From an uncultured Verrucomicrobiota bacterium (GTDB taxonomy: Bacteria > Verrucomicrobiota > Verrucomicrobiia > Palsa-1439), in contig CAINDI010000003.1 of the NCBI GenBank assembly GCA_903847335.1, positions 1-45,837 of the forward strand: a stretch of 45,837 bases of DNA, read 5' to 3'. A model generated the notes under the pieces. The model was not told the origin of the DNA, did not search any database, and was given only the letters and a program-made list of their open reading frames with translations. Both the position numbers and the translations under genes were made by a program. This document shows positions 1 to 45,837 of the stretch, one piece after another (within the stretch, counting starts at the first letter, position 1; every line of letters starts with the position of its first letter).

Positions 1-1
1 G

Positions 2-268
2 GAATCGCACTATTTCATTTTATTGTTATTACCAATGATGGCGCTAGTGGCGCGGGTTTGCAGTGCGCCGGAGCGGCAAATACGCAAAGTCGCTCTCGGC
101 GTCTGGATTGCGTTTTTTGCCATTGGCCTACCGGCGGTGAATGTGAAACCACTCAGGCTCTACGGCGCGCTATGTTGGCTCTCGTTAGTCTTGTGGGCTG
201 CATTATTATGGATGGCATGGCCGCGACGCAATGTAGTAGTGTCATCACATATCAACTCAAACAAATGA
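2..268 (+). CDS. C-terminal part of a multi-pass membrane protein (5' end outside window)
   Basis: The frame is open from the first bases of the window and ends in TGA at 266-268, so only about 88 C-terminal residues are present. They contain two or three hydrophobic stretches (ILLLLPMMALVA, VWIAFFAIGLPAV, LCWLSLVLWAALLWMAW) followed by a basic cytoplasmic-like tail. That layout is seen at the end of multi-pass membrane proteins such as GT87-type glycosyltransferases, but no family motif is visible and I do not assign one. The stop codon overlaps the ATG of the following atpZ-like gene (ATGA), so this gene is probably translationally coupled to the ATP synthase operon. The TTG at 23 is an artefact of the window edge, not a likely start. 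Confidence 0.55.
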   Translation, partial: ESHYFILLLLPMMALVARVCSAPERQIRKVALGVWIAFFAIGLPAVNVKPLRLYGALCWLSLVLWAALLWMAWPRRNVVVSSHINSNK

Positions 269-483
269 AGTCGGCTGGAAAATTTCAAGGAATGGGGCGC
301 GCGCTTGGAGCAGGGTCGCAAATGGTGGCGGCAACAGGCGTGGGTGCCGGTATCGGTTGGTGGTTGGATAAGCTGACTGGTTGGTCACCGGTGCTCCTGT
401 GTATTTTCTTTGTATTGGGTTCAGTGGCCGGATTCATATCGGTGTATCGGGCACTTAATTACAACACGGAGAAACAGTCGTGA
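265..483 (+). CDS. atpZ: AtpZ/AtpI-family small membrane protein of the ATP synthase operon
   Basis: A 72-residue protein with two membrane helices joined by a short loop: a Gly-rich first helix (VAATGVGAGIGWWLD) and a second helix around VLLCIFFVLGSVAGF. This is the signature of the ATPase_gene1 (AtpZ) family, the usual first gene of F-type ATPase operons. Family members are proposed to assist c-ring assembly or Mg2+/Ca2+ supply. I chose ATG 265 because it overlaps the upstream stop as ATGA and gives the normal family length; the same frame stays open upstream but that part is not AtpZ-like. The 3' end overlaps the GTG start of the next gene (GTGA). Confidence 0.75.
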   Translation: MKSAGKFQGMGRALGAGSQMVAATGVGAGIGWWLDKLTGWSPVLLCIFFVLGSVAGFISVYRALNYNTEKQS

Positions 484-773
484 CATTCGACCGACCGGCA
501 GTGGTGGGCATGATTTGCGGTGCGTTGATTGGCGCGACAAGTGCGTATCTCCAGATTCGAGAGTTGCGCAAAAAAAGCGGCAAAGCCGGCGCGCCGGGAG
601 TCACACAACTAGTACCGGGAGCAATGGGACGACTACTATTCGCAGGCGTGGCACTGTGGGTGGCATTGAAGTTCACGGAGGCAAATAAATACTGGTTGAC
701 AGGGGCACTGCTTGTCAGTTATACGGCTCCCCTCTTAGTGCAGTTAAAGCAGTTGATTTTCCCGAAAAAATAA
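480..773 (+). CDS. atpI: Probable ATP synthase subunit I (AtpI-like membrane protein)
   Basis: A 97-residue protein with about four hydrophobic segments (VVGMICGALIGATSAYLQI, LLFAGVALWVALKF, YWLTGALLVSYTAPLL), the size and topology of the ATP synthase I chain family. These proteins are non-essential assembly or ion-supply factors encoded upstream of atpB. The start is GTG at 480, overlapping the atpZ stop; the gene ends 1 bp before the atpB ATG. Sequence conservation in this family is poor, so the call rests mainly on position between atpZ and atpB plus topology. Confidence 0.6.
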   Translation: MTFDRPAVVGMICGALIGATSAYLQIRELRKKSGKAGAPGVTQLVPGAMGRLLFAGVALWVALKFTEANKYWLTGALLVSYTAPLLVQLKQLIFPKK

Positions 774-774
774 C

Positions 775-1542
775 ATGGGCGAACATCACGAGATCGTACA
801 TTTTGTTATCCGATTAGGCAGCTTGAACTTGAGCGTTACCAATAACGTGGTGATGCTATGGCTGGCAGCCGGCTTAACTTTTCTATTTCTGTTTGGCGCG
901 GCGCGCTTGGTGAATGTCTCCGGTACGGGTCGGTTGCCGAATTTGGTGGAATCGTTGCTGGAGTTTGTGCGCGAGAACGTCGTGGAAGCCTTCATCGGAC
1001 ATAACGGCGCAAAGTGGCTCCCGTTTGTGGCGACAATTTTCTTTTTTATTCTTTTTAATAATCTGTTGGGTTTAATTCCGATTCCCGGTTACTTCCATGC
1101 AGTGACGAGCAATCTGAATGTGACAGCTGTGCTAGCGGTGGTGGTGTTCGTCGTCGTGCAAGTCGTCGCGGTGATCCATCACGGGCCGATGTATTATGTA
1201 AATCTTTTGTTCCCAAAAACCGCGCCGGGCTGGCTGCGATTTTCGCTGATGCCGTTGATTGAAGTCATCGGCACGCTGGCGCGGCCATTTTCGCTGGCGA
1301 TTCGTTTGTTTGCGAACATGACCGCCGGCCACCAAATCATTGTCGTCCTGCTCACCGGTGATTTAATCGGCGTCAGCTACCTACTCAAACAAGGCATCGG
1401 GATGAAGTTGCTGGCGGCGTTGCCGTTCGTCGGCGTGGTGGTGATGGATGGATTTGAAATTTTCGTGGCGTTTATTCAGGCGTTTATTTTCGCATTGCTG
1501 ACGGCATTGTACCTCGGCGAAGCGATGGAAGAATCACACTAG
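775..1542 (+). CDS. atpB: F1Fo ATP synthase subunit a
   Basis: The 255-residue Fo stator subunit that forms the proton half-channels against the c-ring in the cytoplasmic membrane. It is strongly hydrophobic with about five to six helices. The diagnostic motif RPFSLAIRLFANMTAGH is present; the essential arginine is Arg177 (codon 1303-1305), which faces the c-ring carboxylate. The C-terminal helix (FVAFIQAFIFALLTALYL) is also typical. The length is usual for the family. There is no clear Shine-Dalgarno sequence before ATG 775, which follows the previous stop by 1 bp, so translation is probably coupled. Confidence 0.98.
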   Translation: MGEHHEIVHFVIRLGSLNLSVTNNVVMLWLAAGLTFLFLFGAARLVNVSGTGRLPNLVESLLEFVRENVVEAFIGHNGAKWLPFVATIFFFILFNNLLGLIPIPGYFHAVTSNLNVTAVLAVVVFVVVQVVAVIHHGPMYYVNLLFPKTAPGWLRFSLMPLIEVIGTLARPFSLAIRLFANMTAGHQIIVVLLTGDLIGVSYLLKQGIGMKLLAALPFVGVVVMDGFEIFVAFIQAFIFALLTALYLGEAMEESH

Positions 1543-1833
<291 letters not shown>

Positions 1834-1840
1834 CGCGACC

Positions 1841-2413
1841 ATGAAGACCACTCTCCGATTCACTCTCGGCCTCGGTCTTGCGACGTTGCCAGTCGTGGCG
1901 CGCGCGGAAGAAAGCGGCATCGTACCGACAGACTACAGCTTGCAAATTTGGACACTCGTCACATTTGTAGTGCTGCTGGTCTTGCTCGCGAAGTTTGCCT
2001 TTAAGCCCATCGCCGAAGCTCTCGACCGTCGCGGCCAGACAATCAAAGCTCAACTCGACGAAGCGCAGAAGTCGCGCGCTGAAGCGAAGAAGCTGATAGA
2101 CGATTACCAGAAACAAATCGCCGAAGCCCGCATGGAAGCCGGCAAAGTGATTGAAGAAGCCCGGCAGCTTGGCGAGAAAGTCCGCAAGGAAGTTGTGGAC
2201 AAAGCCAACACCGAAGCTTCCGCCATCGTCTCGCGTTCGCAGGAAGAAATTATCCGACAGAAAGAAAAAGGCATTCAAGAAATGAAGGACACCATTGCCG
2301 GATTGTCCGTTCAGATTGCCGGGCGCATTATCGAAAAGGAAGTCAACACTGCGACACACAAGCAGCTCATTGACGGCCTGATCACCGACCTCGCGAAAGT
2401 CCGGAAGCAGTAA
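1841..2413 (+). CDS. atpF: F1Fo ATP synthase subunit b
   Basis: A 190-residue peripheral-stalk subunit. After one membrane helix (IWTLVTFVVLLVLLAKFAF, residues about 30-50) comes the FKPI motif and a long charged coiled coil to about residue 160. Unusually, an extra N-terminal hydrophobic segment (residues 5-20) ends in VARAEE, resembling a cleavable signal peptide, so the N terminus may be exported and processed. The stop codon shares one base with the atpH start (TAATG). No strong ribosome-binding site is visible 7 bp after atpE. Confidence 0.96.
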   Translation: MKTTLRFTLGLGLATLPVVARAEESGIVPTDYSLQIWTLVTFVVLLVLLAKFAFKPIAEALDRRGQTIKAQLDEAQKSRAEAKKLIDDYQKQIAEARMEAGKVIEEARQLGEKVRKEVVDKANTEASAIVSRSQEEIIRQKEKGIQEMKDTIAGLSVQIAGRIIEKEVNTATHKQLIDGLITDLAKVRKQ

Positions 2414-2949
2414 TGGCTCACGATCCAATCAACACCGGTTACGCCCGCGCCCTTTTTGAAATGGCGCAGGCCGAAGGCGTGGTCAGCCGCGTTGAAGAAG
2501 AGCTTTTCCGCCTCAGCGAATTGCTCAAGGGAAATCCGGAGCTTTTACAGTTCCTCAAAGATCCAAACATCAAATCCGAAGGCAAACGCCGGGCGCTCAG
2601 CGATTTATTCCAAGGACGCGTTCATCCGCTCGTATTGACGACGCTCACCTCGCTCAGCGATCAAGATCGCGGCGGTCGGGTATTACATGTCATCGAAGAA
2701 TTTTCTAGTATTGCCGCGACCGCGCGGCAAAAGGTCACCGGTGAAGTCACTACCGCCATCACACTCGATGGCGATACGTTAAGCCGGTTAGTCACCGCAC
2801 TCAACCGCGCGACCGGCAAGAACGTCCAGCTTTTCCAAAAAGTGGACCCGGCAATTCTCGGTGGCGCAATCATCAAAGTCGGCGAGCAAATCATTGACGG
2901 CAGTCTCCGCCGGAAGCTCGACCAGATTCAAGCGAAGTTAGTGCAGTAG
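2413..2949 (+). CDS. atpH: F1Fo ATP synthase subunit delta
   Basis: The 178-residue F1 subunit that links the b-stalk to the top of the alpha3beta3 head. It begins with the typical helical N-terminal domain ([13 protein letters not shown]) and ends with the conserved C-terminal segment [20 protein letters not shown]. Length is normal. It starts at the ATG overlapping the atpF stop, implying coupled translation. Confidence 0.96.
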
Positions 2950-2960
2950 AGGTTATATCC

Positions 2961-4511
2961 ATGGCTGACATACTTACACTCGACTCCAAACAAATCTCCG
3001 ATGTCCTCCGGAAGAGCATCAGCGAATTCAAATCCGAAGTCACCGTTCAGGAAGTCGGCGAAGTCCTCGAATGCGGCGACGGCATCGCCCGCGTTTCCGG
3101 ATTACCAAACTGTCTTTCCGAAGAAATGCTCGAATTCCCCGGCGGCAACTACGGTGTCGCACTTAACCTCGAACGCGACAATGTCGGCGTAATGATTCTT
3201 GGCGACTTCACAAAAATTGAAGAAGGCCAAATCGTCAAACGCACCGGTCGCGTTCTTAGTGTTCCGGTGGGCGATGCATTACTCGGTCGCGTGGTAAACG
3301 CGCTCGGCCAGCCAATTGACGGCAAAGGCCCGATTAACGCCGAAAAAATCCGTCCAATTGAAACCCGCGCTCCAAGTGTAATCGAACGTGAACCGGTCAA
3401 ACAACCGCTTGCCACCGGCTTAAAGTCCATCGACGCGATGATTCCGATTGGCCGCGGCCAACGCGAACTCATCATCGGCGACCGGCAGACCGGCAAGACC
3501 GCCATCTGCATCGACACGATTATCAATCAAAAAGGCGGCGACGTGATGTGTATTTACGTTGCCATCGGCCAGAAGAAATCCACCGTCGTCAGTGTTGTGG
3601 AGACGTTGGAAAAAGCTGGTGCGATGGATTACACCATTGTCGTTAGCGCCACTGCCAGCGATGCCGCTCCGATGCAATTCGTTGCCCCCTACTCCGGTGC
3701 GGCGATGGGCGAACATTTTCGTGACAACGGCCGACACGCGCTCATTATTTACGACGATCTTTCCAAACACGCGATTGCCTACCGGCAGATTTCATTACTA
3801 CTGCGCCGTCCGCCGGGACGTGAAGCGTTTCCAGGTGACATCTTTAATCTGCACAGCCGGTTGCTCGAACGCGCTGCAAAACTGAATATTGATGCGCCGA
3901 AGCTGAATCCTTTCTATCCAAAAGGTGGCGGTTCGCTTACCGCATTACCAATCATTGAGACCCAGGAAGGTGATTTCTCGGCGTACATTCCGACGAACGT
4001 CATTTCGATTACTGACGGCCAGATTTACCTCGAGTCCGATCTTTTCTATGCGGGCGTTCGGCCGGCGGTTTCAGTCGGCCTCTCGGTCAGTCGGGTCGGC
4101 GGTAGCGCACAAACCAAGGCGATGAAAAAAATCGCCGGTACACTCCGTCTGAGTCTCGCGCAGTACCGGGAACTTGCTGCGTTCGCGCAATTGTCGAGCG
4201 ATCTCGATAAGAACACGAAAGCACAGCTTGATCGCGGTCAGCGCATGGTTGAACTCTTAAAGCAGCCGCAATATCAGCCGATGACGAACGAAGATCAGGT
4301 TTCGATTCTCTGGGCGGCGACGAATGGTTATCTCGACGGTGTTGAGGTGTCAGCCATTCGGAAGTTTGAAGTTGAGTTCCTCCAGTTCTTGAAGAGCAAG
4401 TACGCTTCGACGGTTGAATTGCTTCGCACAAAGAAAGAATTGACCGATGAAGTTGTCGCTGGTTTGAAAAAAGCGGCTGACGAGTTCAAAGGTATCTTCT
4501 CCGGTAAGTAA
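2961..4511 (+). CDS. atpA: F1Fo ATP synthase subunit alpha
   Basis: The 516-residue non-catalytic nucleotide-binding subunit of F1. It has the N-terminal beta-barrel ([19 protein letters not shown]), a P-loop GDRQTGKT at about residues 173-180, and the signature [14 protein letters not shown] with the arginine that completes the beta-subunit active site. Length matches the family. A GAGG element 8 nt upstream of ATG 2961 serves as ribosome-binding site. It sits in the canonical F-A-G-D-C order. Confidence 0.98.
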
Positions 4512-4514
4512 GAA

Positions 4515-6786
<2,272 letters not shown>

Positions 6787-6787
<1 letters not shown>

Positions 6788-7212
6788 TGGCTGGTGACAA
6801 AACATTTCAACTCGAAATCCTCACGCTTCAGAAAGCCTGTCTGCGTGAGCCGGTGAAATTTGTCGTCGCCCCCGGCCAAGAAGGCGTTTTTGAAATCCTA
6901 CCGGGACACGCACCATTTGTATTTGCGCTCAAACCCGGCGCGTTACGCCTTCATCTACCGGATAATCAAGACCGACACATCGCGGTTGGTGGTGGTTTTC
7001 TCGTCGTACAACCGGAGCAAACAACGGTGCTAGCACGAAGCGCCGAGCGACCGGAGGAAATTGACAAAGCACGAGCCGAGCGTGCCAAAGAACGCGCCGA
7101 AGCTCGATTAGCAGATAAGACTAGTGCGATTGATTCAGCCCGCGCGACGGCAGCATTGCAACGCGCACTTGCACGACTGAAGGTTGCGAGCTACCTTCCA
7201 GTGTCACCATGA
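6787..7212 (+). CDS. atpC: F1Fo ATP synthase subunit epsilon
   Basis: A 141-residue rotor subunit. The N-terminal beta-sandwich shows the family pattern (FQLEILTLQKACL, APGQEGVFEILPGHAPFVFALKPGALRL, IAVGGGFLVVQP). The C-terminal helical hairpin (DKARAERAKERAEARLAD and following) is complete and may allow autoinhibition. The gene ends in an ATGA overlap with the downstream kinase-like gene. Confidence 0.96.
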
Positions 7213-7949
7213 ACCGACTCCCCCATGGCTGGGCGGTAGCGAATCTAGAAGCAAGGATTAGCGCTCACGTTCATGCATGGGACAAAGCGAAGGGTCGTAA
7301 CGAACCATTGGTGCCGGAACTTTTACCGTTTATCACCATCTCGCGGGAATACGGATGCGAAGGTTTGGCTTTATCACTCCATCTGCAGGATATTCTCAAC
7401 CTCCGGTGTAAACCATTTTTCCCATGGGTAGCGTACGACAACGAGTTACTGAGCAAGGTTGCACGTGAACTCAATTTAGCGCGGAATGTCGTTGAGGCGG
7501 TCGATGGGAAACGCCGCAGTGAGATGAGCGAGTTTTTTGACGCAATTCTGAACCGGCACATTGATGATACGTTGGTAGTCCGAAAACTAGCGGAAGTCAT
7601 CCGCTCGCTAGCAATTCATGGGCACGCAATCATTCTTGGACGTGGCAGCTACCATATCACGCAGGATCTCAAGAATGGCTTACACATCCGTTTAGTTGCC
7701 CCACAAGCTTGGCGCGTGGCGAAAATTTCAGCCGACCGGAACCTTTCGCAACATGATGCTGAAAAAATTGCAATTGAAGGCGAATGCGGTCGTACTCGCT
7801 ACCTCGAAACATTTTTCAACCACGACGTAGCCCATCCATTTCACCACGATTTGATTATCGATAACTCGCGATTCAATTTGGCGCAAATCACTGAAATTGT
7901 CTTTACTGCTTTGTCGGCACGTTTCGGCGCGACACTTGTCGGCAGCTAG
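7209..7949 (+). CDS. Cytidylate kinase-like family protein
   Basis: A 246-residue protein resembling the cytidylate-kinase-like group (PF13189): ITISREYGCEG near residue 40 stands where the P-loop region lies, followed by AYDNELLSKVAREL, and later IILGRGSYHI and RVAKI near the LID region. The classic Gly-rich P-loop is degenerate, so the substrate is uncertain; family members are often annotated only by similarity to Cmk. The ATG overlaps the atpC stop, placing it as the last gene of the ATP synthase transcript. Its 3' end overlaps the convergent adenosyltransferase gene by 47 bp. Confidence 0.75.
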   Translation: MNRLPHGWAVANLEARISAHVHAWDKAKGRNEPLVPELLPFITISREYGCEGLALSLHLQDILNLRCKPFFPWVAYDNELLSKVARELNLARNVVEAVDGKRRSEMSEFFDAILNRHIDDTLVVRKLAEVIRSLAIHGHAIILGRGSYHITQDLKNGLHIRLVAPQAWRVAKISADRNLSQHDAEKIAIEGECGRTRYLETFFNHDVAHPFHHDLIIDNSRFNLAQITEIVFTALSARFGATLVGS

Positions 7950-8508
7950 CCGAAGGTTTTTGCCAGTGTGTTTCCGATGCACCGGCCTTAAAATTAACCC
8001 ACCGGGCTAGCACAAACAACGCATCGCCGAGGCGATTTAAATACGGAACAATTTGTTCTCCAATTTTCTCACGTCGAGCCAAGCGTACGCACAACCGCTC
8101 CGCCCGTCGGCAAACCGTGCGTGCCACATGTAGTTGGGCTGCGGCCGGGACTCCCGCCGGTAAGATAAATTCCTCCAGAGGCCCCAACCGAGTGTTCAGC
8201 GCGTCGATTAAGATCTCCAACTTTGTGATGTGATGTAATTCGATAGCGGGCATACCGGCCAGAAAGTTTTTAGATGGCGTGGCGAGTTCGGCACCGAGAT
8301 TGAATAAATCGTTTTGAATCTGCGTCAGCGCCACTGCGGTTTGCCGATCCGGTTTGAACGCCTGAGCCAAACCGATGATCGAATTCAATTCATCCACCGT
8401 TCCGACAGCCCAAATCCGTGGAGAATCTTTACTGATTCGCTGACCGGCAACCAAACCGGTTTCACCATGGTCGCCGGTGTGCGTATAGATTTTTGTCAGC
8501 CGCGCCAT
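7903..8508 (-). CDS. Cob(I)yrinic acid a,c-diamide adenosyltransferase, PduO type
   Basis: A 201-residue PduO-type adenosyltransferase, which transfers the adenosyl group of ATP to cob(I)alamin. Visible motifs are the N-terminal ATP-binding KIYTHTGDHGETGL, VGTVDELNSIIGLA, the helix RTVCRRAERLCVRLA with the conserved Arg/Glu, and YLNRLGDALFVLARW. The last 25 residues are a poorly conserved tail encoded in the overlap with the convergent kinase-like gene. The preceding cupin gene's stop abuts this ATG (TAAATG), so the two are probably co-transcribed. Confidence 0.93.
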   Translation of the reverse strand: MARLTKIYTHTGDHGETGLVAGQRISKDSPRIWAVGTVDELNSIIGLAQAFKPDRQTAVALTQIQNDLFNLGAELATPSKNFLAGMPAIELHHITKLEILIDALNTRLGPLEEFILPAGVPAAAQLHVARTVCRRAERLCVRLARREKIGEQIVPYLNRLGDALFVLARWVNFKAGASETHWQKPSASCRQVSRRNVPTKQ

Positions 8509-8859
8509 TTAACACTTTTGAAATTGCGCTGGGATCAGACACATAAACTTGAATGTGCTATTCGCGGCATTCTTGAATTGATGTTGTTCGTCCGCCGGAA
8601 TGAAGAGCACGTCGCCTGACTTTACCGGCAATTCTTGAGTTTCACGCCAGATCGTTCCGGTGCCTTCCAATACATAAATTTCGTGTTCGTAAGAATGTTG
8701 ATGCAACGGCGTGTGACCGCCGGGTTGGACTTCGAAAATTCGCATGGCAAAAGTTGGTGCGCCATCGCGGCGGCTAACGGCGACTCGATAAGCGCAACCG
8801 GCAGCGCCCGGTAACTCAACTTGCTCGAGCGGAACTTGGCTGACGTTCGTGATTTTCAT
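8509..8859 (-). CDS. Small cupin-domain protein
   Basis: A 116-residue single-domain cupin. Motif 1 is GGHTPLHQHSYEHEIYVLEG (His, His, Glu metal ligands) and motif 2 is GDVLFIPADEQHQFKN. Such proteins bind a divalent metal and act as small dioxygenases, isomerases or sensors; nothing in the sequence fixes the substrate. It forms a two-gene unit with the downstream adenosyltransferase and is divergent from the ClC gene, whose annotated ATG lies only 30 bp away, leaving little room for two promoters. Confidence 0.85.
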   Translation of the reverse strand: MKITNVSQVPLEQVELPGAAGCAYRVAVSRRDGAPTFAMRIFEVQPGGHTPLHQHSYEHEIYVLEGTGTIWRETQELPVKSGDVLFIPADEQHQFKNAANSTFKFMCLIPAQFQKC

Positions 8860-8889
8860 ATCCGGAAGTTATACGATTAAGTTTACAAA

Positions 8890-11034
8890 ATGCCACCGAA
8901 AAGAACGCGCGACAATAGAGTTTGGACTAAGTGGCTCCGATTTGCTAAAAGACCGGTAATGCGTAATCTCCGCAGTCAGTTAATCAGCTGGCAAGCACGA
9001 GTGGCAGCACAGTTAGCACGGCGCACACCCAGCGAGAGCACTTTTCTAATTTTACTGCCGGTGGTCGGCGTGACGGTTGGACTGATCACCGTTGGCACGG
9101 CGCATATCATCGCGTTTATCCAGAAACTATTCTGGGGTAGCGGCACAAATATCATGACCGCTGCTGATGACAAACCGTGGTGGGCACATTTATTAATTCC
9201 CATCGTTGGCGGATTATTGGTGGCACTCATTGGTTTAATCTTCCACGTACAAACGCGCGGTGGTGGAATCACAACCATCATCCAGAGCATCGCGAACAAA
9301 GGCGGCGTGCTTTCGCTCCGGGCCACCTGGCCGCGTGACTGGGCGGCGGTTTTTACTATCGCCACCGGTGGCTCGTTGGGACGCGAAGGTGCGATGGCTA
9401 TGTTAGCGAGCGCGGTTGCCTCGAAAATCGGACGGCGCACGAAATTATCGCCGCATCACCTCCGATTGTTAGTCTGCGCGGCGGCGGCGGCGGCATTGGC
9501 AGCAGTCTATAATGCACCAATTGGCGGATCGCTGTTTGCGCTCGAAGTAATCATGGGGAATTTTGCGCTAGAAGTCCTCGGACCGGTCGTAATTGTGTCG
9601 GTGATTTCGACGTTGGTTTTTCGGAGTTGTATGGGCAACCTCCCCCGTTTCGATGTGCCGCACTATGAATTAGTCTCCGGCTGGGAACTGCCAATGTATC
9701 TTCTACTCGGCGTGCTCGCCGGCATTGGCGCATTGTTGTTTGTGAAGATGCTATTCAAGTCGCAAGACCTCTGGGAAAAACTTCCGCTGCCGACTTGGAC
9801 AAAACCAGCGCTTGGATTTGCCGTAGTTGGCGCGCTCGGCATCTGGTGGCCGCATATCTATGGTAATGGCTTCGAAGCCGTGAACCTGACACTCCGTCAG
9901 CAATTGCCGATTCTTTTATTGCTGATGGTGCTACCGGTGAAGATGCTAGCCTCCTCGCTCACATTCGGCGCCGGCGGCGCCGGTGGACTATTTACACCGT
10001 CGCTAATGGTGGGTGCGTTGCTTGGCGGAATCTTTGGCTATGGAGCGCATGAATTATTCCCAACCATTGCCGCTGCACCGGGAGCGTACGCGGTGGTCGG
10101 CATGGGCGGTCTACTTGCCGGGACGATGCACGCTCCGCTCACGGCCATCATGATGATTTTTGAACAGACAAATAATTATCAAATTATTCTTCCATTGATG
10201 CTGGTTTGTGTGGTGAGCCATGTCACGGTGCGATTGTTGCGTGGCCGGTCGCTCGACGAAGAAGCGTTGCGCCGGCGTGGCGTTACTTTAGCAAAAGGAA
10301 CCGAAGACGGCGTTATGCAATCGTTATGCGTCGCGGACATCATGCACGACGATGTGATTGCCGTGAACCATTCCGTACCGTTTACCGGCGTGGTCGAGCG
10401 GTTTCTCACGGAACCATACAATTTCCTCTACGTCACCGACGGCCATGGTAAATTCCTCGGCGCAATCCGGCTTCACGCCTTAAAAGAAATGCTCAACCAA
10501 GGCGACGCTCTTCAAACTGTCATCGCACACGACCTATTGGATGATTCATTTAAAGTGGTCACACCGGAAGACAAACTCGCCGACACGATGGAAAAATTCT
10601 GGCAACAAAATTGCGAACGCTTACCGGTGGTCGACAATTTGATCACTCGAAAACTTACCGGCTGGATTTCAAAACGGGATCTCATCGGCGTCTACAGTCA
10701 GGAAATTCTGCGAAAACGACAATTGCTCGGCCGCTTTGTCGTTCAAGACCAAGACGAAAAACGCGACATGTTCGTCGAGCTACCGGAGGGATTTGAACTG
10801 CGTACCATCGAAGTACCGACACACTCCATCGGCCAGACGTTAGCACAACTTGCGCCGCGTTCCGGTTTCGGCGTTCACGTTCTCGCTATCAAACGCCGCA
10901 ATCCGCTAACCGGACAAGATTCCATCGAACTACCGGATGCGAAAACGCAATTACGCAATGGCGACCGGCTCGCCGTCATTGGTCAAGGCGATGGCATTAG
11001 CCGTTTTGTTACCGCACTCGCTCCGGTAGCTTGA
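8890..11034 (+). CDS. ClC-family chloride channel/transporter with CBS pair and C-terminal TrkA_C domain
   Basis: A 714-residue three-part protein. Residues about 50-440 are the ClC membrane domain: RGGGI replaces the GSGIP selectivity motif, GREGA (Glu166 is the gating glutamate) replaces GREGP, and GGLFTPSLM near residue 363 is the GxFxP region. Residues about 481-600 hold two CBS motifs (VADIMHDDVIAV and a second repeat near RLPVVDN), which usually bind adenine nucleotides. Residues about 634-712 look like an RCK/TrkA_C ligand-binding domain (GFGVHVLAIKRRNPLTG, LRNGDRLAVIG). Loss of Ser and Pro in the ion-binding loops makes the ion preference uncertain. ATG 8959 (Met24) is an alternative start that would leave more room for a promoter. 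Confidence 0.93.
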   Translation: MPPKRTRDNRVWTKWLRFAKRPVMRNLRSQLISWQARVAAQLARRTPSESTFLILLPVVGVTVGLITVGTAHIIAFIQKLFWGSGTNIMTAADDKPWWAHLLIPIVGGLLVALIGLIFHVQTRGGGITTIIQSIANKGGVLSLRATWPRDWAAVFTIATGGSLGREGAMAMLASAVASKIGRRTKLSPHHLRLLVCAAAAAALAAVYNAPIGGSLFALEVIMGNFALEVLGPVVIVSVISTLVFRSCMGNLPRFDVPHYELVSGWELPMYLLLGVLAGIGALLFVKMLFKSQDLWEKLPLPTWTKPALGFAVVGALGIWWPHIYGNGFEAVNLTLRQQLPILLLLMVLPVKMLASSLTFGAGGAGGLFTPSLMVGALLGGIFGYGAHELFPTIAAAPGAYAVVGMGGLLAGTMHAPLTAIMMIFEQTNNYQIILPLMLVCVVSHVTVRLLRGRSLDEEALRRRGVTLAKGTEDGVMQSLCVADIMHDDVIAVNHSVPFTGVVERFLTEPYNFLYVTDGHGKFLGAIRLHALKEMLNQGDALQTVIAHDLLDDSFKVVTPEDKLADTMEKFWQQNCERLPVVDNLITRKLTGWISKRDLIGVYSQEILRKRQLLGRFVVQDQDEKRDMFVELPEGFELRTIEVPTHSIGQTLAQLAPRSGFGVHVLAIKRRNPLTGQDSIELPDAKTQLRNGDRLAVIGQGDGISRFVTALAPVA

Positions 11035-11075
11035 AAACCGTTGCTCCGACCAGCGGCTGTGTTAGGATGCCCACC

Positions 11076-11909
11076 ATGCGAATGATTTTCTTAATTCTCG
11101 CCGTCGCAATCGCCGGCCAAATGCGCGCAGAAACCGTCATCGAAACTGCTCCGCGGCCGGTGCGATTTACAACGCGGGATAGCATCGAATTGGCGGCAAC
11201 GTATTACCATCCGATTTCAAGCAACCCGGTGCCGGCAGTGATTCTTTTACATTCGTATGGCAAGAACAGCGAAGAATGGGGCGCCGTTGCCTCGCTATTT
11301 CAAATGAATCAAGTCGCCGCGCTGGCGCTGGATTTACGCGGCCACGGTGCAAGCACGCACCGCCTGACTGCCAATGGCACTGAAACCGTCGATTACCACA
11401 ACTTCACTCCGCAAGATTACACCGCCATGCTACTTGACATCAATCAAGCCTACGATTGGCTCGCGAGCCAACCAGGAATTGATAAGCATCGGATTGCCGT
11501 CGTCGGCTCCAGCATCGGCGCTAATCTCGCTCTCCGGTACGCGGCGTTTAATGACGAAGTCGTCGGCTTAGTTCTAATCAGCCCCGGCTTATTTTACCAA
11601 AATCTGCGCACGGACGATGTCATTACCGGCTACGGCAAACGTCCGCTCCGAATTGTCGTGAGCCGGGACGATACATTTGCGTTCGCCTCCGCTTTGCAAC
11701 TCATCGAGATTCGCCAACGTGCCGGTCAAGCCGTGGAGTCCAATGAAACAATCGTCTGCTCCGGCAGTCTCCACGGCGCAACGATGTTAACCGGCGTGAA
11801 AGATTTATCCGGCGTCGTTTTCGGTTGGCTCAACCAGCTCTTATTTTCGTTGCCAGCCAGCCCAGCGGAACCAGCTCCGAAGGGCATCAAAAGCAATTAC
11901 AACCGTTAA
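11076..11909 (+). CDS. Secreted alpha/beta hydrolase
   Basis: I place the start at ATG 11076, with AGGA about 9 nt upstream, giving MRMIFLILAVAIAGQMRAE, a clear Sec signal peptide; the frame is open up to a TTG at 11031 overlapping the ClC stop. The mature part is an alpha/beta hydrolase: oxyanion region AVILLHSYGKNSEEW, LDLRGHG, nucleophile elbow VVGSSIGA, acid near SRDDTFAF and His in SGSLHGATML. The substrate is unknown; the family includes esterases and dienelactone-hydrolase-like enzymes. Its last 69 bp overlap the 3' end of convergent cstA. Confidence 0.85.
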   Translation: MRMIFLILAVAIAGQMRAETVIETAPRPVRFTTRDSIELAATYYHPISSNPVPAVILLHSYGKNSEEWGAVASLFQMNQVAALALDLRGHGASTHRLTANGTETVDYHNFTPQDYTAMLLDINQAYDWLASQPGIDKHRIAVVGSSIGANLALRYAAFNDEVVGLVLISPGLFYQNLRTDDVITGYGKRPLRIVVSRDDTFAFASALQLIEIRQRAGQAVESNETIVCSGSLHGATMLTGVKDLSGVVFGWLNQLLFSLPASPAEPAPKGIKSNYNR

Positions 11910-13670
11910 GACCTGCATTAGCGTCGCCATTCCGCACGTCAATCGCAACATCATCACCTGACTCGCTGGCGCGGTCGCAATTTGCCCCCACCATTCCCGG
12001 ACGCTCAGCACACCGGCGACGAGTACCGTCACCAGCAAAAATACAAATGGAATGCCGGTGCAAAATGCATACCGGCGCTTCGGAGCGTACCGGAGCAAGC
12101 ATGTCGTTCCCACTGCCAATGCAATGCACGCCAGCAATTGATTCGCAATGCCAAGCATTCGCCAAAGCGTATTCAGATTACCGGCGTACAGCAGGCCACC
12201 CCACGCTCCGCACACCACCGCGCTCATTGCGATATTCACACCCCAATGCGGTTTTCCGCCGATAACTGCACGCGGCGTGAAGGTTGCCACTGTCTCCTGA
12301 AAAACAAACCGCGCCACTCGCGTCCCGGTCTCCAACAACGTCAAAATGAACAACGCTTCAAACATAATGATGAAGTGATACCAGTAACTCATCAACTGCT
12401 TCAGCCCCGGTAAACTGCAAAATACTTTCGCCATTCCCACCGCCAATGTCACCGCGCCACCAACACGCCCGGCTAAATGTTCCTGCGTCCCCTGCTCCAA
12501 CGCCGGCAACTCGCGCGCCGCCAAATCCCAACCGTGTTGCCTTGCGACCGATTGCACCATCGCTGCGTGCGTCGCCGGGTTTGTATTGATTGCGAAATAA
12601 TCGCCCGGCTCCAGCGAACACGCCGCTACCAATGCCAGCACTGCCACAAAACCTTCCACCAGCATCGCGCCGTAACCAATTACGCGCATGTCCGATTCCC
12701 GGTAAATCATCTTCGGCGTTGTCCCGGAACCCACCAGCGCATGGAATCCAGAAATCGCACCGCACATAATCACGATACACACAAACGGCCAGACCGTTCC
12801 TGAGATCACCGGCCCACCACCGGCGGTAAATGGCGTCATAGCTGGCATCTTCAATGTCGGATGCGCGATTAGAATCCCGGCACCCAGCACCACCATCACG
12901 CCAATTTTCATGTACGAGCTGAGATAATCGCGTGGGCACATCAACACCCACACCGGCAAACAAGCCGCCACAAACGCATAGGCCGGCAGCATCAGCGACA
13001 ACGTCTGCTTGTCGAACAACAACGCATGTCCCATGCCGGAAGCCGCAAACGTTCGTCCGAAAATCACTCCCGCCATTACAATCGTTACACCGATGACCGA
13101 TGCTTCCGTGACTTTGCCGGGACGAATCTTGTACATCCACAATCCCGTCAACAACGCCGCCGGTACTGTCACCAAAATCGTGAACATTCCCCACGCGCTA
13201 TCCGCAAGTGCGTTCACCACCACCAACCCGATACTCGCCAGCGTGCAAATGATAATGAACAACGTCGCCACCGAACTCGTCACACCCGCCACCGGCCCGA
13301 TATTCGTTCGCGCGATTTTCGGCAATGACAATCCATCTTGACGGACCGATGCCCAAAGAATCACAAAATCATGCACCGCTCCGGCTAAGCACGCGCCAAT
13401 GACAATCCAAATAAAGCCCGGCGCATAACCCCACTGCGCCGCCAAAACCGGTCCCACCAACGGTCCCGGTCCAGCAATCGCCGCAAAGTGATGTCCGAAC
13501 AGCACTAGCTTATTCGTCGGATGATAATCCACACCATCTTTGAGCCGGTGCGCCGGTGTCACCTTCGCGTCGTTGAGAACACAAACTTTGGCCGCGAGGA
13601 ACGCACCGTAAAACCGGTATGCCACTGCAAACGCCGCCAGCGAACCGATGATGAGCCACAACGAATTCAT
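11841..13670 (-). CDS. cstA: Carbon starvation protein A (peptide/pyruvate transporter family)
   Basis: About 609 residues with many membrane helices. The family core is clear: YHPTNKLVLFGHHFAAIAGP, GPVLAAQWGYAPGFIWIVIG, GAVHDFVILWASVRQDG and FHALVGSGTTPKMI. CstA-family proteins import peptides or pyruvate. I chose ATG 13670 (MNSLWLIIGSLAAF), which matches the family N terminus, over an upstream Met that adds 11 residues. It is slightly shorter than the enterobacterial protein, mostly at the C terminus. The 3' end overlaps the secreted hydrolase gene. Confidence 0.95.
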   Translation of the reverse strand: MNSLWLIIGSLAAFAVAYRFYGAFLAAKVCVLNDAKVTPAHRLKDGVDYHPTNKLVLFGHHFAAIAGPGPLVGPVLAAQWGYAPGFIWIVIGACLAGAVHDFVILWASVRQDGLSLPKIARTNIGPVAGVTSSVATLFIIICTLASIGLVVVNALADSAWGMFTILVTVPAALLTGLWMYKIRPGKVTEASVIGVTIVMAGVIFGRTFAASGMGHALLFDKQTLSLMLPAYAFVAACLPVWVLMCPRDYLSSYMKIGVMVVLGAGILIAHPTLKMPAMTPFTAGGGPVISGTVWPFVCIVIMCGAISGFHALVGSGTTPKMIYRESDMRVIGYGAMLVEGFVAVLALVAACSLEPGDYFAINTNPATHAAMVQSVARQHGWDLAARELPALEQGTQEHLAGRVGGAVTLAVGMAKVFCSLPGLKQLMSYWYHFIIMFEALFILTLLETGTRVARFVFQETVATFTPRAVIGGKPHWGVNIAMSAVVCGAWGGLLYAGNLNTLWRMLGIANQLLACIALAVGTTCLLRYAPKRRYAFCTGIPFVFLLVTVLVAGVLSVREWWGQIATAPASQVMMLRLTCGMATLMQVLTVVIAFDALRSWFRWAGWQRK

Positions 13671-13719
13671 GAAGTCGGAAAATACCACAACCACTCCGAC
13701 CATTCAAAAAGAACTGTGG

Positions 13720-13756
13720 AAAAATAAAAGCGCCGGCGGAGTTGCCGCCGGCGCTT
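13720..13756 (-). terminator. Rho-independent terminator of the outer-membrane barrel gene
   Basis: A perfect 12-bp inverted repeat (AAGCGCCGGCGG, loop 13740-13744, complementary arm 13745-13756) lies 16 bp after the barrel gene's stop. Read on the minus strand the hairpin is followed by a T-rich run (complement of 13720-13727). It is therefore oriented to end the leftward barrel transcript before it enters cstA. Confidence 0.9.
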
Positions 13757-13772
13757 CGGTGAAATCTACTAT

Positions 13773-14336
13773 TTAGAAAGAAAACCGCAAACCGATTCGG
13801 GCTAGGCCATAATCGCTGGTTTCATCAGGAAACACCATGCGCGCATCAAGGAATGCGCCAATATTGCGAGTGAAGCGATATTCTAGGCCGGCACCAAACT
13901 GACCAAACCATACCTTGTTCATATCGAATTGATAGCCGATGCCGCCAAAAGCGTAGGGCGCAAAACCACTTTGGCCGAGCGGGAGCCGCGCGGTCAAATT
14001 CACCGAAGTGCTATCGATAAAGCTGCCTCTAGTATCTTCCGAATAAATATCTGCACCTAGACCGAAGTAGCGGTTAATAAAATAAGTAACACCCACTCCC
14101 ACACCCATTCGAGTATCGTGACGAACTCGTGAACCCGACAAATGATCAATGGAGTATTTCCCCATTGACGCACTTCCGAATGCGTCGATCGACAACTCGT
14201 TGGCACGGTAATAGTCGCTGTGGCTTGAGCTCTGGAACTGCTCATTAGTCGTGACTTCTGCGCCTATGGCTGACTTTGCGGCTAGCATTAGAATGGTTCC
14301 TGCAATAATTACTCTACATTTTATAAGTGTATTCAT
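13773..14336 (-). CDS. Outer-membrane beta-barrel protein (OmpA/OprF-like small barrel)
   Basis: A 187-residue protein with a signal peptide (MNTLIKCRVIIAGTILMLAA, cleavage probably after SAIGA) and alternating amphipathic strands with glycines and aromatics (VGVGVTYFINRYFGLGADIY, YAFGGIGYQF, FGAGLEYRF), ending in LRFSF. A C-terminal Phe is the usual BAM recognition residue. An eight-strand porin-like or opacity-type barrel is likely. A TTG at 14345 in the same frame has a better-spaced GGGAA (5 nt) than ATG 14336 (14 nt), so the start may be three codons upstream. Few CCGG sites occur here compared with neighbouring backbone genes. Confidence 0.8.
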   Translation of the reverse strand: MNTLIKCRVIIAGTILMLAAKSAIGAEVTTNEQFQSSSHSDYYRANELSIDAFGSASMGKYSIDHLSGSRVRHDTRMGVGVGVTYFINRYFGLGADIYSEDTRGSFIDSTSVNLTARLPLGQSGFAPYAFGGIGYQFDMNKVWFGQFGAGLEYRFTRNIGAFLDARMVFPDETSDYGLARIGLRFSF

Positions 14337-14400
14337 AATGCACAAATTACTTCCCTGTAGCGGCGACGTCTATGGGGTGAAACCCCACCCGTCCGGAGCT

Positions 14401-14949
14401 ATGGCGAGTCTTGTTCCGGTGTGGGATTTTGACAAGCCCACATGCTTCGCATACACTCGGCACGTGTCAACCAAACGAAACATCAAGCCGTTTAGCCGAA
14501 ACCCAAAGACTAAAACCCAGGTCCTCGCGACTAAATCCAGTCTGAGGAAAGCGAGTCAGACATTTCTTTCCAAGCCGAAGGCCTCTAAAAAAATCGGTAT
14601 TCCCAAAATCAAAACATCGCGCTCGGCGGTTCAAGCTCCGGTGGTTGTCCCCTTGCCTCCACAACCAGCGCAACCGGTCAATGCTGAAGTGGAGCAAGCT
14701 AATAAGCTGGCCATCACTCTCCAACTCACCAAGATCAATGACGCGCTAAAAGCATTCAAGCTGGTCGAGCGGGCGCAGTGTGACGCCAGCATTCAGGCCG
14801 CGGACACCAAAGCGATTGCCGCCCGCGCCGCCGTCTACCTCAAAGCCAAGAAGGCCGGGAAGTTTCCCGCAACCTGGACCTATCCCAAGTCAATTCTTTC
14901 TGAAACCAATACGCCACCGAAATCGCCCAGCCAATTAACCGCTCGGTAA
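14401..14949 (+). CDS. Hypothetical basic, Lys/Ala-rich protein
   Basis: I do not recognise this protein. From ATG 14401 it is about 182 residues: a basic Ser/Lys-rich N-terminal half (segments such as KRNIKPFSRNPKTKTQ and SLRKASQTFLSKPKASKK), a Pro-rich linker (VVVPLPPQPAQPV) and an Ala/Lys-rich helical C-terminal half. In-frame ATGs also occur at 14338 and further upstream, overlapping the barrel gene's promoter region. After the TAA at 14947-14949 the same frame stays open for another 31 codons to a TGA near 15045, so the gene may be truncated by a nonsense change. Composition bias makes a chance reading frame possible. Confidence 0.4.
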   Translation: MASLVPVWDFDKPTCFAYTRHVSTKRNIKPFSRNPKTKTQVLATKSSLRKASQTFLSKPKASKKIGIPKIKTSRSAVQAPVVVPLPPQPAQPVNAEVEQANKLAITLQLTKINDALKAFKLVERAQCDASIQAADTKAIAARAAVYLKAKKAGKFPATWTYPKSILSETNTPPKSPSQLTAR

Positions 14950-15049
14950 GCGAACCGTATCGAAGTTACCGGAACAAAATCAGAAGCGTTTACACTCGGC
15001 GAGCAAGCGGCACGGACATTAAAACCCAAACTGCGCGTCTGAGACTGGT

Positions 15050-15556
15050 TCAACGCAGATTGTACAGGTACAGAAAGGTGGCGTAACCGGAGGGCAAGAA
15101 TTGCGGCGGTTCCGGCAGTTCCTCGGCGTATTTACACGCCATCTCCAGCATGTGTCGCGTATGGAAAAAGGCTTCCACCATCGGGCGCGTGTGCTTCAAC
15201 CAGTTCTTATTGTGCGTCTGCTTAAACCCCTTCCCTGTTCCATCGGCGACGATCTGGCGAAAATACGGGTTTAGTTTCAGATGCGGAGCGAGAGCCTGTA
15301 ACTCCTCCACCATCTTCGATGTCGCAGGCTGCAACCGGTAATACACCTTGCAGGACTGGTGATAGAACCGGTAAATGCCGTCCTCGTATCCCCAGTGACC
15401 CGACACCTCCGCCAGCAGCGCCTTCAACTTCGGCAATCGCCGCTTCGCCCTTTTCAACAAACGCTTTTCCTCTGGCTCAAGCCGCTCGTGGAGCTTGCGA
15501 TATTCATCCATGCTCAACTCAAACTTCTGTGGCTTGGATTTAGCTTTTCTTTTCAT
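15050..15556 (-). CDS. Conserved-looking hypothetical protein
   Basis: A 168-residue soluble protein of unknown function. The N terminus is highly basic (MKRKAKSKPQKFELSMDEYR) and is followed by a charged helix (LEPEEKRLLKRAKRRLPKL) and an aromatic-rich C-terminal half (GIYRFYHQSCKVYYRL, MVEAFFHTRHMLEMACKYA, YATFLYLYNLR). The start overlaps the end of the upstream gene by 17 bp, so the two form a pair. The composition is convincing for a real protein and it feels like a family I have seen as hypothetical in Verrucomicrobiota, but no domain name can be given. Confidence 0.65.
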   Translation of the reverse strand: MKRKAKSKPQKFELSMDEYRKLHERLEPEEKRLLKRAKRRLPKLKALLAEVSGHWGYEDGIYRFYHQSCKVYYRLQPATSKMVEELQALAPHLKLNPYFRQIVADGTGKGFKQTHNKNWLKHTRPMVEAFFHTRHMLEMACKYAEELPEPPQFLPSGYATFLYLYNLR

Positions 15557-15914
15557 GCAGCATCTGATGCACTGCGTTTAGCACAGCAACAGGCTGACTT
15601 CCCTGTTCGAGCATTGTGCGTGCAAGTTGCGTAACCAAGATTTCATTTTTCAATTCGTTTTCTTTATGCTCCAAAAACTTCTCTAAAAAATGCTCCTCGA
15701 AGCCGCATCCAAGCTGCCACACGTCAAGGTCTAGCTGCCGCGCCACTTGCTCTTTAGTTTCACCAGATGCAAGTCCATCAATAACCCGTAAGAGAATTTT
15801 TTCTGGTATTTTGCCATCCCCAAAATCAAATCCTCCTGCGAAGCTCTTGTAGTCAAATCGGGTCTTCGCGCTATTCGTAATTGTGTCCCGAATTGTGTCT
15901 TTTGTAATTTTCAT
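15540..15914 (-). CDS. Hypothetical protein paired with the downstream unknown gene
   Basis: Unrecognised protein of 124 residues if started at ATG 15914 (MKITKDTIRDTITNSAKTRF); the frame extends 11 codons further upstream to another Met. It is mixed alpha-helical, with a segment resembling a DNA-binding-like helix pair (ASGETKEQVARQLDLDVWQL) and a charged helix (EEHFLEKFLEHKENELKN). It overlaps the downstream gene by 17 bp. CCGG sites are nearly absent here, unlike the backbone, suggesting later acquisition. Confidence 0.55.
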   Translation of the reverse strand: MKITKDTIRDTITNSAKTRFDYKSFAGGFDFGDGKIPEKILLRVIDGLASGETKEQVARQLDLDVWQLGCGFEEHFLEKFLEHKENELKNEILVTQLARTMLEQGSQPVAVLNAVHQMLHEKKS

Positions 15915-16065
15915 AGAATGATCCATGAATGACGCCAAGCTAATCATCCACCCTTATCTGTTCATCAGTTCCAGTTTGCGGTTTCCAATTCGATGGTGGG
16001 CCCGAAATGCAGATTGAGGATCGAACCGGGTAACAATATTTCCGTCACGAGCCCCTATGCCCCGC

Positions 16066-17160
16066 CTACGGTTCTGCTTTGGTTTCGACTGTAGGGGTAC
16101 TCGTGATCCTAAATAAATTAGGATATGTCTCGGAGAACTTGCCGACTTCATCAAGCAATTGCAGGAAGTAATTTTTAACAGCTCGGACGTGGTCTGTCTC
16201 ACCCATAAAGGACTGAATTGACTTGCCTTTGCTGAGCACACTCCACTCGTTTTCCTCATCAAGGTCTTCACCTGACCAAGAACCGCCTGATTTCGCAATC
16301 AGATCGCGAAACGCTTGGATTACTTCCTTGCGCACTGACGCACCGGGAATGCTATATAGCTGAACTCCGACCCAAACTGGTTTATCCGGATTCTCTTGTG
16401 GGAACCAATAACCGACGTGGCACTCAGCAACCTCTGGAGCAAGGCTATAAGCAGTGTAGCGCTGCCTGTCTCGCAATCCGCGATAATTAACTTCTACCCG
16501 ATAGAAGGCCTGAAAAATCTTCGACGCTTTTTCTGAAACCTCTCCATCCAATGTCTCGTCCATCAATGCTTTAGCGCTAAAAAAATTTTCCAGCGCGACG
16601 AGATCGGTTGATCGGAATTGGTTGCCTAACGACATACGGTTTTCCTCCATGAACAGCTTGAGTTCTTTGGCCAGCCCATCGCCGTTCACATGGGCTTTTA
16701 GTATTCGATAAAACTCATACCAACGCGTCACCTTAAATATGACGCCCGGTCGCGGATCTTTCACAGCCTCAAAGTCGCGTGTGATATAAACCAGCGAAGC
16801 TTTTGCCAGCGACCGGCTTTGCTTCACTTCTGCGAGGTGATCAGCATAACGCAATAGTTGATCGTATCCCTGCGTAGAACCCAGCTTAGATTCGACGAAG
16901 ATTAACTCCTCGGTTCCATCGGCCACAATCCGGATGGTGATGTCGGGTCGGCTGTCGGTCTCGTGTTCCGAGAGCTTCGCAAACGTCTTCTGCGGATTGA
17001 TGTCAACGCGGGCTTTCTCCTTGGTCGTCACTCCGATGCTTCGTAACCATGCCAAGGTTAACTCGTCTGAATTCTTCAACACTTGGGCGACAATCTCTGT
17101 ATGAATGTCTTCATGCCGGTCAGCACAGTATAGTGGCTGAAGTTTTTTGAAGAGACTCAT
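16066..17160 (-). CDS. PD-(D/E)XK nuclease superfamily protein (PDDEXK_4-like)
   Basis: A 364-residue protein. The N-terminal third has the nuclease core: an N-terminal helix with Glu17/Glu22, Asp73 in SRPDITIRI, and the E-x-K pair Glu90/Lys92 in LIFVESKLG, followed by a Gln/Tyr helix (GYDQLLRYADHL) typical of PD-(D/E)XK enzymes. The remainder has no recognisable domain and may bind DNA or a partner. Such proteins are frequent in defence islands and prophages, but sequence alone does not prove a defence role. It stands alone, with about 150 bp before the next gene and no methylase beside it. CCGG density is low (about 1 per 220 bp over 15541-17520). Confidence 0.75.
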   Translation of the reverse strand: MSLFKKLQPLYCADRHEDIHTEIVAQVLKNSDELTLAWLRSIGVTTKEKARVDINPQKTFAKLSEHETDSRPDITIRIVADGTEELIFVESKLGSTQGYDQLLRYADHLAEVKQSRSLAKASLVYITRDFEAVKDPRPGVIFKVTRWYEFYRILKAHVNGDGLAKELKLFMEENRMSLGNQFRSTDLVALENFFSAKALMDETLDGEVSEKASKIFQAFYRVEVNYRGLRDRQRYTAYSLAPEVAECHVGYWFPQENPDKPVWVGVQLYSIPGASVRKEVIQAFRDLIAKSGGSWSGEDLDEENEWSVLSKGKSIQSFMGETDHVRAVKNYFLQLLDEVGKFSETYPNLFRITSTPTVETKAEP

Positions 17161-17205
17161 GCGGTATTGGCACCGGTGCTGCTAAGGATTCCGACGATTT
17201 TGTGG

Positions 17206-17508
17206 TTATTTACCTCTGCGCCCTTGCTCCTTGCAGTTTCGGTCGTAAGTCACAATCCAAGAGCCTTCTTGCGTCGTGAACGTGGTGCCAGACGCCGAAC
17301 GAATCGTCTTGTTCGAGTTTCCCATGCGCTTAATTTCTTTGCAACTCTCGTCGTAGGTAACGATCCATGACCCTTCGAGGGCGACGAAGAAGTCGCCGGC
17401 AACGCCCACGACCTGTTTGTTCGATGCGCCCATTCTTTTTTTCTCTTTTCCGTGGTCATCAAAAACGACGATCCAAGATCCTTGCGTGCTTACTTCTGAG
17501 ATTGCCAT
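17206..17508 (-). CDS. Small protein with three 36-residue repeats
   Basis: A 100-residue protein made almost wholly of three tandem units of exactly 36 residues, each starting with GSWIV at residues 10, 46 and 82 and continuing with the pattern (Y/F)D...KE..R.G and SNK; the third unit is cut short at RRGK. The alternation of hydrophobic and polar residues suggests beta-strands, perhaps a small beta-sheet or propeller-like fold. There is no signal peptide, but the repeated Cys and aromatic residues are conserved between units 2 and 3. A good AAGGAA ribosome-binding site lies 7 nt before ATG 17508. The function is unknown. Confidence 0.7.
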   Translation of the reverse strand: MAISEVSTQGSWIVVFDDHGKEKKRMGASNKQVVGVAGDFFVALEGSWIVTYDESCKEIKRMGNSNKTIRSASGTTFTTQEGSWIVTYDRNCKEQGRRGK

Positions 17509-17613
17509 AAGTATTTCCTTTCATTGACCCAAATTGTTTCCTGACGAGTACGTTGGGTCGTGCCATACTGAATCAGGCTCATGGCGAAAGTGTAGGACGA
17601 TGCCGGTAGCATG

Positions 17614-18189
17614 TCACTCCATTTCCGGGGAGCAGCGTTTCGGCTCCATGCCCGACTTCCGCAACAACTCACGCGGCGTGTTGGCGTTCACATGTTTCAT
17701 CATTGCCAGTAGCACTCGTCCAGCGGCTTCGGCATCGGCTTGGGCATGGTGGTGGTTGAACGCATGGCCGATGTGCGCCGCCAGCGTCTTGAGCTTGTGG
17801 TCAGGCAGGTCCGGCCAGATGCGCTCGGCGACGCGATACGTGCAGAGATAATCAAACTCCGGACAGGCCAGACCGAAATGATTCAGGGTGGCGCGCAGGT
17901 GTCCGATGTCGAAGGCTGCGTTGTGCGCGATCACGATGTCGGCGCGCGTCAGCCGTTCCAAGAATGCTGGCGCAATGGCCGGAAATTCCGGGGCATCCAG
18001 AAAATCCAAGTGGGTCAAGCCGTGACATTCAATGAAGTCATCGTGAAACCATCCGTGCGGTTTTGGTGGCCGCACCAACCAATAAGGAGCCTCCGTCAGT
18101 TCGCCATCCTCAAACACGGCAACGCCGGCGGCGCAGATGCTCACACGCGATGGATTGGCCGTCTCAAAATCTATGCTGGTGATAATCAT
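17614..18189 (-). CDS. DnaQ-like 3'-5' exonuclease (DEDDh)
   Basis: A 191-residue DEDDh exonuclease domain with all five catalytic positions visible: Asp-Glu in SIDFETA, Asp in HNAAFDIGHL, and His/Asp in HHHAQADAEA near residue 165; a middle segment CTYRVAERIWPDLPDHKL is typical of the RNase T/ExoX/DnaQ epsilon group. Because it is a stand-alone domain it could act on ssDNA, tails or RNA. I start it at ATG 18189 with AAGG about 8 nt upstream; a longer form from ATG 18249 would overlap the AAA gene and lacks conserved sequence. It directly follows the AAA+ ATPase gene by 22 bp, probably one operon. Confidence 0.88.
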   Translation of the reverse strand: MIITSIDFETANPSRVSICAAGVAVFEDGELTEAPYWLVRPPKPHGWFHDDFIECHGLTHLDFLDAPEFPAIAPAFLERLTRADIVIAHNAAFDIGHLRATLNHFGLACPEFDYLCTYRVAERIWPDLPDHKLKTLAAHIGHAFNHHHAQADAEAAGRVLLAMMKHVNANTPRELLRKSGMEPKRCSPEME

Positions 18190-18211
18190 GGCACGCCTTG
18201 GGTCATCGGCA

Positions 18212-19378
18212 TCAGGCCTCAAACCCGATGTGCGGGCGGTTAGTTTCATGTTTGTCCTGTCCGATAAAGACTTCCGCAAGGGAATAATCGCTGGCCACTG
18301 GCAATTTCCTGCCGAGACTTTCGGCAAGGCGGGCGGCTTGGACGTAGTCGAGCCTGCGGAAGACTCGGTGGCAAAGCAGGCGACCGGGGCGGAGGAGCGC
18401 CGGATCGATGTCAGCGGCAGTGCAGTTGATCGTGCAGATGATCTGGAGGTGGAGGAAATCGCCGAGCAGACCATCGGAGAGGTTCAGGATCGCGCTGACC
18501 TGTTCACGATTGTCGGCACCGCGCGTCATCAGAGCCGCATCGGAATCCTCGAGGATGACGACGAGTTTTCGGTCGGAAAATCGGTGGCGCTGATCCGCCC
18601 AGAAGCCAATGAATTCAGGCTTTGAAAGAATGCCCATGGTCGAGGTCGGGATGAAGTAGAAGCGATGCGACTCCTTGAGCGCACCCGTGAGGTGGCGCAA
18701 GTAACAGGTTTTACCGGTTCCCGGAGTGCCTTCAAAGATCGACAGGCCGCGATCTTTCTCGTGGAGTTTCCCGATAAAATCCCGATGCCATTCCCCGCTG
18801 CCACGACCGTAGTGGAGGTTGAGTGCTTCCGGGCTGAGGACTGTGTCGGACGACAACGAGACTGCGTGGCACGTGATGTCGCAGCGGTCTTGCTGAATCA
18901 GATGGAAAGTCCCGCCGGCTGGCGCGGGTGGCTTCAAATATACCCTGCTGAACCGTGTCACAAGCCGCTCCGCTTCAGTCGGCGTCGAAGCGAAGCCCAC
19001 GATCCGATCCTTATCGGCGTAGAGAAAGGCCCGGGGTCCGAATTGAAAGGTGAGATCATCCCATTCCATCGAGGTGTCTTTGGCGTCTTTAGAAGGAAGC
19101 TTGCGGATGGATCGGAACAGGGCATCGGGATTCTCCGAGACCATCCGATCTAGGTCCCATGAACCATTTAACCTGCATACATGCAACCGATCCCCGCCAA
19201 AAGCAGCCAATACCGGAACATGCGGCGTCCGATAATCCTCGCAAAAGGCTGTGGCTCCGGACAGGTTGCAGAGCAGACTTACTGGAGAATCAGCTTTCCC
19301 TTGTCCGTGGATTGCCGTCTCGGACACTTGCACGGATTCGGTAGTGACAGTATTTAGAGATTCAGGTGCGTTGAACAT
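18212..19378 (-). CDS. AAA+ ATPase with unknown N-terminal domain
   Basis: A 388-residue protein. The first about 190 residues form an unrecognised domain; the C-terminal part is an AAA+ module with Walker A EGTPGTGKT, Walker B KLVVILEDSD, sensor-1 IICTIN and the arginine-finger-like ALLRPGRL. The module resembles classical FtsH/Bcs1-type AAA cores, with a DEDSD variation instead of DEID. No membrane segment or protease domain is seen. It lies 22 bp upstream of the DEDDh exonuclease gene, suggesting ATP-dependent loading or remodelling of a nucleic-acid substrate for that nuclease, which is inference. No clear ribosome-binding site precedes ATG 19378. Confidence 0.85.
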   Translation of the reverse strand: MFNAPESLNTVTTESVQVSETAIHGQGKADSPVSLLCNLSGATAFCEDYRTPHVPVLAAFGGDRLHVCRLNGSWDLDRMVSENPDALFRSIRKLPSKDAKDTSMEWDDLTFQFGPRAFLYADKDRIVGFASTPTEAERLVTRFSRVYLKPPAPAGGTFHLIQQDRCDITCHAVSLSSDTVLSPEALNLHYGRGSGEWHRDFIGKLHEKDRGLSIFEGTPGTGKTCYLRHLTGALKESHRFYFIPTSTMGILSKPEFIGFWADQRHRFSDRKLVVILEDSDAALMTRGADNREQVSAILNLSDGLLGDFLHLQIICTINCTAADIDPALLRPGRLLCHRVFRRLDYVQAARLAESLGRKLPVASDYSLAEVFIGQDKHETNRPHIGFEA

Positions 19379-19473
19379 AAAGTGTTGCTTTGTTGTTCAC
19401 AGGGTGCACCTTTCTTATCTGCGAATCAAAGGAACAGAATGTCCCCAAAGATTGTCCGGATGGAGAAGGATGT

Positions 19474-19540
19474 TGTAGCCACGCCACTCTGTTGGCGTGC
19501 GGGAAGACAGCGGACGCGGCGACAGAGCGCCGCGGCTACA
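19474..19540. repeat. 67-bp imperfect palindromic intergenic repeat
   Basis: Terminal inverted repeats of 19 bp (19474-19492, beginning TGTAGCC, and 19522-19540, ending GGCTACA) match at 16 of 19 positions. The interior is GC-rich and partly repeats the arm sequence. It fits the general form of palindromic dispersed repeats that I associate with verrucomicrobial intergenic regions. It fills most of the only sizeable gap (19379-19557) between the AAA gene and the next gene. Only one copy was seen in this window. Confidence 0.65.
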
Positions 19541-19557
19541 GTAACATTCCTGTCGGC

Positions 19558-20514
19558 TTACCGGTTCGTGAATTCCGTCCGTAGTCTGCTGATGCGTTTG
19601 GGGCTTGTGCGCGGGTCCCAGCCAAAACGAGTGCAGAGGAACGCGTGTTTCTTTTCACCTTTCAATCCACGACGGAGAGCTTCTTTGTCGAGGCGGCGAA
19701 GTTTCTCGGCGTCTTTCATTCGTTGGGCACGTCCTTCGGCAAGTGCCGGGCCTTGCCGACCGGAGACGCGAGTGCGATGAAGTTTTGCGATGGCGTTCCA
19801 GCGGATGTCGCGCTTCGGATCAAATGACCAATACGCAGGAATGTGGATCAACGTCCCATAGGGCGTCAGGTTGACGGCAAGTTTGAGCAGGAGCGGTTCG
19901 TCGTGCTGCATTCCATAAAGATTCCAGCGCAGACAAAACGCATCGAATGCCGCGCGAAAAACTTCCTCACGGTCACGCAAGTTGACAGAAAACGACGGGC
20001 GCAGGTTGCGCTCGGCGGTCATTGTGCGGCGGATCACGCCCTTGTGGTCACGGTAGGCTTGAACGTTGAAGGCAGCTTTGATGCGCGTCCACTGCCGGCG
20101 AAGTTCTGGATCGGTGCGGATGGCGAGTTCGTTTTGAGAATACTTGGCCTGTGTTTTGACGAGGTTTTCGTAGGTGCCTTTTTGAACGTGGAGTTCATGG
20201 TCAGCCACGGCAGCGCAGATGGTTTCGTCCGGTGGTTCCGGCAGCAGTTCGATGAGAAGACGTTGCCGGGAGTTCAGACGCTTTCCCTTTTCCAGTGCGG
20301 CAAGGCAATCCGCCAGCACATCGTGGACATTGAACGGCCAGAGCGTCGGCGGGACGAACATCCAGTTGTAAAGCCCACGCAGTTGTTCAACTGTGCCAGC
20401 GTTGAGGTTCATGCTCGCAGCATGGTAGCACCGGAGAACTTCTTCCGCCCATTCAGCTCTGTAAAATGCCCGACCGGTAAGCTTCTTTAGGTCGCGATCC
20501 AGCGCAGTTGTCAT
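19558..20514 (-). CDS. Hypothetical basic protein
   Basis: I do not recognise this 318-residue protein. From ATG 20514 (MTTALDRDLKKLTGRAFYR) it is mostly helical, rich in Arg, Leu and Trp, with no membrane segment. A central segment carries PSFSVNLRDREEVFRAAFDA and a patterned strand region (YGTLIHIPAYWSFDPKRDI), and the C-terminal 80 residues are strongly basic (KDAEKLRRLDKEALRRGLKG). The basic tail suggests nucleic-acid binding. The longer frame to 20586 overlaps the manA stop region and looks non-coding. It ends just inside the palindromic repeat's flank, and lies between the accessory zone and the manA/ftsK backbone. Confidence 0.65.
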   Translation of the reverse strand: MTTALDRDLKKLTGRAFYRAEWAEEVLRCYHAASMNLNAGTVEQLRGLYNWMFVPPTLWPFNVHDVLADCLAALEKGKRLNSRQRLLIELLPEPPDETICAAVADHELHVQKGTYENLVKTQAKYSQNELAIRTDPELRRQWTRIKAAFNVQAYRDHKGVIRRTMTAERNLRPSFSVNLRDREEVFRAAFDAFCLRWNLYGMQHDEPLLLKLAVNLTPYGTLIHIPAYWSFDPKRDIRWNAIAKLHRTRVSGRQGPALAEGRAQRMKDAEKLRRLDKEALRRGLKGEKKHAFLCTRFGWDPRTSPKRISRLRTEFTNR

Positions 20515-20530
20515 GGATTGTCCCGCGAAA

Positions 20531-21463
20531 TCAAATTGACGCCCGCAAGATTTTTGCCGACGCACTCGCGGTAAGATGATAATCACCGAGCGCGGCCGGT
20601 AATAAGATGAACTCGCCGGGGCGCAATTGCTCGGTGAAATTACCGGTAGTTATCGTGACGTCTCCGGTGATTCCGCCGAGAATCTGAAAGTTTTTGCCGT
20701 CACATCGACCGGTCGCTTTACTGGCAATTTCTAATTGCTCGACAGTAAAATGTTCGCACCGGATTGGGAGTTTTGTCGGAGCCGGTTCGAAGTCATTGAA
20801 ATCAATTGAGGCGAGCGATTGGCGGATGTGGAGCGCGCGCGGCTGACCGGTCGCATCCATGCGATCCCAGTCGTAAACCCGGTAGGTGGTGTCAGAGTTT
20901 TGTTGAATCTCGGCGATGACGAGACCGGCACCGATGGCGTGAAGCCGACCGGAGGGCACGAACAAGGCATCACCGGCGTGGACCGGAAACTGGTGAAAGC
21001 ATTCTTGGAAAGCTGGCCCACCTTGTTGAATCGCTTCTTCAAATTGCCGGCGAGTGACGCCGTGACGCAAGCCGGCAATTAACTTAGCATCCGGCGCGGC
21101 ATGAAGGATGTACCACATTTCGGTTTTCGGTTCGCCACCGAGTTGAGTGGCGATTGCCGCCGGTGGATGAACTTGGAGCGAAAGTCGGTCACGAGCATCG
21201 AGGAGTTTGATGAGAAGTGGAAAACGGTCACTCCGGCAATTCGTGCCGATTAATTGCGCGCCGTGTTGCTGGATTAGCTGCCGGAGAGTTTGACCGGTAT
21301 CAGGACCGTTCGCGACGATGGATTGAGCGTCGGGGCGGTCGCTGATTTCCCAGCTTTCGCCAATGAGTTTACCGGTGGGAATATCTTTGCCGTATCGAGC
21401 GAGAGCGTCGCCGCCCCAGATGCGTTCGACAAGGATGGGTTTGAATTTGTATGGATAAAGCAT
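20531..21463 (-). CDS. manA: Mannose-6-phosphate isomerase, class I (short Bacillus-type)
   Basis: The 310-residue zinc isomerase interconverts mannose-6-P and fructose-6-P, feeding GDP-mannose and surface polysaccharide synthesis. It starts with LYPYKFKPILVERIWGG and GESWEISDRPD; metal ligands lie in LSLQVHPP (Gln, His), KTEMWYIL (Glu) and PSGRLHAIGAG (His). The short length matches Firmicute-type ManA. I start at ATG 21463, since the open frame upstream lacks homology and would overlap the divergent ftsK gene. No obvious ribosome-binding site is seen. The intergenic region to ftsK is only 61 bp. Confidence 0.94.
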   Translation of the reverse strand: MLYPYKFKPILVERIWGGDALARYGKDIPTGKLIGESWEISDRPDAQSIVANGPDTGQTLRQLIQQHGAQLIGTNCRSDRFPLLIKLLDARDRLSLQVHPPAAIATQLGGEPKTEMWYILHAAPDAKLIAGLRHGVTRRQFEEAIQQGGPAFQECFHQFPVHAGDALFVPSGRLHAIGAGLVIAEIQQNSDTTYRVYDWDRMDATGQPRALHIRQSLASIDFNDFEPAPTKLPIRCEHFTVEQLEIASKATGRCDGKNFQILGGITGDVTITTGNFTEQLRPGEFILLPAALGDYHLTASASAKILRASI

Positions 21464-21508
21464 GTTGCGCTTGCAGTCGTTCTGTGTTTCGCCTAAGGTT
21501 CCGCGCTG

Positions 21509-21515
21509 AAGGAGG
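21509..21515 (+). promoter_or_regulatory. Strong Shine-Dalgarno that sets the ftsK start
   Basis: AAGGAGG is a perfect anti-16S match, 9 nt upstream of an in-frame CTG at 21525. An in-frame TGA at 21507-21509 rules out any upstream start, and no ATG or GTG lies between the site and the first membrane helix. Confidence 0.8.
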
Positions 21516-21524
21516 AATTGCAAG

Positions 21525-23921
21525 CTGAAACAATCGGAACATTCGCACATTCGTGAGATTTGGGCCGTCATCTTAGTCGGCTTATCTTTACTACTGCTAC
21601 TGAGTTTGGTGTCGTACGATCCGTTCGATGTCGGTAATCGCGCCACGAACTCAATGCAGCCGGTTCACAATTTTATCGGTCCAGTCGGCGCGTGGCTGGC
21701 GTTTTTGGCATTTCAAGTTTTTGGTGTCGGCGCGTATTTTCTGATGCTCTTGCTGGCAACGATTGGCGTGTTGCTGCTCTTGCAACAAGAAGTTCCGTGG
21801 CGCGGGAAATTTGCAGCCGGTTTATTACTTCTAGTTTCGTCGAGTTGTTTACTGCACATTGCCGGTCTGCGCGGCGTGGTGAAGGCATTAAATTTACCGG
21901 ATAGCTCCGGTGGTTACGTCGGACTGTTTGTCGGCGACAGTTTTCAGCACACCGTCGGCAAACCGGGTACGCTCATTATTTTTGGCGTCGGTTACATCAT
22001 TAGTCTGATTCTCCTCATCAATTTTCGGCCGAGCTACTGGGTGGCGTTGACGGTCACAGGTTGTCAAGATTTGTGGGCTGGAATGCGCGGTAAACCGAAG
22101 CGCGATGTGAGCCGGGAACTTTCCGAGAAAGAACGCGATATTCGCTTGCAAGAATACGAAGTCGAACGCGAGTTGGCGCGCAAAGAAAAAGAAGCCAAGA
22201 AACTCGAAAACGAAAACAAACCGGCCGCCCCGCTACCGGAGCCGAAAATTTCCGATTACACCGTGCCGCGTCCACCGGAGCCGATTAAAGAAAAGAAACC
22301 AAAACTCGAACCCGTCGCCATCACACCACCAGTAACTCCACCAACTCCAAAACCAAAACACGAAAAACCTGCCGGAGCTGAAAAAGGCGTTCTCAGTGGC
22401 GCCACCGCCGCCGAAGGCGAACAGTTTGTTTTGCCGCCGCTTGATTTGCTTGAGCAGCCTCCTGAACCAGAAGCGCGCAATATCGTAGATGACCTTAAAG
22501 CTAGCGCAAAAATCTTGAGAGATACCGTTCGTGAGTTTGATATTGAGGTCGAATCCGGTGACGTCACCAAAGGACCAACAGTTACCCTGTTTGAATTACA
22601 TCCGGCGGCCGGCGTGCGGGTCGAAAAGATTTCCACATTGTCCAACAATATTGCAATGGCGATGCGCGCCGAAAAAGTTCGCATACAAGCACCGGTACCC
22701 GGTAAGGGCACCGTCGGTGTCGAAGTACCGAATATTTCACGCACGACGGTTTATCTGCGCGATATGTTGGAATCTCCAGAATGGCAAAACCATAAAGGCG
22801 GAGTTCCGATTGCCTTGGGACGCGACGTAAAGGGGCATCCCATCATCGGCGACTTGGCGCAGATGCCGCATTTGCTCATCGCCGGCGCGACCGGCTCCGG
22901 TAAGACTGTTTGCGTGAACGCGATTCTGGCGTCACTGCTGTACCGGTACACGGCGGAAGATTTACGACTGGTGTTGATTGATCCGAAGATGGTCGAGATG
23001 CAGCATTATAATGCTTTACCACATCTGGTCGTGCCGGTTGTTACCGAGGCAAAAAAAGTGCCGCTCGCATTAGGTTGGGTCATTCGCGAAATGGAAAAGC
23101 GGTTTCAGATTTTTGCCAAAGCCGGTGTTCGCAATATCACCTCTTTCAACGCACGCGACAAAAAACCGGTGGCAACTGCAACCGATAAACCGGAACAAGA
23201 TGAACTCAAAATCGAGGTGCCGCGCGACTTTGACATCATCATTCCGGACAAGCTGCCGTTTGTCGTCGTCGTGGTGGATGAGTTGGCCGATTTGATGAAT
23301 ACAGTTGGCAAGGATGTCGAAATCGCCATCGCACGACTGACTGCGCTCGGGCGTGCGGCGGGAATCCATCTCATCGTTGCCACGCAACGGCCAAGCGTGA
23401 ATGTCGTCACCGGTGTTATCAAGGCGAACATTCCGGCGCGCATCGCATTTCAAGTCGCGTCGATGCAAGACTCACGCGTCATTCTCGATAGTCCCGGCGC
23501 AGAAAAATTACTCGGCAAGGGCGACATGCTTTATGAGCCGGGCTCCGGCAAGGCGGTTCGTGCGCAAGGCGTGTTGGTGCTCGACAAAGAAATCAATCAC
23601 ATTGTGGATTTCATCAGCGCAAAAGCGAAACCGCATTTCGAAGGCGAATTACAGCAAAAACTTTCTCGCAACGTCAACCTGCCGGAAGCCGAAGAAGGCG
23701 ATGTGGACGAAGAGCTTGTCGAACAGTGCATCGAAGTGATCCGCCAAAGTAATCGCGCCAGCGTGTCCGTCTTGCAACGCCGGCTGCGCATTGGTTACAC
23801 ACGCGCCGCCCGAATCATGGATACGCTAGAAGAACGCGGCATCGTCGGCCCGAATCGTGGCGCTGAGCCACGCGAAATCCTGAAGGACCTCGGCGGTCCT
23901 GATATTTCTGACGAAGTGTAA
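21525..23921 (+). CDS. ftsK: DNA translocase FtsK/SpoIIIE
   Basis: About 798 residues if started at CTG 21525. The first 180 residues contain four membrane helices (WAVILVGLSLLLLLSLVSY, AWLAFLAFQVFGVGAYFL, a third near residue 100 and FGVGYIISLILLINF). Residues about 210-300 form a Pro/Lys-rich linker. The RecA-like motor has Walker A AGATGSGKT near residue 455 and Walker B VVVVDELADLM, and the C-terminal winged-helix gamma domain (RASVSVLQRRLRIGYTRAAR, MDTLEERGIVGP) reads KOPS polarity. It pumps DNA through the division septum. A TTG at 21606 is possible but would delete the first helix. Confidence 0.95.
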   Translation: MKQSEHSHIREIWAVILVGLSLLLLLSLVSYDPFDVGNRATNSMQPVHNFIGPVGAWLAFLAFQVFGVGAYFLMLLLATIGVLLLLQQEVPWRGKFAAGLLLLVSSSCLLHIAGLRGVVKALNLPDSSGGYVGLFVGDSFQHTVGKPGTLIIFGVGYIISLILLINFRPSYWVALTVTGCQDLWAGMRGKPKRDVSRELSEKERDIRLQEYEVERELARKEKEAKKLENENKPAAPLPEPKISDYTVPRPPEPIKEKKPKLEPVAITPPVTPPTPKPKHEKPAGAEKGVLSGATAAEGEQFVLPPLDLLEQPPEPEARNIVDDLKASAKILRDTVREFDIEVESGDVTKGPTVTLFELHPAAGVRVEKISTLSNNIAMAMRAEKVRIQAPVPGKGTVGVEVPNISRTTVYLRDMLESPEWQNHKGGVPIALGRDVKGHPIIGDLAQMPHLLIAGATGSGKTVCVNAILASLLYRYTAEDLRLVLIDPKMVEMQHYNALPHLVVPVVTEAKKVPLALGWVIREMEKRFQIFAKAGVRNITSFNARDKKPVATATDKPEQDELKIEVPRDFDIIIPDKLPFVVVVVDELADLMNTVGKDVEIAIARLTALGRAAGIHLIVATQRPSVNVVTGVIKANIPARIAFQVASMQDSRVILDSPGAEKLLGKGDMLYEPGSGKAVRAQGVLVLDKEINHIVDFISAKAKPHFEGELQQKLSRNVNLPEAEEGDVDEELVEQCIEVIRQSNRASVSVLQRRLRIGYTRAARIMDTLEERGIVGPNRGAEPREILKDLGGPDISDEV

Positions 23922-23973
23922 TAAAAAGTTCTTGGCAGAAAATCGCACTTGTGGTTAATAGTCTTCGTCGCAG

Positions 23974-24666
23974 ATGAATCTTCTCTCTGGTCTATTTAAT
24001 TCGTCGCTTGGCAAGAAATTTTTAATGGCGTTGACGGGTGTGGCGTTGGTGATGTTTGTTGTAGTCCACATGGTCGGCAATCTTCAATTTTTTCTTGGCC
24101 GAGAAGTTCTCAACCATTACGCTCACGTACTGAAATCTAATCCAGAAATTCTTTGGCCGTCGCGCATCGGATTGCTGAGCTGTGTAATTATCCACATCAC
24201 AATGGCAATTTGGCTGACGATTGAGAATCGAACAAAACGCCTGACTGGTTACGCCGTGCAAGATGCCGGCGCGGCTTCGCTGGCTTCGCGGACGATGATT
24301 TATAGCGGCACAATCATCGGGGCTTTTATCGTTTATCACCTCCTCCACTACACGGTGTTACTGCAATCCATCAATCTAACTGGTCGCGATTTCAGTGTTT
24401 TCCGCGATGTGCATGGACAACCGGATGTTTACCGGATGATGATCATCGGATTTTCAAACTCAGCGGTCAGCGGATTCTATTTACTCGGCGTCGGCTTACT
24501 TTGTTTCCATCTAAGTCATGGTATCTGGGCGATGCTCCAAACCTTGGGCTTGGTCAATGAAACTTACCGGACAACCATCGAGCGAGCCTCAGTAATTGGT
24601 GCCGGGCTGCTTTTTATCGGCTACGCTTCCATCCCGGTAACTATTCTAACCGGTCTGGTGAAATAA
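23974..24666 (+). CDS. sdhC: Succinate dehydrogenase cytochrome b558 subunit
   Basis: A 230-residue diheme-type membrane anchor with five helices, as in the Bacteroides/delta-proteobacterial and Bacillus type B enzymes. It opens with [20 protein letters not shown] and has conserved His residues for heme ligation in the helices ([36 protein letters not shown]). It carries electrons between the FeS subunit and menaquinone. It starts the sdhCAB operon; its stop is 1 bp before sdhA. Confidence 0.95.
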
Positions 24667-24667
24667 C

Positions 24668-26581
24668 ATGAACCTAGACGCACGCATTCCCGAAGGTCCG
24701 CTCGCCCAAAAGTGGGATAAGTTTCGCCGCGACGCCAAGCTGGTCAATCCGGCCAACAAACGTAAGTACGACATTATCGTTGTCGGCACCGGACTCGCCG
24801 GCGCATCTGCCGCCGCGACGTTTGGTGAACTCGGCTACAATGTAAAATCTTTCTGCATTCAAGACAGCCCCCGGCGGGCGCACAGCGTTGCCGCACAAGG
24901 TGGAATCAATGCCGCGAAGAATTACCAAAACGATGGCGACAGCGTTTACCGACTATTTTACGACACAATCAAGGGCGGCGATTTCCGCGCACGCGAGGCG
25001 AATGTCTACCGGCTGGCGCAAGTCAGCGGCAACATCATCGACCAATGTGTTGCGCAAGGCGTGCCGTTTGCGCGTGAGTATTCCGGCTACCTGTCCAACC
25101 GAAGTTTCGGTGGCGCGCAAGTGTCGCGAACATTTTATGCGCGCGGTCAAACTGGCCAACAACTTTTACTCGGTGCCTACCAGTCATTAATGCGACAAGT
25201 CAACCTCGGTACGGTCAAACTTTTTCCGCGCACTGAAATGCTTGATCTTGTCGTGGTTAATGGTCACGCCAAAGGCATTATCACACGCAACTTGATTACC
25301 GGTGCGATTGAAAGTCACGCCGCTGACGCGGTGGTATTAGCCACCGGTGGCTACGGCAACGCATGGTACCTTTCCACTAACGCCCAAGGCTCAAATGCAA
25401 CCGCAATCTGGCGCGCTCACAAGAAGGGCGCGTGTTTTGCGAATCCGTGCTACGCGCAGATTCATCCTACTTGCATTCCGGTCAGTGGCGATTCTCAGAG
25501 CAAGCTGACGTTGATGAGTGAATCGCTCCGAAATGATGGCCGAGTTTGGGTGCCGAAGAAAAAGGGCGACAAACGCGCCCCCGGAGCCATTCCGGAAGAT
25601 GAGCGTGATTATTATTTGGAACGGAAATATCCGAGCTACGGCAATCTTGCACCGCGCGATATTTCTTCGCGTGCCGCCAAACAGGTTTGCGATGAAGGCC
25701 GAGGTGTTGGCGAAAGCGGACTCGGTGTTTACCTCGATTTTTCAGCCGCAATTCAACGTCTTGGTGAAGCGAAAATTGCGGAGCGCTACGGCAATCTATT
25801 CGACATGTACCACGAAATCACCGGTGAGAGTGCGTACAAAGTGCCAATGCGAATTTTCCCGGCGATTCATTACACAATGGGCGGCTTGTGGGTGGACTAT
25901 AATTTGATGAGCAACCTACCGGGACTGTTTGTCGCCGGCGAAGCGAACTTTTCCGATCACGGTGCCAATCGCCTCGGTGCAAGCGCCTTAATGCAAGGTT
26001 TGGCCGATGGTTATTTCGTCCTCCCCTACACTATCGGCGATTATCTAGCGAGTCAGAAGCCTGGCAGCCGACCGAAAACGGATGCCACTGAATTTCAGCA
26101 AGCCGAAAAAGAAGCGCGCGAACAACTCCAGAAATTGCTGGCGATTCGCGGCAAGCGAACGGTTACAGATTTCCACAAGCATCTTGGCAAAATCATGTGG
26201 GAGTACTGCGGCATGGCGCGCAATGAAACTGGCCTAAAGAAAGCGTTGGAATTGATTCCCGCGCTCCAGGAAGAATTTTGGAAGGATGTGAATATCCCCG
26301 GTGAAAGTAGCGACTTGAATCAATCGCTCGAACGCGCTGGTCGTGTGGCGGATTATTTTGAGTTAGCGGAATTAATTGTTCGCGATGCGTTGGTGCGCGA
26401 CGAATCTTGCGGTGGCCATTTCCGGGAAGAGCATCAAGAAGAAGGCGAATGCAAACGCAATGATGAACAATTCGCGTATGTCGCCGCGTGGGAATACAAA
26501 GGCGTTGACCAAGCGCCGGTCTTGAATAAAGAACCGCTCCACTACGAAGAACTCCATCTCGCCACACGGAGCTACAAGTAA
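24668..26581 (+). CDS. sdhA: Succinate dehydrogenase/fumarate reductase flavoprotein subunit
   Basis: A 637-residue flavoprotein. It has an N-terminal dinucleotide-binding motif [19 protein letters not shown], the covalent FAD-His segment [15 protein letters not shown], the active-site region CYAQIHPTC, and the [10 protein letters not shown] and [19 protein letters not shown]/substrate segments. It oxidises succinate (or reduces fumarate) at the cytoplasmic face. The stop shares its last base with the sdhB ATG (TAATG). Confidence 0.97.
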
Positions 26582-27351
26582 TGAACGTCACACTCAAAGT
26601 CTGGCGTCAGGAAGGACCAGAGACTCCCGGTAAGTTCGTGAGGTATGCGGCGCAAAATTTAAGTCCGAACATGTCGTTCCTCGAAATGCTCGACACCGTG
26701 AACGAAACAATCACGAAAAGCGGCGAGGAACCGATTGCGTTCGATCACGATTGCCGGGAAGGCATTTGCGGGATGTGCTCCTGTATCATCAACGGCGAAC
26801 CACACGGCCCGGAGAAAAAAGTCGCCACCTGCCAGACTTACCTGCGAAGTTTCAAAGATGGCGAAACCATCACCATCGAACCCTTCCGCGCCAAGGCATT
26901 TCCGCTCATCAAAGATTTAATCGTCAACCGCAGTGCCTTTGATCGCATCATCCAAGCCGGTGGTTTTGTTTCCACCAGTGCCGGCAGCGCGCCGGATGGT
27001 AACGCCATCCCGGTACCGAAACAACATACCGATGCCGCCATGGACGCCGCCGCGTGCATCGGTTGTGGCGCATGCGTCGCCGCCTGTAAAAACGCCAGCG
27101 CGATGCTTTTTGTTTCCGCCAAGGTTTCCCATCTCAATCTTCTGCCGCAAGGACAAACGGAGAAAGAACGCCGCGTTCTCGGTATGGTCGAGCAAATGGA
27201 TCAAGAAGGTTTTGGTGCCTGCACCGTCACCGGCTCTTGCGAAGCGGTTTGCCCGAAAGGCATCAGTCTGAATTTCATCGCCAAGATGAATCGCGATTAT
27301 TTCGGCGCATTGCTGCGCGGCAGCCCAAAAGCGACCGTCGAATCCGTCTAG
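26581..27351 (+). CDS. sdhB: Succinate dehydrogenase iron-sulfur subunit
   Basis: A 256-residue FeS subunit. The N-terminal ferredoxin domain has the [2Fe-2S] cysteines in [11 protein letters not shown] and VATCQ. The C-terminal domain has [17 protein letters not shown] and [15 protein letters not shown] for the [4Fe-4S] and [3Fe-4S] clusters. The linker and insertions resemble the non-classical type B enzymes. The final 4 bp overlap the convergent permease gene, with no terminator between. Confidence 0.96.
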
Positions 27352-29030
27352 CTCGCTCGGAACAACTGCCCTAGTTTCTTGCCGAGCGTCTTGCTTGCCA
27401 CCAACAGGCTCACCGTCAGCAAAATCATTCCTAACACACCGAGTGCGCTCGCTACGCTGACGGCGTTCGGTTCGATGCGACCTACCAACGCATAAATCGT
27501 TTTTGTGACTGGGTAGAACTTCTCGCGCATCGCCAGAATGAGGCTGTCGCTCACTTCTAACATCGCGTAGCTGAATGTCAAGATCGTGCCGGCTACCAGA
27601 TTCGCCATCACCAGCGGAATCGTAATCTTGCGCAACGTCCGCCATTGTGATGCCCCGAGATTCAGCGACGCCTCCTCCAGCGTCACGCTCGTCTGCTGGA
27701 AGCCGGCATAGGCCGACCGCACAATGTACGGCAACCGGCGCACCGAGTACGCCACCACCAGTAACACCGTCGGATTCGTGCGCGGATTCAACCAGTCCAC
27801 TTTCACGTTGAATCCGCTGAGGTACCCGAATGCCAGCACCAGCCCCGGCAACGCCAGCGGCAACATTGCCAGTACGTCCAGCACCGACGCGCCGGGAATC
27901 TGTTTCCGCACCACCAGATACGCAATCGCCACGCCCAATACCAAATCCACTCCGGCGCTCAGTGACGAATAGAACAAACTGTTCCGCATCCCCGACAACG
28001 TCAGCGGATGCGTGAACACATCCACGTAATGCCGGCCCGTCAACGCTTCCGGCAACACCGAGAAGAACCACTTACCGGCGACCGACTCCAGCACCACGCT
28101 CAAATGCGGCAACAGCGCCACGCCGATGAACGCCACCAGCCCCGCCTGCAACAGCCACGCCGCCCTGCCAGTGAGCACCTTCTCTGCCGCGCCGCCGGTA
28201 TGCCCGCGCGCCAACATCTCATACCGGCGCGTCGCCAGCAGCCGCTTCGACAACAGGAACAGCACCACCGTCAGCACCAGCACCACGCACACCAGCACAT
28301 AGCCCATCGGGTTCGTCCCCACGTCCGTCACCCGGTCGAAGATCTGCACCGCCACCACCCGGTTGAACCCGAACATCAGCGGCGTCCCCAAATCCGTGAA
28401 CGCCCAGACAAACACAATGATCGCCCCCGCAAAATATCCCGGCGCCACCAACGGCAGCGTCACCGTCCGGAACACTCGCCACGCGCTCGCCCCCAGATTC
28501 TCTGCCGACTCCCGCAACGTCGGATCCACGTTGGCCATCGCCGCCGACAGGTTCAAGAACATGATCGGGTACAGGTTCAGCGTCTGCAACAGCATCACGC
28601 CCCAGAACCCGCCCGCCCCGAGCCAGTCCACGTGCGTGCCGAACAGCAGATTCACCGAGCCATACCGGGCCAGAAATTGCCGCATCCCGATTGCCCCCAC
28701 AAACGGCGGCATGATCATCGGCACCAGCAACAGCGCGCTCAGCACCGTTTTCCCGCGAAACGCATACCGTGTAAAAACGTGCGCCAACGGCAACGCCAGC
28801 ATCGTCGTCAACGCCGTCACCGCCACCGCGAGCAGGAAGCTGTTCAGCAGCGCCCCGCGAATCAACGGACTCTGCAACGCCAACCGGAAGAAATCCCAGG
28901 TCCAGCGCCCATCAACGACCAAGGCTCCCCGCAGGATATAGCCGGCTGGGTAAACAAGAAAGATACCGAGAAACGCCGCCAGCCCCACCAGCAGCGCCAC
29001 AGTCCCCGGCGTAAACGTGCGACGATTCAT
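27348..29030 (-). CDS. ABC transporter permease, ferric-iron type (fused double permease)
   Basis: A 560-residue protein with about twelve membrane helices in two homologous halves, as in FbpB/SfuB. Each half carries the cytoplasmic EAA loop that docks to the ATPase: [20 protein letters not shown] near residue 190 and [21 protein letters not shown] near residue 455. It would form the entire transmembrane pore. Its partners, an ATPase (32141-33007) and a binding protein (32988-34268), lie on the same strand but are separated by about 3.1 kb of unrelated genes. Iron is the most likely substrate by family resemblance, but related systems carry thiamine, phosphonates or spermidine. Confidence 0.93.
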
Positions 29031-29098
29031 TGCGCCCCACCCTACCGGATTCGATTTAAGTTGGCGAGAAGATGTCGGTGCAAAGTCATACCGGCGAC

Positions 29099-29353
29099 TT
29101 ACCGGTGCACATACTTGACTCGGCGAATCGTGAGGGTTGCGCCGGCTGCCATCGCTAGATTGCGAACAACTCCGTTGAGTTCAACCAAAGCTTTTCCATT
29201 CCGAACACCAATTAAACTAAACGAAATATCTTGGAGAAGATACCGGCCAGTCAGCTTTTCAGAAATGGCATCCACAAATTCCTTAAAACTGGCGTCAAGA
29301 ATATCACGCACATCAACAGCAACAATTCCCTCCACGCACCCCGCCTCTTCCAT
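29099..29353 (-). CDS. Hypothetical small protein
   Basis: An unrecognised 84-residue soluble protein, with alternating strand-like segments (GIVAVDVRDILDASF, GRYLLQDISFSLIGV, GATLTIRRVKYVHR). It lies 12 bp downstream of the next small gene and 68 bp upstream of the permease start, at the left edge of the inserted gene block. No ribosome-binding site is visible. TACCGG-type sites flank its 3' end, so the block boundary is probably near 29090. Confidence 0.5.
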   Translation of the reverse strand: MEEAGCVEGIVAVDVRDILDASFKEFVDAISEKLTGRYLLQDISFSLIGVRNGKALVELNGVVRNLAMAAGATLTIRRVKYVHR

Positions 29354-29365
29354 CTGTTTTTGGAT

Positions 29366-29554
29366 TTATTTCTTGCTCAAAGAACGCGATTGGAACTTTG
29401 GTTCACTCTGAATCAGTTTCAGCGTCTCTTCCAAACCATCGGCAATGCAATTCAGTCCCTCGGAACGGTCTCCTTCAAGTTCGCCACTGGCTTCCTCCCG
29501 GCAGGACTTTATGGCGGTCTTAAGATTGGCGATGATCTGTTTTTGGTTCTTCAT
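29366..29554 (-). CDS. Hypothetical small acidic helical protein
   Basis: An unrecognised 62-residue protein, almost entirely helical (KQIIANLKTAIKSCREEA, NCIADGLEETLKLIQSE). Its ATG overlaps the stop of the zinc-ribbon-like gene upstream (ATGA), so the two are translated together. Its reading frame matters mainly because of that coupling; the short length limits confidence. Confidence 0.5.
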   Translation of the reverse strand: MKNQKQIIANLKTAIKSCREEASGELEGDRSEGLNCIADGLEETLKLIQSEPKFQSRSLSKK

Positions 29555-29769
29555 GCTCCACCTATTTTAGATCTGTCGAGAGCCGTCTCTATAGCCTGAC
29601 TGAGGAATTCTCGGTATCCAATCTCACGCTTGCACTCTGGACACATGTAGAATGCAACATTCCGCTCTTGGACTTCGATGAAGTTTCCGTTGCCGTCTAC
29701 AACATCAATCGCTTCGTCAAATGCTACAAGAAATTCTCCCGTGTTGCCGCATACACAACGATAAGCCAT
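29551..29769 (-). CDS. Small protein with a putative zinc ribbon
   Basis: A 72-residue protein with CVCG at residues 5-8 and CPEC near residue 44, spaced as a four-Cys zinc ribbon whose centre is an acidic strand region (LVAFDEAIDVVDGNGNF). The C-terminal helix is REFLSQAIETALDRSKIG. An AGGAG ribosome-binding site 6 nt before ATG 29769 supports the start. It overlaps the next small gene by 4 bp. Role unknown; its position next to a nuclease-like gene and a methylase remnant suggests an accessory module. Confidence 0.6.
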   Translation of the reverse strand: MAYRCVCGNTGEFLVAFDEAIDVVDGNGNFIEVQERNVAFYMCPECKREIGYREFLSQAIETALDRSKIGGA

Positions 29770-29787
29770 AGTTATCTCCTCGTAATT

Positions 29788-30708
29788 TTAGATACCTACT
29801 TGGTTACGCAACTCCTGTAATCGTGCCTCGGCCGCGTATAGAACGCCAACATCGCCAGTCTGAACATTCTTAAAGCGGTCTGCTATTTCTGGTTGTGATT
29901 CCATCACTTGGTTAAACTTTTTCGGTTCGTCAGAAACTACAAACAAGCTTGTGTTGTATTCGCGTAAAGTGGCGAGCCTGCCAACACCAGACCAGGTTCC
30001 GGTCGACAACTCTACCTCAAAGGCGCGCTCTGGGTAGAATTGCTTGCCGGTCTGGCGAAACCAAAGGACATCGATGTTCCGCAGGGATTCATAGTTTGTA
30101 AACTGCAATTCGGGACACTTATCCAGCTTAGCGATTTCGGCGAGTGGCTTCGCGTTGAACTTCTTCGTCTTGTTGGGGCAATAGGTCATCAAACCGCGCA
30201 GGTTGCCAACTTCAAGGAGCCGACCTTGTAAAACTGAGTGAAAACTTTCTTCGGCGGTGCTTCTCTGTGCTTTTGGCGTCGCTGATTCTGCCGAGAGCCT
30301 CTTCCAGTCGTTCTGAAACTCCTTCAGTGGAATCGAGTTGTTTCTCCCTCTCAGTGACAAATCGAGATTCTTCTTGATGAGAATCTTAAATTCGCCGTTG
30401 CGGTCGTGGCTAATCTGCGGCAACTGCTGCACGAGCAACTGCATCGGTAAAATAACCGTATTGTCGACCGAACCGCAGACAAAGGCGATATACGCGTTGT
30501 CCAAATTGGCGACCTCTTCGGCGTTGATGTAGTTCAAGCCGAAGAAATATTTCCCAGTATCCGCAGCAACACGAACAAGGACGTTCGCATCTTTGACGCG
30601 AAACGCATTGCAGCGCAGGACGCGAATTGGCTCAATATCACCGGCTTGCTTCCGGGCTTCCGCCAGAAAGTTTTCAAGTAACTGTTTTGCTGTGGTGCTC
30701 TGATTCAT
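29788..30708 (-). CDS. Probable restriction-endonuclease-like protein beside a methylase remnant
   Basis: A 306-residue protein from ATG 30708 (a GTG at 30714 adds two codons). The C-terminal half has a segment that could be a PD-(D/E)XK core: NIDVLWFR, then AFEVELSTGTWSGVGRLATL with E-x-E rather than E-x-K, so the catalytic signature is not complete. No other domain is recognised. The tight junction with the upstream HTH-methylase fragment (overlapping stop and start codons) suggests the nuclease half of a former restriction-modification pair. CCGG is rare here (about 1 per 300 bp), unlike the flanking backbone, which supports acquisition by transfer. Confidence 0.55.
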   Translation of the reverse strand: MNQSTTAKQLLENFLAEARKQAGDIEPIRVLRCNAFRVKDANVLVRVAADTGKYFFGLNYINAEEVANLDNAYIAFVCGSVDNTVILPMQLLVQQLPQISHDRNGEFKILIKKNLDLSLRGRNNSIPLKEFQNDWKRLSAESATPKAQRSTAEESFHSVLQGRLLEVGNLRGLMTYCPNKTKKFNAKPLAEIAKLDKCPELQFTNYESLRNIDVLWFRQTGKQFYPERAFEVELSTGTWSGVGRLATLREYNTSLFVVSDEPKKFNQVMESQPEIADRFKNVQTGDVGVLYAAEARLQELRNQVGI

Positions 30709-30714
30709 GCTCAC

Positions 30715-31278
30715 TCATCCGATTTGGTTGGCCTGCACGAGCGTTGTGCCGCTGCCCATGAAGGGGTCGAGAATCCAGTTACCGGGCTTGAAGTAGCGTT
30801 TCAAGAACCGCTCGACCAGTTGCGGGATGAACTTGCCGAGGTACGGATGCAACCGGTGGACGTGCTTGGTGCGTTGGTGTTCCGGCACGTCATAGAAACC
30901 CAGTTCAGGATGCAGACCGGCATGGTGATGTTTCTCGTCACGTTGCAAGACCAGATACAGGAACGCGCGCACCTCTTTCATCGACACGCGAAGCTGCCCG
31001 TTCTTCGCGTACTCGATAATGTTGCCTTCGGTATCGAACTTCTTGATTCTGTCGCGCTGGATATAGTCGCGGATATTGTGTGGCGTCTTGCCGGTCAATC
31101 GTGCGGCTTCCTCCAACGTGACCAAATCATTTTTCTCGACGACATAAAGCGCCGGGCCTTCACGAAGGAGTACGCCGGCCTTGCCGGTAGCCTTTGGTTT
31201 CCGGCTCGGTTTCGCCTTTACCCTTGCCGGAGCCCGACGGGAAGCCTTCGTTACAGAAGTAGTCGCTTTCTTTGCCAT
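30715..31278 (-). pseudogene. Truncated DNA methyltransferase (N-terminal HTH plus SAM motif I only)
   Basis: 187 residues. A Lys/Ala/Arg-rich basic tail is followed by a MerR/excisionase-like helix-turn-helix (VTLEEAARLTGKTPHNIRDY) and then the start of a DNA methylase: HRLHPYLGKFIPQLVERFL and SAM-binding motif I LDPFMGSGTTLVQANQIG, after which the frame stops at TGA 30715-30717. Related full-length enzymes continue for hundreds of residues with the catalytic (D/N/S)PP(Y/F) motif, which is absent here and is not found elsewhere in the window. The break falls exactly at the junction with the next gene, so a deletion fused the two. Not expected to methylate DNA. Confidence 0.7.
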
Positions 31279-31288
31279 ACACGCAGTC

Positions 31289-31398
31289 TAGTCAGTCACC
31301 CGTAATTCGACAAGCGCGACGTACGGCTTCTGCTGCGACCGGAGTACAATCACGTCACGAGGACAGACAACACCCGTCAAAACCTGGTCGGTTGCCAT
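31289..31398 (-). pseudogene. Fragment homologous to the 3' end of the ABC ATPase gene
   Basis: A 36-codon open frame (ATG 31398, stop 31289-31291). Its residues 3-20 align without gaps to the last 18 residues of the ABC ATPase at 32141: 11 of 18 are identical, ending PRDVIVLR versus PHDVIVLR. At the DNA level the shared core is 18 of 19 bases. The fragment then continues SQQKPYVALVELRVTD where the ATPase stops. It is a remnant or displaced end of a related ATPase gene, not an independent protein. Confidence 0.55.
31346..31364. repeat. 19-bp direct repeat, left copy
   Basis: ACAATCACGTCACGAGGAC, differing at one base from 32151-32169, in the same orientation. The two copies flank the vapBC module. 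Homology continues more weakly for about 30 bp in the direction of increasing coordinates. Confidence 0.6.
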
Positions 31399-31399
31399 T

Positions 31400-31807
31400 T
31401 CATTTCAACCAACTAATTTTGATTTCACTCTCGACAGCTTTGAAGTCAGGGTCACCGGTAACCAGTTCGGCATTGCGGAGTTTGGCGAGCGCGGCAGTAA
31501 AGGCGTCAGCATAGGCCAGTTTGCCGCTGGCTTTGTAGATGGCCGCTTGCCGGACCAGATGCAGGTCGGCTTCCACCGGCACCAGTTCGATGGGCATGAT
31601 GGCAATTTCCTTTGCTTTTTGCTCAGCGGCCTCTCGTGATACTCGGCGCATGGTGTTGTAATACACCTCGCCCCAATTCACGACGCTCAGGAGCAGTTTA
31701 TGTGTGCCGTGGTCGGCTTTCGCCAGCAGCTTCTCAACTTCTTCGGCTGACGGCTCGTCCTCAAAAAAGGCCAACAGCGCCCAGCTATCCAGAACCTTGG
31801 TAGCCAT
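31400..31807 (-). CDS. vapC: VapC-type PIN-domain toxin
   Basis: A 135-residue PIN-domain RNase. The acidic site is Asp7 (VLDSWALLAFF), Glu47 (VVNWGEVYY), Asp101 (KLAYADAFTAALA) and Asp119 (LVTGDPDFKA), all in expected positions. VapC toxins cleave tRNA or rRNA and are neutralised by the co-transcribed VapB. It starts 2 bp after the AbrB-type antitoxin gene. It sits alone with its antitoxin inside the gene block that interrupts the ABC operon, flanked by the duplicated ATPase end. Confidence 0.9.
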   Translation of the reverse strand: MATKVLDSWALLAFFEDEPSAEEVEKLLAKADHGTHKLLLSVVNWGEVYYNTMRRVSREAAEQKAKEIAIMPIELVPVEADLHLVRQAAIYKASGKLAYADAFTAALAKLRNAELVTGDPDFKAVESEIKISWLK

Positions 31808-31809
31808 GA

Positions 31810-32055
31810 TTAAAGCTCTCGCTCACGCTTGCGATCATCCATCAATGCCTTCAAGACACCGGTGCCCTTGAGTGAACCGCGCAGTGTTTTGAGGTATTTC
31901 GGCGTGATCGGTTTCAAGATGATGTGGTCGCCTTCGGCGTACACCTGCGCCCGCGTGCCATCCTCAATCTCGAATTCCTTGCGCAACCAGCGTGGAATCA
32001 CCACCTGCCCTTTCACGGTGAAACAAATCGTGTCAGTCGCTTGGATTGTCTTCAT
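31810..32055 (-). CDS. vapB: AbrB/MazE-type antitoxin (VapB-like)
   Basis: An 81-residue protein. The N-terminal swapped-hairpin AbrB domain is clear (FTVKGQVVIPRWLRKEFEI, DGTRAQVYAEGDHIILKPI), and the C-terminal 30 residues form the basic toxin-binding tail. It should bind its own promoter region, where two perfect 12-bp repeats lie (32090-32101 and 32107-32118). ATG 32055 is only 8 bp after the -10 element, so the mRNA would have almost no 5' leader. Confidence 0.9.
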   Translation of the reverse strand: MKTIQATDTICFTVKGQVVIPRWLRKEFEIEDGTRAQVYAEGDHIILKPITPKYLKTLRGSLKGTGVLKALMDDRKREREL

Positions 32056-32063
32056 GGTGCAAT

Positions 32064-32091
32064 ATCATACCAATAACAATAAGTAAGTCAA
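32064..32091 (-). promoter_or_regulatory. vapBC promoter
   Basis: On the minus strand TTGACT (32091-32086), a 16-bp spacer and TATGAT (32069-32064) form a near-consensus sigma-70 promoter. The -10 box ends 8 nt before the vapB ATG, implying a leaderless or nearly leaderless transcript. Confidence 0.75.
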
Positions 32092-32118
32092 TAATATATT
32101 TGTAGGAATAATATATTT
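32090..32118. promoter_or_regulatory. Two perfect 12-bp AT-rich direct repeats, probable VapB operator
   Basis: AATAATATATTT occurs at 32090-32101 and 32107-32118, separated by GTAGG (17-bp period). The first copy touches the -35 box of the vapBC promoter. Each repeat contains the palindrome AATATATT. AbrB-type antitoxins bind such AT-rich sites, so autoregulation is a likely inference. Confidence 0.65.
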
Positions 32119-32140
32119 ACGACGGACTCCTCATCGTTAA

Positions 32141-33007
32141 CTACCTCAACACAATCACGTCATGAGGACGAATAACACACGTGACGGTCTGACCGGTAAC
32201 TAACGCGAGGTCATCTAGCGCACAGACGATGTCGCCGTGCGGCGTGCTCACACTCACCCGGCCTGACTCAATCCGCGTGACATGGCCTTCCACGAAGTTG
32301 GCCGCGCCGAGGAAGCTGGTCACAAATTCATTTGCCGGTGACCGGTACAGTTCGCGCGGCGTGCCCACCTGTTCGATTCTTCCAAGATTCATCACCGCCA
32401 CACGGTCAGCCAAGGACAACGCTTCGGCTTGGTCATGCGTCACGTAAATCGTGGTCAAGCCGGTCTCCTTGTGCAACCGACGGATTTCCTCGCGCATCTC
32501 CAACCGGAGCTTCGCGTCGAGATTCGACAATGGTTCGTCCAGCAGCAGCACATCCGGGTTCACCACCAACGCCCGCGCCAACGCCACGCGTTGTTGCTGG
32601 CCACCGGATAAGAGCGTGGCCGGTCGCTCGGCAAATTCTCCCATTCGCACCGCCGCCAACGCTGCCGCGACGCGCTTGGTTTTCTCGTCGGCCGGAATCT
32701 TGCGCACGTCCAAACCGTAAGCCACGTTACCGGCGACAGTCATGTGCGGCCAGAGCGCGTAATTTTGAAACACCATGCCGGTATTGCGCTGGTTCGGCGG
32801 CAAGGTCGTGACATCCCGGTCGCCAAATTTCAGAGTGCCGTTATCCGGTAGGTAAAACCCGGCAATCGTACGCAGTAAGGTGGTCTTGCCGCAACCGCTG
32901 GGGCCGAGCAGGAAAAACAGTTCGCCGTCTGCGATGTCGAGCGACACCTCGTTGACCACCGGCGTGGCGCCGAAACGTTTCGTGATGTTATGGAGCGAGA
33001 CTTTCAT
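32141..33007 (-). CDS. ABC transporter ATP-binding protein, ferric-iron/spermidine type
   Basis: A 288-residue ATPase: Walker A LGPSGCGKTTLLR, Q-loop FQNYALWPHMT, signature LSGGQQQRVALARAL, Walker B VLLLDEPLSNLD, H-loop VTHDQAEALS. Residues about 235-288 form a single short TOBE domain. Family members are often 330-360 residues, so the C-terminal regulatory part is reduced. The start overlaps the binding-protein gene by 20 bp. The cognate permease is 3.1 kb downstream, beyond the inserted accessory block, and the gene's 3' end has a diverged copy at 31289-31398. Confidence 0.95.
   Translation of the reverse strand: MKVSLHNITKRFGATPVVNEVSLDIADGELFFLLGPSGCGKTTLLRTIAGFYLPDNGTLKFGDRDVTTLPPNQRNTGMVFQNYALWPHMTVAGNVAYGLDVRKIPADEKTKRVAAALAAVRMGEFAERPATLLSGGQQQRVALARALVVNPDVLLLDEPLSNLDAKLRLEMREEIRRLHKETGLTTIYVTHDQAEALSLADRVAVMNLGRIEQVGTPRELYRSPANEFVTSFLGAANFVEGHVTRIESGRVSVSTPHGDIVCALDDLALVTGQTVTCVIRPHDVIVLR
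32151..32169. repeat. 19-bp direct repeat, right copy (3' end of the ABC ATPase gene)
   Basis: ACAATCACGTCATGAGGAC, one base different from 31346-31364. It lies within the last 10 codons of the ATPase gene and encodes the C-terminal VIVLR region. Confidence 0.6.
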
Positions 33008-34268
33008 ATTTTTGCTGCGCCCAACGTTGCCATTCGATCAATTTCAGTTGCCGGTAATGCGGGTCTTTCCATTCGCCGCCGGCCAGTTTCATGGCTTCCG
33101 CTTCCGTGATCGGCGGCCGACTGTTCACGCGGCCGGTCCGCTGGAATGCCGCGGCGAGTTCAGAATGCAAATCAATCAATGTCGCACCGACCAAGCCGTT
33201 GACCAAATCCCAGCGCGTGCCAGCTTTGCGGGCATCGTATTTGAAAGTGACCGGTTGCGCAAATGGATTGATAGGCACCAGCGTCACGTTCCGGAGCTGG
33301 TCGTAGAGATTTGGGCGGACACTCATCCGCTCGATGGAAAACCGCTGTGCGCCACCGGGCTGGCCGCGCGGCACCATTTGCAATCGCTGCCCGGGCTCGC
33401 CCAGCGTGAACTCGATGAATTGTTCCGCCAGTTGCCGGTGCGGTGCGCCGCGCAAAATCGCTACACCATCCGGACTGAGTGTCACGCAATCCGCCGGCAG
33501 GATGAAACCGAGGTTTTCCTTGCCGGCATAAGCAATTTGTGTGAGCGCATAGAAATCAATCGCCAGTGTGTAAGCCGTGTTGCCGGTGGTGCAATCCTTC
33601 GCGCTGGTCGAAGCACCTCGATCAAAATCACGCGTCTTAGCTGCCAGCAATGTCAGCAGTCGCCAGCCGTCGTCCCAGCCGTAGCGTTGGAGAATCATCT
33701 CGAACATCATGTGCATCGTGCCGGAGTTACGCGGGTCGCCACAACCAATGCGTCCCGCCGGTGCTTGCTCGGCCAATTCACGCCACGTCCGCACCACCGG
33801 CAAATGTTCCACCTCGAGTACGCGCTTGTTGTAAAGAATTCCAAAGCTCGATAGCGACGCGCCGAACCACCGGTAATCAGGATCGTACACTGGCACACCA
33901 GCAATCTGCGCCGGTACTCCCGCCAGCGACAACGGCTGGTAAGCTTGTAACAAATCGCGTTTAGCAAATTCAAAAAACGGATCAGTTCCGCCGCCAAAAA
34001 ATAAATCCGCACCAATACCGGTCGGCGATTGTTTAAATTCACTGATGACAAACCGGACGTTTTCGGAAGAACCGCCGAGGTCACGCCAGTCCACTTCCAC
34101 CGGTGTGCCGTAGTTTTCTTGATGCCACGCCGAGAACGCGCGGGCAAATTCATACCGAAGCCCTTCCCAATGCGGCGAGACGATTACCAATCGTTCACCG
34201 GCAAACATCGTTAGACTACTGGTCAGCCAGACAAGCAGGAACGATAGTTGCCAGTGGGTTGTCTTCAA
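32988..34268 (-). CDS. ABC transporter substrate-binding protein (ferric-iron type)
   Basis: A 426-residue periplasmic binding protein. It starts at a TTG (34268) that overlaps the upstream metallopeptidase stop as TTGA; the first 23 residues (LSFLLVWLTSSLTMFAG) are a signal peptide. The mature part has the cluster-D fold pattern: ERLVIVSPHWEGLRYEFARAF, ADLFFGGGTDPFFEFAK, LSSFGILYNKRVL, and DGVAILRGAPHRQLAEQFIEF. The family includes FbpA-like iron and 2-aminoethylphosphonate binders; no conserved tyrosine pair is identified with certainty. It is the first transporter gene of the interrupted operon. Confidence 0.88.
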   Translation of the reverse strand: MKTTHWQLSFLLVWLTSSLTMFAGERLVIVSPHWEGLRYEFARAFSAWHQENYGTPVEVDWRDLGGSSENVRFVISEFKQSPTGIGADLFFGGGTDPFFEFAKRDLLQAYQPLSLAGVPAQIAGVPVYDPDYRWFGASLSSFGILYNKRVLEVEHLPVVRTWRELAEQAPAGRIGCGDPRNSGTMHMMFEMILQRYGWDDGWRLLTLLAAKTRDFDRGASTSAKDCTTGNTAYTLAIDFYALTQIAYAGKENLGFILPADCVTLSPDGVAILRGAPHRQLAEQFIEFTLGEPGQRLQMVPRGQPGGAQRFSIERMSVRPNLYDQLRNVTLVPINPFAQPVTFKYDARKAGTRWDLVNGLVGATLIDLHSELAAAFQRTGRVNSRPPITEAEAMKLAGGEWKDPHYRQLKLIEWQRWAQQKYESLAP

Positions 34269-34957
34269 CGTCGGTCGCGAAGTGAAACAAGATAGAGTAG
34301 ATGAAATAGCGCTGATAAAAATGCGGCTACATACGTCAGCGCTGCGGCGTTTAAGACCGCCGCCGCACCGGATGATTCATCTAATGTGACAATGCCACGA
34401 TTGGTCATGATTAATTTTGCGCGACGGCTCGCATCAAATTCCACCGGTAAAGTGATTAGCTGAAACACCGTCAGCACTGCGTAGATCGCAATTCCAAGAT
34501 CAAGCAGCCCCGGTATCGCGCGGAATAATCCAAACATAAATCCGCCAATCATAATGAACGGCAACATCCGGGACGCCATCATCGTGACCGGTACGATTGC
34601 CATCCGCGCCTTCAGCGGCGCGTAGGCTTGCTGATGCTGGATGGCGTGACCGCATTCATGAGCAGCGATACCGGTCGCGGCGATGGAAGCGCCGTCATAA
34701 ACACCCGGCGACAAGCAAAGCACCTTCTTCGTCGGGTCGTAATGATCACCGAGATACGAATCCACCCGGTCGATGCTCACATCGTCAATTCCGGCGGTGC
34801 GCAAAATCTCATCAGCGACTTCCGCGCCCGTTCGACCACGGCGTGTCGGTATGCGCGAATACCGGTTGAAAACCGAAGTCACGCGCACTTGCGCAATGAT
34901 TCCCACCACCATCGCAAACATAATCAACAACCACATTATTCCCGGATGTAACATCAT
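34265..34957 (-). CDS. Neutral zinc metallopeptidase (YugP family)
   Basis: A 230-residue membrane protein of the zinc_peptidase_2 family. An N-terminal helix (MWLLIMFAMVVGIIAQV) precedes the HExxH-like site AAHECGHAIQHQ, with two or three further helices (MMASRMLPFIMIGGFMFGLF, AAALTYVAAFLSALFHLL). A GAGGAG ribosome-binding site precedes ATG 34957 by about 9 nt. It is translationally coupled to the transporter binding protein, an unusual partnership, and may simply lead the operon. Confidence 0.9.
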   Translation of the reverse strand: MMLHPGIMWLLIMFAMVVGIIAQVRVTSVFNRYSRIPTRRGRTGAEVADEILRTAGIDDVSIDRVDSYLGDHYDPTKKVLCLSPGVYDGASIAATGIAAHECGHAIQHQQAYAPLKARMAIVPVTMMASRMLPFIMIGGFMFGLFRAIPGLLDLGIAIYAVLTVFQLITLPVEFDASRRAKLIMTNRGIVTLDESSGAAAVLNAAALTYVAAFLSALFHLLYLVSLRDRR

Positions 34958-35015
34958 TGAATGAATCTCCTCTGGTAAATTAGATACCGCATGTGACCAA
35001 AGCGTTCAAGTGCCG

Positions 35016-36119
35016 TCATAATTCCAAAAACTTTGGAAACCGGGTCAGGTTCCGGCAACCGCGTTCAGTAATCACAACCATATCTTCCAAACGAACCCCA
35101 CCGGTGCCCGGATAATACAATCCCGGCTCGACTGTCACGACATTACCTGTCTGCAAAATCGCCGGCACCGCCGCCACACGCGGCGCTTCGTGAATTTCCA
35201 AACCGACACCGTGACCGGTACCATGAAAGAAACCCTGCATCCGTCCACGTTTCCGACCGGTCTTAAAACCGTGCTGGTCAAACAAGTCTTGAATCGCGCG
35301 ATGCACCGTTTGCCCATCGACACCGGCCCGAAGCCGGTCAAGCGCGATACCTTGCCCTTTTGCAACGAGCGCAAACATCGTCCGCACGCGTTCGCTAGCG
35401 CGACCTCGCACAACCGTCCGGGTAATGTCGCCCCAGTAACCGGTTTTCAAATCGCGTGGAAAAATATCGAGGATAATCGGTTGATGCGCTCGCAATGCTC
35501 CATGACCAGCTTCATGTGGATCGCAGCCTTGATTACCACCAGCCACAATTGTATGCGCCGCATTCCCACCTAGACCGGCAATCGTCGCATTGATGACACC
35601 TTGGACATGCTCGGAGGTCAGCCGTTGCTGGCGCCAGTAAAGATACCCGCCACGACCAATGCGACTCATCCGAATCACATCCACGCCGGCATACATTCCC
35701 TCCTCTGCCAAACGTAATGCGGCGGTCAATTTGCATTGCTCCACCGGCGACTTAATCTCGCGCGCCGGGAAAAACGGATCGGGTTTAACGATGATCCGAA
35801 ACCCGCGCAACCGTTTTGCTAAACCGATTGGAAAATCTACCGGCACCTCAACACTGCGAACGTCAAATTCGCGAAGCAATTCCGGTAATACATCGACCAA
35901 CTTCCGAACGCCAAACTTCTTCTGATACCGGTTCAACGATAAAACTCGATCCACCGTCGCCACTCGCCGGGCGCGATCAATTTCCAAATCGCTCATCACC
36001 ACATATTTCTTACCGGCAATCTCAAAATAGATAAAAGCATCTGGCGCGAAAAAGCCGGTCGCGTACAATAAGTTGGCATCCTGCTCACTCGCAGCAACAA
36101 TCAGACGGGCAGTTTTCAC
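35016..36119 (-). CDS. Xaa-Pro aminopeptidase-like M24 metallopeptidase
   Basis: A 367-residue creatinase/prolidase-fold protein with an N-terminal creatinase-like domain and the M24 pita-bread domain. Metal ligands are in LDIFPRD (Asp), YWGDITRT (Asp), GTGHGVGLEIHE (His), VTVEPGLYY (Glu) and RLEDMVVI (Glu). It probably removes N-terminal residues preceding proline. The start is GTG 36119, overlapping the tsaD stop (GTGA), so it is co-translated with tsaD. Confidence 0.92.
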   Translation of the reverse strand: MKTARLIVAASEQDANLLYATGFFAPDAFIYFEIAGKKYVVMSDLEIDRARRVATVDRVLSLNRYQKKFGVRKLVDVLPELLREFDVRSVEVPVDFPIGLAKRLRGFRIIVKPDPFFPAREIKSPVEQCKLTAALRLAEEGMYAGVDVIRMSRIGRGGYLYWRQQRLTSEHVQGVINATIAGLGGNAAHTIVAGGNQGCDPHEAGHGALRAHQPIILDIFPRDLKTGYWGDITRTVVRGRASERVRTMFALVAKGQGIALDRLRAGVDGQTVHRAIQDLFDQHGFKTGRKRGRMQGFFHGTGHGVGLEIHEAPRVAAVPAILQTGNVVTVEPGLYYPGTGGVRLEDMVVITERGCRNLTRFPKFLEL

Positions 36120-37108
36120 GCGGCGACTCCTAACCCAGCCGACGGTGAGACTTCGAGCGAAAACGTGCTGCGCTGGCCGGCTAATAATTTGTGATGTGCC
36201 AACGTTGCAATCATCCCGGCGTTGTCGGTGCAGAGTTTTGCCGGTGCCAATAACAACCGGAGTCCGCGTTTTTCACATTCGCCGGTCAACTTTTCTCGGA
36301 GACGACTGTTGATTGAAACTCCACCGGCAAGACTGACGGTTTTCACCCGGTATTCCTCAGCAGCATTTAATAGTTTACCGGCCAGCACATCGACAGCCGC
36401 CTCCTGAAAACTCGCGCAAATATCCGGCACAGAATGCGTCGGATTTTTACGAAGAAAATAGAGAACGGAAGTTTTCAAACCACTGAAACTAAAGTCGTAC
36501 CCCGGTTCGTTCAGCATGCTGCGAGGAAAGGCAATGGCGCGCGGATTACCGGTCTTAGCCAGTCGGTCGATTTCAGGGCCACCAGGATAACTGAGTTGTA
36601 AAAGTTTGGCGACTTTGTCGAAAGCTTCACCGGCGGCGTCATCGACGGTTTGGCCAAGAATGGCGTGTTGGCCGATGCCGGTAACCTTCGCGAGAATCGT
36701 GTGACCACCGGAAACAATGAGCGAAATCATCGGCATCCCCGCGCCATCGAATACCGGTGAATAGAGATGCGCCTCGAGGTGATTGATACCGATAAATGGC
36801 TTACCAGTCGCGAGCGCGATCCCTTTGCCAGTGTTCAAACCGATCAGCAATGATGAGGCGAGGCCGGGGCCGTAAGTTGCGGCGATGGCGTCGATTTCTC
36901 CAAGAGCAATTCCGGATTCATTGAGCGCAGCGTGGATAACTTCGTCAATCAGTTCGAGATGACGGCGGGAAGCTAACTCCGGAACGACGCCACCGTAGGG
37001 CCGGTGTAAATCAATCTGTGAACTGACGACGTTGGAGAGAATCCGCCCATCCGCGACGACTGCCGCGGAAGTCTCGTCGCAGGACGTTTCGATGCCAAGA
37101 ACTTTCAC
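36116..37108 (-). CDS. tsaD: tRNA N6-adenosine threonylcarbamoyltransferase
   Basis: The 330-residue Kae1/YgjD ATPase transfers threonylcarbamoyl to A37 of ANN-decoding tRNAs. It begins MKVLGIETSCDETSAAVV, carries the metal-binding NHLEAHLYSP, the SLIVSGGHT nucleotide motif and a C-terminal SLAGGVSINSRLRE. Length matches the bacterial enzyme. It is 3 bp downstream of ctpA on the same strand and overlaps the M24 peptidase gene. Confidence 0.97.
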   Translation of the reverse strand: MKVLGIETSCDETSAAVVADGRILSNVVSSQIDLHRPYGGVVPELASRRHLELIDEVIHAALNESGIALGEIDAIAATYGPGLASSLLIGLNTGKGIALATGKPFIGINHLEAHLYSPVFDGAGMPMISLIVSGGHTILAKVTGIGQHAILGQTVDDAAGEAFDKVAKLLQLSYPGGPEIDRLAKTGNPRAIAFPRSMLNEPGYDFSFSGLKTSVLYFLRKNPTHSVPDICASFQEAAVDVLAGKLLNAAEEYRVKTVSLAGGVSINSRLREKLTGECEKRGLRLLLAPAKLCTDNAGMIATLAHHKLLAGQRSTFSLEVSPSAGLGVAA

Positions 37109-37111
37109 CGG

Positions 37112-38407
37112 TCAATTCGCAAACGACTTACCGGCTTTGGCTTGCTTGGCAAAAAGTTTGACGCCCTTGAGTAGATCGACGGCACGTTCGAGTTGCACAT
37201 CCGGAATCTTTTCGACTTTCTCCTGACCTTCCTCCGGTGGCATGTTGGCGCGAACGCGTTGCTCAGCAAGTTTACGTTCATCTTCCTCTGAAATTGGCAC
37301 ACTAATGTCCGGTATAACGCCGTGTTCGTGAATGACTTTGTGACTGGGTGTGTAATATTTCGCTGTAGTCAAGCGCAACGCCGAACCGTCAGCTAAACCA
37401 ATAATACTTTGCACAGAACCCTTACCGAAGGTGGTTTCACCGACGAGCACCGCCCGCTTCAGGTCCTGCAACGCACCGGCCACAATTTCACTACCGCTGG
37501 CGCTGCCATTATTAATGAGCAGGACAATTGGATAGCTTAACCGTTTTTTGCCGTACTCGGATTTGTAAACCAATTTGTTAGCCAAATCGCGACCTTCAGT
37601 AGAAACGATTAACTGACCAGCTGGAACAAACTTACCAGCGATTTGCTTGGCGGATTCGAGCAAGCCGCCGGGATTATTGCGCAGGTCAATCACCAACGCG
37701 TCCATTCCCTGCCCTTCGAGTTTCTTCAAGGCTTTCTCAAACTCGTCCGCAGTTGGTTCATTGAACTGAGTGATGCGAACGTAACCAATATTGTTTTCTA
37801 AAATCTTCGCATCCTTGACACTGAATACCGGAATCTCAGCACGAGTAATGGTGTAATCCTTGAGTCGTTCGCCGGGATCTTTAGCTTTAGCACGGAAAAC
37901 TGTAATCGTGACTTTCGTGCCCGGCTCGCCACGGAGTTGATGCACCGCTTCATTCAACGACATCCGGTCAGTCGGCTTGCCTTCAATTTTTGCAATGCGG
38001 TCACCGGGCAGAATACCCGCCCGCGCGGCCGGTGTGTCTTCAATGGGCGCAATCACAGAAATAAAACCGTCTTTTGATAAGCCAATTTGGATACCAAGCC
38101 CACCAAACTTACCGCCGGTATCTTCTTTCATGTCCTCGTAGGCCGTCGGCTCCATAAATTGGCTATGCGGATCAAGCGAATTCAACATTCCGCGCAACGC
38201 GCCATAGGTCAGATTGGTGTACGCGACCTTGTCGGCATCCACGTAATCCTTGCGAATCAATTCCATCACACGAGTCAGCAATTCCATCTGCGTGTACGGA
38301 TTGTCTTTATCAGATTTCGAGTTAGCGGCGGAATAAAGTTTTGCCGCAAAAATCAGATTCGCGCCCAACAAGGCGACGACCAACGTAATCACAATGCGTT
38401 GTTTCAT
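37112..38407 (-). CDS. ctpA: Carboxy-terminal processing protease (S41 family, CtpA/Prc)
   Basis: A 431-residue periplasmic protease. An N-terminal signal anchor (RIVITLVVALLGANLIFAA) leads into a PDZ domain (GGLGIQIGLSKDGFISVIAP, ARAGILPGDRIAKIEG) and the S41 core with the catalytic serine in NNGSASGSEIVAGAL and lysine in ETTFGKGSVQSI. It trims the C termini of envelope proteins or cell-wall hydrolases. The acidic Glu/Lys-rich C-terminal tail (EEGQEKVEKIPDV) is variable in the family. Confidence 0.96.
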   Translation of the reverse strand: MKQRIVITLVVALLGANLIFAAKLYSAANSKSDKDNPYTQMELLTRVMELIRKDYVDADKVAYTNLTYGALRGMLNSLDPHSQFMEPTAYEDMKEDTGGKFGGLGIQIGLSKDGFISVIAPIEDTPAARAGILPGDRIAKIEGKPTDRMSLNEAVHQLRGEPGTKVTITVFRAKAKDPGERLKDYTITRAEIPVFSVKDAKILENNIGYVRITQFNEPTADEFEKALKKLEGQGMDALVIDLRNNPGGLLESAKQIAGKFVPAGQLIVSTEGRDLANKLVYKSEYGKKRLSYPIVLLINNGSASGSEIVAGALQDLKRAVLVGETTFGKGSVQSIIGLADGSALRLTTAKYYTPSHKVIHEHGVIPDISVPISEEDERKLAEQRVRANMPPEEGQEKVEKIPDVQLERAVDLLKGVKLFAKQAKAGKSFAN

Positions 38408-38448
38408 GGCGAGTATGCTACGTCAGTGCGCGCCGGGATGCAAGCTGC

Positions 38449-39264
38449 TCATAGCCTCCCGAGGCCGAGTAGAACCAGAAGCATAATACCGAGCGCAATC
38501 CGGTAAATGATGAACACCCAGGTCGTATGCCGGCGGAGAAAACCTAATAGAAAAGCCACGGTCGCATAGCCAACCACGAAAGCGGAAAGTCCAGCCACGA
38601 GTACGTTCAAAATTTCAACACTCGAACCGAAGTGCAGTTTTCGCAGCTCAAAGATACCGGCGGCAAAAACCGCCGGTAACGACATCAAAAAAGAAAACCG
38701 GGCTGCCGTGTCGCGCTTCATTCCAAGAAATAAGCCACCGGTAATCGTCGAACCGGAACGCGACGCGCCGGGCACCAGCGCCAGTGCCTGAAAGCAACCG
38801 ACGACGATGGCGTCGCGCCAACCAAGCTCGGCAAGCTCCCGGAGTGATTCACCGCGTTGTTTCCGCCGCCGCTCCATCCATTCCGCGAATGCGAGTACAA
38901 TCCCCAAAACAATCAGCGCGCTCGCAATTACCGGTAGAATTTGCCAGTGATTTTCAATATGTTTCCGGAGCAATAAGCCGAATCCGCCAATCGGAATTGT
39001 TGCGGCAATTAACATCCACCCTAACTTGCCATCTGGATTTTGCCACCCACGAACAGTACCACGAATAATTTTTGAACAATCGTTCCAAAAATAGAGAACG
39101 ACTGCAAAATAGGCGATGAGCTGAACCACAGCCATGAACGCTACGTCAGGCTTTTGCCAGCCACAAAACTTCGCAACCAACTGCATGTGCGCAATACTGC
39201 TAATCGGCAAGAACTCAGCAATTCCTTGGACTGCGCCGAGAACAATCGATTGCCAAAGCGTCAT
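38449..39264 (-). CDS. uppP: Undecaprenyl-diphosphate phosphatase
   Basis: The 271-residue BacA/UppP membrane enzyme recycles the undecaprenyl carrier for peptidoglycan and O-antigen synthesis. Catalytic signature 1 is GIAEFLPISSIAH (Glu17; most homologues have GLTEFLPISSTGH) and signature 2 is LVPGASRSGSTITGG. About eight helices are predicted. Its ATG abuts the korB stop (TAAATG), so it may be translated from the same message as the oxidoreductase. Confidence 0.95.
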   Translation of the reverse strand: MTLWQSIVLGAVQGIAEFLPISSIAHMQLVAKFCGWQKPDVAFMAVVQLIAYFAVVLYFWNDCSKIIRGTVRGWQNPDGKLGWMLIAATIPIGGFGLLLRKHIENHWQILPVIASALIVLGIVLAFAEWMERRRKQRGESLRELAELGWRDAIVVGCFQALALVPGASRSGSTITGGLFLGMKRDTAARFSFLMSLPAVFAAGIFELRKLHFGSSVEILNVLVAGLSAFVVGYATVAFLLGFLRRHTTWVFIIYRIALGIMLLVLLGLGRL

Positions 39265-40164
39265 TTAGGCAAACCGGTCAAAGGACTTTTGGAGCATCTC
39301 CAACGGAACAGCGGTACCGATTTTTGACTTTGCGTCATTAATCAAACCGGCTTCGAGTGCGTTTTTCGTTGGACGATTCACCTTCAGGAAGACACCGAAA
39401 TAACCGGGGAAATCAGCCATCGCGAGTTTGTAAGCGCCGGCTTCATCGGTAACATCGTGTTCTTTCGGCACGAGCGTGAAGGCCCCACCTTTGCGTGGAT
39501 TAGCGCCGTCAAATGCACCGGGGAAAAACTCCGTACATTCGCTCAGAACTTCCACCACCGAAAAACCGTCGTGACCGATTGCTTGATCCATCACATCGGC
39601 CACATGGTTGGGCATGTGGGAATGACTTCGCGCGATGAATGTGGCACCGGCGGCAATAAGCTGCTTCATCGGATTAATCGGATGATCGACTGAACCGGTG
39701 AGATCAGTCTTGGACTTAAATCCAATGGGTGATGTCGGCGAGGTTTGTTTCTTAGTCAAGCCATACACTTGATTATCCATGACAACTAAAGTCATCTTGA
39801 TGTTTTTGCGCGCGGCATGCGTCAGATGATTGCCACCGATGGAATACGCATCGCCATCGCCACTAAAAACGCAAACGTGCAAATCCGGGCGCGTCAGAGA
39901 AACACCAGTCGCAAACGCAGCGGCACGACCGTGAACGAAGTGCACACCATAGGCATTAACGAAATACGGAAAGCGTGACGAGCAACCAATCCCGGCAATG
40001 CTGATGATTTTTTCGCGCGGAATCTGCCGTTTTTCGAGCAACTTAAAATACGTCGCCAGAATACTGAAGTCGCCACAGCCGGGACACCACGTGGGTTGGT
40101 CGCCGACAAGTTCTTTTTTGGTATACGCTTTCAGTTCGATAGTTGGAGTTGAGATAGTTGTCAT
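39265..40164 (-). CDS. korB: 2-oxoacid:ferredoxin oxidoreductase beta subunit
   Basis: The 299-residue TPP-binding beta subunit of a KorAB/OorAB-type enzyme. TPP-binding signature GDGDAYSIGGNH is present; the [4Fe-4S] cysteines lie in TWCPGCGDFS, IGCSSRFPY and SECTEFF. It decarboxylates 2-oxoglutarate (or another 2-oxoacid), passing electrons to ferredoxin. No separate ferredoxin-like delta subunit follows. The gene is 16 bp downstream of korA. Confidence 0.94.
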   Translation of the reverse strand: MTTISTPTIELKAYTKKELVGDQPTWCPGCGDFSILATYFKLLEKRQIPREKIISIAGIGCSSRFPYFVNAYGVHFVHGRAAAFATGVSLTRPDLHVCVFSGDGDAYSIGGNHLTHAARKNIKMTLVVMDNQVYGLTKKQTSPTSPIGFKSKTDLTGSVDHPINPMKQLIAAGATFIARSHSHMPNHVADVMDQAIGHDGFSVVEVLSECTEFFPGAFDGANPRKGGAFTLVPKEHDVTDEAGAYKLAMADFPGYFGVFLKVNRPTKNALEAGLINDAKSKIGTAVPLEMLQKSFDRFA

Positions 40165-40180
40165 GGAAGTCTCTCCTAAA

Positions 40181-42019
40181 TTAGTCCATACCGGCGGTGT
40201 TTACAGCCGGCAAACGTTGGTGGAGTTGGTCAAGAATTTCGCGAACCTTAAACGGAAGACCATCAGTTTTGTTGATACCGCGAATCCGTGGATCGCAATA
40301 CATGGCACGCATAATACCGCCGAGTTGACCGTAACCGTACACGCCGCGATCATTGAGTTCCACCACGAGAATGTGATTGAACGACTGCATGATTTCTTGG
40401 ATACCGGCCTGCAACGGCAGGAGATACCGGAGGTGAATCGCGGAAACTTCTTCGCCATTTGCACGAGCGCGATCCACTGCTTCGCAAATTGGGCCGCGAC
40501 TTGAACCCCAGCCAAGCAACAACACATTCCCTTCCGGGGGGCCATACATTTCCGGCGGCGGTAATTTCAAGGACAACATTTGCAATTTTCGCCGGCGTTT
40601 GGCGACCATCATCGCGTGGTTAGACGGACGGCTGGCCGGATGACCATATTCGTCATGCTCTAATCCAGTGACGATTGGATATTTTCCATCGACCATCGGC
40701 GTGCCGGGGGCGGCGTGATGCGGAATACCATCCGGCGTATTTTCGTAGGGCTTGAAATTCGGACCGCGCGGTTCAAACGTCGGCGAAATATCGGTGACAT
40801 GCTTTTTGAGGTCCGGCATATCCCACGCTTCCACTCGCGTTGCCAACGCCTGATCACTCAGCAAAATCACTGGGCAACTATATTCCCGCGCCAACTTCAC
40901 CGCTTCGACGGTCGTGTAAAAACAATCTTCGACAGAACCCGGCGCAATCACAATTCGCGGAGCGTCGCCGTGACTACCGGAGCGGGCGATATTCAAATCG
41001 CTTTGCTCGACGTTTGTTGGCAAGCCGGTTGCCGGGCCGCCACGTTGTACATCCACGACAACCAAAGGAATTTCCGCCATGACCGCCCAACCGATTGCCT
41101 CCGATTTTAGAGACAAACCTGGGCCGGAGGTACCGGTGAGTGCCGTGTGACCGGCATACGATGCACCGCAAGCCATCGCGACAGCGGCAATTTCGTCCTC
41201 AGCTTGCACAAACATTCCGCCATACTTCGGCAATTCTGCGCGCAGAATTTCCATCACGCTCGTCCAGGGCGTAATCGGATACGCGGCACCAAATCGGACA
41301 CCAGCCGCAATCGCACCGTAAGCAATCGCTTGATTACCATCGGTCACGACTTTCTTCTTACCGGCGCGATCCGCTTGTGGACGAAATTCAAATGTCTCCA
41401 TCAGTTTGCCAATGTCATAGGCATAACCGCCGTGGAAAGCGCCTAAGATATTTCGGATGACATCTTCGCCCTTCCGTCCATAGCCCGCCTGCAACATGGC
41501 TTCGAGCTTGGGCATATCCAAATCAAACGTCCGCGCCACAAGACCGAGCACGAACATATTTTTACCTTTGTCTTTTGCCGTGCCACCGATAGCCTCAACG
41601 GTTCGACTCGTAATCGGCACGCCGACAGTCCGGTAGGTCTTATCGTTCGGATCCGGTTGCACGTTGTCCGAATCGTACAAAAGAATGCCACCCTTCCGGA
41701 GGGTCTGGATGTTGTCTTTGTACGAGTGCTGGTAAAACGCCACCAAAATATCCACTTCATCACCGGCGCTTAATACATCACCGGTACCGAGTCGCACTTG
41801 GAAAATACTCGGTCCGCCAGAAATCGTGGCGGGGATAGTCATATACGTCATCACATCTTTTTCCGTCCGCCCAGCTAACCGCGCGAGCAGACCACCGATG
41901 GATTGAATCCCGTCTTGCGAGTTACCGGCAAAACGGATGACCACGTCTTGAATCGTTTGTTTGTTTGGCGCGGCGGTAATTCCACCCACGCCGGTTGAAC
42001 CGGATGTTTTTTCAGTCAT
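40181..42019 (-). CDS. korA: 2-oxoacid:ferredoxin oxidoreductase fused gamma-alpha subunit
   Basis: 612 residues from ATG 42019, preceded by AGGTGG at 7 nt; the frame upstream is not conserved. The N-terminal gamma domain starts VVIRFAGNSQDGIQSIGGLL, and the alpha pyrimidine domain follows (GNQAIAYGAIAAGVRFGAAY, PITPWTSVMEIL, ALTGTSGPGLSLKSEAIGWA, VVDVQRGGPATGLPT). Gamma-alpha fusion with a separate beta subunit is the standard Kor/Oor arrangement. It is the first gene of a probable korAB-uppP unit. Confidence 0.94.
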   Translation of the reverse strand: MTEKTSGSTGVGGITAAPNKQTIQDVVIRFAGNSQDGIQSIGGLLARLAGRTEKDVMTYMTIPATISGGPSIFQVRLGTGDVLSAGDEVDILVAFYQHSYKDNIQTLRKGGILLYDSDNVQPDPNDKTYRTVGVPITSRTVEAIGGTAKDKGKNMFVLGLVARTFDLDMPKLEAMLQAGYGRKGEDVIRNILGAFHGGYAYDIGKLMETFEFRPQADRAGKKKVVTDGNQAIAYGAIAAGVRFGAAYPITPWTSVMEILRAELPKYGGMFVQAEDEIAAVAMACGASYAGHTALTGTSGPGLSLKSEAIGWAVMAEIPLVVVDVQRGGPATGLPTNVEQSDLNIARSGSHGDAPRIVIAPGSVEDCFYTTVEAVKLAREYSCPVILLSDQALATRVEAWDMPDLKKHVTDISPTFEPRGPNFKPYENTPDGIPHHAAPGTPMVDGKYPIVTGLEHDEYGHPASRPSNHAMMVAKRRRKLQMLSLKLPPPEMYGPPEGNVLLLGWGSSRGPICEAVDRARANGEEVSAIHLRYLLPLQAGIQEIMQSFNHILVVELNDRGVYGYGQLGGIMRAMYCDPRIRGINKTDGLPFKVREILDQLHQRLPAVNTAGMD

Positions 42020-42080
42020 GTAAAAGCCACCTAACGTTGTTTCTGTGTCCCGGACCCGCCGAGAACTGCGATTGCGTTGT

Positions 42081-42108
42081 ACCTTATCAAAGCTTACCGC
42101 GCTGTCAA
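42081..42108 (-). promoter_or_regulatory. Candidate korAB promoter
   Basis: On the minus strand a perfect TTGACA (42108-42103), a 16-bp spacer and TAAGGT (42086-42081), about 62 bp before the korA ATG. The -10 box is weak. The 149-bp divergent region to dedA is the most likely place for it. Confidence 0.4.
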
Positions 42109-42168
42109 CACGCCGTTGCATTCCGCTTGGAAAATTGTCGTGTAACCGGTACGTTCGCGACCACTGAT

Positions 42169-42774
42169 ATGTATGAATGCCTCCAACACTGGTTAATGCA
42201 ATACGGCTATGGCGCTTTGTTTGCGCTGTTAGTTGCCGGCATCGTCGGCTTACCGGTCCCGGATGAAACCTTACTCACCTTAGCCGGCTTCCTTGTCTAC
42301 AAAGGAAAGTTTGAACTCATCCCGATGCTGCTCGCCGGTTTCCTCGGTAGTGCGTGTGGTATCACTGTCAGCTACCTCATCGGACGCACGGCCGGAATTT
42401 ACACCATTCACAAATTCGGACGATTCCTTCGCGTGGATGATGTCGCGCTCGCGCGAGTCCGGCATTGGTACGAACGCTTTGGTAAATGGATTTTAGTCGT
42501 CGGCTATTTCATTCCCGGTGTCCGCCACTTCACTGCGCTTGTCGCCGGTGCCTCGCGTTTACCGTACCGGGAGTTTGCAATCTTCGCCTATGTCGGCGCA
42601 TTACTCTGGTCTTCCCTTTTCATCACCATCGGCTACTACTTCGGCCGCAACTGGCATCGCATCCTGAATGAACTACAGGAACACCAAATCGAAGCCGGTA
42701 TCATTCTCGCCATCGGAGTATTAGCGTATGCCTTATTCCGGTATTACCGCGCCCGGCGCAATCATTCGACATAA
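42169..42774 (+). CDS. DedA family membrane protein
   Basis: A 201-residue protein with the VTT/DedA fold: GIVGLPVPDETLLTLAG, the Gly-rich SACGITVSYLIGRTAG, and the signature FIPGVRHFTALVAGASR with the conserved arginine. DedA proteins flip undecaprenyl-phosphate or phosphatidylethanolamine across the membrane. I start at ATG 42169 because the long upstream frame overlaps korA. Its last 13 bp overlap the convergent NAD synthetase gene. Nearby uppP suggests a lipid-carrier theme, which may be coincidence. Confidence 0.92.
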   Translation: MYECLQHWLMQYGYGALFALLVAGIVGLPVPDETLLTLAGFLVYKGKFELIPMLLAGFLGSACGITVSYLIGRTAGIYTIHKFGRFLRVDDVALARVRHWYERFGKWILVVGYFIPGVRHFTALVAGASRLPYREFAIFAYVGALLWSSLFITIGYYFGRNWHRILNELQEHQIEAGIILAIGVLAYALFRYYRARRNHST

Positions 42775-44402
42775 CGCTGCGCAATCGGCACACGCCGACC
42801 GATTCCGAATGCTTTTGTCGTCACCCGCAGACACGGCGGCGCTTGCTTGCGTTTGTACTCGTTCAAGTCAATCTTGCGAGTAATATCGCGCACCAACTTT
42901 TCGTCATAGCCGGTCATCGCGATGATTTCAGCGGCGGATTGCGATTCTTCGATGTAGCGTTTCAAAATCACATCAAGCACTTCATACGGCGGCAAGCTGT
43001 CTTGGTCGGTTTGGTTCGGTCGCAATTCAGCGGACGGCGGCTTGGTAATACTCGCTTCCGGAATGATTCGCCGGTCGCGATTGATATAACCGGCAATTTC
43101 ATAAACCATCGTCTTCGGCACATCGGCAATCACACCAAGACCGCCATTCATGTCGCCATAAAGCGTGCAATAGCCGACCGCCAATTCGCTTTTATTACCG
43201 GTGGTCAAAAGTAGGTGACCGAACTTATTCGAAATCGCCATCAGAATCGCACCGCGAATCCGCGCCTGCATATTTTCTTCCGTCGTATCCTCCGGCAACC
43301 CACGAAATAATTCCTGACAACTTCCCCGGAGCTTCGCAAATGATTCTTGAATCGGAACCACCTCATACCGGATCCCAAGATTACCGGCGAGTGCCTTGGC
43401 GTCGTCGAGACTGCCTTGCGACGAAAATTGCGACGGCAACGACACGCCCATCACATTTTCTCGTCCGAGCGCCGCCACCGCCAAAGCCGCGGTCACTGCT
43501 GAATCAATTCCACCACTCAGACCAAGCACCACCGATTTGAATCCGCACTTGCGAACATAATCACGCAATCCCAATACCAGCGCATCGTGAATTGCAGCAC
43601 AATGAACCGCCGGCACCACCGGTGGCACACTTGCTCCCGGTATATCCACAATCAGCAAATCTTCACGGAACGCCGCACCTTGCGTGAGTAATTTACCGGC
43701 GGCATCAAACACCAAACTTTGACCATCGAAAACCAATTCATCATTGCCGCCCACAAGATTGCAATACGCCAACGGCACTCCGTATTTCAGCGCCACCGCC
43801 CGGAGCATTTCCGACCGGAGCGATTCTTTGCCAAGATGAAACGGCGAGGCAGAAATATTCAAAATGAGATTCGGTTGACCAGTCGTCGCGAGTTCCTCTA
43901 CCGGATCGCGCCGGTAAAGCCGGCCGGAGCCACGATCTTCCGCATTCCAAATATCCTCGCAAATCGTAATGGCGATTTTCACACCGGCAAACTCCACGAT
44001 GGTATTGGCTTCCGCCGGCTGAAAATACCGGTCTTCATCGAATACATCATAAGTCGGCAGTAACGTTTTGTACCGGCGCGCAACGATTTTGCCTCGATGA
44101 ATCAACGCCGCAGCATTGAGGTAATCGCGCCCCGGTCGATTCGGATTATTGTCCACATACCCGACGAGCAAGCCGGTTTCACCGACCGCGCCCGCCAATT
44201 CGTCGAGCGCGCGAAGGTTGTCCTGCACAAACCGGCGTTTCGCGAGCAAGTCACGCGGTGGATAGCCGGTAATCGCCAGTTCCGGTGCGAGCATTAAATC
44301 TGCACCAGCATCGCTAGCCCGCCGGTAAGCGTCACGAAGAAGCGCACAATTGCCGGTGAGATCACCGACCGTCGTATTCAGTTGCGCTAAGGCTAATCGC
44401 AT
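42762..44402 (-). CDS. nadE: Glutamine-dependent NAD+ synthetase
   Basis: A 546-residue two-domain enzyme. The N-terminal nitrilase-like amidase has Glu41 (LAPELAITGYPPRDL), Lys112 (KTLLPTYDVFDE) and Cys148 (AITICEDIWN). The C-terminal ATP pyrophosphatase has LGLSGGIDSAVTAALAV and TTGNKSELAVGY. It makes NAD+ from nicotinate adenine dinucleotide using glutamine ammonia. Length is normal for the bacterial fused enzyme. It converges with and overlaps the dedA gene. Confidence 0.97.
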   Translation of the reverse strand: MRLALAQLNTTVGDLTGNCALLRDAYRRASDAGADLMLAPELAITGYPPRDLLAKRRFVQDNLRALDELAGAVGETGLLVGYVDNNPNRPGRDYLNAAALIHRGKIVARRYKTLLPTYDVFDEDRYFQPAEANTIVEFAGVKIAITICEDIWNAEDRGSGRLYRRDPVEELATTGQPNLILNISASPFHLGKESLRSEMLRAVALKYGVPLAYCNLVGGNDELVFDGQSLVFDAAGKLLTQGAAFREDLLIVDIPGASVPPVVPAVHCAAIHDALVLGLRDYVRKCGFKSVVLGLSGGIDSAVTAALAVAALGRENVMGVSLPSQFSSQGSLDDAKALAGNLGIRYEVVPIQESFAKLRGSCQELFRGLPEDTTEENMQARIRGAILMAISNKFGHLLLTTGNKSELAVGYCTLYGDMNGGLGVIADVPKTMVYEIAGYINRDRRIIPEASITKPPSAELRPNQTDQDSLPPYEVLDVILKRYIEESQSAAEIIAMTGYDEKLVRDITRKIDLNEYKRKQAPPCLRVTTKAFGIGRRVPIAQRYVE

Positions 44403-44494
44403 AGCCGGAATCTAGGCGGTTGCGCTTAGAGTGGCAACCCAAAAGGCTACCGGTCATGGGGCTCAACGAGAAAGTACCCAACGCAAGGTTTGCG

Positions 44495-45746
44495 CTAGTT
44501 CGGTGTGATTCCGAAATCCGTCTTCTGGTCGATAGTTCCGAAATACTGTATGACCAAATCGTTACCGGATCGTGCGGCATGGAAATGGTCCTTGGTTGGC
44601 ACTTGCCGACCATTCACTGCGATAAAACTAGGTGGTTCACCCAGCCAGTTTACGATCTTGAAAATTGGATTAAAGCGTGAGCGGGCGCTCCCGTTGATAG
44701 TAAAATCCACACCGTTCTTATCTGCTTGCATCACATAACAGCCTTCGGATTCATCATAGCCATCATGGTTCAAATCGTTGGGATGGTTGGTAACGGATTG
44801 ACCGTGACTAAACTCCAGCTTGGCTGGGTTGCGATAATCTTCTACATAGGGCAAGACGACTTTGTTGTCGGTCATCGTTTCGGGTTTGATCTGCAACATA
44901 AAGGTGTAGGTTTGTGAATAAGGTTGATCCCACGCTGGCGCCGGCCTCCAAGCAAAGTTCACATCTCCATCGCAAAAGATTTTTTTACGTAAAAATAACC
45001 AACGTCCCCAGTAATGCGCTCGGCCTTTTTGAAAATGCAGCACATGGAGGAAATTCATCTTTGTGTCAACAACCGAGACCCAAAAGGGGTTTGCATTTTT
45101 TCTTTCCGTATTTTCCGTGAAAGTTGATGGGTGGTTGGCCACCCCAGTTTAGCCAAAAATCCCCAACTGGTCCTGGATCATTGTGTTCATCCGCAGGGGT
45201 AAAAGCACCCACACCGCTCACACAAAATCCCAGCACTCCATCTGTATCACAGGGTGTCGCACTATGCGTATCGCGGACGTAAATCTGTCCGGTCGAGTAA
45301 ATCACATAGCGCCGGACGATTTCAGTTTCAGTTCTCTCACTTCTTTGTCCGAAAAATCCTCGAATATCAATGACGACGCGCGCCGGAGTTGATTCGATTA
45401 ACTGTAGACTTCCTTCAACAATTCCGGCGCCGCAGATATCCTGCTGAAAGGAACTTAAGTTTGCTTTCTGTTCCGGATCGTTCGCTAAGTCATAGGTGGC
45501 GATGATTCGCGCACCAATTCGCGTATGTTCACCCGGGTAAGCCAAGACGCGACAACGGCTGCTAAAGACTAGCTTAAAATACGATTCGGCGGTGACAGTA
45601 AGAATCCGGACACTATTATTCGTTAGTGATTCGCGTGTACTGAGTACCGGTAGGATTTGCCGTGATTGCGGCGCATCGGAAAACACCAGTGCCGAGCTAA
45701 ACCAGTAGATAAGAATTGTGAAGGCTAGAATACTTCGGATTTTCAT
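44495..45746 (-). pseudogene. Secreted protein of unknown function, split by a frameshift
   Basis: Two overlapping frames read as one protein. The first (45746 to 45066) begins with a signal peptide (MKIRSILAFTILIYWFSSAL) and runs through a strand-rich domain to a C-terminal stop after GKYGKKKCKPLLGLGC. The second (ending at 44495) carries sequence on from the same place: NANPFWVSVVDTKMNF, then LHFQKGRAHYWGRW and on to FGTIDQKTDFG. The shift of +1 probably lies at an A-rich tract near 45090-45105 (a run of A6 on the minus strand). It may be a true mutation, programmed shifting or an assembly error. The whole would be about 415 residues. No family is recognised. Confidence 0.6.
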
Positions 45747-45761
45747 AGAAAATTTAAGCCG

Positions 45762-45837
45762 CTAAACGTGCTTCAGCAGCGCCGCGTACATGTCGTCAAG
45801 CGCTTGCGGCACGACGCGAATATCTCCTCCGGTGACA
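45762..45837 (-). CDS. C-terminal fragment of an unidentified protein (5' end outside window)
   Basis: The last 25 codons of a minus-strand gene, ending at TAG 45762-45764. Visible residues include GGDIRVVPQALDDMYAALL. The rest lies beyond the window, so no function can be given. It is 15 bp upstream of the secreted protein's ATG and may be in the same operon. Confidence 0.55.
   Translation of the reverse strand, partial: VTGGDIRVVPQALDDMYAALLKHV

What the first reader, a model, noticed from the sequence alone, without database searches (positions are those of the whole stretch)
17614..19378. AAA+ ATPase paired with a stand-alone DEDDh exonuclease: candidate undescribed defence module
The two genes are 22 bp apart, same strand, with a PD-(D/E)XK nuclease and a repeat protein just downstream. 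The AAA protein has a large unknown N-terminal domain and no protease or helicase signature; the exonuclease is a lone catalytic domain. ATPase plus nuclease pairing is a common defence design, yet I do not match this one to a named system.
Basis: inference. Interest (0 to 1): 0.5.

Follow-up and report, generated by a model that had tools for sequence, protein, structure and literature searches.

The report
Shared cargo of a Verrucomicrobial island
The two genes are real neighbours, but they look like interchangeable passengers of a recurring bacterial genomic island that often carries anti-virus genes, marked by an undescribed upstream protein and a short conserved DNA sequence, rather than a dedicated two-gene defence system.

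Summary
Observation confirmed: AAA+ gene 18212-19378(-), 22 bp upstream of a DEDDh exonuclease, 17614-18189(-). The reading as a new two-gene defence module is only partly supported. Among 13 fetched loci with a close AAA relative, the exonuclease follows in 7 (5 intact, 2 remnants); of 10 intact exonuclease loci, 5 have the AAA. In 384 genomes of the class the two co-occur in 2 (p=0.08; 0.35 without the query genome). Between UP343 and the cargo lies a conserved 25-bp element (19432-19456): 9 sites in 8 of 384 genomes, all 8 with UP343, none for the reversed control pattern. Neighbours include strong matches to restriction and defence-candidate models (84 PADLOC families in 100 neighbours, 3 in 100 controls). 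The AAA is BCS1/YjoB-like with a conserved C-terminal [I/L/V/M]GF tail; distant relatives occur in jumbo phages without this exonuclease. Most likely: an island operon behind a shared element, in which a BCS1-like protein remodeller and assorted nucleases are separate defence cargo. Function is inferred, not shown.

The parts
18212..19378 (-). AAA+ ATPase, 388 aa, BCS1/YjoB-like, C-terminal IGF tail
17614..18189 (-). Stand-alone DEDDh (DnaQ-type) exonuclease, 191 aa
19558..20514 (-). UP343: conserved unknown protein (318 aa from ATG 20514; the ORF runs to GTG 20586), hub of the island
   Evidence: (no family hit)
19432..19456 (-). Conserved DNA element GACAnnnnTTGGGGACATTCnnTTC between UP343 and the first cargo gene
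17206..17508 (-). Small repeat protein (100 aa); a 44% relative directly follows the AAA in L156
16066..17160 (-). PD-(D/E)XK-type protein, 364 aa
15540..15947 (-). 135-aa protein of unknown function
15050..15556 (-). 168-aa protein; relatives near the exonuclease in L017, L200 and L217

Best explanation
The pair belongs to a recurring island seen in Verrucomicrobial genomes. UP343 usually comes first. A conserved 25-bp element stands in front of the first cargo gene, and variable cargo follows. The AAA protein is most likely a BCS1/YjoB-like ring ATPase that pulls on or remodels proteins (inferred from fold and sequence), with its conserved C-terminal [I/L/V/M]GF tail as a docking or inter-subunit element (inferred). 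The exonuclease is a free-standing DEDDh enzyme that trims 3' ends of DNA or RNA (from its family and intact catalytic residues). I think the island is a regulated defence operon: a regulator, perhaps UP343 itself, acts at the element to switch on separate anti-phage cargo genes. AAA and exonuclease are two such items kept together by island structure, not two halves of one machine. Shown: gene order, association with UP343 and the element, defence-type neighbours, conserved residues. Inferred: regulation, anti-phage activity, substrates.
For: UP343 in 20 of 384 class genomes, AAA in 32, exonuclease in 6. Overlaps: UP343-AAA 9, p=5.5e-6; UP343-exonuclease 5 of 6, p=1.3e-6; AAA-exonuclease 2, p=0.08. 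Element: 9 sites in 8 of 384 genomes, reversed control 0; all 8 carry UP343 (p=1e-11; the motif was derived from such loci, so only its absence elsewhere is independent). In the 14 loci with the full element it precedes the AAA in 10 and other genes in 4. The three genes are absent beside the PMI-FtsK gene pair in 6 relatives of the family. Neighbours: GmrSD-type HEC-06 (L017, L158), PDC-S26 2.5e-84 (L217), PDC-S11 (L155), a type II restriction model 3e-15 (L019), DUF2779 with a weak Cas4 hit (L158); 84 PADLOC families among 100 neighbours, 3 among 100 controls. Top Foldseek hits: BCS1 and YjoB.
Against: No experiment. PADLOC counts are families, not members: related models inflate the 84, and PD-T4-6 models contribute; up to 5 control members matched too (3 mad2, 1 mad3, 1 PDC-M72A). 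Three of the ten neighbours picked for one search had no PADLOC hit (one in L018, one in L019, the ExbB-like one in L160). In the 9 genomes with both UP343 and AAA they share a contig as intact genes in 5; in the 5 with UP343 and exonuclease, in 3 (places). The Fisher tests ignore shared ancestry. UP343 has no known domain and its model is poor (pLDDT 60), so its role is a guess from position. VIA-align scores of BCS1, proteasome ATPases and TRIP13 are tied (Z 13-15), and the top BCS1/YjoB Foldseek TM-scores are low (0.40 or less). Three of 13 close AAA loci (L020, L170, L202) have neither UP343 nor element in the fetched stretch. The island could serve another function.
Confidence: 0.55

Rival explanations
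1. AAA and exonuclease form a true two-component defence system in the loci where they are adjacent: the ATPase senses or remodels a phage component and licenses the exonuclease to destroy nucleic acid.
For: Same strand and order in 7 of 13 close AAA loci, almost abutting in the window (22 bp) and L019; ATPase plus nuclease is a common defence layout (recalled).
Against: Two of the 7 exonucleases are truncated to remnants (L015, L016) while the AAA stays open; another gene lies between in L016 and L200, and unassigned gaps of about 0.45 and 0.85 kb in L018 and L017; 5 of 10 intact exonucleases lack the AAA; genome-level association p=0.08, or 0.35 without the query genome.
Confidence: 0.17
2. 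The island is a mobile or decaying element and its genes serve element maintenance (replication, repair, segregation) rather than defence. The AAA and exonuclease would be replication-type helpers alongside stand-alone DnaB, DnaA and FtsK pieces.
For: Stand-alone DnaB N-domain (L155), DnaB C-domain (L159), DnaA ATPase domain, FtsK motor and MotA/ExbB (L160) in the same islands; up to 5 UP343 copies per genome, some interrupted or at contig ends; by eye, a resolvase-like ORF beside the distant AAA in L004 and an integrase-like one in L005.
Against: No recombinase among the 9 window proteins scanned; no strong second copy of the element in the 14 loci (one weak partial hit in L158, E=0.15, and some stretches end inside the cargo); neighbours match restriction and defence-candidate models.
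Confidence: 0.2
3. UP343 plus the 25-bp element is an acquisition module: the element is an insertion site at which new cargo is placed, and UP343 is the recombinase or a targeting factor.
For: L155 and L156 share the leader for about 48 bases past the element, with few differences, and then carry different genes; cargo varies behind a constant front.
Against: The element stays with the cargo gene when UP343 is 0.5-1.5 kb away (L159, L160, L161), elsewhere and inverted (L018) or not in the stretch (L200); one strong copy per locus (two degenerate copies in L168); UP343 hits no recombinase family.
Confidence: 0.06

Closest known systems
BCS1 / YjoB AAA proteins, including the BCS1 orthologues reported in jumbo phages (PMC7824862, passages read)
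   Same: AAA core; best Foldseek hits; BCS1 among sequence hits, though Afg2 and Cdc48 score higher; relatives in jumbo phages
   Different: No transmembrane helix (highest 19-residue hydropathy in the N-terminal part 0.69); residues 1-126 unassigned; C-terminal GF tail; lies in a bacterial island
DnaQ-type DEDDh exonucleases (PRK06195, PDC-S48, CRISPR-associated DEDDh)
   Same: All five catalytic residues; NCBIfam PRK06195 E=1.2e-40, below its cut-off; PADLOC DEDDh 8.5e-25 and PDC-S48 1.3e-23
   Different: Catalytic domain only, 191 aa; no CRISPR gene among the window neighbours scanned
Island-borne diDNases of the DEDD superfamily (PMC11706625, start of abstract and passages read)
   Same: DEDD nucleases in genomic islands near defence genes
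   Different: Described in Actinomycetes and Clostridia as dinucleotide-specific; no sequence comparison made here
WYL-regulator-linked defence islands (PMC9122601, search listing only)
   Same: A regulator-like gene linked to diverse defence cargo
   Different: UP343 has no recognised domain; WYL-like genes in L016 and L202 were judged by eye

Membership tests
AAA (PF00004) | Pfam match above cut-off | tested here: met
   29.4 bits vs 21.2; 27 of 27 aligned sequences, this one included, match at E<=0.01
AAA (PF00004) | Walker A, Walker B and arginine residues | tested here: met
   G217, P219-T224, E277, D278, R330, R333 invariant in 27 sequences
BCS1 family | BCS1-type region in front of the AAA domain | tested here: inconclusive
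   BCS1/YjoB are top by Foldseek but VIA Z is tied with other AAA proteins; no BCS1-specific Pfam hit at E<=0.1
BCS1 family | N-terminal transmembrane helix (mitochondrial BCS1; recalled) | tested here: not met
   Hydropathy maximum 0.69 in the first 150 residues
DEDDh exonuclease | Five catalytic residues D, E, D, H, D and the RNase_T family | tested here: met
Any PADLOC-listed two-gene system | Both proteins match the models of one system | tested here: not met
   AAA has no hit better than mad8 E=0.047; exonuclease hits DEDDh and PDC-S48 only (PADLOC of 2023)
Obligate two-gene defence module | Consistent co-occurrence of both genes | tested here: not met
   7 of 13 close AAA loci and 5 of 10 intact exonuclease loci are linked; 2 shared of 384 genomes
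Defence-island cargo | Neighbours enriched in defence genes | tested here: met
   84 PADLOC families in 100 neighbours vs 3 in 100 controls; families, not members, and antisense ORFs were removed from the neighbours only, so the size of the effect is approximate
Defence-island cargo | Protects against phage | not testable with these tools
   needs an experiment

The most novel reading that the evidence does not exclude
UP343 and its 25-bp element define a previously undescribed class of Verrucomicrobial defence island: a dedicated regulator-operator (or loading) unit that drives exchangeable anti-phage cargo, including a BCS1-like remodeller and stand-alone copies of replisome domains (DnaB N, DnaB C, DnaA ATPase, DnaQ-type exonuclease) that could act as decoys or sensors of phage takeover of replication.
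Probability: 0.2. Interest if true: 0.75.

Novelty: new variant of a known kind. Interest (0 to 1): 0.42.

Why it matters
A constant upstream gene and a near-unique 25-bp element give a handle to find such islands by sequence, and to test whether one regulator controls exchangeable defence cargo in Verrucomicrobiota. The conserved C-terminal GF tail gives a testable feature of an AAA family shared with jumbo phages.

Tried and rejected
Obligate AAA-exonuclease pair: rejected as the main reading. PADLOC, Pfam, NCBIfam and PHROGs gave no named system. The UP343 structure model was too poor to search with. UP343 was not found in viral contigs (28 pattern matches, none confirmed). Structured-RNA reading of the element: RNAalifold found a 6-pair hairpin with no pair changed on both sides, so I treat it as a DNA site. 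Short repeats as insertion marks in the window: only matches of 16-28 nt. Papers: none of the listings describes this pair; UP343 and the element have no name to search by, and most subscription journals are not held. Passages were read in PMC7824862, PMC11706625 and PMC10853773; all others were seen only as listings.

Weak AAA hits in the ATPase core only (L006-L011 and L021-L043) and fragments (L012-L014) were not counted as close relatives. L168's two degenerate copies of the element are outside the 14. Of 127 listed neighbours I gave 100, leaving out mainly short or antisense-looking ORFs; of 103 controls I gave 100 without that filter, which favours the neighbours. The bacterial tail count includes both L020 and L201 and two short ORFs, L206 and L215. 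The viral tail count kept 54 of 61 loci, 51 distinct. In the phylum sample the AAA was found in only 6 of 288 genomes at E<=1e-10.

Full report
Observation. The exonuclease's likely start is ATG 18189, 22 bp after the AAA stop; relatives align from that residue. Catalytic residues D7, E9, D94, H147 and D152 are present and invariant in nine aligned sequences, the window's included. The downstream repeat protein and PD-(D/E)XK-like protein are also there.

Where the genes occur. I fetched loci by several searches and took stretches around them. Thirteen loci carry an AAA at 52% identity or more: window, L015, L016, L017, L018, L019, L020, L156, L158, L163, L170, L200, L202. In 7 the exonuclease lies downstream on the same strand: intact in window, L017, L018, L019 and L200, and as 5' remnants in L015 and L016. 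UP343 is in the same stretch in 9 of the 13, and the DNA element in 10. Ten loci carry an intact exonuclease (window, L017, L018, L019, L155, L160, L161, L200, L216, L217). Five of them have the AAA and 7 have UP343. These loci are not a random sample.

Unbiased sample. In the same 384 genomes of the class, UP343 was found in 20 (E<=1e-5), the AAA in 32 (E<=1e-15) and the exonuclease in 6 (E<=1e-35). Overlaps: UP343 with AAA 9, expected 1.7, p=5.5e-6; UP343 with exonuclease 5, expected 0.3, p=1.3e-6; AAA with exonuclease 2, expected 0.5, p=0.08. Against only the 8 close AAA genomes the last gives p=0.005. Without the query genome AAA-exonuclease falls to 1 (p=0.35; close set p=0.09), and the UP343 overlaps stay significant (3e-5 and 2e-5). 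The tests ignore shared ancestry. The genes share a contig as intact genes in 5 of the 9 UP343-AAA genomes and 3 of the 5 UP343-exonuclease genomes (places); some of the rest may be contig breaks. UP343 is thus the hub; the AAA and the exonuclease are linked mainly through it.

The DNA element. Between UP343 and the first cargo gene lies GACAnnnnTTGGGGACATTCnnTTC. One site was found in the window's genome, 2 mismatches allowed. In the 384 genomes, one mismatch allowed, there are 9 sites in 8 genomes and none for the reversed control pattern. All 8 genomes carry UP343 and the 9 sites fall in the loci described. In 14 loci it stands before the AAA in 10, before a stand-alone DnaB N-domain in L155, a DnaB C-domain in L159, and an unknown small ORF in L160 and L161. 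It stays with the cargo gene when UP343 is 0.5-1.5 kb away (L159, L160, L161), elsewhere and inverted (L018), or not in the stretch (L200). L155 and L156 share the leader about 48 bases past the element and then carry different genes. An RNA hairpin is possible but shows no compensating changes. I read it as a promoter or operator; an insertion site is less likely because no strong second copy was found (a weak partial hit in L158 has E=0.15).

Setting. Six relatives with the neighbouring PMI-FtsK gene pair on a long enough stretch have no UP343, AAA or exonuclease match there. In 4 of the 6 the same type of gene (by eye, a carboxypeptidase) lies next to PMI, directly or after one small ORF. 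So the island is an insertion or replacement. Named neighbours in related loci: GmrSD-type HEC-06 proteins (L017, L158), PDC-S26 2.5e-84 (L217), PDC-S11 (L155), a type II restriction model 3e-15 (L019, McrB-like by eye), DUF2779 with a weak Cas4 hit (L158), and a UDG hit just at its cut-off (L016). Three of the ten proteins had no hit. Of 100 neighbours and 100 control genes, PADLOC at E<=1e-10 matched 84 and 3 families respectively. Matching members were not counted for the neighbours, redundant models inflate that figure, and antisense ORFs were removed from the neighbours only.

The AAA protein. A profile of 27 sequences finds Afg2, Cdc48 and, lower, BCS1 in the PDB. The model (27-sequence alignment, mean pLDDT 69) is good for the AAA core and poor for residues 1-126. 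Foldseek ranks BCS1 and B. subtilis YjoB first, with TM-scores of 0.40 or less; VIA-align ties BCS1, YjoB, TRIP13 and proteasome ATPases. There is no transmembrane helix by hydropathy. A [ILVMF]GF motif lies in the last 14 residues in 35 of 38 bacterial rows (one locus can give several rows) and 43 of 51 distinct viral relatives, against 11 of 1434 windows elsewhere in the viral proteins. G385 and F386 are invariant in the 27-sequence alignment. In three jumbo-phage stretches and one Bernardetia plasmid stretch no exonuclease is annotated beside it, though most phage neighbours are hypothetical, and no exonuclease or UP343 match lies in the 61 viral loci. A paper on jumbo phages already reports BCS1 orthologues there (PMC7824862, passages).

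Reading. The window holds one copy of a recurring UP343-element-cargo island. The AAA is probably a protein remodeller and the exonuclease a nuclease. The most likely role is defence by separate cargo under shared control. The two-gene machine remains possible for the adjacent cases but is not favoured. Nothing here shows anti-phage activity.

Noticed in passing
L155:8971-9441, L159:6397-7332, L160:4314-5033, L160:2656-3582, L160:3582-4283: Stand-alone pieces of housekeeping machines in UP343 islands: DnaB N-domain, DnaB C-domain, DnaA ATPase domain, FtsK motor, MotA/ExbB.
   Followed up: partly
L207:7985-13230 and L202:8108-10509: Three divergent AAA paralogues within about 5.3 kb in one genome and two side by side in another.
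   Followed up: no
L168:9162-13604: Broken AAA fragments, each after one of two paralogous genes (282 and 331 aa), with degenerate copies of the element nearby.
   Followed up: no
window:18212-19378, C-terminus: Conserved [I/L/V/M]GF tail across bacterial and viral relatives.
   Followed up: partly
L015:7196-7264 and L016:4246-4401: Exonuclease remnants truncated at different points and followed closely by unrelated genes, suggesting rapid cargo turnover.
   Followed up: partly
window:15050-15556: 168-aa unknown protein, 83% identical to one about 90 bp after the exonuclease in L217, and with a relative between AAA and exonuclease in L200.
   Followed up: partly
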